From an uncultured Oscillospiraceae bacterium (GTDB lineage Bacteria > Bacillota > Clostridia > Oscillospirales > Oscillospiraceae): a stretch of DNA of 36,257 nt. The notes beneath the pieces are model-generated. The model made no database searches and was not told where the DNA came from. It was given only the letters and a program-made list of their open reading frames with translations. The stretch is taken from assembly GCA_947585425.1 (NCBI GenBank), contig CANPWZ010000018.1, forward strand, positions 1 through 36,257, in the 5' to 3' direction. A program made the translations under genes and the position numbers. Shown piece after piece: positions 1 through 36,257 of the stretch (its first letter is position 1; each line of letters starts with the position of its first letter).

Positions 1-614
1 ATGGAGGCGGCGTAGTTGCCGCCGCACTTGGTGTAGCCGGTGCCGCCCTTGACGGCGCGGACGTCCTCGTTCTCCACGTAGATCTTCACGGGGTTGATTC
101 CCTCGGGGTAATAGGCGGCCACGGGGCAGCAGATGACGGCGAAGATATAGCTGTGGGAGGCGTGTACCCCCAGGCCGTTGTCGGTAGCGATGATGAAGGG
201 CCGGATATAGAGGGAGGTGCCGAACTGGTCGGGCACCCAGCGCTGGTCCACGGACACCAGGGTCTTGACGGCCTGGACGAAGTCCTCCTCGGGGATCTCG
301 GGGATGCACATGCGCTGGCAGGAGGAGTTCATCCGGCGGGCGTTCTCGATGGGCCGGAAGAGCTGCACCTTGCCCTGGTTGGTGCGGTAGGCCTTCATGC
401 CCTCGAAGATCTCCTGGGCGTAGTGGAACACCATGCAGGACAGCTCAAAGGGCAGGGGGCCGTAGGGAACGACGCGGGGGTCGTGCCAGCCCTTCCCGGT
501 GTGGTAGTCCATCAGGAACATATGGTCGGTGAAGGTCTTGCCGAAGACCAGCTTGTTGGGGTCCTCGGGCAGGGGCTTGGGCTGCTCGGTGCGGGTGATC
601 TTGATGTCCAGCAT
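1..614 (-). CDS. ilvE: Branched-chain amino acid aminotransferase (partial, 3' end outside window)
   Basis: PLP-dependent class IV aminotransferase that interconverts leucine, isoleucine and valine with their 2-keto acids, using glutamate/2-oxoglutarate. It acts in the cytoplasm. The 204 visible residues contain the fold-type IV motif EIFEGMKAYR (about residue 70) and, near the cut end, GTGYTKCGGNYAAS, whose Lys is the expected Schiff-base lysine. The spacing resembles the longer BCAT type (eukaryotic/B. subtilis-like, about 350 residues), so roughly 140 residues lie beyond position 1. The ATG at 614 is preceded by AAAGGAG at good spacing. It is divergent from gdpP and has its own promoter at 676-703. 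No T-box-like leader is seen in the short (about 55-nt) 5' UTR. Confidence 0.93.
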   Translation of the reverse strand, partial: MLDIKITRTEQPKPLPEDPNKLVFGKTFTDHMFLMDYHTGKGWHDPRVVPYGPLPFELSCMVFHYAQEIFEGMKAYRTNQGKVQLFRPIENARRMNSSCQRMCIPEIPEEDFVQAVKTLVSVDQRWVPDQFGTSLYIRPFIIATDNGLGVHASHSYIFAVICCPVAAYYPEGINPVKIYVENEDVRAVKGGTGYTKCGGNYAAS

Positions 615-675
615 GGCGGATGGCTCCTTTACGTGAAATATGGGCATGATGCTTTAACGCGCTAAGTTATCCTCT

Positions 676-703
676 ATTATATCAACTCCCCGGAAAAACG
701 CAA
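676..703 (-). promoter_or_regulatory. Sigma-A promoter of ilvE
   Basis: On the minus strand, TTGCGT (703-698), a 16-nt spacer and a perfect TATAAT (681-676). Transcription would start near 669 and give a leader of about 55 nt before ilvE. Confidence 0.7.
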
Positions 704-758
704 CGGCGATTTTCCCAAATCCAAAAAGGAATTGTCAGATCAGCCTGTGGAATTGCCC

Positions 759-787
759 TTGTTTTTCCTGTTGGGATTTGTTATAAT
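759..787 (+). promoter_or_regulatory. Sigma-A promoter heading the gdpP-tatD run
   Basis: TTGTTT (759-764), 17-nt spacer, TATAAT (782-787). The leader (about 794-888) holds two GC hairpins: CCGGCGGC paired with GCCGCCGG-like bases near 824-840, and a GCCGCC/GGCGGC stem just ahead of the ribosome site. It is the only clear promoter seen before 13284, so it may drive the whole run to tatD. Confidence 0.75.
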
Positions 788-888
788 GATAGAACTTATA
801 GCTATGCGCGGAATTTTCCGGCGGCTGCCGCCGGATGGAGCCGCCCCTCTCGCGGGAGGCGGCGGGATACGGGAAAGGAGTGGGCGTT

Positions 889-2901
889 TTGTCCAGGCGA
901 TTGGCACGCACGCTGACCCCAAAGGTGGGTCTGTACTTTATCGCGCTGCTGCTGCTGGTGGCCGTCACCTTCTTCTGGCGGTGGGACGTGGCCCTGGTGG
1001 AGCTGATCCTGGTGGCCGGCCTGGCCATCTGGACCATTTTCTCCGTCCGCCGGCAGCGGCTGGACGCGGGCAAATATCTGGAGGGGCTGCTGGGCAGCGT
1101 GGACAAGGCCACCCGGGACGGGGCCCTCAACTGCCCCATGCCCCTGGTGATGTTCCGGCCCGACACCGGGGAGGTGGTCTGGTCCAACGAGCGGTTCCTC
1201 CGCATCGCCGGCGGGGCGGACACGGTGTTCGACACCGACCTGGCCCAGCTGGTCCCCGGCTTCGACTCCCGCTGGCTGCTGGAGGGCAAAAACGCCTATC
1301 CCGGCGAGATCGACCTGAAGGGCCGGCGCTACCAGGTGTTCGGCGCGGTCACCCGCGCGGAGGGCAAGGGAAACGACTACCCCATGGCCACCACCTACTG
1401 GCTGGACGTGACCGATCTGGCCGACGAGCGGGACATCTACCACGCCACCAAGCCGGTGGCCGCCGTCCTCCTGCTGGACAACTACGAGGAGGTCATCAAG
1501 AACCAGGCGGAAAACGTGCGCTCCTATATGCTGAGCGAGATCAGCCAGCGCGTCACCGCCTGGACCGACGATGTGGGCGGGATGCTCTGCCAGCTGGACC
1601 GGGACCGCTACCTGTTCCTGTTCGAAGAGCAGTACCTGGCGGGCTACAAGGCCAAAAAATTCTCTCTGCTGGACTCCATCCGGGAGGTGGAGAATTCCTC
1701 CGGCATCCCCGCCACCATGTCCATCGGCGTGGGGGTGGACGGCGAGTCCCTGGGGGAGCTGTACCGATTCGCCAACCTGTCGGTGGAGATGGCCCTGTCC
1801 AGGGGCGGCGACCAGGCGGTCATCAAGACCAGCGCCGACTTTGAGTTCTACGGCGGCCGGGGCAAGGAGACCGAGCGGCGCACCAAGGTGAAGAGCCGGG
1901 TGATGGCCTCCGCCATGGCCGAGCTGATGGCCGACGCCTCCTGCGTGCTGGTGATGGGCCACAAGGCCCCGGACATGGACGCCGTAGGCGCGGCGGTGGG
2001 CGTGTGCGCCATCGCCCGGCTCAAGGGCGTCCCCCACTATATCCTCCAGCCCGACCTCCCCTCTCCCGCCGACGAGCTGTACCGCCGCATCGGGGAGATG
2101 GAGGAATACCAGCACGTGCTGGTGGACCGCGAGGAGGCCCTGGCCCTGCTGGGGCCCCAGGCCCTGCTGGTGGTGGTGGACACCAACCGGCCCGAGCAGG
2201 TCATGGACGAGGAAGTCCTCCACGCCTGTTACCGGGTGGCGGTCATCGACCACCACCGCCGGGCGGCCACCTATATCGAGGGGGCGGCCCTCAACTTCCA
2301 CGAGCCCTACGCCTCCTCCGCCTGCGAGCTGGTCAGCGAGCTCATCGCCAACCTGATGGAGCCCTCCGACCTGCTTCCCGGCGAGGCCGAGGCCATGATG
2401 GCGGGGCTCATGCTGGACACCAAGAACTTCACCATGCGCGCCGGCGCCCGCACCTTCGAGGCGGCGGCCATGCTCCGCCGGGCCGGGGGCGACACCGCCC
2501 GGGTCCGCCGGATGTTCCAGACCGACCTGAACGCCGCGGTGGAGAAGTACTCCATCATCCAGACCGCCAGGATGTACCGCCCCGGCGTGGCCATCGCCGT
2601 GTCCGATCGGACCGTGGGCCGGGTCACCGCTGCCCAGGCCGCCGACGAGCTGCTGAACATCGCCGGCGTGGGCTGCTCCTTCGTCCTCTACCCCGACGGG
2701 GACCGGGTGGTGGTGTCCGCCCGGAGCATGGACGACAACATCAACGTGCAGGTCATCGTAGAGGCCCTGGGCGGCGGCGGCAACGCCGGCGCGGCGGGGG
2801 CCCAGATCGCGGGCCGCACGTTGGAGGAGGTCCGCGGCGAGCTGACCGCCGTGCTGGACAGCTATTTCACCAAAGACGACGCCGGCCCCGACGAGGGCTG
2901 A
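889..2901 (+). CDS. gdpP: GdpP-type cyclic-di-AMP phosphodiesterase (DHH/DHHA1)
   Basis: Membrane-bound phosphodiesterase that hydrolyses c-di-AMP to pApA, which affects osmolyte and cell-wall balance. Order of parts in 670 residues: two membrane helices (about 14-30 and 34-52), PAS-like domain (about 75-165), a degenerate GGDEF domain (about 185-310; the signature is replaced by FEEQ, as is usual in GdpP), then DHH and DHHA1. Metal-site motifs are present: GHKAPDMD (about 357), VVDT, DHH (454-456) and LDTKNF (about 510). The terminal GGGH motif reads GGGGN (about 628-632), with Asn for the usual His. I chose the TTG at 889 because AAAGGAG (874-880) sits 8 nt upstream; the ATG at 835 has no such site. 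rplI follows 25 nt downstream, the same order as in B. subtilis (yybT-rplI-dnaC). Confidence 0.93.
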   Translation: MSRRLARTLTPKVGLYFIALLLLVAVTFFWRWDVALVELILVAGLAIWTIFSVRRQRLDAGKYLEGLLGSVDKATRDGALNCPMPLVMFRPDTGEVVWSNERFLRIAGGADTVFDTDLAQLVPGFDSRWLLEGKNAYPGEIDLKGRRYQVFGAVTRAEGKGNDYPMATTYWLDVTDLADERDIYHATKPVAAVLLLDNYEEVIKNQAENVRSYMLSEISQRVTAWTDDVGGMLCQLDRDRYLFLFEEQYLAGYKAKKFSLLDSIREVENSSGIPATMSIGVGVDGESLGELYRFANLSVEMALSRGGDQAVIKTSADFEFYGGRGKETERRTKVKSRVMASAMAELMADASCVLVMGHKAPDMDAVGAAVGVCAIARLKGVPHYILQPDLPSPADELYRRIGEMEEYQHVLVDREEALALLGPQALLVVVDTNRPEQVMDEEVLHACYRVAVIDHHRRAATYIEGAALNFHEPYASSACELVSELIANLMEPSDLLPGEAEAMMAGLMLDTKNFTMRAGARTFEAAAMLRRAGGDTARVRRMFQTDLNAAVEKYSIIQTARMYRPGVAIAVSDRTVGRVTAAQAADELLNIAGVGCSFVLYPDGDRVVVSARSMDDNINVQVIVEALGGGGNAGAAGAQIAGRTLEEVRGELTAVLDSYFTKDDAGPDEG

Positions 2902-2926
2902 GACATATTTTCGGGAGGAAACTGAC

Positions 2927-3376
2927 ATGAAAGTAATCTTACAGCAGGACGTGAGGGGCCAGGGCAAAAAAGGCCAGCTGGTGGAGGTGTCCGACGGATA
3001 CGGGCGGAACTTCCTGCTGCCCCGGAAGCTGGCGGTGGAGGCCACCGCCGAGAACCTGAACACCATGAAGATGCAGGACAAGGCCAAGGCCGCCAAGCTC
3101 GCCGAGGAGAAGGCCAACGCCCTGGCCCTGGTGGAGCAGCTGAAGAACTGCCCGGTGAAGATCCCCGCCCGGGCGGGCCAGGGGGGCAAGCTGTTCGGCG
3201 CCGTCACCGCCAAGGAGATCAGCGAGGCCCTGAAGGCCCAGTACGGCCTGGACGTGAACAAGAGCCGCCTGGTGGTGGCCGAGCCCATCAAGTCCTTCGG
3301 CTCCTATGAGATCAAGTGCAAGCTGGGCAACGAGATCAGCGGCACGGTGTATGTGCTGGTGACCGAGGAAAAATAA
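2927..3376 (+). CDS. rplI: 50S ribosomal protein L9
   Basis: L9 binds 23S rRNA near the base of the L1 stalk and helps keep the reading frame. The 149-residue length is standard. The N-terminal domain begins MKVILQQDV and contains GYGRNFLLP, the L9 signature region. A long Lys/Glu/Ala-rich connecting helix (about 50-80) leads to the C-terminal domain. GGGAGG lies before the ATG at 2927. It stands between gdpP and dnaB, the classic Firmicute arrangement. Confidence 0.97.
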   Translation: MKVILQQDVRGQGKKGQLVEVSDGYGRNFLLPRKLAVEATAENLNTMKMQDKAKAAKLAEEKANALALVEQLKNCPVKIPARAGQGGKLFGAVTAKEISEALKAQYGLDVNKSRLVVAEPIKSFGSYEIKCKLGNEISGTVYVLVTEEK

Positions 3377-3377
3377 G

Positions 3378-3740
3378 ATGTCTAAGTCCAAAAAGAAAAA
3401 GAAGCAGCAACCCCAGGCCCAGGCCCAGCCGCGGCCTCAGGCCGACAAGCCGGTCAAGCAGGCCAAGAAGGCCCAAAAGGCCTGGCCGGAGCAGAAGCCC
3501 CGCCGGTATACCCCCAACCAGTCCAAGCGCGTCTCCGGGTGGATGATGGTGCTGGGGGTGCTCATCGCCATCGTGGCCATTCAGATGAAGAGCACCCCGG
3601 TGCTGCTCATCGCGGCGGCGGAGTGGCTCGTCACCCTGGGCTTCTACCTGTGGTACTGGCGGTGCCCGGTGTGCGGAAAATCCCTGCCCAAGACAGGCAA
3701 GATCACCGAGTGCCCCCGGTGCAAGGCAAAGATCGACTGA
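3378..3740 (+). CDS. Small membrane protein with C-terminal zinc ribbon, unknown function
   Basis: A 120-residue protein starting one base after the rplI stop, so probably translated by coupling (GAGGAAA at the rplI end can serve as ribosome site). Visible layout: a very basic, Gln/Pro/Lys-rich disordered N-terminus (1-50), two hydrophobic helices (about 54-67 and 72-90), then a four-cysteine zinc-ribbon tail, CPVCGK...CPRCK (about 95-117). I do not recognise a named family. Placement inside the rplI-dnaB pair, which is contiguous in many Firmicutes, hints at a lineage-specific ribosome- or replication-associated role, but nothing in the sequence proves it. The short in-frame gap and normal codon use argue for a real gene. 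Confidence 0.8.
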   Translation: MSKSKKKKKQQPQAQAQPRPQADKPVKQAKKAQKAWPEQKPRRYTPNQSKRVSGWMMVLGVLIAIVAIQMKSTPVLLIAAAEWLVTLGFYLWYWRCPVCGKSLPKTGKITECPRCKAKID

Positions 3741-3765
3741 CCTTATTTAGAACGGAGGCGGTACC

Positions 3766-5133
3766 ATGCCGCTGGAGGAACTAAACAATCTCCAAGTGCC
3801 CCACTCGGTGGAGGCGGAACAGGCGGTGCTGGGCTCCATGCTCATCGACGAGCGGTGCGTGCCCATGGTGATCGAGGCCCTGCGGCCGGAGGATTTCTAT
3901 CTCCGGCAGGACCGGGAGCTCTACTCCGTGCTGTTCGCCATGTTCAATCGGTTCGAGACCATCGACCCGGTGACGGTGCTGGATCGGATGAAGCAGGCCG
4001 GGGCCTATGACGAGAACACCTCGGTGAACTATCTGCGGCAGCTCATGGAGATCACCCCCACCGCCGCCAACGTGATGGAGTACGTGCAGATCGTGTCCGA
4101 CAAGTCCCTGCTCCGCCGCCTGGCCGACGCCTCCGACGAGGTGTCCGCCCTGGCCCGCACCGAGGGGGACACCGCCGGCCACGTGCTGGAGCTGGCCGAG
4201 CAGAAGATCTATGACATCCGCAAGGGCCGCTCCGCCCGGGGGATGGCCCACATCTCCACCGTGATGATGGACGTGTGGGAGGCCATCCGCAAGCGGCAGG
4301 AGTCCGGGGAGGAGTTCCCCGGCATCTCCAGCGGATTCATCGACCTGGACCGGCGGCTGTCCGGCCTGAACAACTCCGACCTCATCATCCTGGCCGCCCG
4401 GCCCGGCGTGGGCAAGTCGGCCTTCGCGCTGAATATCGGCGTGGAGGCGGGCAAGCACTCGGGCAAGAACGTGGCGGTGTTTTCCCTGGAAATGAGCCGG
4501 GAGCAGCTGGGCATCCGCCTCATCTCCAGCGAATGCCTCATCGACAACAAAAAGCTCCAGACCGGCCGGCTGTCCGGGGAGGACGAGTGGACCCGGGCCG
4601 CCATGGCGGTGGCCGCCCTCAGCCAGGCCAAGGTCTATATCGACGACGACTCCAAGGTGACGGTGGCCGACATCAGCGCCAAGTGCAAGCGCATCGACAA
4701 CCTGGGGCTGGTCATCGTGGACTACCTCCAGCTCATGTCCTCCGCCGACGGCGCCGTCCGCAACAGCGACAGCCGGCAGAACATCGTGTCCGATATGTCC
4801 CGCTCCCTGAAGCTCATGGCCAAGGAGCTGAACGTGCCGGTGATCTGCCTGTCCCAGCTGTCCCGCGACAACGAAAAGCGCGCCCAGGGCCAGCGGCGGC
4901 CCATGCTGTCCGACCTGCGGGACTCGGGCGCCATCGAGCAGGACGCCGACATCGTGCTGTTCCTCTACCGGGACAGCTACTACGAGGAGAACACCGACAA
5001 CCCCAACGTGGCCGAGTGCATCGTGGCCAAGAACCGCCACGGGGAGACGGGCACCATCCAGCTGGAGTGGCGGCCCGAGTTCACCCTGTTCCGCAATCTG
5101 GCCCTGAACTACGATGAGTCCGAGGACTACTGA
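3766..5133 (+). CDS. dnaB: Replicative DNA helicase DnaB (B. subtilis DnaC)
   Basis: Hexameric 5'-3' helicase that unwinds DNA at the replication fork. In 455 residues (normal length) there is an N-terminal helical domain (about 8-110; PHSVEAEQAVLGSML is typical), a linker, and a RecA-like domain with Walker A ARPGVGKSA (about 211-219), SLEMSREQL, Walker B LVIVDYLQLM (about 314-322), and the SQLSR and DLRDSGAIEQDAD motifs. No intein is present. GGAGG precedes the ATG at 3766. The last 20 nt overlap the start of tilS. Confidence 0.97.
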   Translation: MPLEELNNLQVPHSVEAEQAVLGSMLIDERCVPMVIEALRPEDFYLRQDRELYSVLFAMFNRFETIDPVTVLDRMKQAGAYDENTSVNYLRQLMEITPTAANVMEYVQIVSDKSLLRRLADASDEVSALARTEGDTAGHVLELAEQKIYDIRKGRSARGMAHISTVMMDVWEAIRKRQESGEEFPGISSGFIDLDRRLSGLNNSDLIILAARPGVGKSAFALNIGVEAGKHSGKNVAVFSLEMSREQLGIRLISSECLIDNKKLQTGRLSGEDEWTRAAMAVAALSQAKVYIDDDSKVTVADISAKCKRIDNLGLVIVDYLQLMSSADGAVRNSDSRQNIVSDMSRSLKLMAKELNVPVICLSQLSRDNEKRAQGQRRPMLSDLRDSGAIEQDADIVLFLYRDSYYEENTDNPNVAECIVAKNRHGETGTIQLEWRPEFTLFRNLALNYDESEDY

Positions 5134-6418
5134 CCCCTTCCGCTTCGACCTGATCCCGGCGGGCGCCTCGGTGCTGTGCGCCCTGTCCGGCGGAGCGGAC
5201 TCCATGTATCTCCTCTGCCGGCTGCTGGAGGGAGGGTATCACGTCCGGGCCGCCCACATGGATCACGGCATGCGCCCCACGGCGGGGCGGGACGTATCCT
5301 TCGTCCGGGACTGGTGCGGGGCCCACGGCGTCCCCCTGACGGTGGAGCGGGCCGATGTGGCCGGGTACGCCGCCGAACACCATCTCACCATCGAGGAGGC
5401 GGGGCGGGTCCTGCGGTACGGCTTTCTGGAGCGCGCCGCCAGGGCGGAGGGCTGCGCCCTCATTGCCACCGCCCACCACGCCGGTGACAACGCCGAGACG
5501 GTGCTAATGGACCTGATCCGGGGCTGCGGCCTGAACGGCCTTGCGGGCATCCCGGAGCGGCGTGGGAACATCGTGCGGCCCATGCTGGCCGTCACCCGGG
5601 CGGAGATCGAAGCCTATCTTGAACAGCACAGCGTCCCCCACGTGGAGGACGAGACCAACGCCGATCTGAACTGCACCCGCAACGTGGTGCGGCATAAGCT
5701 CATGCCTCTGCTGGCGGAGCTGAATCCCCGGGCGGTGGAGCACATCTCCGCCGCGGCGGAGCGCCTCCGGGCGGACGAGGAAGAGCTGTCCCGGCAGGGG
5801 GCCCTGCTGGCGGCCCGGGCGGATGGAAACGCCATCCCTGCCGCCCTGCTGGCGGAGGCTCCCCGGCCCATCGCCCTGCGGGCGGCCTCCCGGCTGCTGT
5901 CGGAACAGGGCATGGGCGGCGGAGCGGTCCATCTGGACGCCGTCCTCACCCTGGCGGAGGGGACCGATCCCTCGGCGGAGGTCCATGTGCCGGGTGGGAG
6001 CGTCCGCCGGGAGTACGCTCTGCTGGTGTTCGACCCCGCAAAGGAAAAACCCCTGCCCCCTCCCCTGCCCCTTGGCCTCGGGAACAACCGCTGGGGAGGC
6101 TGGACGGTTTTTTGCGAGAAAGCCCTCTGCCCTCCCAAGGCCTATGCGGGCCCCAACGAGTTCTATTTGAGGCCAGGGGATTACCTGATCCGCTCCCGGC
6201 GGACGGGGGACGCGCTGACCCTGGGGCCCCGGCCCCGGCGGACCCTCAAGCGGCTGTTCATCGACAAAAAGGTGCCGGCCGTCCGGCGGGACTTCGTGCC
6301 CGTGCTGGACGGAGGCGGCCTTGCCGCTGCCGCGGGGGGCGTCGGCCCCGACCGATCGTTTCTGGCTGTACCGGGCGGGGACGCCCTTCATATCATTCTA
6401 AAGCGAGGGGGAGAATAG
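5114..6418 (+). CDS. tilS: tRNA(Ile)-lysidine synthetase
   Basis: N-type ATP pyrophosphatase that converts C34 of the CAU-anticodon tRNA-Ile to lysidine so that it reads AUA codons. The PP-loop SGGADS is at about residues 24-29. HMDHGMR, TAHHAGDNAETVLM and NCTRNVVRHKLMP follow, all TilS hallmarks, and the C-terminal half carries the TilS C-domain (RPRRTLKRLFIDKKVP near 375-390). Length is 434 residues. The ATG at 5114 lies 20 nt inside dnaB in another frame, with only a weak ribosome site, so translation is probably coupled to dnaB. The start could lie a little downstream, but little room exists before the PP-loop. hpt and ftsH follow, as in B. subtilis. Confidence 0.94.
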   Translation: MSPRTTDPFRFDLIPAGASVLCALSGGADSMYLLCRLLEGGYHVRAAHMDHGMRPTAGRDVSFVRDWCGAHGVPLTVERADVAGYAAEHHLTIEEAGRVLRYGFLERAARAEGCALIATAHHAGDNAETVLMDLIRGCGLNGLAGIPERRGNIVRPMLAVTRAEIEAYLEQHSVPHVEDETNADLNCTRNVVRHKLMPLLAELNPRAVEHISAAAERLRADEEELSRQGALLAARADGNAIPAALLAEAPRPIALRAASRLLSEQGMGGGAVHLDAVLTLAEGTDPSAEVHVPGGSVRREYALLVFDPAKEKPLPPPLPLGLGNNRWGGWTVFCEKALCPPKAYAGPNEFYLRPGDYLIRSRRTGDALTLGPRPRRTLKRLFIDKKVPAVRRDFVPVLDGGGLAAAAGGVGPDRSFLAVPGGDALHIILKRGGE

Positions 6419-6421
6419 ACC

Positions 6422-6961
6422 ATGCATCAGGACGTGGAGCGTATTCTGTACACCGAGGAGGAACTGAAAAACCGGGTGAGGGAACTGGGGATGCAGATCA
6501 CCGCCGACTACCGGGGAAAGGCCCCGGTGCTGGCCTCGGTGCTGCGGGGCTCCTACATCTTCATGGCCGACCTGACGAGGGCCATCGACCTGCCCATCTC
6601 GGTGGACTTCATGGCGGTGTCCTCCTATGGCTCCGGCACGGCGTCCTCCGGCCAGGTGGAGATCAAAAAGGACCTGTCCGACTCCATCGAGGGCAAGGAT
6701 CTGCTCATCGTGGAGGACATCCTGGACAGCGGCAACACCCTCTACTACCTGCTGGACGTGCTCCGGGCCAGGAAGCCCGCCTCCGTCCGCATCTGCACCC
6801 TGATGGACAAGCCCGCCCGGCGGCAGAAGCCCATCAAGGCCGACTATGTGGGCTTTTCCATCCCCGACGCCTTCATCGTGGGCTACGGGCTGGACTACGA
6901 CGAAAAGTACCGCAATCTGCCCTATGTGGGCGTGCTGAAGCCGTCGGTGTACGGCGGCTGA
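6422..6961 (+). CDS. hpt: Hypoxanthine phosphoribosyltransferase
   Basis: Purine salvage enzyme that joins hypoxanthine (or guanine) to PRPP to give IMP or GMP. The 179-residue length is typical. The PRPP-binding motif is [13 protein letters not shown] (about 97-109), and [11 protein letters not shown] and the [28 protein letters not shown] tail region match the family (given here in parts: [19 protein letters not shown] is the conserved stretch). It starts 3 nt after tilS, with AGGGGGAGA as ribosome site, and precedes ftsH. Confidence 0.95.
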
Positions 6962-6992
6962 CATCCCCATCCCATCAAAGGAGCGCTTCGTT

Positions 6993-8861
6993 TTGAAAGA
7001 GTCCAGACGTTTCAACCCCCTGCTGCCCATCCTGCTCATCGTCCTGCTGGGCTATCTGGTCCTGTCCTTCTCCCAGTGGGGGAGCCAGGATATGGTCCCC
7101 TATTCCCGGGTGCAGGAACTGTTCCGCACCGAGCAGGTGGAGCAGTTCACCGTCAGCGGCAGCGGGATGCTCTCCCTGACCTTGAAGAGCGGCGGCACGG
7201 TCCGCCATGAGCTGGCCGACGTGGAGCAGTTCCGGCAGGAGCTGGGCCCGCTCTACGAGGAGCAGCGGGAGGCGGGGATCATCTCCGCCTACGACTTCCG
7301 GCAGCCCTTCGAGCTGCCCCTGTGGCTGGTGGTGCTCATCCCGGTGCTGGCGGCGGCGCTGATGGTGCTGGTCATCTGGAGCGTGCTGGCCTCCCGGCAG
7401 CAAAACGCCCAGGGGGGCGCGCCGGGGATGAGCCGGTTCGGCCACGCCCGCACCGTGGAGGGGAGCCAGGGCACCGTCACCTTTGCCGATGTGGCCGGCG
7501 CCGACGAGGAGAAGGCCGAACTCCAGGAACTGGTGGACTTCCTGAAAGACCCGGATAAGTTCATCCGCCTGGGGGCCCGCATCCCCAAGGGGGTGCTGCT
7601 GGTGGGCCCGCCCGGGACGGGCAAGACCCTGCTGGCCCGCGCCGTGGCCGGCGAGGCGGGGGTGAAATTCCTGTCCATCTCCGGCTCCGACTTCGTGGAG
7701 CTGTATGTGGGCGTGGGCGCCAGCCGCGTCCGGGATCTGTTCGACCAGGCCAAGAAGGAGTCCCCCGCCATCGTGTTCATCGACGAGATCGACGCCGTGG
7801 GCCGCCAGAGAGGGGCGGGCCTGGGCGGCGGCCACGACGAGCGGGAGCAGACCCTCAACCAGCTCCTGGTGGAGATGGACGGCTTTGCCGCCAACGAGGG
7901 GGTCATCGTGCTGGCGGCCACCAACCGGCAGGACATCCTGGACCCCGCCCTGCTCCGCCCCGGCCGGTTCGACCGGCAGGTGTACGTGGGCCGGCCCGAC
8001 ATGAAGGGCCGGGAGGAGATCCTGCGGGTCCACACCCGGAACAAGCCTCTGGCGGAGGACGTGGATCTCAAGGAGATCGCAAGAGAGACCACCGGGTTCA
8101 CCGGGGCCGACCTGGAGAATCTGATGAATGAGGCTGCCCTGCTGGCCGCCAAACACGATCAGCCCTATATCGCCCTGTCCGACGTGCAGGAGTCGGTGAT
8201 CAAGGTCATCGCGGGGCCGGAGAAGAAGAGCCGGGCCCAGATCGCCGAGGACAGGCGCATCACCGCCTATCACGAGGCGGGCCACGCCGTGGTGAGCCAT
8301 GCCCTGCCCACCCAGGACCCGGTGCAGCAGATCACCATCGTGCCGAGAGGCCAGGCCCTGGGCATGACCGTCAACCGGCCCCAGGAGGACCGGGACCACG
8401 TGACGAAGCAGCGGCTGGTGGAGACCCTCTCCACCCTCCTGGGCGGCCGGGCCGCCGAGGAGACGGTGCTGGGCTTCGTCTGCACCGGCGCGGTGAGCGA
8501 CCTCCAGCGGGCCACCCAGATCGCCCGGGACATGGTCACCAAGTACGGCATGAGCGAAAAGCTGGGGGCCGTCACCTTTGAGACGGGCCACGACGAGGTG
8601 TTCCTGGGCCGCTCCATGGCCCAGGCCAAGCCCTACTCCGAGCAGACCGCCGCCCTCATCGACGAGGAGGTCCGCGCCCTGCTGGACGGGGCCTACGAGA
8701 AGTGCAGGGAGATCCTCCGGCGGGACCGGGACAAGCTGGAGGCAGTGGCGGGTTTCCTGCTGGAGCACGAGACCATGGACGCCAGGCAGTTCCAGGCGGT
8801 CTATGACGGCCAAAAGGAGCCGGACGCGCCGGAGCCGTCCGGCAAGGGAGATGAGGATTGA
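6993..8861 (+). CDS. ftsH: ATP-dependent zinc metalloprotease FtsH
   Basis: Membrane AAA+ protease that degrades misfolded membrane proteins and regulators. In 622 residues: membrane helix 1 (about 9-25), an extracytoplasmic loop, helix 2 (about 110-132), an AAA domain with Walker A GPPGTGKT (about 204), Walker B FIDEID and the second region of homology ([19 protein letters not shown]), then the peptidase with zinc site HEAGH (about 427). The start is TTG at 6993 with AAAGGAG 9 nt upstream; no earlier in-frame start has a ribosome site. The C-terminus is short and acidic. Its stop overlaps the lepB start by one base. Confidence 0.96.
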
Positions 8862-9475
8862 TGGATCAGGAGCGGGAGCAGACCGAACAGAGCGGGGAGA
8901 GCGGACAGCAGGGAGAGCCCCAGACCGGGGCCCAGGCCCGGAAGGCCGCCACCCCCGGCAGGGAACTGTACTCCAACGTACGGTTTTTGGCCACGCTGAT
9001 GGCCGTCCTCATCCTCTTTTTCACCTTTGTGGCCCGGATCGTGGTGGTCAGCGGCCCCTCCATGGAGGACACCCTCCACGGCGGGGACGTGGTGCTGGTG
9101 TGGGCCCTGGGCTACACCCCCAGACACGGCGACGTGGTGGTGGTCACCCAAAAGACCTTCCAGGAGGACTCCATCATCAAGCGGGTCATCGCCCTGGAGG
9201 GCCAGACGGTGGACATCGACTACAACGCCGGCGTGGTCTATGTGGACGGCGAGGCTCTGGAGGAGGACTATATCAAGGAGCGGATGTACGTCCCAAGCTA
9301 CGGCGAGGGGATCAACCACGTCACCGTGCCGGAGGGCTGCTGCTTCGTCATGGGGGACAATCGGAACCAGTCCGCCGACAGCCGGTATCCCGACATCGGC
9401 ATCATCGATGAGCGGTGCGTCATCGGGCGGAGCATGTGCGTGCTCTTCCCCCTGGGGCACATCAAGGGACTGTAA
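8861..9475 (+). CDS. lepB: Signal peptidase I
   Basis: Membrane serine protease that removes signal peptides from exported proteins. In 204 residues: a hydrophilic Gln/Glu-rich N-tail, one membrane helix (about 43-62), box B GPSMEDTL with the catalytic Ser (about 66), box D IIKRVIALEG with the catalytic Lys (about 106), and box E MGDNRNQSADSR. I chose the ATG at 8861, which forms TGATG with the ftsH stop and has GGGAGATGAGG before it; the TTG one codon earlier is less likely. A single-helix type is usual for Gram-positives. Adjacency to ftsH places two membrane quality-control/export proteases in one transcript. Confidence 0.95.
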   Translation: MDQEREQTEQSGESGQQGEPQTGAQARKAATPGRELYSNVRFLATLMAVLILFFTFVARIVVVSGPSMEDTLHGGDVVLVWALGYTPRHGDVVVVTQKTFQEDSIIKRVIALEGQTVDIDYNAGVVYVDGEALEEDYIKERMYVPSYGEGINHVTVPEGCCFVMGDNRNQSADSRYPDIGIIDERCVIGRSMCVLFPLGHIKGL

Positions 9476-9489
9476 AGGGAGGCGGCGCT

Positions 9490-10440
9490 GTGAAGCAGAT
9501 CAACGCGGTCATCGACCGCATCCTCGGTCTCCTGGATCGGTATCCCCGCCGGCTCTCCTGGCTGGCCTGCGCCCTGGGCGGCGGCGTTTTGGCGGCGCTG
9601 CTGCGCTTCATCCAGCGGGCTACCGCCTTTGAGGGACCTCTGGGGCTGGCCGTCCCCCACGCCCCCGCCAGCGTGATCCTTGTGTGCGTATCGGTGATCA
9701 CCGGGGCGGCGCTGCTGATCCTGGCGGCCACTCAGCCCATCCACAAGCGCCCCTGGGCCAGAGGTCAGGCCCACCGATGGGATCTGGCCTTTCTGGACAG
9801 GGACGACAAGGTCTATCCGATCATGCTGGTGGCGGCGGCCTTCCTGGCGCTGGCCGCGGCCCCGGTGCTGTTCGTCAAAGGGGCCGGCAGGCTGAAGCTG
9901 TGGCTGGATCTTGCCGGAATGGACGGCCGCCCCAGCGACAACGGCGCCCTGGCCCTGTTCACCGCCGCCGGCGCGTTTTTAGCCTTTCTGGGGCTTCAGC
10001 AGATGGCCCGGGAGAGCTTCCGCCCAGGCCGCCGAGGCAAGGGCGGGTTCTCCGCCGCCCTGCCCGCCATCGCCGGCTGCGTGTGGCTGATGGAGACTTT
10101 CCGCGCCCACGCCTCCGACCCGGTGCTGTGGGACTACGCCCCCCGGCTGCTGGCCATCGTGGCGGGGATGCTGTTCTATCTGGACTGCGCGGGCATGTCC
10201 ACCGGGGCCGCCCGGCCCAAACGGCTGCTGTGGCTGGCGGGCGCCACCATCGTGCTGTCCGCCCTGGCCGCCGCGGGCTGCCGGGACGCGGGCGACCTGC
10301 TCCTGCTGGCGGCCCAGGCCCTCGCCGCCGCCGCCGTCCTGTGGCGTCTGCCCCCCAACCTGGAAAATCCGCCGGTGGTGGGCCAGCCCTACCAACCCAT
10401 GCAAGTACCACCCCAAGAGGAGGAATCCACCCATGGATAA
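9490..10440 (+). CDS. Multi-pass membrane protein of unknown function
   Basis: A 316-residue protein with about eight hydrophobic segments (near 20-40, 52-75, 110-130, 148-165, 178-195, 208-222, 235-253 and 258-275), then a short Pro/Glu-rich cytoplasmic tail. No motif known to me is visible. I selected the GTG at 9490 because AAAGGGAGG (9475-9483) precedes it; the longer reading from 9415 would overlap lepB extensively. Its final 8 nt overlap the start of metG, so metG translation may depend on it. Function is unknown. The location, between export protease and aminoacyl-tRNA synthetase genes, does not define a role. Confidence 0.78.
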   Translation: MKQINAVIDRILGLLDRYPRRLSWLACALGGGVLAALLRFIQRATAFEGPLGLAVPHAPASVILVCVSVITGAALLILAATQPIHKRPWARGQAHRWDLAFLDRDDKVYPIMLVAAAFLALAAAPVLFVKGAGRLKLWLDLAGMDGRPSDNGALALFTAAGAFLAFLGLQQMARESFRPGRRGKGGFSAALPAIAGCVWLMETFRAHASDPVLWDYAPRLLAIVAGMLFYLDCAGMSTGAARPKRLLWLAGATIVLSALAAAGCRDAGDLLLLAAQALAAAAVLWRLPPNLENPPVVGQPYQPMQVPPQEEESTHG

Positions 10441-12397
10441 AGAGAAGTTCTATATCACCACCCCCATCTACTACCCCAGCGACAAGCTCCACATCGGCCA
10501 CGCCTACTGCACCGTGGCCACCGACGCCATGGCCCGCTACAAGCGGCTCCGGGGCTGCGACGTGATGTTCCTCACCGGCACCGACGAGCACGGCATGAAG
10601 ATCGAGGACAAGGCCAGGGAGGCCGGCGTCACCCCCCAGCAGTATGTGGACAACATCGTGACGGGCCCCCGGGGCGTGCTGGACCTGTGGAAGCTGATGA
10701 ACATCTCCAATGATCGGTTCATCCGCACCACCGACGATTACCACGTGAAGGCCATCCAGCGCATCTTCAAAAAGATGCACGACAACGGGGACATCTACAA
10801 GGGCACCTATAAGGGCAAGTACTGCAAGCCCTGCGAGTCCTTCTGGACCGAGAGCCAGCTGGTTGACGGCAAGTGCCCCGACTGCGGCCGGGACGTGGTG
10901 GACGCCGAGGAGGAGGCCTACTTCTTCCGGCTCAGCAAGTACGCCGACCGGGTCCAGCGCCTGCTGGAGGACACCGACTTCCTGGAGCCCCGCAGCCGGG
11001 TGAACGAGATGGTGAACAACTTTATCAAGCCCGGCCTGGAGGACCTGTGCGTCAGCCGCACCTCCTTCACCTGGGGCGTCCCCGTGGACTTTGACCCCGG
11101 CCATGTGGTGTACGTGTGGGTGGACGCCCTCAGCAACTATATCACCGCCCTGGGCTATCTGAACGACCAGTACCACGACTATGAGAAATACTGGCCCGCC
11201 GACGTCCACTTCGTGGGCAAGGAGATCGTGCGGTTCCACTCCATCATCTGGCCGGCCATGCTCATGAGCCTGGGCGAGCCCCTGCCCAAAAAGGTCTACG
11301 GCCACGGCTGGCTCAACTTCGGCGGGGAAAAGATGTCCAAGAGCCGGGGCAACGTGGTGGATCCCTATATCCTGGCGGAGATGTTCGGGGTGGACGCTCT
11401 GCGGTTCTTCATGCTGCGCACCTTCCCCTTCGGGTCCGACGGCAACTTCACCAACGAGCTGCTGATCCAGACCATCAACACCGATCTGGCCAACGACCTG
11501 GGCAATCTGGTGAGCCGCACCACCGCCATGGCGGAGAAGTACTTTGGCGGTGATCTGCCCGCCGGCGGCGAGCTCACCGAGGCCGACCGTGAGCTGAAGG
11601 TCCTGGCCGACGAGGTCACCGCCGGCTACGAGCGCCAGATGGAGGCCTTCCAGTTCTCCAACGCGCTGGCGGAGGCATGGCGGCTCATCAGCCGGGCCAA
11701 CAAGTATATCGACGAAAACGCCCCCTGGGTGCTGGCCCGTGACGAGGCGCAAAAGCCCCGCCTGCTGTCCGTCATGAAGAACCTGTGCGAGGCCATCCGG
11801 GTGTCCGCCATCCTCATCGCCCCCGTCATGCCCGACACCGCCGCCGCCATCTTCCAGCGCCTGGGCGTGCCCGCGGAGGGCCAGACGTGGGACGCGGCGC
11901 GCTACGATCTGGAGACGGAGGGCTGGTGGAAGACCGCCGCCGGCGAGCCCCTATTCCCCCGCATCGACATGGACAAGGCCCTGGCCCAGCTGGAGCAGGC
12001 CAAAGCCGAGGCGGCGAAGGCCGCCCTCCCCGATCTGGAGATCGAGCCCTTCACCGAGGACAAGGTGGACTTCGACACCTTCTGCAAGTCCGACTTCCGG
12101 GCGGTGAAGGTGAAGGACTGCCAGCCGGTGAAAAAATCCGACAAGCTCCTTCGCTTTACCCTGGACGACGGCAGCGGCGCCGACCGGCAGATCCTCTCCG
12201 GCATCGCCAAGTGGTATAAGCCGGAGGAGCTGGTGGGCAAGACGCTGGTGGCCATCGTGAACCTGCCCCCCCGGAAGATGATGGGCCTGGAATCCAATGG
12301 GATGCTCATCTCCGCCGTCCACACCGAGAAGGGCGAGGAGATGCTCCACCTCATCATGGTGGACGACGCCATCCCCGCCGGGGCCAAGCTGTGCTGA
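10433..12397 (+). CDS. metG: Methionyl-tRNA synthetase
   Basis: Charges tRNA-Met, including the initiator. The 654-residue protein has the class I HIGH motif (HIGHAY, about 19-25), a four-cysteine zinc knuckle CKPC...CPDC (about 130-150), the KMSKS loop (about 300-304), an anticodon-binding helical domain, and a C-terminal tRNA-binding/EMAPII-like domain (about 545-654) typical of dimeric MetRS. AAGAGGAGG precedes the ATG at 10433, which lies inside the end of the upstream membrane-protein gene (8-nt overlap). No T-box is present upstream. Confidence 0.97.
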   Translation: MDKEKFYITTPIYYPSDKLHIGHAYCTVATDAMARYKRLRGCDVMFLTGTDEHGMKIEDKAREAGVTPQQYVDNIVTGPRGVLDLWKLMNISNDRFIRTTDDYHVKAIQRIFKKMHDNGDIYKGTYKGKYCKPCESFWTESQLVDGKCPDCGRDVVDAEEEAYFFRLSKYADRVQRLLEDTDFLEPRSRVNEMVNNFIKPGLEDLCVSRTSFTWGVPVDFDPGHVVYVWVDALSNYITALGYLNDQYHDYEKYWPADVHFVGKEIVRFHSIIWPAMLMSLGEPLPKKVYGHGWLNFGGEKMSKSRGNVVDPYILAEMFGVDALRFFMLRTFPFGSDGNFTNELLIQTINTDLANDLGNLVSRTTAMAEKYFGGDLPAGGELTEADRELKVLADEVTAGYERQMEAFQFSNALAEAWRLISRANKYIDENAPWVLARDEAQKPRLLSVMKNLCEAIRVSAILIAPVMPDTAAAIFQRLGVPAEGQTWDAARYDLETEGWWKTAAGEPLFPRIDMDKALAQLEQAKAEAAKAALPDLEIEPFTEDKVDFDTFCKSDFRAVKVKDCQPVKKSDKLLRFTLDDGSGADRQILSGIAKWYKPEELVGKTLVAIVNLPPRKMMGLESNGMLISAVHTEKGEEMLHLIMVDDAIPAGAKLC

Positions 12398-12413
12398 GAC
12401 GATAAGTTCAAAG

Positions 12414-12437
12414 GGGCGGCGGCGTTTGCCGCCGCCC
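12414..12437. repeat. GC-rich perfect palindrome after metG
   Basis: A 10-bp perfect stem (12414-12423 with 12428-12437) around a GTTT loop, followed by TACCC rather than a T-run. It is therefore not a standard terminator. It resembles the other GGGC(N)GCCC palindromes between genes in this window (20519-20541, near 30423, 34923-34947). Confidence 0.6.
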
Positions 12438-12459
12438 TACCCTGTTCGGAGGTAGCCAT

Positions 12460-13224
12460 ATGCTGTTCGACACCCACGCCCACTACGACTCCCACAAGTT
12501 CGACGCCGACCGGGACGCGGTCCTCTCCTCCCTGCCGGAGAAGGGGGTGTCCCTGGTGGTGAATCCCGGCTGCGACCTGGAGTCCTCCGCCATGGCGGTG
12601 GAGCTGGCCCAGCAGTGGCCCTTCCTCTACGCCGCCGTGGGGGTCCACCCCGAGGACTGCGCCGACTGGGAGGACGACTGGGCCGACCTGCTCCGGGAGC
12701 TGGCAGAGGCCCCCAAGGTGGTGGCCATCGGGGAGATCGGCCTGGACTACTACTGGAAGGAGAACCCGCCGAAGGAACTCCAGCGGGAGGTATTCTGCGC
12801 CCAGATGGCCCTGGCGGAGGAGCTGGACCTGCCCGTCATCGTCCATGACCGGGAGGCCCACGGGGACTGCATGGACCTCGTGCGGCAGTTCCCAAATGTG
12901 CGGGGGGTGTTCCACTGCTACTCCGGCAGCGCCGAGATGGCAAAGGAGCTGGTGCGGCTGGGCTGGATGATCTCCTTCACCGGGGCGCTGACCTATCCCA
13001 ACGCCCGGAAGGCGGTGGAGGCCGCCCAGGCGGTCCCTCTGGAGCGCGTCATGATCGAGACGGACAGCCCCTATATGGCCCCCGTCCCCTGCCGGGGACA
13101 GCGGTGCGACTCCTCGCTGGTGGTCCACACCTGCGCCCGTCTGGCGGAGATCAAGGGGCTCTCTTTGGAGGAATGTGCCCGGATCACCCTGGAAAATGGG
13201 AGACGGTTCTACAATATCTCCTAA
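12460..13224 (+). CDS. tatD: TatD-family metal-dependent hydrolase
   Basis: TIM-barrel metallo-hydrolase of the TatD/YcfH group (DNase or 3'-exonuclease activity in characterised members). The 254 residues show the metal-site signature DTHAHYD at the N-terminus, EIGLDYYW (about 92), VIVHDREAHGD (about 127), HCYSG (about 152) and ETDSPYMAP (about 200). CGGAGG precedes the ATG at 12460. The metG-tatD neighbourhood is conserved in many Firmicutes, where the partners often include rnmV and rsmA; those are absent here. Confidence 0.93.
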   Translation: MLFDTHAHYDSHKFDADRDAVLSSLPEKGVSLVVNPGCDLESSAMAVELAQQWPFLYAAVGVHPEDCADWEDDWADLLRELAEAPKVVAIGEIGLDYYWKENPPKELQREVFCAQMALAEELDLPVIVHDREAHGDCMDLVRQFPNVRGVFHCYSGSAEMAKELVRLGWMISFTGALTYPNARKAVEAAQAVPLERVMIETDSPYMAPVPCRGQRCDSSLVVHTCARLAEIKGLSLEECARITLENGRRFYNIS

Positions 13225-13283
13225 TAAATTCCAAATCTCCCCTGCAATTTTACCATTTTTTCTTAATTTTTCATGGAAATCTC

Positions 13284-13312
13284 TTGACAGACTAACAAGG
13301 GAATGCTATAAT
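13284..13312 (+). promoter_or_regulatory. Consensus sigma-A promoter of the cold-shock gene
   Basis: Perfect TTGACA (13284-13289), 17-nt spacer, perfect TATAAT (13307-13312). Start expected near 13319, giving a leader of about 104 nt. Confidence 0.9.
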
Positions 13313-13318
13313 CACCGT

Positions 13319-13422
13319 AGTTTTGAATGTATGAGTCGTATTAGCTCCCCCCTTCGTACATGCAAGGGGCGGGCTCTTTTGTTTGCTTCAAAACGCATTC
13401 AATTTTTAGGAGGAAATGGAAA
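13319..13422 (+). promoter_or_regulatory. Folded 5' leader of the cold-shock gene
   Basis: The leader contains a 12-pair hairpin with one C-C mismatch and one G-T pair (13343-13354 with 13364-13375), followed by CTTTTGTTT, which looks like an intrinsic attenuator. A separate 7-bp helix can close the leader (TTGAAUG 13323-13329 with CAUUCAA 13396-13402), ending 5 nt before the AGGAGG ribosome site at 13408-13413. Long structured leaders that change with temperature are known for cspA-type mRNAs; that this one does so is inference. Confidence 0.5.
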
Positions 13423-13641
13423 ATGACTGGTACTGTGAAATGGTTTAACGCGGAGAAGGGCTACGGCTTCATCACCCCTGACGACGGTTCCGATGACGTC
13501 TTTGTGCACTTCTCCGCCATCGTGGCCGAGGGCTATAAGAAGCTGCTGGAGGGCCAGAAGGTGACCTTCGATACCGAGCCCGATCCCCGGGGCGCCAAGG
13601 GCATCCGCGCCGCCAACGTGGTGGCTCAGCCCGAGGAGTAA
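13423..13641 (+). CDS. Cold-shock protein (CspA/CspB family)
   Basis: Single cold-shock domain RNA chaperone that binds single-stranded nucleic acid. The 72-residue protein starts [17 protein letters not shown], with RNP1 (KGYGFI, about 13-18) and RNP2 (VFVHF, about 28-32) intact. The start at 13423 has AGGAGG 9 nt upstream. It is a stand-alone transcript between the promoter at 13284 and the terminator at 13669. Confidence 0.95.
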
Positions 13642-13668
13642 GCCGCTTTACACAGAGAGAGGAACGTG

Positions 13669-13704
13669 AAAAGCCTGCCGTCAATGGGGACGGCAGGCTT
13701 TTTT
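13669..13704 (+). terminator. Intrinsic terminator after the cold-shock gene
   Basis: A 10-bp perfect GC-rich stem (13673-13682 with 13689-13698) with six Ts after it and four As before it. The A-run lets it also serve the convergent minus-strand DUF896 gene. Confidence 0.92.
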
Positions 13705-13714
13705 CATGCCCTTT

Positions 13715-13942
13715 TCAGCTTTTCCAGGGCCCCTGGGGGGCCTTTTTCCGCAGGGGCCGCTTCACCCCGTCGGGCCCCACCACGAAGGTGTTGTCCAGCT
13801 GGGCGGCCAGGTCGGCCTTGACGCTGTCGATATACTCCCGCCGCAGGGCGTCCCGCTCGGCAAGCTCCGCCTCGGTCAGGGTCTCCCCCGCCTTCACCCG
13901 GCGGGCCAGCTCGTTGATGCGGGCGATCTTCTCCTTGTCCAT
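13715..13942 (-). CDS. DUF896 (UPF0291) small protein
   Basis: A 75-residue protein with the DUF896 pattern: MDKEKIARINELARRVK, then LTEAELAERDALRREYI and VKADLAAQLDN. This is a helical-hairpin protein related to B. subtilis YnzC; its function is not well established. The ATG at 13942 overlaps the TGA of ylmH by one base, so it is the last gene of the ABC transporter-ylmH-DUF896 unit and probably translationally coupled. Confidence 0.88.
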   Translation of the reverse strand: MDKEKIARINELARRVKAGETLTEAELAERDALRREYIDSVKADLAAQLDNTFVVGPDGVKRPLRKKAPQGPWKS

Positions 13943-14739
13943 CACAGATACCTCTCCAGTTCGATGATGACGCGGCCCTTCCGGGACTGGCCGCCCACGG
14001 TTTTCAGCACGCATTTGCCCAGCCCCCGGCAGGTGAGCACATCCCCCTCCGCCACGGCCCTGTCCCCCTTCAGGCACTCCCGGTGGTTCAGGGACACCCG
14101 CCCCGCGGAGATGGCCTCGGCGGCCCTGCCTCGTGACAGGGAGAACCCCGCCGCCAGCACCGCGTCCAGCCGGAGGGTGGACACCGTGTCGTGGATGGTC
14201 TTGACCTCCGCCGGGGCGGGGGCCAGCTCCGACAGGGGAATGGGCCGCAGCTTCAGGCGGTACCGCCCCGCCTGCTCGAACTGGCTGACGATGATAGGGA
14301 CCGCCTCCCGCAGGGCCGCGATCTGGGCCCTGCCCTCCAGCATCAGGATGTCCCCCACCCGCTCCCGGGTGAGGCCGATGCCCATGAGACCCCCCAGAAG
14401 GTCCCGGTGGGTAAGGTCCGCGTCCGCCGGGAAGGACGCCTCCACCGCCCCCAGAGGGCCGTCGGGGTCGTTTACAAAGTCGTCTGGCTCCAGCCAGTCT
14501 GGGAGAAAGGCGCAGACGGTGCGCTCCGCCCCCTCATACCCGCCCCAGAAGAGATGCTTCGGGTGGTCGGAGGCGGCCAGCAGGGGCTCCAGCGCCGCCC
14601 GCTGGGCCGGGGACAGGAACTGGGTGGCGCAGGGGACGGAGCGGCTCCGGCATCGCTCCATCTGGTCCAGCGCCCGGGCCAGGGTGACCCGCTCGTCGGG
14701 GTCCTTTGCAAATCGGTTCAGAAGTTCGGTCTTGTTCAT
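13942..14739 (-). CDS. ylmH: YlmH-type S4-domain RNA-binding protein
   Basis: A 265-residue protein with an N-terminal YlmH domain (about 1-170; contains VERE-like glycine motifs LLGGLMGIGLTRERVGDI) and a C-terminal S4 domain (about 180-245; RLDAVLAAGFSLSRGRAAEAI). YlmH homologues bind the large ribosomal subunit and have been linked to rescue of stalled ribosomes. The gene usually sits in the dcw/divIVA region; here it is instead 1 nt downstream of an ABC exporter. The start at 14739 is the first Met before MNKTELLNRF. The longer frame upstream lies inside the transporter. Confidence 0.88.
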   Translation of the reverse strand: MNKTELLNRFAKDPDERVTLARALDQMERCRSRSVPCATQFLSPAQRAALEPLLAASDHPKHLFWGGYEGAERTVCAFLPDWLEPDDFVNDPDGPLGAVEASFPADADLTHRDLLGGLMGIGLTRERVGDILMLEGRAQIAALREAVPIIVSQFEQAGRYRLKLRPIPLSELAPAPAEVKTIHDTVSTLRLDAVLAAGFSLSRGRAAEAISAGRVSLNHRECLKGDRAVAEGDVLTCRGLGKCVLKTVGGQSRKGRVIIELERYL

Positions 14740-14740
14740 G

Positions 14741-16486
14741 TCACACCGTCCCCTGCTGGGCCTTGTACAGCGCCGCGTACTCCCCGCCCGAGGCCAGCAG
14801 CTCGGCGTGGGTGCCCTCCTCGGCGATGTGGTTGTCGTCCACCACGATGATCCGATGGGCGCTGCGGATGGTGGAGAGGCGGTGGGCGATGATGAGGGTG
14901 GTCCGCCCCCTGGCCAGCTCGTCAAAGGCGGACTGGATGCGGTGCTCGGTGACGCTGTCCAGGGCGGAGGTGGCCTCGTCCAAAATCAGCACCGGCGGAT
15001 TCTTGAGGAAGATGCGGGCGATGGAGATGCGCTGCTTCTGGCCGCCGGAGAGCATCACCCCCCGCTCCCCCACATAGGTCTGGAACCCGTCGGGCATGGC
15101 CATGATGTCGTCGTAGATCTCCGCCCGCCTTGCCGCCTCGATGATCTCGGGCTCGGTGGCGTCGGGCCGGCCGTAGCGGATGTTGTCCATCACCGTGCCG
15201 GCGAACAGGAACACCTCCTGCTGGACGATGCCGATGTGCTGGCGCAGGGACCGCTGGGTGACCTCCCGGACGTCGCGGCCGTCCACCAGGATGCGGCCCC
15301 CCGTCACGTCATAGAACCGGGGGATGAGCTGACAGAGGGTGGACTTGCCGCCCCCGGAGGGGCCCACCACCGCCACTGTCTCCCCCTTGGGGATGTGGAT
15401 GGACACGTGGTCCAGCACCGGCTCGCCAGCCTCATAGGCGAAGGACACGTCGTCGATGAGGATGTCGCCCTCCACATGGTCCAGGGTCTCGGCGTCCGGG
15501 GCGTCCCGCACGGCGGGCTCCACCCGCATCAGCTCCACGAACCGCTTGAAGCCCGCCATACCGTTCAAAAACTGCTCCACAAAGGCGGCCAGCTTCCGCA
15601 CCGGGGTCAGGAAGGTGGAAATATACAGGGAGAAGGTCACCAGGTCCACGAAGTCCATCTGCCCCCGCATGATGAAGAAGCCCCCGGCGGCGATGGTCAG
15701 CACGTTCATCACCGGCAGGGCGAACTCCAGCCCCCCGTTGTAGATGCCCATGTTCCGATAGTAGTCCCGCTTGGCCCCCTTGAAGTCCTCGTTGGAGCGG
15801 CGGAATTTCTGCTCCTCCTGGCCCTCGTTGGCGAAGGCCTTGGCGGTCCGCATGCCGGAGATAGCCGACTCCAGCTCATTGTTGATGCCCGCCATGTTCC
15901 GCTTCACCTGGACCGACGCCTTCATCATCCGGCGGCGCTGGAGCACCGTGAACACCACGAAGATGGGCACCACGGCGAACACGATGAGGGCCAGCCGCCA
16001 CTGGATGAGGCACATCATCACAAAGGCCCCGATCAGCGTCACGGTGGAGATGAACAGGTCCTCCGGGCCGTGGTGGGCAAGCTCCGTCACCTCGAACAGG
16101 TCGTTGGTCACCCGGCTCATGAGCTGGCCGGTGCGGTTCTTGTCATAGAAGGAAAAGGACAGGTCCTGCATATGATGGAACAGGTCCCCCCGGATGTCCG
16201 CCTCGATGCGGACCCCCATCATGTGGCCGTAGTAGGTGACGATATACTGCATCACCGCCCGGAGGGCGTAGGCCAGCAGCAGGAGCGCCATCACCCCGAA
16301 AAAGGCCCCGTAGAGGTTTTTAGGCAGCAGCTCGTTCAGGGCCTGCCGGGAGGCGTAGGGGAAGGCAAGGTCTACCAGGGCGATGCCCAGGGCGCAGGCC
16401 ATATCCAGGATAAACAGCCCCAGGTGCGGCTTATAATAGGATAAAAAGATGGGGATGTACCCCCGGCGGAACCGTTCGGACTCCAT
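14741..16486 (-). CDS. ABC exporter half-transporter (fused permease and ATPase)
   Basis: A 581-residue type IV ABC exporter protein that likely acts as a homodimer, since no partner half-transporter is adjacent. Six membrane helices lie in about 1-320 and the ATPase in about 340-575, with Walker A GPSGGGKST, Q-loop QQEVF, signature LSGGQ, Walker B LILDEATSA and the H-loop AHRLS. These motifs are all intact, so it should be active. The substrate cannot be told from sequence (lipid, drug or peptide are all possible). I chose the ATG at 16486, which has AGAGGAG upstream; a longer frame to 16606 would cross the promoter. Confidence 0.92.
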   Translation of the reverse strand: MESERFRRGYIPIFLSYYKPHLGLFILDMACALGIALVDLAFPYASRQALNELLPKNLYGAFFGVMALLLLAYALRAVMQYIVTYYGHMMGVRIEADIRGDLFHHMQDLSFSFYDKNRTGQLMSRVTNDLFEVTELAHHGPEDLFISTVTLIGAFVMMCLIQWRLALIVFAVVPIFVVFTVLQRRRMMKASVQVKRNMAGINNELESAISGMRTAKAFANEGQEEQKFRRSNEDFKGAKRDYYRNMGIYNGGLEFALPVMNVLTIAAGGFFIMRGQMDFVDLVTFSLYISTFLTPVRKLAAFVEQFLNGMAGFKRFVELMRVEPAVRDAPDAETLDHVEGDILIDDVSFAYEAGEPVLDHVSIHIPKGETVAVVGPSGGGKSTLCQLIPRFYDVTGGRILVDGRDVREVTQRSLRQHIGIVQQEVFLFAGTVMDNIRYGRPDATEPEIIEAARRAEIYDDIMAMPDGFQTYVGERGVMLSGGQKQRISIARIFLKNPPVLILDEATSALDSVTEHRIQSAFDELARGRTTLIIAHRLSTIRSAHRIIVVDDNHIAEEGTHAELLASGGEYAALYKAQQGTV

Positions 16487-16525
16487 GGGAATCACTCCTC
16501 TGCCCGTTTTTCTCATCAGGCAACC

Positions 16526-16554
16526 AGTATACCCGAAGGGTTCGGGCTTGTCAA
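16526..16554 (-). promoter_or_regulatory. Sigma-A promoter of the ABC exporter-ylmH-DUF896 unit
   Basis: Minus strand TTGACA (16554-16549), 17-nt spacer, TATACT (16531-16526). The spacer holds a perfect inverted repeat CCCGAA-GGG-TTCGGG (16532-16546), a possible operator. Its -35 box is nearly the same base pairs as the -35 of the opposing promoter. Confidence 0.85.
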
Positions 16555-16576
16555 TCGGCCCCGTTTGGTCTATAAT
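16548..16576 (+). promoter_or_regulatory. Sigma-A promoter of the AEC transporter
   Basis: TTGTCA (16548-16553), 17-nt spacer, TATAAT (16571-16576). The start is expected near 16583, about 44 nt before the ATG. Confidence 0.85.
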
Positions 16577-16626
16577 GCTGTGCAGGAAATTTCGGACTGT
16601 TCCCATGAGAGAGAGGAAATCCCGCT

Positions 16627-17553
16627 ATGCTTCAGGAATTATTGGTAGTGGCCGGCTCGGTGCTGACCCTGTTTCTGCTCATGTCGGTGGGCTTTATCTT
16701 CGGCAAAAAGGGCTTTCTCAGCGACAACACCCTGTCCCAGCTGTCCAAGCTGCTGCTCACCGCCGTCATCCCCGCCACCATGATCGACGTGTTCCAGGTG
16801 GATCGCTCCCCGGCGATCGACGGCCAGCTCGTGACGGCCCTGCTGGCTCTGGCGGGCACCTACCTTCTGTACATGCTCCTGTCCGTCCCCCTGTTTCCCC
16901 GGGAGGGGGAGCAGACCCGGGGCGTGCTGCGGGGCTCCTCCATCTACGGCAACGTGGGCTTCATGGGGCTCCCCCTGATCCAGTCGGTCATGGGCGGCGA
17001 GGCCGCTATGGTGGCCGCCATGAGCCTGGTGGTGTTCAATGTGGTCACCTTCACCCACGGCGCGGCCATCATCGGCGGCAAGGAGGCCTTCTCCCCCAAA
17101 AAGGCGGTGCTGAACCCCGGCGTCATCGGCTTCGTCATCGCCGTGGGACTGTACCTGCTGAATCTCCGCCTCCCCGCCCCGGTGGGCAGCGCGGTGGGCT
17201 ATCTGGGCAGCCTGAACACCCCTCTGGCCATGGTGGTCATCGGCGGGCAGATGGCCGACACCAACCTGGCCGCCGCCGTCCAGGACAAACGGCTGTACCT
17301 GGTCTCCGCCATCAAGCTCATCGGACTGCCGGTACTGACCGCCCTGGTGCTCCTCCCCTTCCGCCTGGAGCCGGTGATCTACGTGACCTTGGTCATCCTC
17401 TCCGGCTGCCCCACCGCCGGCATCAACAGCCTGTTCGCCCAGAGCATGGGCCGGGACGCGGGCCTGGCCGCCCGGCAGCTCACCCTGTCCACCCTGCTGT
17501 GTATCCTCACCCTGCCCCTGGCCGCCCTGCTGGCCCGGGCCCTGGCGGGCTGA
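16627..17553 (+). CDS. AEC family (auxin efflux carrier-like) transporter
   Basis: A 308-residue, highly hydrophobic protein with about ten membrane helices in the two-times-five arrangement of the AEC/BART superfamily. Characteristic stretches include GFIFGKKGFLS after helix 1, YGNVGFMGLPL in the middle (the conserved N-x-x-F-x-G-x-P unwound helix), and SGCPTAGINSLFA in the second half. Bacterial members export or exchange organic acids such as malate; the substrate here is unknown. GAGAGGAAA precedes the ATG at 16627. An AI-2E family permease follows after 44 nt. Confidence 0.9.
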   Translation: MLQELLVVAGSVLTLFLLMSVGFIFGKKGFLSDNTLSQLSKLLLTAVIPATMIDVFQVDRSPAIDGQLVTALLALAGTYLLYMLLSVPLFPREGEQTRGVLRGSSIYGNVGFMGLPLIQSVMGGEAAMVAAMSLVVFNVVTFTHGAAIIGGKEAFSPKKAVLNPGVIGFVIAVGLYLLNLRLPAPVGSAVGYLGSLNTPLAMVVIGGQMADTNLAAAVQDKRLYLVSAIKLIGLPVLTALVLLPFRLEPVIYVTLVILSGCPTAGINSLFAQSMGRDAGLAARQLTLSTLLCILTLPLAALLARALAG

Positions 17554-17597
17554 CCTGCCCGACCCCCGCGTGAAACACCTTTAAGGAGGCGTCCCTC

Positions 17598-18821
17598 ATG
17601 GCGCAACATCCCCAGCTCTCCTGGCCGGAGCGCGGCCAACTCTGGCTCCGGCTGCTCATCCGGCTGGTGCTGGCCGTCGCCGCCGTCCTGCTGTTCTTCC
17701 TGGTGGGGCTGCCCCTGCTGTCCCTGCTGTTCCCCTTCGTGCTGGCCCTCATCGTGGCCTGGTGTCTCAACCCGGCGGTGAAATGGCTCCAGCACAGGCT
17801 GCCCCTGAAGCGCAAGGCCATCTCCCTGCTCCTCCTCATCCTGGTATTCGCCGTCATCGGCGGGGTGCTGTTCGGGGTGGGCTGGGTGGCGGTGTCCCAG
17901 ATCACCTCCCTGTTCGACAACCGGCAGTCCCTGCTGGACGATCTGATGAACGGCCTGGACGCCCTGTGGGCCGCCGTGGGCGGCTGGCTGGACGAGGTGG
18001 GGAAGATCATCCCCCTGCCGCCGGAGCTGCTCTCCTCCGGGGAGGGCCTGCTGGAGATGCTGGGGCGGTGGTTCCAGTCCCTGGACCTCACCGGCTGGCT
18101 CACCCGGCTCATGGGCCGCGCCCCCGACCTGGTGTCCAATGTGTCCGGCTTCCTGGTGGCCCTCATCGTGTTCGTGATGGCCAGCTATTTCATCACCGGC
18201 GAGTACCCCCGCTACCGCTTCCAGGTCACCGACCGCATGCCCGCCGAGGTGCGGGACTTCTCCCGCTCCGCCCGGAACATCTGCGTGGCGGCCTTCGGCG
18301 GCTATCTGAAGAGCCAGTTTCTCATGTCCCTGGTGGTGTTCCTCATCCTCACCGTGGGCTTTATGTTCATGGGCAACAGCTACGGGCTGCTCATCGCCTT
18401 CGGCCTGGCGGTGCTGGACTTCATCCCCATCGTGGGCTCCGGCACTGTGATGGTGCCCTGGGCGGTCATCGACCTGATCCTGGGCCGCTACGGCTCCGCC
18501 ATCGGTTTGATGATCATCTGGGGGATCATCGCCCTGTTCCGGCAGCTGGCCGGCCCCAAGGTGCTGGGCGACCAGACCGGCCTGTCCCCCATCCTGTCTT
18601 TGCTGGGCATCTACGTGGGCATGAAGGCCGCGGGGGTGCTGGGGATGATCTTCGGCCCCCTTCTCCTGCTGGTCATCATCAACCTGGGCCGGCTGGGCAT
18701 TTTCCGGCCCGCCATGGACGATGTGCGCCTGGCCGCCGCCGACACCATGGCCATCCTCCGCTCCGGCCGCAGGCCCCCCAAGGAGGACGAGACCGGGCCG
18801 GAGCCCCCCGCGGAGCCATAA
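17598..18821 (+). CDS. AI-2E family transporter / YtvI-like permease
   Basis: A 407-residue membrane protein of the PerM/AI-2E family. Hydrophobic segments lie near 20-65, 72-98, and 180-400, with a soluble Trp/Leu-rich middle region (about 105-170). The family hallmark near the C-terminal third, LDFIPIVGSG, followed by GPKVLGDQTGLSPILSLLGIY (cited only as a conserved region), is clear. In Bacillus the close relative YtvI is a sporulation membrane protein; other relatives are proposed sodium-proton antiporters or AI-2 exporters. Which applies here is unresolved. AAGGAGG lies 7-8 nt before the ATG at 17598. Confidence 0.88.
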   Translation: MAQHPQLSWPERGQLWLRLLIRLVLAVAAVLLFFLVGLPLLSLLFPFVLALIVAWCLNPAVKWLQHRLPLKRKAISLLLLILVFAVIGGVLFGVGWVAVSQITSLFDNRQSLLDDLMNGLDALWAAVGGWLDEVGKIIPLPPELLSSGEGLLEMLGRWFQSLDLTGWLTRLMGRAPDLVSNVSGFLVALIVFVMASYFITGEYPRYRFQVTDRMPAEVRDFSRSARNICVAAFGGYLKSQFLMSLVVFLILTVGFMFMGNSYGLLIAFGLAVLDFIPIVGSGTVMVPWAVIDLILGRYGSAIGLMIIWGIIALFRQLAGPKVLGDQTGLSPILSLLGIYVGMKAAGVLGMIFGPLLLLVIINLGRLGIFRPAMDDVRLAAADTMAILRSGRRPPKEDETGPEPPAEP

Positions 18822-18905
18822 AAAAGCGCCTTCTCCCCCGTTTCCGGCGGAAAACAGAACCCTCTTCACAGAATTTAGGGGAATTGTTCAAAATTGTTTC
18901 GGACT

Positions 18906-18912
18906 TTCGACA
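18906..18912 (-). promoter_or_regulatory. Possible single Spo0A box upstream of htrA
   Basis: TTCGACA, the reverse complement of the 0A-box core TGTCGAA, about 78 nt before the htrA start. The same heptamer also occurs by chance in several coding regions of this window (it encodes Phe-Asp), so a lone copy is weak evidence. Confidence 0.25.
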
Positions 18913-18989
18913 CACCCAGGACACATTTTCGCGGTATCTTATCCCCAGCAGACGGGCGGACGGGCCCGTCACGGAAGGAGTGTTCCACC

Positions 18990-20441
18990 ATGGACGATCA
19001 GTTCAACAGCAGCGGCTATTATCCCGATAACGATAACAACAGCGGCGGTCCCTCCGGCGGGTATGACCGGGACAGCGGCTCCTATCATTACAGCTATGTG
19101 CCCCCTTACGGCGGCGCCCCCACCCCTTCGCCCCTCTCCCCCCCGCCCCAGGCTCCAAAAAAGAAAACGGGCGGCGTGGCGAAAGTCATCGCGGCGGTAG
19201 CGGCATGTGCCCTCATCGGCACCGGGGCGGGCTTCGGCGGGGCCGCCCTCTACGGCGCGGTGAACGGCGGCGATGACACGGCCGGCGCGCCGGTGGACAT
19301 CTATCAGAACACCACCGATCCCCGGCCCGTGGACGTCCACCAGGCCGACGGCCTCACCCCCATGTCCCTGGAGGAGATCAACGCCGCCTACGCCGACTCC
19401 TGCGTGTGTATCACCGTGAAGGGCACCGTTCAGCAGGGATACTACCAGTACCAGACCTCCGGCGCCGGCTCCGGCTTCATCCTCAGTCAGGACGGCTACA
19501 TCGTCACCAACAACCACGTGGTGGAGAGCGCCCAGGAGATCCAGGTCACCCTGAACAACGGGGAGAGCTACCCGGCCAAGCTCATCGGTGCGGAGGAGCT
19601 GAACGACGTGGCGGTGCTGAAGATCGACGGCATCACCGGCCTGAAGCCCGTGGTCATCGGCGACTCTGACGACCTGGTGGTGGGCGAGACGGTCTGCACC
19701 ATCGGCAACGCCCTGGGCACCCTGTCCTTCTCCCTGACCTCCGGCACCGTGTCGGCCACCGGCCGGTCCATCACCATGACCGACGGCACCGTGATGAACT
19801 ATATCCAGACCAACTGCACCATCAACGCCGGCAACTCCGGCGGTCCCCTGTTCGACAGCTACGGCCGGGTGTGCGGCATCACCTCCGCCAAGTACTCCAA
19901 CAACGGCGACTCCTCCGAGGCGTCCATCGAGGGCATCGGCTTCGCCATCCCCATCAACGACGTAATCGGCATCATCACCGACTATATCGAGCACGGGTAC
20001 GTCACAGGCCGGCCCTATATGGGCATCCTCCAGTGCACCACCGTGGACGAGCAGTGGATGGAGACCTTCGGCTGGCCCGCCGGCGTGTACGTCAACGGCG
20101 TGCAGGAGGGCTCCTGCGCCGAAAAAGCCGGCATCCGCCGGGGCGACATCATCACGAAGATCGACGACACCGACATCACCGACGCCAACCAGATGGTGTC
20201 CGTGAAGAACAGCTACAAGGCCGGCGACACGGTGACGATCACCCTCTACCGGGCGGGCGAGACGCTGACCGTCCAGCTCACCTTCGACGAGCAAACCGAA
20301 CAGCAGACCACCCAGACCCGGCCGGAGACGCAGACGCCCTCCGGGAACCAGGGCGGCTCCGGGAACGGCGGCGGCTTTGGCTACGGCGACGGGGACGATT
20401 TCTACGGCTTCGACCCCTGGGAGTGGTTCTTCGGTCGCTGA
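18990..20441 (+). CDS. htrA: HtrA/DegP-type membrane-anchored serine protease with PDZ domain
   Basis: Surface quality-control protease (family S1C). In 483 residues: a cytoplasmic tail rich in Ser, Gly, Asn and Tyr (1-60), one membrane helix (about 62-87), a trypsin-like domain with His in NNHVV (about 176), Asp in LNDVAVL (about 206) and Ser in GNSGGP (about 283), then one PDZ domain (about 335-430). An unusual C-terminal tail rich in Gly, Asp and aromatics ends ...WEWFFGR. I chose the ATG at 18990 (GGAAGGAG, 9-nt spacing) rather than the longer reading from 18894. No CtsR or CIRCE operator was seen upstream. The gene is followed by a strong terminator and is probably monocistronic. Confidence 0.93.
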   Translation: MDDQFNSSGYYPDNDNNSGGPSGGYDRDSGSYHYSYVPPYGGAPTPSPLSPPPQAPKKKTGGVAKVIAAVAACALIGTGAGFGGAALYGAVNGGDDTAGAPVDIYQNTTDPRPVDVHQADGLTPMSLEEINAAYADSCVCITVKGTVQQGYYQYQTSGAGSGFILSQDGYIVTNNHVVESAQEIQVTLNNGESYPAKLIGAEELNDVAVLKIDGITGLKPVVIGDSDDLVVGETVCTIGNALGTLSFSLTSGTVSATGRSITMTDGTVMNYIQTNCTINAGNSGGPLFDSYGRVCGITSAKYSNNGDSSEASIEGIGFAIPINDVIGIITDYIEHGYVTGRPYMGILQCTTVDEQWMETFGWPAGVYVNGVQEGSCAEKAGIRRGDIITKIDDTDITDANQMVSVKNSYKAGDTVTITLYRAGETLTVQLTFDEQTEQQTTQTRPETQTPSGNQGGSGNGGGFGYGDGDDFYGFDPWEWFFGR

Positions 20442-20456
20442 ATCCATTTAAGCGGC

Positions 20457-20491
20457 AAGGCCGCCCTGTGTATCCACAGGGCGGCCTTTTT
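20457..20491 (+). terminator. Intrinsic terminator of htrA
   Basis: A 14-bp perfect stem (20457-20470 with 20475-20488), a TATC loop, and a run of five Ts ending at 20491. Confidence 0.93.
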
Positions 20492-20515
20492 GCGGGGACC
20501 TGTCGGCGGGGAGAC

Positions 20516-20544
20516 AAAAAGGGCGGCCATTGGCCGCCCTTTTG
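20516..20544 (-). terminator. Intrinsic terminator of the 38-residue gene
   Basis: Perfect 10-bp stem (20519-20528 with 20532-20541). On the minus strand it follows the UGA of the small gene after one base and ends in five Us. It is A/T-flanked on both sides and could also work in the plus direction as a backup for htrA. Confidence 0.8.
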
Positions 20545-20661
20545 TCACGCGCTCAGAGCCTCGATCTCGGCCTCCGCCTCCGAACGGGTGTCGGCGGAAA
20601 AGCAGAATTCCCCGTTCAGATAGACCTCCACGTGGCCCCTGACAAAAACCAGTTCGTACAT
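20545..20661 (-). CDS. 38-residue small protein, unknown function
   Basis: A short open reading frame beginning MYELVFVRGHVEVYLNGEF and ending in an acidic, Ala/Glu-rich helix with stop UGA at 20545. Support for reality: AGGAAAGGAAG lies 9 nt before the ATG, a strong terminator lies directly after the stop, and a TATACT -10-like box (20701-20696) lies about 35 nt upstream, although its -35 is poor. The predicted shape is a beta-hairpin followed by a helix. I do not recognise the family. It may be a small regulatory or binding protein; nothing more can be claimed. Confidence 0.68.
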   Translation of the reverse strand: MYELVFVRGHVEVYLNGEFCFSADTRSEAEAEIEALSA

Positions 20662-20756
20662 TGCCGGACACTTCCTTTCCTGTTGTACTGCCGTCAGTAT
20701 ACAGAAAAGAAAGTCCTATAAACCGGCACTAATTCAGCCCCGCTTTTCGGACCTGC

Positions 20757-21533
20757 TCAGGCGATGTCCGCCCGCTGGACGGCGGCGCATCTGCCGCTCT
20801 CCGTGTCGATGTCGAACAGCACGCAGTCCATGCGGCAGGGACCGTCCGCGGCGGTGAACCGCTGAGGCAGCCCCCCAAGGAAGCGGTTGATTGCCTGTTC
20901 CGGCCTGATGCCGATGACCGAGTCCACCGGCCCGGTCATGCCCAGGTCGGTGACGAACCCCAGGCCTTTCGGCAGCACCCGGCAGTCGGCGGTGGGCACA
21001 TGGGTGTGGGTGCCCCAGAGGGCCTGGGCCCGCCCGTCCAGATACCAGGCCATGGCCGCTTTCTCGCTGGTGGCCTCAGCGTGGAGATCCACCAGGGTCA
21101 CATCGGCCCCGCCCTCCTTGAGAATGGCGTCCAATTTGCTAAAGGGGTTGTCGAAGTTGGCGTCCATCTCCGCCCGGCCGATCAGGTTCACCACCCGGAT
21201 GCGGAGGCCCCGGGGGCCGTCGAACACGCCGTGCCCCCTGCCGGGGACCCGGCTGGTGTAGTTGGCGGGCCGGAGGAGATAGGGACAGCCCTCCATGTAG
21301 TCCGTGATGGCCTGCTTGTCCCAGGTGTGGTTGCCCATGGTGATCACGTCCGCCCCGGCGGAGAAGATGGCATCCGCCTGTTTGGGCAGCAGGCCGTTGC
21401 AGGCGGCGTTTTCCCCGTTGACCACGGTGAAGTGGACCCCGTGGAGCTTCCGCAGGGCGGGCAGGTGCTTTGCGAGAAAGTCCACGCCGCAGTCGCCCAC
21501 CACATCGCCCACAGCCAGCACGCGCAGGATCAT
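20757..21533 (-). CDS. YmdB-like metallophosphoesterase (TIGR00282 family)
   Basis: Dinuclear-metal phosphoesterase. The B. subtilis homologue YmdB hydrolyses 2',3'-cyclic nucleotides and influences the biofilm/motility choice. In 258 residues the metal-site motifs appear in order: GDVVGDCG (about 8), NGENAA (about 39), GNHTWDK (about 67), DLHAEATSEK (about 147) and GTHTHVPTAD (about 173). GAGAGGGTGG precedes the ATG at 21533. It lies 23 nt after the DEAD-box helicase gene in the same direction, suggesting an RNA-metabolism operon. In many Firmicutes ymdB follows rny; here it does not. Confidence 0.92.
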   Translation of the reverse strand: MILRVLAVGDVVGDCGVDFLAKHLPALRKLHGVHFTVVNGENAACNGLLPKQADAIFSAGADVITMGNHTWDKQAITDYMEGCPYLLRPANYTSRVPGRGHGVFDGPRGLRIRVVNLIGRAEMDANFDNPFSKLDAILKEGGADVTLVDLHAEATSEKAAMAWYLDGRAQALWGTHTHVPTADCRVLPKGLGFVTDLGMTGPVDSVIGIRPEQAINRFLGGLPQRFTAADGPCRMDCVLFDIDTESGRCAAVQRADIA

Positions 21534-21556
21534 GACACCACCCTCTCAGTTCTTTT

Positions 21557-22738
21557 TCAACTCTGTTCCACCAGGGTCAGAACGCCGTCCTCGTCGTACT
21601 TCAAAAGCTGGATGTCCGCCCGGGTGTTCCGGGCGATGTCCCGCATCTTCACGTACTCGCCGGGGGTGGCCATCAGCGTATAGGCTACGCCGTGCTTTTT
21701 CGCCCGGCCGGTGCGGCCGATCCGATGGATGTAGTACTCCTGCTCGTCGGGCACGTCGTAGTTGAACACCACGTCCACGTCGTCGATGTCCAGCCCCCGG
21801 GCGGCCACGTCGGTAGCCACCAGCACCCGGAGCCTGCCCGCCTTGAACTTCTCCAGGGTCCGCTCCCGCACCCGCTGCTGGATGTCCCCGTGGATGGCCT
21901 CGCAGGAGATCCCCCGCATCTTCAAAAGGCCGGCCAGCCGGTCGGTCATATTTTTCGTGTTGCAGAAGGCGATGGCCCGCTCATACTGGCCGCCCTCCAG
22001 CAGGGCCACCATGGTGTCCAGCTTCTGCTCCCTCCCCAGCAGCTCGATCTGGTACTGTTGGATGTCCGGGCGGTTCTCCTCGATGGGCCGGACGGTGATC
22101 TCCGCCGGGTCCCGCTGGTACACCCAGGAGATGTCCATGACCTCCCGGCTGATGGTGGCGGAGAAGAGCCCCAGGTTCCGGCGGTTGGGCATTCGGTCCA
22201 GGATGCGGGTCACGTCCTGGATGAAGCCCATGTCCAGCATACGGTCGGCCTCGTCCAGCACCACGGTCTGCACCCTGTCGATGCGCACCGTGCGGCGCTT
22301 CATGTGGTCCATGAGCCGCCCGGGAGTGGCCACCACCAGCTGGGGCTTGGCCTTCAGTTGGGCGAACTGCTTTTCGATGGGCTGGCCGCCGTAGAGGCAG
22401 GCGGTGCGCACTCCCTCCCGGAAGGCGCACAGGTCGCTCAGCTCGTCCCGGATCTGGATGGCCAGCTCCCGGGTGGGGGCCAAGATCAGGCCCTGGACGT
22501 CCTCATTCGCCGGATCGACATGCTCCACCATGGGGATGCCGAAGGCGAAGGTCTTGCCGGTGCCGGTGGGGGCCTTCGCCACCACGTCCTTCCAGTCCAT
22601 GAAGAAGGGGATGGCGCCCCCCTGGATAGGGGTGGCCTGGGTAAAGCCCTTTTTGTCCAAAGCCTTCATGGTGGCCTCCGACAGGCCCATATCCTTGTAG
22701 TAGTATATCTCCTGTACCTGTTCGCCGTTGATCTCCAT
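21557..22738 (-). CDS. DEAD-box RNA helicase (CshA-like)
   Basis: ATP-dependent RNA helicase for mRNA decay or ribosome assembly. It has 393 residues, essentially the two RecA-like domains with a very short tail. Motifs: Q-motif GFTQATPIQ (about 31-39), motif I APTGTGKT, Ia PTRELA, motif II DEAD (VLDEADRM), III SAT, IV region AIAFCNT, V ATDVAARGLD and VI HRIGRTGR. The short C-terminus lacks the basic extension of CshA/DeaD, so RNA-partner contacts may differ. I chose ATG 22738 (AGAGAGGAA upstream). The promoter is at 22777-22805. Confidence 0.93.
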   Translation of the reverse strand: MEINGEQVQEIYYYKDMGLSEATMKALDKKGFTQATPIQGGAIPFFMDWKDVVAKAPTGTGKTFAFGIPMVEHVDPANEDVQGLILAPTRELAIQIRDELSDLCAFREGVRTACLYGGQPIEKQFAQLKAKPQLVVATPGRLMDHMKRRTVRIDRVQTVVLDEADRMLDMGFIQDVTRILDRMPNRRNLGLFSATISREVMDISWVYQRDPAEITVRPIEENRPDIQQYQIELLGREQKLDTMVALLEGGQYERAIAFCNTKNMTDRLAGLLKMRGISCEAIHGDIQQRVRERTLEKFKAGRLRVLVATDVAARGLDIDDVDVVFNYDVPDEQEYYIHRIGRTGRAKKHGVAYTLMATPGEYVKMRDIARNTRADIQLLKYDEDGVLTLVEQS

Positions 22739-22776
22739 ACCTAAGGTTCCTCTCTTATCGTAAATCAATCTAAAGT

Positions 22777-22805
22777 AGTATATCATAGATGGCGGCGGAA
22801 CGCAA
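22777..22805 (-). promoter_or_regulatory. Sigma-A promoter of the DEAD-box helicase gene
   Basis: Minus strand TTGCGT (22805-22800), 17-nt spacer, TATACT (22782-22777). Confidence 0.75.
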
Positions 22806-22819
22806 ATCATATTTTCCCC

Positions 22820-22848
22820 TTGAAATCATAGCGGTTTTGTGGTATTTT
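22820..22848 (+). promoter_or_regulatory. Promoter of the Rrf2-family gene
   Basis: TTGAAA (22820-22825), 17-nt spacer, TATTTT (22843-22848). It begins 15 bp from the divergent helicase promoter. Rrf2/IscR proteins commonly bind their own promoters, but no clear operator palindrome is visible here. Confidence 0.55.
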
Positions 22849-22878
22849 GGTGTCAGCCTATCGAAGGGAGGGGCCGTG

Positions 22879-23304
22879 ATGAAGATCTCCACAAAGGGGC
22901 GCTACGCCCTCCAGCTCATGGTGGATCTGGCCATGCACCAGCAGGACGGCCCCGTGTCTCTGAAGGACGCCGCCGGACGCCAGGGCCTCAGCGACAAATA
23001 TCTGGAGCAGATCGTCACCCCCCTGTCCCGGAACGGGCTGGTGCGGTCCGTCCGGGGGGCCGGGGGCGGATACCTGCTCACCCGCAGGCCGGAGGAGTAC
23101 ACCGTGGGAGACATCCTGCGGCCCCTGGAGGGCGACCTGGCCCCGGTGGAGTGCGCCGCCAACTCCGAGTGCTGTTCCCGCAGCGGCCAGTGCTTCACCC
23201 TGGAGCTGTGGCAGGACATCCACAAGGCGGTGTCCTCGGTGGTGGACCACACCACCCTGGCCGATCTGGTGGAGCGGTGCCAGGCCAAGCGGCCCGCCGA
23301 ATAA
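22879..23304 (+). CDS. Rrf2-family transcriptional regulator (IscR-like, Fe-S ligands present)
   Basis: A 141-residue winged-helix regulator. MKISTKGRYALQLMVDLA at the start and LSDKYLEQIVTPLSRNGLVRSVRG (conserved recognition region) are family hallmarks. The cluster-binding loop has four Cys in a C-x5-CC-x5-C pattern (about 93-106), so an Fe-S or redox-sensing role is likely. ATG 22879 is preceded by AAGGGAGG. Unusually, no iscS/iscU or cysteine-synthesis genes are beside it; it is monocistronic, ending in a terminator. Regulation of Fe-S biogenesis elsewhere in the genome is an inference. Confidence 0.92.
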   Translation: MKISTKGRYALQLMVDLAMHQQDGPVSLKDAAGRQGLSDKYLEQIVTPLSRNGLVRSVRGAGGGYLLTRRPEEYTVGDILRPLEGDLAPVECAANSECCSRSGQCFTLELWQDIHKAVSSVVDHTTLADLVERCQAKRPAE

Positions 23305-23310
23305 GACGCG

Positions 23311-23343
23311 AACTCCCTCCGGCGAGGCCGGAGGGAGTTTTTT
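23311..23343. terminator. Bidirectional terminator between rrf2 and the DUF1287 gene
   Basis: A 13-bp stem (23311-23323 with 23327-23339) with a T-run on the plus side (23338-23343). The DUF1287 stop codon begins at 23345, so the same hairpin can end the minus transcript, although with only an AA/TT edge on that side. Confidence 0.85.
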
Positions 23344-24020
23344 CAGCTGATCCGAAAGTGGGCCACGATGTCCCCCCGGCTCCCCAGGATGTCCTGCTCG
23401 TAGCCGATCTGATTGGGACTGCCGTGGTGGAGGACGAAGGGCACTCCCCGAAAGTTCCGCATATCGGACACCACGCCGATATGGCCCTTGAACACCACAA
23501 TATCTCCCCCCTGCCACTGGTCGATCTGGGACAGGTCGGTGGTCAGCTCGATGGCGGTGTGCCGGAAGTACACCAGCAGATTGCGCACCCGCCTAAAGTC
23601 GATGTTGCTGTCGATGCGGTCCTCCCCGTAGGCGTCCAGGTCCTTCCGCATATCCTCCGCCACCAGCTCCTTCAAATCGTACCCCGCCCCCAGCAGGCCG
23701 AAAGCCACCACGTCGGCGCAGACGCCGTACCCGTCGTCGGGGTAACCTCCGCCGTAATAGGCGCTCTTGTACTTGGGCTCGGTGGCCAGATAGGCCCGGA
23801 CGCTCTGGAGGATGTCCATCTGGTCGTCGATGCCGTCCCCGTCGGCGTCCACCGCGCTCATATAGGGCTCGATGCCGAAGCGGGCGCCGTCGTACATCCG
23901 ATGGGGAATGACATTGAGCCGGTACAGGACATAGACGACCGCCCCGGCGGCGATCAGCAGGATCACGGCGGCGATCACGAAGGGCAGCCGGGACCGCTGC
24001 GTCCTCCCCTGGTATCTCAC
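23343..24020 (-). CDS. DUF1287 family membrane-anchored protein
   Basis: A 225-residue protein with a basic N-terminus, one membrane helix (about 12-36) and an extracytoplasmic DUF1287 domain. Visible features: an Asp-rich loop VDADGDGIDD (a calcium-binding-like motif), GVCADVVAFGLL with a conserved Cys-Ala-Asp, and GDIVVFKGHIGVVSD with a conserved His. The Cys/His pair resembles the NlpC/P60-like peptidase layout, so a cell-wall amidase role is possible but unproven. I chose the GTG at 24020 (GGAAGG about 10 nt upstream). The frame stays open far upstream, but that part lies antisense to mutY and is not protein-like. The promoter is at 24060-24088. Confidence 0.82.
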   Translation of the reverse strand: MRYQGRTQRSRLPFVIAAVILLIAAGAVVYVLYRLNVIPHRMYDGARFGIEPYMSAVDADGDGIDDQMDILQSVRAYLATEPKYKSAYYGGGYPDDGYGVCADVVAFGLLGAGYDLKELVAEDMRKDLDAYGEDRIDSNIDFRRVRNLLVYFRHTAIELTTDLSQIDQWQGGDIVVFKGHIGVVSDMRNFRGVPFVLHHGSPNQIGYEQDILGSRGDIVAHFRIS

Positions 24021-24040
24021 AAAATCACGACCTTCCGGCG

Positions 24041-24069
24041 TTGAAAATCCGCCGGGAATATGATAGCAT
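24041..24069 (+). promoter_or_regulatory. Weak candidate promoter of mutY
   Basis: TTGAAA (24041-24046), 17-nt spacer, TAGCAT (24064-24069). It faces and overlaps the opposing DUF1287 promoter. Confidence 0.4.
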
Positions 24070-24088
24070 ACTCCACAGAAGATTTCAA
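24060..24088 (-). promoter_or_regulatory. Promoter of the DUF1287 gene
   Basis: Minus strand TTGAAA (24088-24083), 17-nt spacer, TATCAT (24065-24060). Confidence 0.6.
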
Positions 24089-24104
24089 GGAAGGAGGTCC
24101 CGCC

Positions 24105-25151
24105 GTGGTCGGACTGGACAGGCTGCCCCTCCCCCTGCTGGAGTGGTTCCGGGACAACGCGCGAAAGCTGCCCTGGCGGAACGACCCCACCCCCTACCAT
24201 GTGTGGCTGTCGGAGATCATGCTCCAACAGACGCGGGTGGCGGCGGCGCTGGACTACTACCGGCGGTTCCTGGAGGAGTGCCCCGATCTTGAGACCCTGG
24301 CCGCCCTGCCCGAGGACCGGCTCATGAAGCTGTGGCAGGGGCTGGGGTACTACTCCCGGGCCCGGAACCTGCAAAAGGCGGCGCGGGTCATCGTAAATGA
24401 GTACGGCGGAACGTTTCCCGCGGACTACGAGGCTGTCCGGGCCCTCCCCGGCGTGGGGGACTATACCGCCGGCGCCGTCTGCTCCATCGCCTTCGGACAG
24501 CCCGTCCCGGCGGTGGACGGCAACGTGCTGCGGGTGGCCGCCCGTGTCTCCGGGGACGGCGGCGACATATCCTCCCCGGAGATGAAAAAGCGGGTGACCG
24601 AGGCCGTGAGGGCGGTGATGCCCCTCCATGCCCCGGGGGCGTTCAACCAGGCGCTGATGGAGCTGGGGGCCACGGTGTGCCTCCCCAACGGCGCGCCCCT
24701 CTGCGAAACGTGCCCCGCCCGGGACTTCTGCGCCGCCCTGACCCAGGACAGGATCGCCGAGCTGCCCTTCAAATCCCCCAAAAAGCCCCGGCGGGTGGAG
24801 GAGCGCACCGTGTGGCTCCTCTTCCACGATGACCGGGCGGCCCTGCGGCGGCGGTCGGAGCGGGGCCTGCTGGCGGGGCTTTGGGAGTTCCCCAACGAGC
24901 CCTCCGGCGCGGAGCCCCTGGCGGACTGGGGCGTCTCTCCCCTGGCCGAGGAATACGCGGGGCAGGCGAAGCACATCTTCACCCATGTAGAGTGGCATAT
25001 GGCCTTCCGGGCGGTGGAAACGGCCTCCGACGCCCTGCCGGAGGGCTGGGTGTGGGCCACCCTGGACGAGCTGGAGGGGGTCTACCCCGTCCCAAACGCC
25101 TTTGACGGGGCCAAAAAAGCCGTGCTGAAGCGGCTGGGAGGGGCGGTATGA
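24105..25151 (+). CDS. mutY: A/G-specific adenine glycosylase
   Basis: Base-excision repair enzyme that removes adenine mispaired with 8-oxoguanine. In 348 residues: catalytic Glu in SEIMLQQT (about 36), helix-hairpin-helix LPGVGDYTAGA (about 116-126) with catalytic Asp in AVDGN (about 137), an Fe-S site C-x7-C-x2-C-x5-C (about 192-209), and a C-terminal Nudix-like 8-oxoG recognition domain (about 230-345). I chose the GTG at 24105 because AAGGAGG (24091-24097) is 7 nt upstream; the ATG at 24060 has no ribosome site and overlaps the promoter. Its stop overlaps the next gene's start by 4 nt (ATGA). Confidence 0.94.
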   Translation: MVGLDRLPLPLLEWFRDNARKLPWRNDPTPYHVWLSEIMLQQTRVAAALDYYRRFLEECPDLETLAALPEDRLMKLWQGLGYYSRARNLQKAARVIVNEYGGTFPADYEAVRALPGVGDYTAGAVCSIAFGQPVPAVDGNVLRVAARVSGDGGDISSPEMKKRVTEAVRAVMPLHAPGAFNQALMELGATVCLPNGAPLCETCPARDFCAALTQDRIAELPFKSPKKPRRVEERTVWLLFHDDRAALRRRSERGLLAGLWEFPNEPSGAEPLADWGVSPLAEEYAGQAKHIFTHVEWHMAFRAVETASDALPEGWVWATLDELEGVYPVPNAFDGAKKAVLKRLGGAV

Positions 25152-26035
25152 GCGGCTTTGTGTGTACCCTCTGCCCCCGGAACTGCGGCGCTTACCGAGA
25201 CGGATCCCACGGGGAGGGCTTCTGCGGGATGCCCTCCGTCCCTTACGCGGCCAGGGCCGCCCTCCACCGCTGGGAGGAGCCCTGCCTCACCGGGGACCAC
25301 GGCGCGGGGACGGCGTTCTTCTCCGGCTGCACCCTTCGGTGCGTGTTCTGTCAGAACGCCTCCATCAGCAGAGAAAATTATGGTAAACCGCTGACGGACG
25401 ACGAGCTGTACGCCGCCTTCGGCCGTCTGGCGGAGCAGGGGGCCGCCTGCATCGAGCTGGTGACCCCCACCCAGTTCACGAACGCCCTGGCCCGGGTGCT
25501 GGAGCGGCCCGTCCCGGCTGGCCTGCCGGTGGTGTGGAACAGCGGCGGATACGAGAAGGCGTCCACCCTCCGCGCCCTGGACGGCAAGGTGGACGTCTAT
25601 CTGCCCGATCTGAAATACGTCACCCCCGCCCTGGCGGAGCGGTACTCCGGCGCGGCGGACTATCCCGAGGCGGCAAAAAGCGCCATTTTAGAGATGTACC
25701 GCCAGCGGGGGCCCATCCGTCTGGAGGGCGGGCTGCTGAAAAGCGGGGTGCTCATCCGGCACCTGATCCTGCCGGGACAGGTGAACGAGGCCAAACGGGT
25801 GATGGACTGGGCGGCGGAGACCTTTCCGCCCGGGGCGGTGCTGTTCTCCCTCATGGCCCAGTACACCCCCATGAACGACCTGACGGACTATCCCGAGATC
25901 GGCCGGCCCCTGCGGAGGTCCGAACTGCGCATCGCCCAGGAGTATATGGAAAACCTGGGCCTCGCCGGGTATGTGCAGGAGCTGGCGTCGGTGGGCGGGG
26001 GATTCGTGCCCGCCTTCGATCTGACGGGGCTGTGA
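25148..26035 (+). CDS. Radical SAM protein, PflA-like activating-enzyme family
   Basis: A 295-residue radical SAM protein. The cluster motif CTLRCVFC (Cys at about 61, 65 and 68) fits CxxxCxxC. An additional Cys-rich N-terminus (CTLCPRNCG and GFCG) is typical of the stand-alone 'putative pyruvate formate-lyase activating enzyme' group rather than true PflA. HLILPGQ and QYTPM are also family-typical. The true substrate is unknown. It is translationally coupled to mutY by an ATGA overlap; no glycyl-radical enzyme is adjacent. Confidence 0.88.
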   Translation: MSGFVCTLCPRNCGAYRDGSHGEGFCGMPSVPYAARAALHRWEEPCLTGDHGAGTAFFSGCTLRCVFCQNASISRENYGKPLTDDELYAAFGRLAEQGAACIELVTPTQFTNALARVLERPVPAGLPVVWNSGGYEKASTLRALDGKVDVYLPDLKYVTPALAERYSGAADYPEAAKSAILEMYRQRGPIRLEGGLLKSGVLIRHLILPGQVNEAKRVMDWAAETFPPGAVLFSLMAQYTPMNDLTDYPEIGRPLRRSELRIAQEYMENLGLAGYVQELASVGGGFVPAFDLTGL

Positions 26036-26036
26036 G

Positions 26037-26552
26037 CTACACCGGGATGGTGAAAAACGTTCGCACCGTCTCCATGTCCACAAACAGCAACCCGTCGGGC
26101 GGGAAGAAGGAGAACCAGAAGATCAGCGCCCACACCAGCGCCGTCAGCGGCAGGGCCGCCTTTTGGAACCAGGATCTCTCCCCCAGGGGCCACAGCAGCC
26201 GGGGCAGCAGGAAGCCGGCGGCCATCAGCGCCACATAGAGGGCGATGTCAAAAATGAAATTTTCCCCGTGGAGCAGCACATGATAAATGTAGCTGATAAT
26301 GAGCAAGGCGGCGCAGACGATCAGATCGGACCAGAGGCGCGCCGCCCGGCTCTCCTTGTCTCTCCCGAAAACGAAGGCCACCGCCAGCAGCGGGTAGAAC
26401 AGCAGCTTGACGTGCTCCCAAAGGCTCTCCACCACCGGCGCGAACACAGCGGTCAGCGGGATGGGGAGCCATCGGTACAGGTTGTGGATGAGCACCCCCG
26501 CGGCGGCCGCGATCACGAACGCGATGATCATGTTTTTTGTGGATGTTTTCAT
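26037..26552 (-). CDS. DUF6512-like integral membrane protein
   Basis: A 171-residue protein with about five hydrophobic helices (near 8-25, 35-60, 78-95, 105-125 and 135-155). The segment FAPVVESLWEHVKLLFYP between helices is charged and conserved-looking, with a Glu/His pair. The family name is from recollection of this pattern; the function is unknown. ATG 26552 is preceded by GCGGGGAATC; ATG 26567 is an in-frame alternative. It is tail-to-tail with the radical SAM gene (1-nt gap) and has no visible terminator. Confidence 0.7.
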   Translation of the reverse strand: MKTSTKNMIIAFVIAAAAGVLIHNLYRWLPIPLTAVFAPVVESLWEHVKLLFYPLLAVAFVFGRDKESRAARLWSDLIVCAALLIISYIYHVLLHGENFIFDIALYVALMAAGFLLPRLLWPLGERSWFQKAALPLTALVWALIFWFSFFPPDGLLFVDMETVRTFFTIPV

Positions 26553-26908
26553 AACGATTCCCCGCATTTCCCGGCGGAGCGCGGATTTGGATGGCTGCGC
26601 GCCGCTCCAGTCTCCCCGCCGCGGTACAATTTATGCGTGTCCCGGGGCAAGCTATTCCTAAAGAAAAACGCCGTCGCGTCAAGACCGGAAAATGGGGGAA
26701 ACAGAGGGACTATTTTCCCGCATAAAACGCGAAACGCCGCTCCCGGGGACGGCCGGACACATTGCCCCTGCCATCATCCCCTGTCATTGCCACGGTGAAA
26801 ATCCGCCCCCGCGCCCATATTAAAACGGCGGGCGTTCTCCGCCCGCGCGCCGGGAGGGAAATGCAAAACCCTCTCTCCCGGCCAGCAAGCGAGAGAGGGG
26901 CGATACAA
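26553..26908. other. Intergenic region between DUF6512 and spoIVB
   Basis: Contains no convincing gene. It holds a 6-bp GC hairpin (26828-26846) and the perfect 9-bp stem that buries the spoIVB ribosome site (26869-26899). CATATTA at 26816-26822 resembles a forespore (sigma-G type) -10, expected for spoIVB, but I could not find a good -35. Confidence 0.5.
26869..26899 (+). promoter_or_regulatory. Hairpin sequestering the spoIVB ribosome-binding site
   Basis: CCCTCTCTC (26869-26877) pairs perfectly with GAGAGAGGG (26891-26899) around a 13-nt loop. The 3' arm is the only ribosome-site-like sequence 8 nt before the TTG start at 26909. Confidence 0.55.
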
Positions 26909-27946
26909 TTGAATGAGGAATCAAAACCATTTTGGCGCCTCGCCCTGGGGATGCTGCTGTTTGTGGCGGCCATGACGCTGACGGCGCCTCCCGCCTTCGC
27001 CCGGACCGGCCCGGCCACGGTGGTGCCGGTGGGCCGGGCGGTGGGCATCAAGCTGTTCTCCGACGGCGTGGTGGTGGTGGGCACCTCCGAGGTGGCCACC
27101 GACCGGGGCGAGGTCAACCCCGCCAGAGCCTGCGGGCTCAAAGAGGGCGACATCATCACCCACATCAATTCCACCGAGGTGGACACCATCGAGGAGGTGG
27201 AGGCCGTCCTCCAGGAAGTGGGGGGCGAGCTGATGAGCATCCGGGCCATCCGGGACGACAGGCAGATCCAGCTCAGCGGCCGGGCGGTGCAGTGCGCCGC
27301 CGACGGCTCCTATAAGCTGGGGGCCTGGATCCGGGACTCCATGGCGGGCATCGGCACGGTGACCTTCTACTGCCCTGACACCGGGACCTTCGGCGCCCTG
27401 GGCCACGGCATCAACGACACCGACACCGCCCTGCTCATGCCGCTGGAGAGCGGCTCCATCCTGCCCGCCACGGTGGCGGCGGTGCAGAAGGGCGAGGCGG
27501 GCACGCCGGGGCAGCTTCGGGGCGTCTTTGACACCTCCACCACCCTGGGATGCCTGAACGCCAACACGGACGGCGGCGTGTTCGGGACCCTGTCCGACCG
27601 ATCCTGGACGGCGGGCGCGCCGGTGGAGACGGCGCAGCGCAATCAGGTAAAAGCGGGACGGGCCACCATCCTGGCCAACATCGACGGGGACGAGGTGAAG
27701 GAGTACGCCATCCGCATCGACCGGGTGTACCCCGAGAGCGACGGCGACTGCCGGGACTATCTCATCGAGGTGACCGACCCGGAGCTGCTGGAGGCCACCG
27801 GCGGCATCGTCCAGGGGATGAGCGGCAGCCCGATCATGCAGAACGGCAGGCTCGTCGGGGCCGTCACCCACGTCATGATCGACGACCCCACCCACGGCTA
27901 CGGCGTCTTTGTGGGCCGTATGCTGGAAAAGTCCGGCATGAACTGA
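26909..27946 (+). CDS. spoIVB: SpoIVB serine peptidase (S55)
   Basis: Forespore-secreted protease that triggers sigma-K activation in the mother cell in Bacillus. In 345 residues: an N-terminal signal/anchor helix (about 8-25, ending AFARTG), a PDZ domain (about 45-115), then the S55 peptidase with His in LGHGIND (about 169) and Ser in GMSGSP (about 309). I chose the TTG at 26909 (GAGGGG, 8-nt spacing). An ATG at 26861 is in frame but its GGGAGG is only a few bases away, giving a 16-residue longer N-terminus. spo0A lies 155 nt downstream, the conserved sporulation pair. Confidence 0.93.
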   Translation: MNEESKPFWRLALGMLLFVAAMTLTAPPAFARTGPATVVPVGRAVGIKLFSDGVVVVGTSEVATDRGEVNPARACGLKEGDIITHINSTEVDTIEEVEAVLQEVGGELMSIRAIRDDRQIQLSGRAVQCAADGSYKLGAWIRDSMAGIGTVTFYCPDTGTFGALGHGINDTDTALLMPLESGSILPATVAAVQKGEAGTPGQLRGVFDTSTTLGCLNANTDGGVFGTLSDRSWTAGAPVETAQRNQVKAGRATILANIDGDEVKEYAIRIDRVYPESDGDCRDYLIEVTDPELLEATGGIVQGMSGSPIMQNGRLVGAVTHVMIDDPTHGYGVFVGRMLEKSGMN

Positions 27947-27961
27947 CCCCTCGCCTGCTCC

Positions 27962-27980
27962 TTCGACAGAGGGTGTCGAA
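27962..27980. promoter_or_regulatory. Inverted pair of Spo0A boxes before spo0A
   Basis: TTCGACA (27962-27968) and TGTCGAA (27974-27980) are exact 0A-box cores in opposite orientation, 5 bp apart. They lie about 65-83 bp upstream of the predicted spo0A start of transcription, a position suited to autoregulation as in Bacillus. Confidence 0.8.
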
Positions 27981-28009
27981 CAAAAAATCAGAAATTTAGC
28001 AAAACTTTC

Positions 28010-28038
28010 TTGCCATCTGGGTTTTTCTGTGTTATTTT
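28010..28038 (+). promoter_or_regulatory. Promoter of spo0A
   Basis: TTGCCA (28010-28015), 17-nt spacer, TATTTT (28033-28038). This fits sigma-A. No convincing sigma-H box was seen. Confidence 0.65.
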
Positions 28039-28101
28039 AATGTCAGGTAAAAAATACCATTTTCAAACACGGGCCGAGAGGCCGGAAAGGACCATGCTGA
28101 T

Positions 28102-28857
28102 ATGAGCGAGAAGAAAACCGTGATCGTGGCCGACGCCGCGGAGGAGCTGCGCCGGATGTACGCCGAGGTGATGGAGCAGACCGGGGAGCTGGCGGTGATC
28201 GGACAGACGGGCAGCGGCGACGAACTGCTGGCCCTGATCCACGACCGCCGGCCCGACGTGGTGGTGATGGACACCCTGCTGTCCGGCTCCGACGGCATCG
28301 AAGTGCTGGAGCAGCTTGGGGAGGACCGGCCCCGGGTGCTGGTCACCTCCGCCTTTGCCGACTCCCGGCTGGCGGGGGAGCTGGCCGCCCTGGGGGCGGA
28401 CTACTGCATGCTCAAGCCCTGCAAGCCCCAGAAGGTGGCCGACCGGGCCCTCAAGCTGGCGTCCAACGCCCTGTCCGGCACCGAGGAGGACCCCGCCATC
28501 GCCCTGGAGCGGCGGATCACCGCCATCATCCACGAGATCGGCGTGCCCGCCCATATCAAGGGCTACCAGTATCTGCGGGAGGCCATCAGCCTCACCGTGG
28601 CGGACATGGAGGTCATCAACGCGGTGACCAAGGTCCTCTACCCCGCCGTGGCCAAGAAGTTCAACACCACCGCCAGCCGGGTGGAGCGGGCCATCCGCCA
28701 CGCCATCGAGGTGGCCTGGGACCGGGGCGACCTGGAGACCCTGCAAAAGTATTTCGGCTACACCGTGTCCAACGCCAAAGGCAAGCCTACCAACAGCGAA
28801 TTCATCGCCATGATCGCCGACCGCATCTCCCTGGAGATGAACAAGCGGCGGGGATGA
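28102..28857 (+). CDS. spo0A: Sporulation master regulator Spo0A
   Basis: Response regulator that commits cells to sporulation. In 251 residues: a receiver domain (about 5-125) with phospho-acceptor Asp57 (VVMDTL), Ser/Thr switch (VTSAF) and Lys105 (MLKP); a linker; and the DNA-binding domain (about 140-250) containing [19 protein letters not shown] and [19 protein letters not shown] (near-invariant in the family) and [11 protein letters not shown]. Odd: the acidic pocket reads V-A-D-A, where Bacillus has A-D-D, so one Mg-site Asp is Ala12. The ribosome site GGAAAGG is 11 nt before the ATG; a three-codon mini-frame (ATG at 28094) ends by overlapping the start (ATGA), which may couple initiation. 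A terminator follows. Confidence 0.96.
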
Positions 28858-28878
28858 GCCAAAAAACAGCACAGCAAA

Positions 28879-28907
28879 GGGGCCGGCGAAAGCCGGCCCC
28901 TCTTTTT
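28879..28907 (+). terminator. Intrinsic terminator of spo0A
   Basis: A 9-bp perfect GC stem (28879-28887 with 28892-28900) with a GAAA loop and T-C-TTTTT tail. Convergent pncB ends just beyond. Confidence 0.9.
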
Positions 28908-28922
28908 ACGCGTATGTTCGAT

Positions 28923-30353
28923 TCAGTGTTTCGCGCCCAGCAGCTCCTCCCGCACGTCCCACAGCTTCTGGGACAGGTCCACGTAGTAGTTGTGGGGGTT
29001 CTCGAACCGCTTGACCTCGTCCCACAGGCTGTCCACCTCGGCGGCGCAGCGGGCCCGGATGGCCTCGATGCCGGGCAGGTCGTACACCAGCCTGCCGCCC
29101 TGGAACACGGGCACCTGGAGAGGCCGGGCAGTATAGTCTGTAAAGGTTTTCCGCTTCCAGGTGGCCTCCGGGTCGAACAGCTCCAGGGGCTTGGTGAAAT
29201 CGGGCTGCTCATCGTACACGGTGACGTAGTCGGCCATGGCCTTCCCGGTGGCGTTGGAGAACAGCCGGTAGGTCTTTTTGAAGTGGGGCCAGGTGACCTT
29301 GGCGGCGTTCTCGCTGATCTTGATCTTGGGGATGACCCTGCCGTCCCGCTCCTCGATGGCGGCCAGCTTGTAGACCCCGCCGAACACCGGCTCGCTCTTG
29401 GAGGTGATGAGCCGCTCGCCCACGCCGAAGCCGTCGATCTTGGCCCCCTGGGTCAGCAGGTCCCGGATGATGTACTCGTCCAGGGAGTTGGAGGCGATGA
29501 TCCTGATGTCCGGCAGGCCGGCGTCGTCCAGCATCTTCCGGGCCTTGACGGAGAGATAGGTCAGGTCGCCGGAGTCGATGCGGATGCCGCCGGAGGTGAT
29601 GCCCATCTCCTGGAACACCCGGATGGCGTTGGGCACGCCGGACTTCAGCACGTTGTAGGTGTCCACCAGCAGGGTGGCCGCGCGGGGGTAGGTCTTGCAG
29701 TAGGTCTTGAAGGCGATGTACTCGTTGGGGAACATCTGCACCCAGGAGTGGGCCATGGTGCCGGTGGCGGGGGTGCCATACATGGCGTCGGCCATGGCGC
29801 AGGCGGTGCCGGCGGCCCCGGCGATGTAGGCGGCCCGGGCCCCCAGCAGGGCCCCGGAGGCCCCCTGGGCCCGGCGGGAGCCGAACTCGGACACGGCGCG
29901 GCCCTCCGCCGCCCGGACGATGCGGTTGGCCTTGGTGGCGATGAGGGACTGGTGGTTCAGGGCCAGTAGCAGATAGGTCTCGATGAGCTGGGCCTGGATG
30001 GCCGGGGCCCGGACGGTGAGCATGGGCTCCCGGGGAAATACCGGGGTGCCCTCGGGCACAGCCCAAATGTCTCCTGTAAAGTGGAAATCCTTTAAGTAGT
30101 CCAGGAATCCTTCACTGAAGCAGCCCTTGGAGCGGAGGTAGGCGATGTCCTCCTCGTCGAACCGGAGGTTCTGGATGTACTCCACCGCCTGCTCCAACCC
30201 CGCAGCGATGGCGAAGCCGCCCCCGTCGGGCACGCTGCGGTAGAACAGGTCGAAATAGCAGATGCAGTCCTGCATCCCGTTCTCGAAGTAGCCGTTGCCC
30301 ATGGTCAGCTCGTAGAAATCGGCCAGGAGGGTGTAATTGACGTCGTGCTTCAT
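28923..30353 (-). CDS. pncB: Nicotinate phosphoribosyltransferase
   Basis: First enzyme of NAD salvage from nicotinate: nicotinate + PRPP + ATP to nicotinate mononucleotide. The 476-residue length fits. Motifs include LLADFYELTMGNGYF at the N-terminus, EFGSRRAQG, GTMAHSWVQ with the catalytic His, the PRPP/phosphate site IDSGDL, and IDGFGVGERLITS. A Cys-poor C-terminal domain completes the fold. AAAGGGGGC precedes the ATG at 30353. It has its own promoter at 30386-30414. Confidence 0.95.
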   Translation of the reverse strand: MKHDVNYTLLADFYELTMGNGYFENGMQDCICYFDLFYRSVPDGGGFAIAAGLEQAVEYIQNLRFDEEDIAYLRSKGCFSEGFLDYLKDFHFTGDIWAVPEGTPVFPREPMLTVRAPAIQAQLIETYLLLALNHQSLIATKANRIVRAAEGRAVSEFGSRRAQGASGALLGARAAYIAGAAGTACAMADAMYGTPATGTMAHSWVQMFPNEYIAFKTYCKTYPRAATLLVDTYNVLKSGVPNAIRVFQEMGITSGGIRIDSGDLTYLSVKARKMLDDAGLPDIRIIASNSLDEYIIRDLLTQGAKIDGFGVGERLITSKSEPVFGGVYKLAAIEERDGRVIPKIKISENAAKVTWPHFKKTYRLFSNATGKAMADYVTVYDEQPDFTKPLELFDPEATWKRKTFTDYTARPLQVPVFQGGRLVYDLPGIEAIRARCAAEVDSLWDEVKRFENPHNYYVDLSQKLWDVREELLGAKH

Positions 30354-30385
30354 GGCGCGATGCCCCCTTTTGTCTGTTTTGGGAT

Positions 30386-30414
30386 ATTATAAGCCTTTAG
30401 AGCGGTAAAATCAA
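30386..30414 (-). promoter_or_regulatory. Sigma-A promoter of pncB
   Basis: Minus strand TTGATT (30414-30409), 17-nt spacer, perfect TATAAT (30391-30386). A GC palindrome (GGCGGG-TCA-CCCCGCC, near 30426-30442) overlapping the rubrerythrin stop lies directly upstream. Confidence 0.82.
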
Positions 30415-30431
30415 GGGCGATGTAGGGCGGG

Positions 30432-31061
30432 TCACCCCGCCGTGTACGGCGCCAGCTCCAGCCGCACATAATACCCCTGGGGGTGCCGGCACACCGGGCA
30501 CACCTGGGGGGCCGCCGAGGCGTGGACGATCTCGCCGCAGTTGAGGCAGATCCACGCCCGCTCGCCCTCGTCCAGAAACAGCTTTCCCTGCTCCAGCAGA
30601 TCGGCTAACAGGCCGAACCGCTCCCCGTGGGTCTTTTCGATCTCCGCGATCAGCTCGAACTGGTGGCCGATCAGGTCGAAGCCCTCCTCCCTGGCGGCGA
30701 TGGCAAAGCCGGCGTAGTCCGCCCGCCACTCCTGATGCTCGTTGTGCTGGGCCGCCCGGAGGCAGGTCAGGGCGCTGTCCAGCACATCCACCGGGTAGGT
30801 GCCCTCCACCTTGAGGGTCTGTCCCGCGCAGCTCTCCAGCAGGTCCAGGAACACCTTGGCGTGGGCCCGCTCCTGGTCGGCGGTGAACTCAAACACCCGG
30901 GCGATCACCTCCAGCTGCTCCTTCCGCGCCACCGAGGCGGCGAAGGTGTAGCGGTTCCGGGCCTGGCTCTCCCCGGCGAAAGCCCGCATCAGGTTCTCCC
31001 GGGTGCGGCTGGACATGAAATCCACGTTTCCTTTGGTGTAATTCTCATAAGGACTGCTCAT
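30432..31061 (-). CDS. rbr: Rubrerythrin
   Basis: Non-haem di-iron peroxidase protecting anaerobes from hydrogen peroxide. In 209 residues: a ferritin-like four-helix domain (about 15-160) with iron-ligand motifs FAGESQARNRY and ADQERAHAK and the second ligand half GHQFELIAEIEKTHGERF (Glu/His pattern), then a C-terminal rubredoxin-like domain with CLNCG and CPVC (about 168-190). The ATG at 31061 has GGGAGG 7 nt upstream. It is divergent from the dpaA 5' fragment. The promoter is unclear; CATACT near 31092-31097 (minus strand) is a possible -10. Confidence 0.94.
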   Translation of the reverse strand: MSSPYENYTKGNVDFMSSRTRENLMRAFAGESQARNRYTFAASVARKEQLEVIARVFEFTADQERAHAKVFLDLLESCAGQTLKVEGTYPVDVLDSALTCLRAAQHNEHQEWRADYAGFAIAAREEGFDLIGHQFELIAEIEKTHGERFGLLADLLEQGKLFLDEGERAWICLNCGEIVHASAAPQVCPVCRHPQGYYVRLELAPYTAG

Positions 31062-31154
31062 GTGTGTGCCTCCCATCGTGTGATGGGGACAGTATGCCCG
31101 GTTTGAGGAAAAAATTGCGGGGGCAGCCGTCTCCGCCCTCTCACCCTCTCCCCC

Positions 31155-31243
31155 GCCCGGTATGTCGGTCATACACTGGGACGATGGCATTATCGCTTCG
31201 GAGGGAGGATTCGGATATGGCGAAAAATATCTGGGTGGTGGGG
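31155..31243 (+). repeat. Left copy of the 89-bp direct repeat (dpaA 5' end)
   Basis: Identical at every base to 33423-33511. It carries the CATACACT -10-like box (31170-31177), the GGAGGGAGG ribosome site and the first nine codons of dpaA (ATG at 31217). The base pairs just outside differ on both sides, so the repeat is exactly bounded. Confidence 0.97.
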
Positions 31244-31672
31244 ACAAGCCCCACGGCCCCGGGCGGCGGAGGCGAAAGCCGAACAAGGGCGGCAAGCCGC
31301 CCGCCGGAGCCGCCCCCGGGCCGGGAGGAGCGAGGGCACAGCCGCCCCGCAGGGGCGGGGCCCGGGAGGGGGAGCCGGGGGAGGCCGCACCGCCGCAAAG
31401 GCGAGGGCGGAGCGGAGCGAGGGCGAGGGCACACAGCCCGAGCCAAGCGGAGCCCGAGCCCAGGCGGCAAGGCCGGGGGGACGGAGCGCGGGCCCAGGGG
31501 TAGGGGCCCCAGGGCACGACGGACCGGCCCCAGCGCCCCGCAGGGCGCGGCCCCGGGGGAGCCCGGGCCCCCGAGCGACGGGCGGCGGCGGCCGAGCCGG
31601 GGACGCGAGGGAGGGACGGGGCAGGGGCCCCGGCCCGAGCCACGGCCACGGGCCGCGCTTGCGCGGCGGTGA
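31217..31672 (+). pseudogene. Orphaned dpaA 5' fragment reading into the element
   Basis: The first nine dpaA codons (MAKNIWVVG) with a full ribosome site run into the GC-extreme region and stay open for 151 codons. The remainder is Gly/Pro/Arg/Ala-rich without protein-like pattern, as expected from a GC-extreme non-coding frame. It is a truncated copy made by the insertion. Confidence 0.7.
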
Positions 31673-31795
31673 GCGGGGAAGCCGCGAACCCCGGCGTTCA
31701 ATGCGGGCCCCTGGGCCCGCGCCGCCGCATACCGCAAACGGCCCGCGCCGCCCTGTGCGCGGGCCATCCGGCCCCGGAGCGGCCCCCCGAGCGGC
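31244..31795. other. GC-extreme, hairpin-rich non-coding stretch (left end of element)
   Basis: About 550 bp with no believable gene on either strand; the frames give only Pro/Arg/Gly/Ala runs. Hairpins include GGC-GAAA-GCC (31271-31280, GNRA loop on the plus strand), GGGCGG-CAAG-CCGCCC (31287-31302) and a 7-bp stem at 31703-31720. Shares the 11-mer AGCCCCACGGC with 32611-32621. It could be a structured RNA, 3' UTR of the small operon, or a recombination site. Confidence 0.5.
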
Positions 31796-31957
31796 CTAAC
31801 GAGGGGAGCCCGACGGGGGCGGCGGCATGAGCCTCTTGCCCTTGTACCGGCGCTTGTACTCCCGCCTCCGCTCCTTCAGCTTGCGGCGTTTCTGGTCCTC
31901 CCAGGTACAGGGTATCTGAAGGTAGACGGTGGCCGCGCCCGGTGTGTATCGCCTCAT
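31796..31957 (-). CDS. 53-residue basic protein, unknown function
   Basis: Starts MRRYTPGAATVYLQIPCTWE and continues with a strongly basic helix (about 21-44, mostly Arg/Lys/Glu with periodic Tyr) and a Pro-rich tail. The ATG at 31957 overlaps the TGA of the RHH gene by 4 nt (ATGA), the same junction as between the two genes upstream. This makes it very likely a real third gene. The basic helix suggests nucleic-acid binding. No family recognised. Confidence 0.65.
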   Translation of the reverse strand: MRRYTPGAATVYLQIPCTWEDQKRRKLKERRREYKRRYKGKRLMPPPPSGSPR

Positions 31958-32325
31958 GAGGTCCCACCTCCTCCCCTGGCGAGCTTTTCCCGGATGGCCT
32001 CAGTCAGCCAGGAATAGACGCTCTGCCCTTCGGCGGCGGCGGCCTCCTTTACCTGGTCTGCCAGCGTCCGGGATACCCTGGCCCCGATGAGAACGCGTGT
32101 TCGATTATCCCGCTTGCGGTCATACTTGTGCTTGGTGTCCCGCCTGGATAAATATACGGCGAGCGCCCCAACCGCCTCCCGCACCTCCGGGGTCTGGGCG
32201 TGGTTTGCAATGGCCCCCAGGTGGTATCGTACCGGGGCGGATAAACATGACACAGTTTGTCTCATTTCCGCCTCCGAAACACGCATATCCTCCCACCTGA
32301 AGGAGCGCTGTTTGCGGTACGTCAT
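31954..32325 (-). CDS. Ribbon-helix-helix domain protein
   Basis: A 123-residue protein. The C-terminal part (about 76-118: TRVLIGARVSRTLADQV, then AAAAEGQSVYSWLTEAI) fits the RHH/CopG-Arc fold, which binds DNA as a dimer and is common in plasmid-mobilisation (MobC-like) and antitoxin proteins. The N-terminal 75 residues include a helical segment (about 15-60) and a basic KHKYDRKRD stretch. It starts by ATGA overlap with the 75-residue gene and ends by ATGA overlap with the 53-residue gene. Likely role: autorepressor or DNA-binding accessory factor of the element. The exact family is uncertain. Confidence 0.75.
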   Translation of the reverse strand: MTYRKQRSFRWEDMRVSEAEMRQTVSCLSAPVRYHLGAIANHAQTPEVREAVGALAVYLSRRDTKHKYDRKRDNRTRVLIGARVSRTLADQVKEAAAAEGQSVYSWLTEAIREKLARGGGGTS

Positions 32326-32549
32326 TCGGCAGAGCTTGCGGCCGGGGATTCCCCGGATACCTTGATTTCAGCGGGTTTGCGGGGCATTTTGTTCGGGGAC
32401 GAAGTCGGCTTTTCCGCTTCCGGGGAACACTCCTGCTCGATAAGGGCGCGGAAATCGTGTCTGGCTTCGGCGATGGCCATGAGCATATCAAAGCAGGCTG
32501 ATTCCAGGTATGTGAGGCGGTACAGCAGGGCTTTTCTGTGTTTTTCCAT
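32322..32549 (-). CDS. 75-residue protein, first gene of the element's small operon
   Basis: Begins MEKHRKALLYRLTYLESACF, giving a long amphipathic helix (about 3-40), followed by a disordered Pro/Ser/Lys-rich tail. A very strong ribosome site, AAAAAAGGAGG, lies 8 nt before the ATG, and a good promoter lies at 32581-32609. No family recognised. Base composition is less GC-rich than the chromosome around it, which supports foreign origin. Confidence 0.7.
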   Translation of the reverse strand: MEKHRKALLYRLTYLESACFDMLMAIAEARHDFRALIEQECSPEAEKPTSSPNKMPRKPAEIKVSGESPAASSAE

Positions 32550-32580
32550 GGGGTTTTCCTCCTTTTTTGGTGATGGAATA

Positions 32581-32609
32581 AGTATACACTGTATTGGATA
32601 TTTATGCAA
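32581..32609 (-). promoter_or_regulatory. Sigma-A promoter of the element's three-gene operon
   Basis: Minus strand TTGCAT (32609-32604), 17-nt spacer, TATACT (32586-32581). Confidence 0.8.
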
Positions 32610-32610
32610 G

Positions 32611-32758
32611 AGCCCCACGGCGGCGGGCGGGCGGACAAGGCCCGGTGCGGGCGGGCGGACCAAGCGGGCCAGCGGCCCGCAGGGTGGCCGGAGGCCACAA
32701 GCCCGCTGAACTTAGCCCTGGGCCCCGCCCGGGCACGGCGGCGGGGGGCGGTGGAGCC
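32611..32758. other. Middle GC-rich stretch with competing hairpins
   Basis: No gene. Perfect hairpins at 32664-32680 (7 bp, AGC loop) and 32684-32698 (6 bp, GGA loop). An outer 7-bp helix (32663-32669 with 32701-32707) would enclose both but excludes the first, so two folds compete. Confidence 0.45.
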
Positions 32759-32780
32759 AAAAGGGGGCGCTCAGCCCCCC
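32759..32780 (-). terminator. Intrinsic terminator overlapping the HNH stop codon
   Basis: On the minus strand a 6-bp all-GC stem (32779-32774 with 32768-32763) whose loop contains the HNH stop UGA, followed by UUUU. Confidence 0.65.
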
Positions 32781-33193
32781 GCTTTCTTCAGGTGTTCCCA
32801 GGCGATTTGTTCTGCTTTGGTGAGCGGCACCTCGCTTGTGTACTTGGGGTGGTTGGTCCAGTCCACCAGCGAGGCGGCGGTGAAGCTCCACGGATTCCAC
32901 AGGAGCCCCTCTGCGGCGTAGAGGTCCGCCAGGTATTCTATGCAGAGCTGGGTGATGTCCTCCGGGGACGGGCGGCCCGGACCCAGGTCCCGGAGGTCTA
33001 TGCCGTGCGCCAGGGCGTGGCAGTCCGAGCAGAGGGTAATCATGTTCATGGGCTTGTCTGCGGGCCCGCCCTGGCCCCGGGGGACGACGTGGTGAATCTG
33101 AAGGTGCCGGGTGTAGTCGCAGAGGGCGCACCTGTATCCATCCCTGCGATAGACCATCTTCCTGAAGGCGTTGCTGAGTTTGTTGCTGGTCAT
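32771..33193 (-). CDS. HNH endonuclease
   Basis: A 140-residue HNH nuclease. Zinc-binding C22-x2-C25 and C55-x2-C58, then the catalytic-site residues H34-H35 (QIHHVV), N50 (MNMITLC) and H59/H63 (CHALAH), form a complete HNH/zinc-finger core. A C-terminal helical region (about 75-140) is family-unknown. GAAAGGAG lies 8 nt before the ATG at 33193, so the gene is well set for translation. It resembles phage- or intron-associated small HNH proteins more than the large RNA-guided (IsrB/IscB) ones, as no RuvC or bridge helix is present. Its target may be the empty insertion site; that is speculation. Confidence 0.85.
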   Translation of the reverse strand: MTSNKLSNAFRKMVYRRDGYRCALCDYTRHLQIHHVVPRGQGGPADKPMNMITLCSDCHALAHGIDLRDLGPGRPSPEDITQLCIEYLADLYAAEGLLWNPWSFTAASLVDWTNHPKYTSEVPLTKAEQIAWEHLKKAGG

Positions 33194-33239
33194 TTTGACC
33201 GCTCCTTTCTGGGCCCTTCTGGCCCGGACTCCCAGTAGC

Positions 33240-33422
33240 ACGGGAAGTCAAGGCCCCGCCGCAAGGCGGGCTTGCGAGGCCCGACAAGGGCCGACGGCCT
33301 TGACCCCGTGATACAATGGGAGGACGGCGGAAGGGCCCGCTCGGAGCATTGCAGGGGGCCGCCAGGACCATTCCCGACGATTGCCCAGGGAACGGCGGCC
33401 CACCCTGTGCCGTAAGGCACAT
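33240..33422. other. Structured right end of the element (possible RNA or recombination site)
   Basis: A three-way junction: a 9-bp closing stem (33247-33255 with 33296-33304) enclosing a GCAA-loop hairpin (33256-33269) and a second hairpin (33278-33292). Then a long imperfect hairpin (33356-33363 with 33394-33401, inner TTCCC/GGGAA 33371-33375 with 33388-33392) and a GTGCC-GTAA-GGCAC hairpin (33407-33420) ending 2 nt before the right repeat. The GNRA loops (GCAA, GTAA) appear only on the plus strand. No gene is seen in it. Confidence 0.5.
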
Positions 33423-33445
33423 GCCCGGTATGTCGGTCATACACT
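33418..33445 (+). promoter_or_regulatory. Candidate mother-cell sporulation promoter of dpaA
   Basis: CATACACT (33438-33445) matches the sigma-E -10 consensus and nearly matches sigma-K (CATAnnnTA); CACA (33418-33421) is 16 nt upstream and suits a sigma-K -35. In the left copy the -10 is kept but the bases at the -35 position are CCCC. Sigma-K control of dipicolinate genes is known in Bacillus. Confidence 0.5.
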
Positions 33446-33511
33446 GGGACGATGGCATTATCGCTTCGGAGGGAGGATTCGGATATGGCGAAAAATATCT
33501 GGGTGGTGGGG
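33423..33511 (+). repeat. Right copy of the 89-bp direct repeat (intact dpaA start)
   Basis: Identical to 31155-31243. Here it continues into the complete dpaA gene. Confidence 0.97.
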
Positions 33512-34342
33512 GGCGATCCCCGCCAGGCGGCTTTGGCCCGTCTGCTGGCCGAGGACGGCCACGGGGTACATACCTATGCCCTGGAACTGGCCGAGGGGGT
33601 CAGGTGCGAGCCGTCCATGGCCGGGGCGGACCGGGCAGACTGCGTGGTGCTGCCCCTGCCCGCCCTGGGGCCGGAGGGCGGCCTCAACGCACCCCTCTCC
33701 GGCAGCTCCCACCCGCTGGAGGAGGTATTGGGCCCCCTGCGCCCGGGACAGCCGGTGTGCGCGGGGATGGTCACAGAGCCCCTGCAGGCCATGGCAGAGG
33801 CGCGGGGCCTGGTGCTGCGGGACTACTTCGCCCGGGAGGAGCTGGCGGTGCTGAACGCCATCCCCACCGCCGAGGGGGCCATCCAGATCGCCATGGAGGA
33901 GCTGCCCGTCACCCTCCACGCGTCCCGGGTGCTGGTGATCGGCTTCGGGCGCCTGGGCCATGCCCTGGTCCCCCGGTTGAGAGGACTGGGCGCCCGCGTC
34001 TGGGTCTCCGCCCGGCGATATGAGCAGCAGGCCGCCGCTGAGAGCATGGGTGCCGGCGTGGAGGGGATGGACCGCCTGCCCGACTGGCTCTGCGGCTACG
34101 ATCTGGTCATCAACACCGTCCCCGCCCCGGTGCTGGGGGTGGAGGAGCTGTCCGCCCTGAAGGAGGGGGCCCTGGTCATCGACCTTGCCTCCCGGCCCGG
34201 CGGGGTGGACATGAAGGCCGCCGCCGCCCTGGGGGTCCGGGTCATCTGGGCCCTGTCCCTCCCCGGCAAGGCGGCCCCCGTCACCTCCGGGCGGTATATC
34301 AAGGATACCGTCTATCATCTGATGGACGAACTGGAGGTCTGA
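33485..34342 (+). CDS. dpaA: Dipicolinate synthase subunit A
   Basis: With DpaB makes dipicolinic acid, the calcium chelator of the spore core, in the mother cell. The 285-residue protein has an N-terminal domain starting MAKNIWVVGGDPRQAALARL, and a Rossmann fold with VLVIGFGRLGHAL (about 148-160) for NAD(P)H. The family-typical AVLNAIPTAEGAIQIAMEE (about 125-143) confirms it. ATG 33485 is preceded by GGAGGGAGG (7-nt spacing), inside the duplicated 89 bp, so the coding sequence is complete. dpaB follows after 4 nt. Confidence 0.94.
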   Translation: MAKNIWVVGGDPRQAALARLLAEDGHGVHTYALELAEGVRCEPSMAGADRADCVVLPLPALGPEGGLNAPLSGSSHPLEEVLGPLRPGQPVCAGMVTEPLQAMAEARGLVLRDYFAREELAVLNAIPTAEGAIQIAMEELPVTLHASRVLVIGFGRLGHALVPRLRGLGARVWVSARRYEQQAAAESMGAGVEGMDRLPDWLCGYDLVINTVPAPVLGVEELSALKEGALVIDLASRPGGVDMKAAAALGVRVIWALSLPGKAAPVTSGRYIKDTVYHLMDELEV

Positions 34343-34346
34343 GCAC

Positions 34347-34919
34347 ATGGAAGACTACCGGGTGGGATTCGCCTTCTGCGGATCCTTCTGCACCCTTTCG
34401 AACGCCATAGACGCGCTGGAGAAAACGGCGGCGCGGTACACGCACGTCATCCCCATCGTGTCGGAGACGGTGGCCGCCACCGACACCCGCTTCGGCCCCG
34501 CCCACGAATTCATGCGGGAGATGGAGCGCATCTGCGGCCGGCGGGTCATCGCCGCCATCCGGGACGCGGAGCCCATCGGCCCCAAGGGGCTGCTGGACGC
34601 GCTGGTCATCTGCCCCTGCACGGGGAATACATTGGCCAAGCTGGCCCACGGGGTCACCGACACCGCCGTCACCATGGCGGCCAAGGCCCATCTCCGCAAC
34701 GGCCGGCCCCTGATCCTGGCCCCCGCCACCAACGACGGGCTGGCCGGCTCCGCCCCCAACATCGGGGCGCTGCTGGGGCGGAAACACGTGTACTTCGTCC
34801 CCTTCGGCCAGGACGACCCGGCGGGCAAGCCCACCTCCCTGGCGGCGGACTTTTCCCTGGTGCCGGAGGCCGTCGCCGCCGCCCTGCGGGGAGAACAGCT
34901 GCAGCCCGTTTTGATCTGA
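34347..34919 (+). CDS. dpaB: Dipicolinate synthase subunit B
   Basis: Flavoprotein-like subunit of dipicolinate synthase. The 190 residues begin RVGFAFCGSFCTLSNAI after a short lead, and include ICPCTGNTLAKLAHGVTDTAV and ILAPATNDGLAGSAPNIG, typical of the HFCD/SpoVFB fold. GGAGGT sits at the dpaA end, 9 nt before the ATG, so the two are coupled. Downstream is a palindrome without a T-run. Confidence 0.95.
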   Translation: MEDYRVGFAFCGSFCTLSNAIDALEKTAARYTHVIPIVSETVAATDTRFGPAHEFMREMERICGRRVIAAIRDAEPIGPKGLLDALVICPCTGNTLAKLAHGVTDTAVTMAAKAHLRNGRPLILAPATNDGLAGSAPNIGALLGRKHVYFVPFGQDDPAGKPTSLAADFSLVPEAVAAALRGEQLQPVLI

Positions 34920-34922
34920 ACG

Positions 34923-34947
34923 CAGGGGCCGCCTTTGGCGGCCCCTG
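34923..34947. repeat. GC-rich perfect palindrome after dpaB
   Basis: An 11-bp perfect stem with a TTT loop, followed by TAAAAAAAC on the plus strand. The A-run lies on the wrong side for a plus-strand terminator. Confidence 0.6.
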
Positions 34948-34968
34948 TAAAAAAACTTGATTTTCCTG

Positions 34969-34997
34969 TTGACAAACCGCTCCGGGTCTGTTATGCT
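34969..34997 (+). promoter_or_regulatory. Sigma-A promoter of infC-rpmI-rplT
   Basis: TTGACA (34969-34974), 17-nt spacer, TATGCT (34992-34997); start near 35004. Confidence 0.88.
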
Positions 34998-35003
34998 ATT
35001 CCA

Positions 35004-35157
35004 GCAAAACAAAGCAGGAACAGCGCCGCTGTCCTCACCTCCCGCCGCGGGCGAAGGGGTCAACATGGTGGAACGACACGCGTCGCGCGTGCTGTTTCGT
35101 TGTGGACGTGGGCGCTTTTCGCTCACGTTTGTTTTTGTCCTTAGGAGGTGTTTGACC
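35004..35157 (+). promoter_or_regulatory. L20-type leader with attenuator before infC
   Basis: About 154 nt. It contains a nested hairpin (CACGCG-TCG-CGCGTG inside AACGA/TCGTT, about 35072-35102). A terminator follows: 9-bp stem 35106-35114 with 35120-35128, then TTTGTTTTT to about 35137, only a few bases before the ribosome site AGGAGG (35143-35148). In Firmicutes the same operon is attenuated by L20 binding to such a leader. Match to that family is by position and layout, not by alignment. Confidence 0.72.
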
Positions 35158-35679
35158 ATAGCTAACACGGCTCATCAGATCAACGAGGAGATCCGGGACC
35201 GGGAGGTACGGCTCATCGGGGCCGACGGCGCCCAGCTGGGCGTTATGTCCGCCGCTGAGGCCCAGCATTACGCTGACGAGGCCGGATTGGACCTGGTGAA
35301 GATCTCCCCCACCGCCGTCCCCCCCGTGTGCAAGCTCATGGACTACGGGAAGTTCCGCTTCGAGCAGTCCAAGCGGGAGAAAGAGGCCCGCAAGAACCAG
35401 CACGTGGTGGAGGTCAAGGAGATCCGTATGTCCCCCGGCATCGACATCGGCGACTTCAACACCAAGCTGCGCAACGCCCAGAAGTTTTTGGGCGAGGGCG
35501 ACCGGGTGAAGGTCACCGTGCGCTTCCGGGGCCGTGAGATGGCCCACACCGACATCGGCAAAAACCTGCTGATGGACTTTGCCGAGCAGTGCAAAGAGGT
35601 GGCCAACCTGGACAAGGAGCCCAAGCTGGAGGGCCGGCACATGTCCATCTTCCTGTCCGCCCGATCCACAAAGAAGTAA
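35158..35679 (+). CDS. infC: Translation initiation factor IF-3
   Basis: Binds the 30S subunit and proofreads start codons. From the proposed start the protein has 173 residues: an N-domain with [15 protein letters not shown] and [11 protein letters not shown], and a C-domain with [17 protein letters not shown]. Start choice: AGGAGGTG (35143-35150) lies 7 nt before an ATA at 35158, while the nearest ordinary start, TTG at 35152, is only one base beyond it. IF-3 genes of E. coli and Geobacillus start at AUU and are autoregulated through it, so AUA here is plausible. Longer in-frame readings pass through the leader. The operon with L35 and L20 is standard. Confidence 0.9.
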
Positions 35680-35726
35680 ACCCCGCGGCTTACCGCCGCC
35701 ATCACATGACAAAGGAGAATACCGCC

Positions 35727-35930
35727 ATGCCCAAAGTCAAAACCCACAGCGGCGCCAAAAAGCGCTTCAAGCTGACCAAGAACGGCCTCGTCAAGCGCGC
35801 TCACGCCTACAAGAGCCACCTGCTGAACGGCCACGGCAAGACCCGCAAGCTCAAGAGAGGCCTCCGCAAGGGCGCCTACGCCGACGTGACCAACCAGGCC
35901 ACCGTCAAGCGCATGATCCCCTACAAATAA
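35727..35930 (+). CDS. rpmI: 50S ribosomal protein L35
   Basis: The 67-residue protein begins [17 protein letters not shown] and is strongly basic, as in the family ([19 protein letters not shown] region). AAAGGAG lies 9 nt before the ATG. Middle gene of the infC operon. Confidence 0.97.
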
Positions 35931-35970
35931 CAGGTACGATAATTTACTCAATACAGGAGGCTGAACGACA

Positions 35971-36257
35971 ATGGCAAGAGTCAAGGGCGCGATGATGACG
36001 CGCAAGAGAAGGAATAAGGTCCTCAAGCTGGCCAAGGGCTACTGGGGCGCCAAGAGCAAGCACTTCAAGATGGCCAACGAGCAGGTGATGAAGTCCCTGC
36101 AGTACGCCTACACCGGCCGCCGGCTGAAGAAGCGCGACTTTCGTCAGCTGTGGATCGCCCGGATCAACGCCGGGTGCAAGATGAACGGCATGAACTACTC
36201 CACCTTCATGCACGGCCTGAAGCTGGCCGGCGTGGAGATCAACCGCAAGATGCTGGC
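35971..36257 (+). CDS. rplT: 50S ribosomal protein L20 (partial, cut by window end)
   Basis: The first 95 residues of L20 (normally about 118), beginning [20 protein letters not shown], with [18 protein letters not shown] and [17 protein letters not shown]20 starts 50S assembly and represses its own operon through the leader upstream of infC. GGAGG precedes the ATG at 35971. Confidence 0.97.

Follow-up and report, generated by a model that had tools for sequence, protein, structure and literature searches.

Organization of the dpaA locus

The window, the whole stretch of 36,257 nt analyzed here, comes from a draft genome of 58 contigs that is 98%-complete. Between the rubrerythrin gene and dpaA lies a unit bounded by two copies of an 89-bp sequence (31155-31243 and 33423-33511), which are identical at 89 of 89 positions and lie 2,268 bp apart from start to start. 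No other repeated 25-mer diagonal occurs in the 36 kb. The locus contains the following features:

30432-31061, minus strand: rubrerythrin gene (rbr), left neighbor (PF02915)
31158-31165: footprint of 8 bp, CGGTATGT, with the same letters as the terminal 8 bp of the element (33426-33433) and absent from the empty sites of genomes G007 and G004
31166-31243: stub-side copy of the target duplication, 78 bp, covering the dpaA leader and codons 1-9, identical to 33434-33511; single copy in G007, G004 and G024
31240-31658, minus strand: 419-nt tract whose gene strand contains a single A (first 4 bases are part of the repeat)
31243/31244: Y, the variable end type, set by comparison with relatives
31244-33433, minus strand: element of 2,190 bp with genes on the minus strand, from repeat bounds and empty-site comparison
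31796-31957, minus strand: 53-aa basic ORF from the ORF list, with a 4-bp overlap with the RHH gene and no Pfam match
31954-32325, minus strand: RHH/Arc-like protein, 123 aa (several lines of evidence, each weak, all in the same direction)
32322-32549, minus strand: small ORF (MEKHRK...), with a counterpart (MENSK...) in genome G027, 38% identical
32771-33193, minus strand: gene for a 140-aa HNH nuclease, which might instead start upstream at a GTG (33241), PF01844, E 1.1e-8, with conserved His/Asn/His and Cys pairs
33406-33421, minus strand: terminal hairpin, 6-bp stem TGTGCC/GGCACA, plus-strand loop GTAA, located 12 bp inward from X, with conservation and covariation across the family
33433/33434: X, the mostly fixed end type, set by comparison with relatives
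33434-33511: second copy of the duplicated target, continuous with the intact dpaA, identical to the stub copy
33485-34342, plus strand: dpaA, the target gene, intact (PF16924, E 3.5e-23)

The initial annotation had read the same repeats and unit length from the letters alone, together with an HNH nuclease, a three-gene coupled operon, the lack of a recombinase, and a dpaA gene left whole on the right with a nine-codon stub on the left, and all of these readings held. The coupled genes are the MEKHR-type ORF, the RHH-like gene, whose product we take for a repressor of the element, and the 53-aa ORF, with 4-bp overlaps at 32322-32325 and 31954-31957; the HNH gene is set apart from them, upstream. 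A Pfam scan of the four ORFs found no recombinase or transposase, no reverse transcriptase was seen in the window element, and no Rfam family matched the locus up to E 1.

A single-copy rbr-dpaA junction lacking the element, proposed earlier as a test, was found in three close relatives (G007, G004 and G024). In G007 and G004 the empty site reads GCC followed by CGGTCATACACTGG, and comparison with these sites trims the host duplication to 78 bp (31166-31243 and 33434-33511), a figure that rests on these two genomes, the G024 sequence being different near the duplication boundary. The remaining 11 bp of the repeat consist of GCC plus CGGTATGT; this 8-bp terminus belongs to the element and is found on the rbr side too. 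A second empty site, at sipL, is seen in four relatives. The same sipL position is occupied by an element in both G027 and G036, with flanking repeats (53 bp and 49 bp, respectively) that are identical within each genome and ∼82% identical between the genomes. Both repeat copies carry genome-specific bases at dpaA and at sipL. At these two genes the element entered a known empty site, and one copy of the target was turned into two.

Related elements at other loci

Relatives were collected with an HNH search query, and HNH is present in all members by construction; a first contig scan using a single protein query had given no matches. Contig ends cut 9 of the 33 family loci, and direct repeats of at least 28 bp flanked 22 of the 24 others, compared with 3 of 414 control intervals, a lenient control since their average flanking sequence was shorter than at element loci, and 0 of 45 other HNH loci. 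No repeat was present in the available sequence of L058, L060 (partial HNH), the nine contig-edge loci, or the later matches L167, L194, L196, L200, L202, L206, L208 and L209, where L194 and L202 probably repeat L028 and L053, which they resemble; overlapping match lists were deduplicated by hand. In all, ∼36 insertions have flanking repeats, which are 31-162 bp long at the other loci and differ by 0-3 mismatches within a pair. The elements, mostly from Oscillospiraceae, measure ∼1.0-2.2 kb and encode an HNH protein of ∼100-140 residues and often an RHH-like protein as well, and no recombinase was recognized by eye among the ORFs listed. The window unit is therefore a mobile element, one copy of this family; the single-copy junctions and the related cargo between other repeats elsewhere bear out the earlier reading of a recent mobile-element insertion.

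Many insertions lie at gene ends, with targets that include dpaA, sipL, rplL, ychF, etfA, der, rsmI and a tRNA; at sipL and rplL one site is used in two species. Position Y falls 7, 0, 1, 10, 2, -4, 28 and 51 nt past the stop codon, and 1 nt past the end of tRNA-Leu at the tRNA target. Tandem arrays were seen at L049, L044 and L169. Two elements of one genome, L043 and L044, are 97% identical over 940 aligned bases, and their flanking repeats are unrelated.

A search with a model of the terminal hairpin for copies lacking HNH gave 12 matches in 20 genomes, 10 of them at known elements, with a model that recovered 9 of 13 element-bearing genomes and missed 4. The two matches with no HNH gene seen were on G036:C131, where a contig end cuts the sequence, and G444:C61, which was weak. 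A phage origin was considered and rejected: nothing in the phage collection matched at the DNA level, and 14 records matched in the HNH domain only, at <60% identity.

The two ends of the element

The end upstream of HNH (X) is mostly fixed and bears a covarying hairpin, and the opposite end (Y) is variable; the fixed end is on the 5' side of the HNH strand. With L044 left out of the motif count, a G was found at X in 19 of 22 cases, and the best position at Y was a T in 12 of 21. Covariation in the hairpin was 0.491 vs 0.160, and none of 500 shuffles scored as high. Among three- and four-base loops, 19 of 23 read GNA or GNNA on the bottom strand and none did on the top strand.

Three other signals were sought at the junctions (L044 and L049 left out) and set aside. 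A palindrome across Y was matched by 573 of 2000 permutations. Although only 1 of 500 permutations gave as good a hairpin at target X, few sites (L040, L059, L030 and L047) exceeded neighboring positions, and the candidate was dropped. Direct similarity between element ends and target flanks was weak at best, 15 of 200 permutations being as good in two of the five comparisons.

How the element may insert

The account that we favor, and to which we give about an even chance of being right, is built from the sequence comparisons. HNH would nick or cut the target after the G at X, and the hairpin end, perhaps in a folded single-stranded form, would be joined there. The other side would be closed by repair that copies the target stretch from Y to X again, by way of a second nick or a template switch to the sister copy. 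Such re-copying would explain why the duplication is long and the target gene left whole; the location at gene ends would follow if insertions that spare the gene survive, and arrays could form because the duplication leaves a fresh X. A plain two-nick duplication fits less well, since Y is nearer the gene 3' end than it explains in 7 of 9 cases, by a cut-off picked post hoc. Also against the favored account, HNH is common to the members through the choice of query, some loci have no repeat, the sipL elements of G036 and G027 could be old vertical copies with homogenized repeats, and the A-free tract is not accounted for.

We consider it rather doubtful, while deserving attention, that the element homes as the WHO elements of yeasts do, carrying a copy of a gene end, cutting the gene at X, and having the break repaired from that copy, so that the repeat would reflect donor/recipient gene conservation and no true target duplication would exist. 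Homing of this kind would suit the way Y hugs gene 3' ends, including that of tRNA-Leu, and WHO elements have gene-end fragments and clusters (PMC7282813). At L038, the 3' untranslated region of the rplL copy at the intact gene resembles that of L039 and not that of the stub, which fits homologous homing and counts against the favored account. Repeats only 0-3 mismatches apart, with genome-specific bases common to both copies at dpaA and sipL, speak against such homing; L043 and L044 are nearly identical between unrelated repeats, and insertions at gene starts need no carried gene end.

An RNA-mediated, target-primed insertion using a reverse transcriptase in trans, with strand-specific loss of A as its scar, would offer a reason why one end is mostly fixed and the other variable, and for the asymmetric boundary motif and the A-free tracts. 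We judge it improbable: RVT_1 occurs in only 10 of 26 element-bearing genomes (of the 16 without it, several are incomplete) and not in the window genome, the 26 substitutions between L043 and L044 have no adenine-specific excess, and the fixed end is on the 5' side of the HNH strand.

Two of the three origins put forward initially, a small circle that entered through homologous recombination at the repeat and an integrative element whose integrase was lost, are more improbable still. Tandem arrays are expected from circles, but the family uses many unrelated repeats, the pair L043/L044 shows this for near-identical elements, and the family ORFs listed contain no recombinase recognizable by eye. 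The third origin, a new element, fits best. Excision during sporulation to restore dpaA, as in skin elements, would suit the targets dpaA and, in two genomes, sipL, both sporulation genes; with dpaA already intact and the other named targets (rplL, ychF, etfA, der, rsmI and a tRNA) mostly housekeeping genes, it is hardly credible. An assembly artefact, conceivable in a draft of 58 contigs, has a negligible chance given the same anatomy in ∼36 insertions across many assemblies, including named strains not labeled MAG.

Comparison with known systems

The arrangement fits no transposon type that we can name. To our knowledge, bacterial transposons carry a transposase, integrase or reverse transcriptase, and their target duplications are short or absent. 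The empty dpaA and sipL sites show that the target is duplicated on insertion, and the family's repeats measure 31-162 bp; in IS elements the duplications are shorter, 2-14 bp. Neither a DDE, HUH or serine transposase nor a tyrosine or serine recombinase was found in the four window ORFs scanned or, by eye, among the listed ORFs of relatives.

The closest analogous system is that of the WHO elements (unorthodox homing genetic elements) of Torulaspora and Lachancea yeasts, which likewise place an endonuclease element at a gene end with duplicated gene-end fragments and clusters; WHO proteins fuse an intein with a zinc finger and have FBA1 as their main homing target, and two of five moved copies show a host gene-end duplication (PMC7282813). 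Here too a duplicated gene end lies beside the endonuclease gene. The present elements differ in having HNH in place of an intein-like or zinc-finger endonuclease, many targets, a hairpin end, near-identical repeats and a bacterial host.

Free-standing HNH homing endonuclease genes are alike in that a small HNH, here with intact His/Asn/His and Cys pairs, is the likely selfish gene, and in the use of the same site in different species. That elements at sipL and rplL have X in common is suggestive of homing-like cleavage of their own empty site. Homing endonuclease elements are not known to insert outside cognate alleles or to duplicate their target, whereas this family has long duplications at many unrelated sites and a conserved terminal hairpin.

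Among NCBIfam models, NF040563 (E 6.5e-13, a match under the model's cut-off) comes closest to the HNH domain and points to IscB/OMEGA systems, which include the HNH-only IshB. Only the HNH part (profile positions 181-237 of 314) matched, with no N-terminal PLMP domain, and no Rfam hit for an omega RNA was obtained up to E 1. Non-LTR retrotransposons and group II introns also have one fixed and one variable end, and the HNH profile picks up a group II maturase (6me0, E 5e-4), but no reverse transcriptase was seen in the element, and RVT_1 is lacking in 16 of 26 host genomes, several incomplete.

These elements have perhaps one chance in two of being a new class of bacterial mobile element, with an HNH of ∼100 residues as the sole enzyme, a single-stranded DNA hairpin at one end, duplications of 30-160 bp made by repair synthesis, and the strand-specific A-free tract as a life-cycle part or scar. 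If so, a small HNH nuclease would insert DNA in a different way, with 30-160 bp duplications that leave the target gene whole, and the family might yield a compact tool for inserting DNA and represent in prokaryotes what the WHO elements are in yeasts.

A-free tracts

The region 31240-31658, which was overlooked in the initial annotation, contains one T in 419 bases on the plus strand. Three explanations for such tracts were rejected. As protein, the tracts of L029 and L033 show 24 indels, mostly of 1-2 nt, and base changes spread evenly across the three codon positions; as structured RNA, z was 0.58 and 0.04; and adenine-specific mutagenesis gave no excess among the 26 changes between L043 and L044, both of which have little A-free tract. 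Long tracts without A on the HNH strand occur in half of 26 elements, reach 363 nt, and constitute a separate puzzle.

Insertion at dpaA and length of the target duplication

The initial annotation described perfect 89-bp copies of the dpaA 5' end on either side of a compact element, and these copies are identical, spaced by 2,268 bp, and form the sole repeated 25-mer diagonal in the whole window. Its cargo was also as described: the minus strand between the repeats carries an HNH nuclease gene, a small ORF, an RHH-like gene and a 53-aa ORF. The element is present once in the window genome, which is 98% complete in 58 contigs. When dpaA was searched in 42 same-genus genomes and 29 of the returned loci were compared, the empty junction that a recent insertion predicts was found in G007, G024 and G004, close relatives with flanks 85-92% identical to the window; there a single repeat followed by dpaA adjoins the rubrerythrin flank without any insertion. 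Base-by-base comparison gave GCC joined directly to CGGTCATACACTGG at the empty sites of G007 and G004, versus GCC-CGGTATGT-CGGTCATACACTGG in both window copies, and the host duplication is therefore 78 bp. The additional 8 bp are the element's own end, present at the rubrerythrin junction too (window 31158-31165); this copy at the far junction is perhaps a footprint left by a second, possibly abortive, start or by a second copy since lost.

A family of elements with long direct repeats

An alignment of three HNH proteins, run against genome contigs, matched 37 loci; 33 were counted as family (L028-L060, with titles mostly Oscillospiraceae or Clostridiales) and the remaining 4 are distant. Nine family loci show no repeat and have one flank shorter than 490 bp. 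Around HNH in 22 of the other 24 we found a perfect direct repeat of at least 28 bp, bearing out the expectation of related cargo elsewhere, with repeat-element units of 1.0-2.3 kb; in the two exceptions (L058, L060) HNH was matched in part only. Random intervals of the same contigs had such repeats in 3/414 cases (at least 40 bp, 0/414), and other HNH loci, from 41 viral contigs and 4 genomes, in 0/45. Among lower-scoring HNH proteins, L168, L170 and L171 have repeats of 31, 40 and 72 bp (the last partly simple sequence), L169 is an array, and L167, at a contig edge, has no repeat. Repeats of 35-73 bp were also found at eight more loci (L193, L195, L199, L201, L203, L204, L205, L207); five other non-duplicates (L196, L200, L206, L208, L209) have none within the available sequence. 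With the window and genome G036, about 36 insertions with repeats are known, and tandem repeat-element-repeat-element-repeat arrays occur in L049 (3537-6681), L169 and L044 (2783-4957). That these elements form a mobile family and make long target duplications is well supported. Searches of the open-access PMC library, judged by titles and the beginnings of abstracts, returned no paper announcing such an element.

Because HNH served as the query, every member has it by construction. Counting its own genome, HNH occurred in 4/42 genus, 24/400 family and 8/394 order genomes, at differing cut-offs, and in the class-level set, at another cut-off, in 1/391, its own genome.

Targets and site use

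Many insertion targets are gene ends. In those listed the gene is whole on one side, except in L037, where the repeat misses the stop by 4 nt.

Insertion targets (L030, L034, L041-L044, L047 and L050 left out)
dpaA: window
sipL (PF12673): two species
3' ends: ychF, etfA, rplL, metallophosphoesterase, alanine racemase, FAD-binding protein
5' ends: deaminase (tadA-like), der (EngA), rsmI
Other: tRNA-Leu; a gene without name in L059

In 7/9 of the 3'-end insertions the distance between the variable boundary, Y, and the gene end is at most ~15% of the repeat length (~6e-5 if uniform, with the cut-off chosen afterwards and L037 scored as 0), and this hugging of 3' ends is not required by selection alone.

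The sipL insertions of G027 and G036 occupy the same site, with repeats identical within each genome (53 and 49 bp) and 82% identical between them; since the repeats are genome-specific and relatives have empty sites (G005, G064, G018, G032), these sequences favour either insertion after the two species had separated or loss combined with homogenisation. In one genome, elements L043 and L044 share 97% identity across 940 aligned bases, large indels aside, and have unrelated repeats, suggesting that an element gains its repeats anew wherever it inserts. The rplL ends in L038 (3995-4087, 5912-6004) differ in their 3' untranslated regions, and the copy beside the whole gene looks like that of L039, which points to interspecies transfer.

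Element ends and proposed mechanism

Excluding the L049 array, repeat copies in 22 pairs are 31-162 bp long, with 0-3 mismatches between copies. At X, the mostly fixed boundary upstream of HNH, the last repeat base is G in 19/22; the strongest position at Y is T (12/21). The X end bears a GGYAT-like motif with a hairpin; together these lie 8 nt inside X in 13/22 other elements (by a simple pattern whose L059 match precedes its hairpin) and in the window once X was re-sited, and 17 nt inside in L052 and L054. Compensatory changes were seen at 4/5 hairpin pairs, with covariation of 0.491 versus 0.160 in shuffles, reached in 0/500. In 25 sequences, not all independent, loops on the strand opposite HNH were GNA in 8/8 triloops and GNNA in 11/15 tetraloops; HNH-strand loops were never of these types. 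Two of the 25 sequences have five-base loops. Loops of the GNA/GNNA type stabilise DNA mini-hairpins, and a single-stranded DNA form of the hairpin end is therefore plausible. By eye, the related pairs L052/L054, L040/L050 and L037/L041 agree until near the Y-side end and then diverge.

We infer that HNH cuts at X, that the hairpin end is joined there, and that repair re-copies the target stretch from Y to X. The main rival is homing like that of WHO, yeast elements that also duplicate gene ends (PMC7282813).

The window HNH belongs to PF01844, among NCBIfam profiles the HNH domain of IscB comes closest, and its relatives of solved structure are IscB, McrA and a group II maturase. A crude RHH motif was present in 14/23 elements. 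The window RHH-like protein shares a conserved RHH-like block across eight aligned proteins, with predicted helices at pLDDT 92-95; its structural match to Arc has an rmsd of 0.6 over 36 residues, but the E value is 4.8. Several left ends have, by eye, palindromes between promoter-like boxes, an arrangement that suggests putative autorepression.

A-free tract and other sequences

On the HNH strand, 13/26 elements have an A-free run exceeding 86, the longest A-free or T-free run in 187,609 flank bases, versus 0/26 for T-free runs; A-free exceeded T-free in 24/26. The longest, in L033, is 363 nt, and window 31240-31658 contains a single T among 419 plus-strand bases (one A on the HNH strand). 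Coding sequence was ruled out in L029 and L033, and structured RNA was rejected as folding was no better than in shuffles (window, L033).

In G036, a second element's left end directly follows another gene's stop codon (L184 4270-4452) and is cut by the contig end. The same genome has a 64-bp GC-rich hairpin sequence in two copies 92% alike (L023 11195-11258 and 17229-17292), one adjoining an element, with a similar sequence near the L184 end. In G444, a chain of short palindromes with GATATA-like spacer motifs adjoins a tRNA-Leu gene (L185, ~4500).
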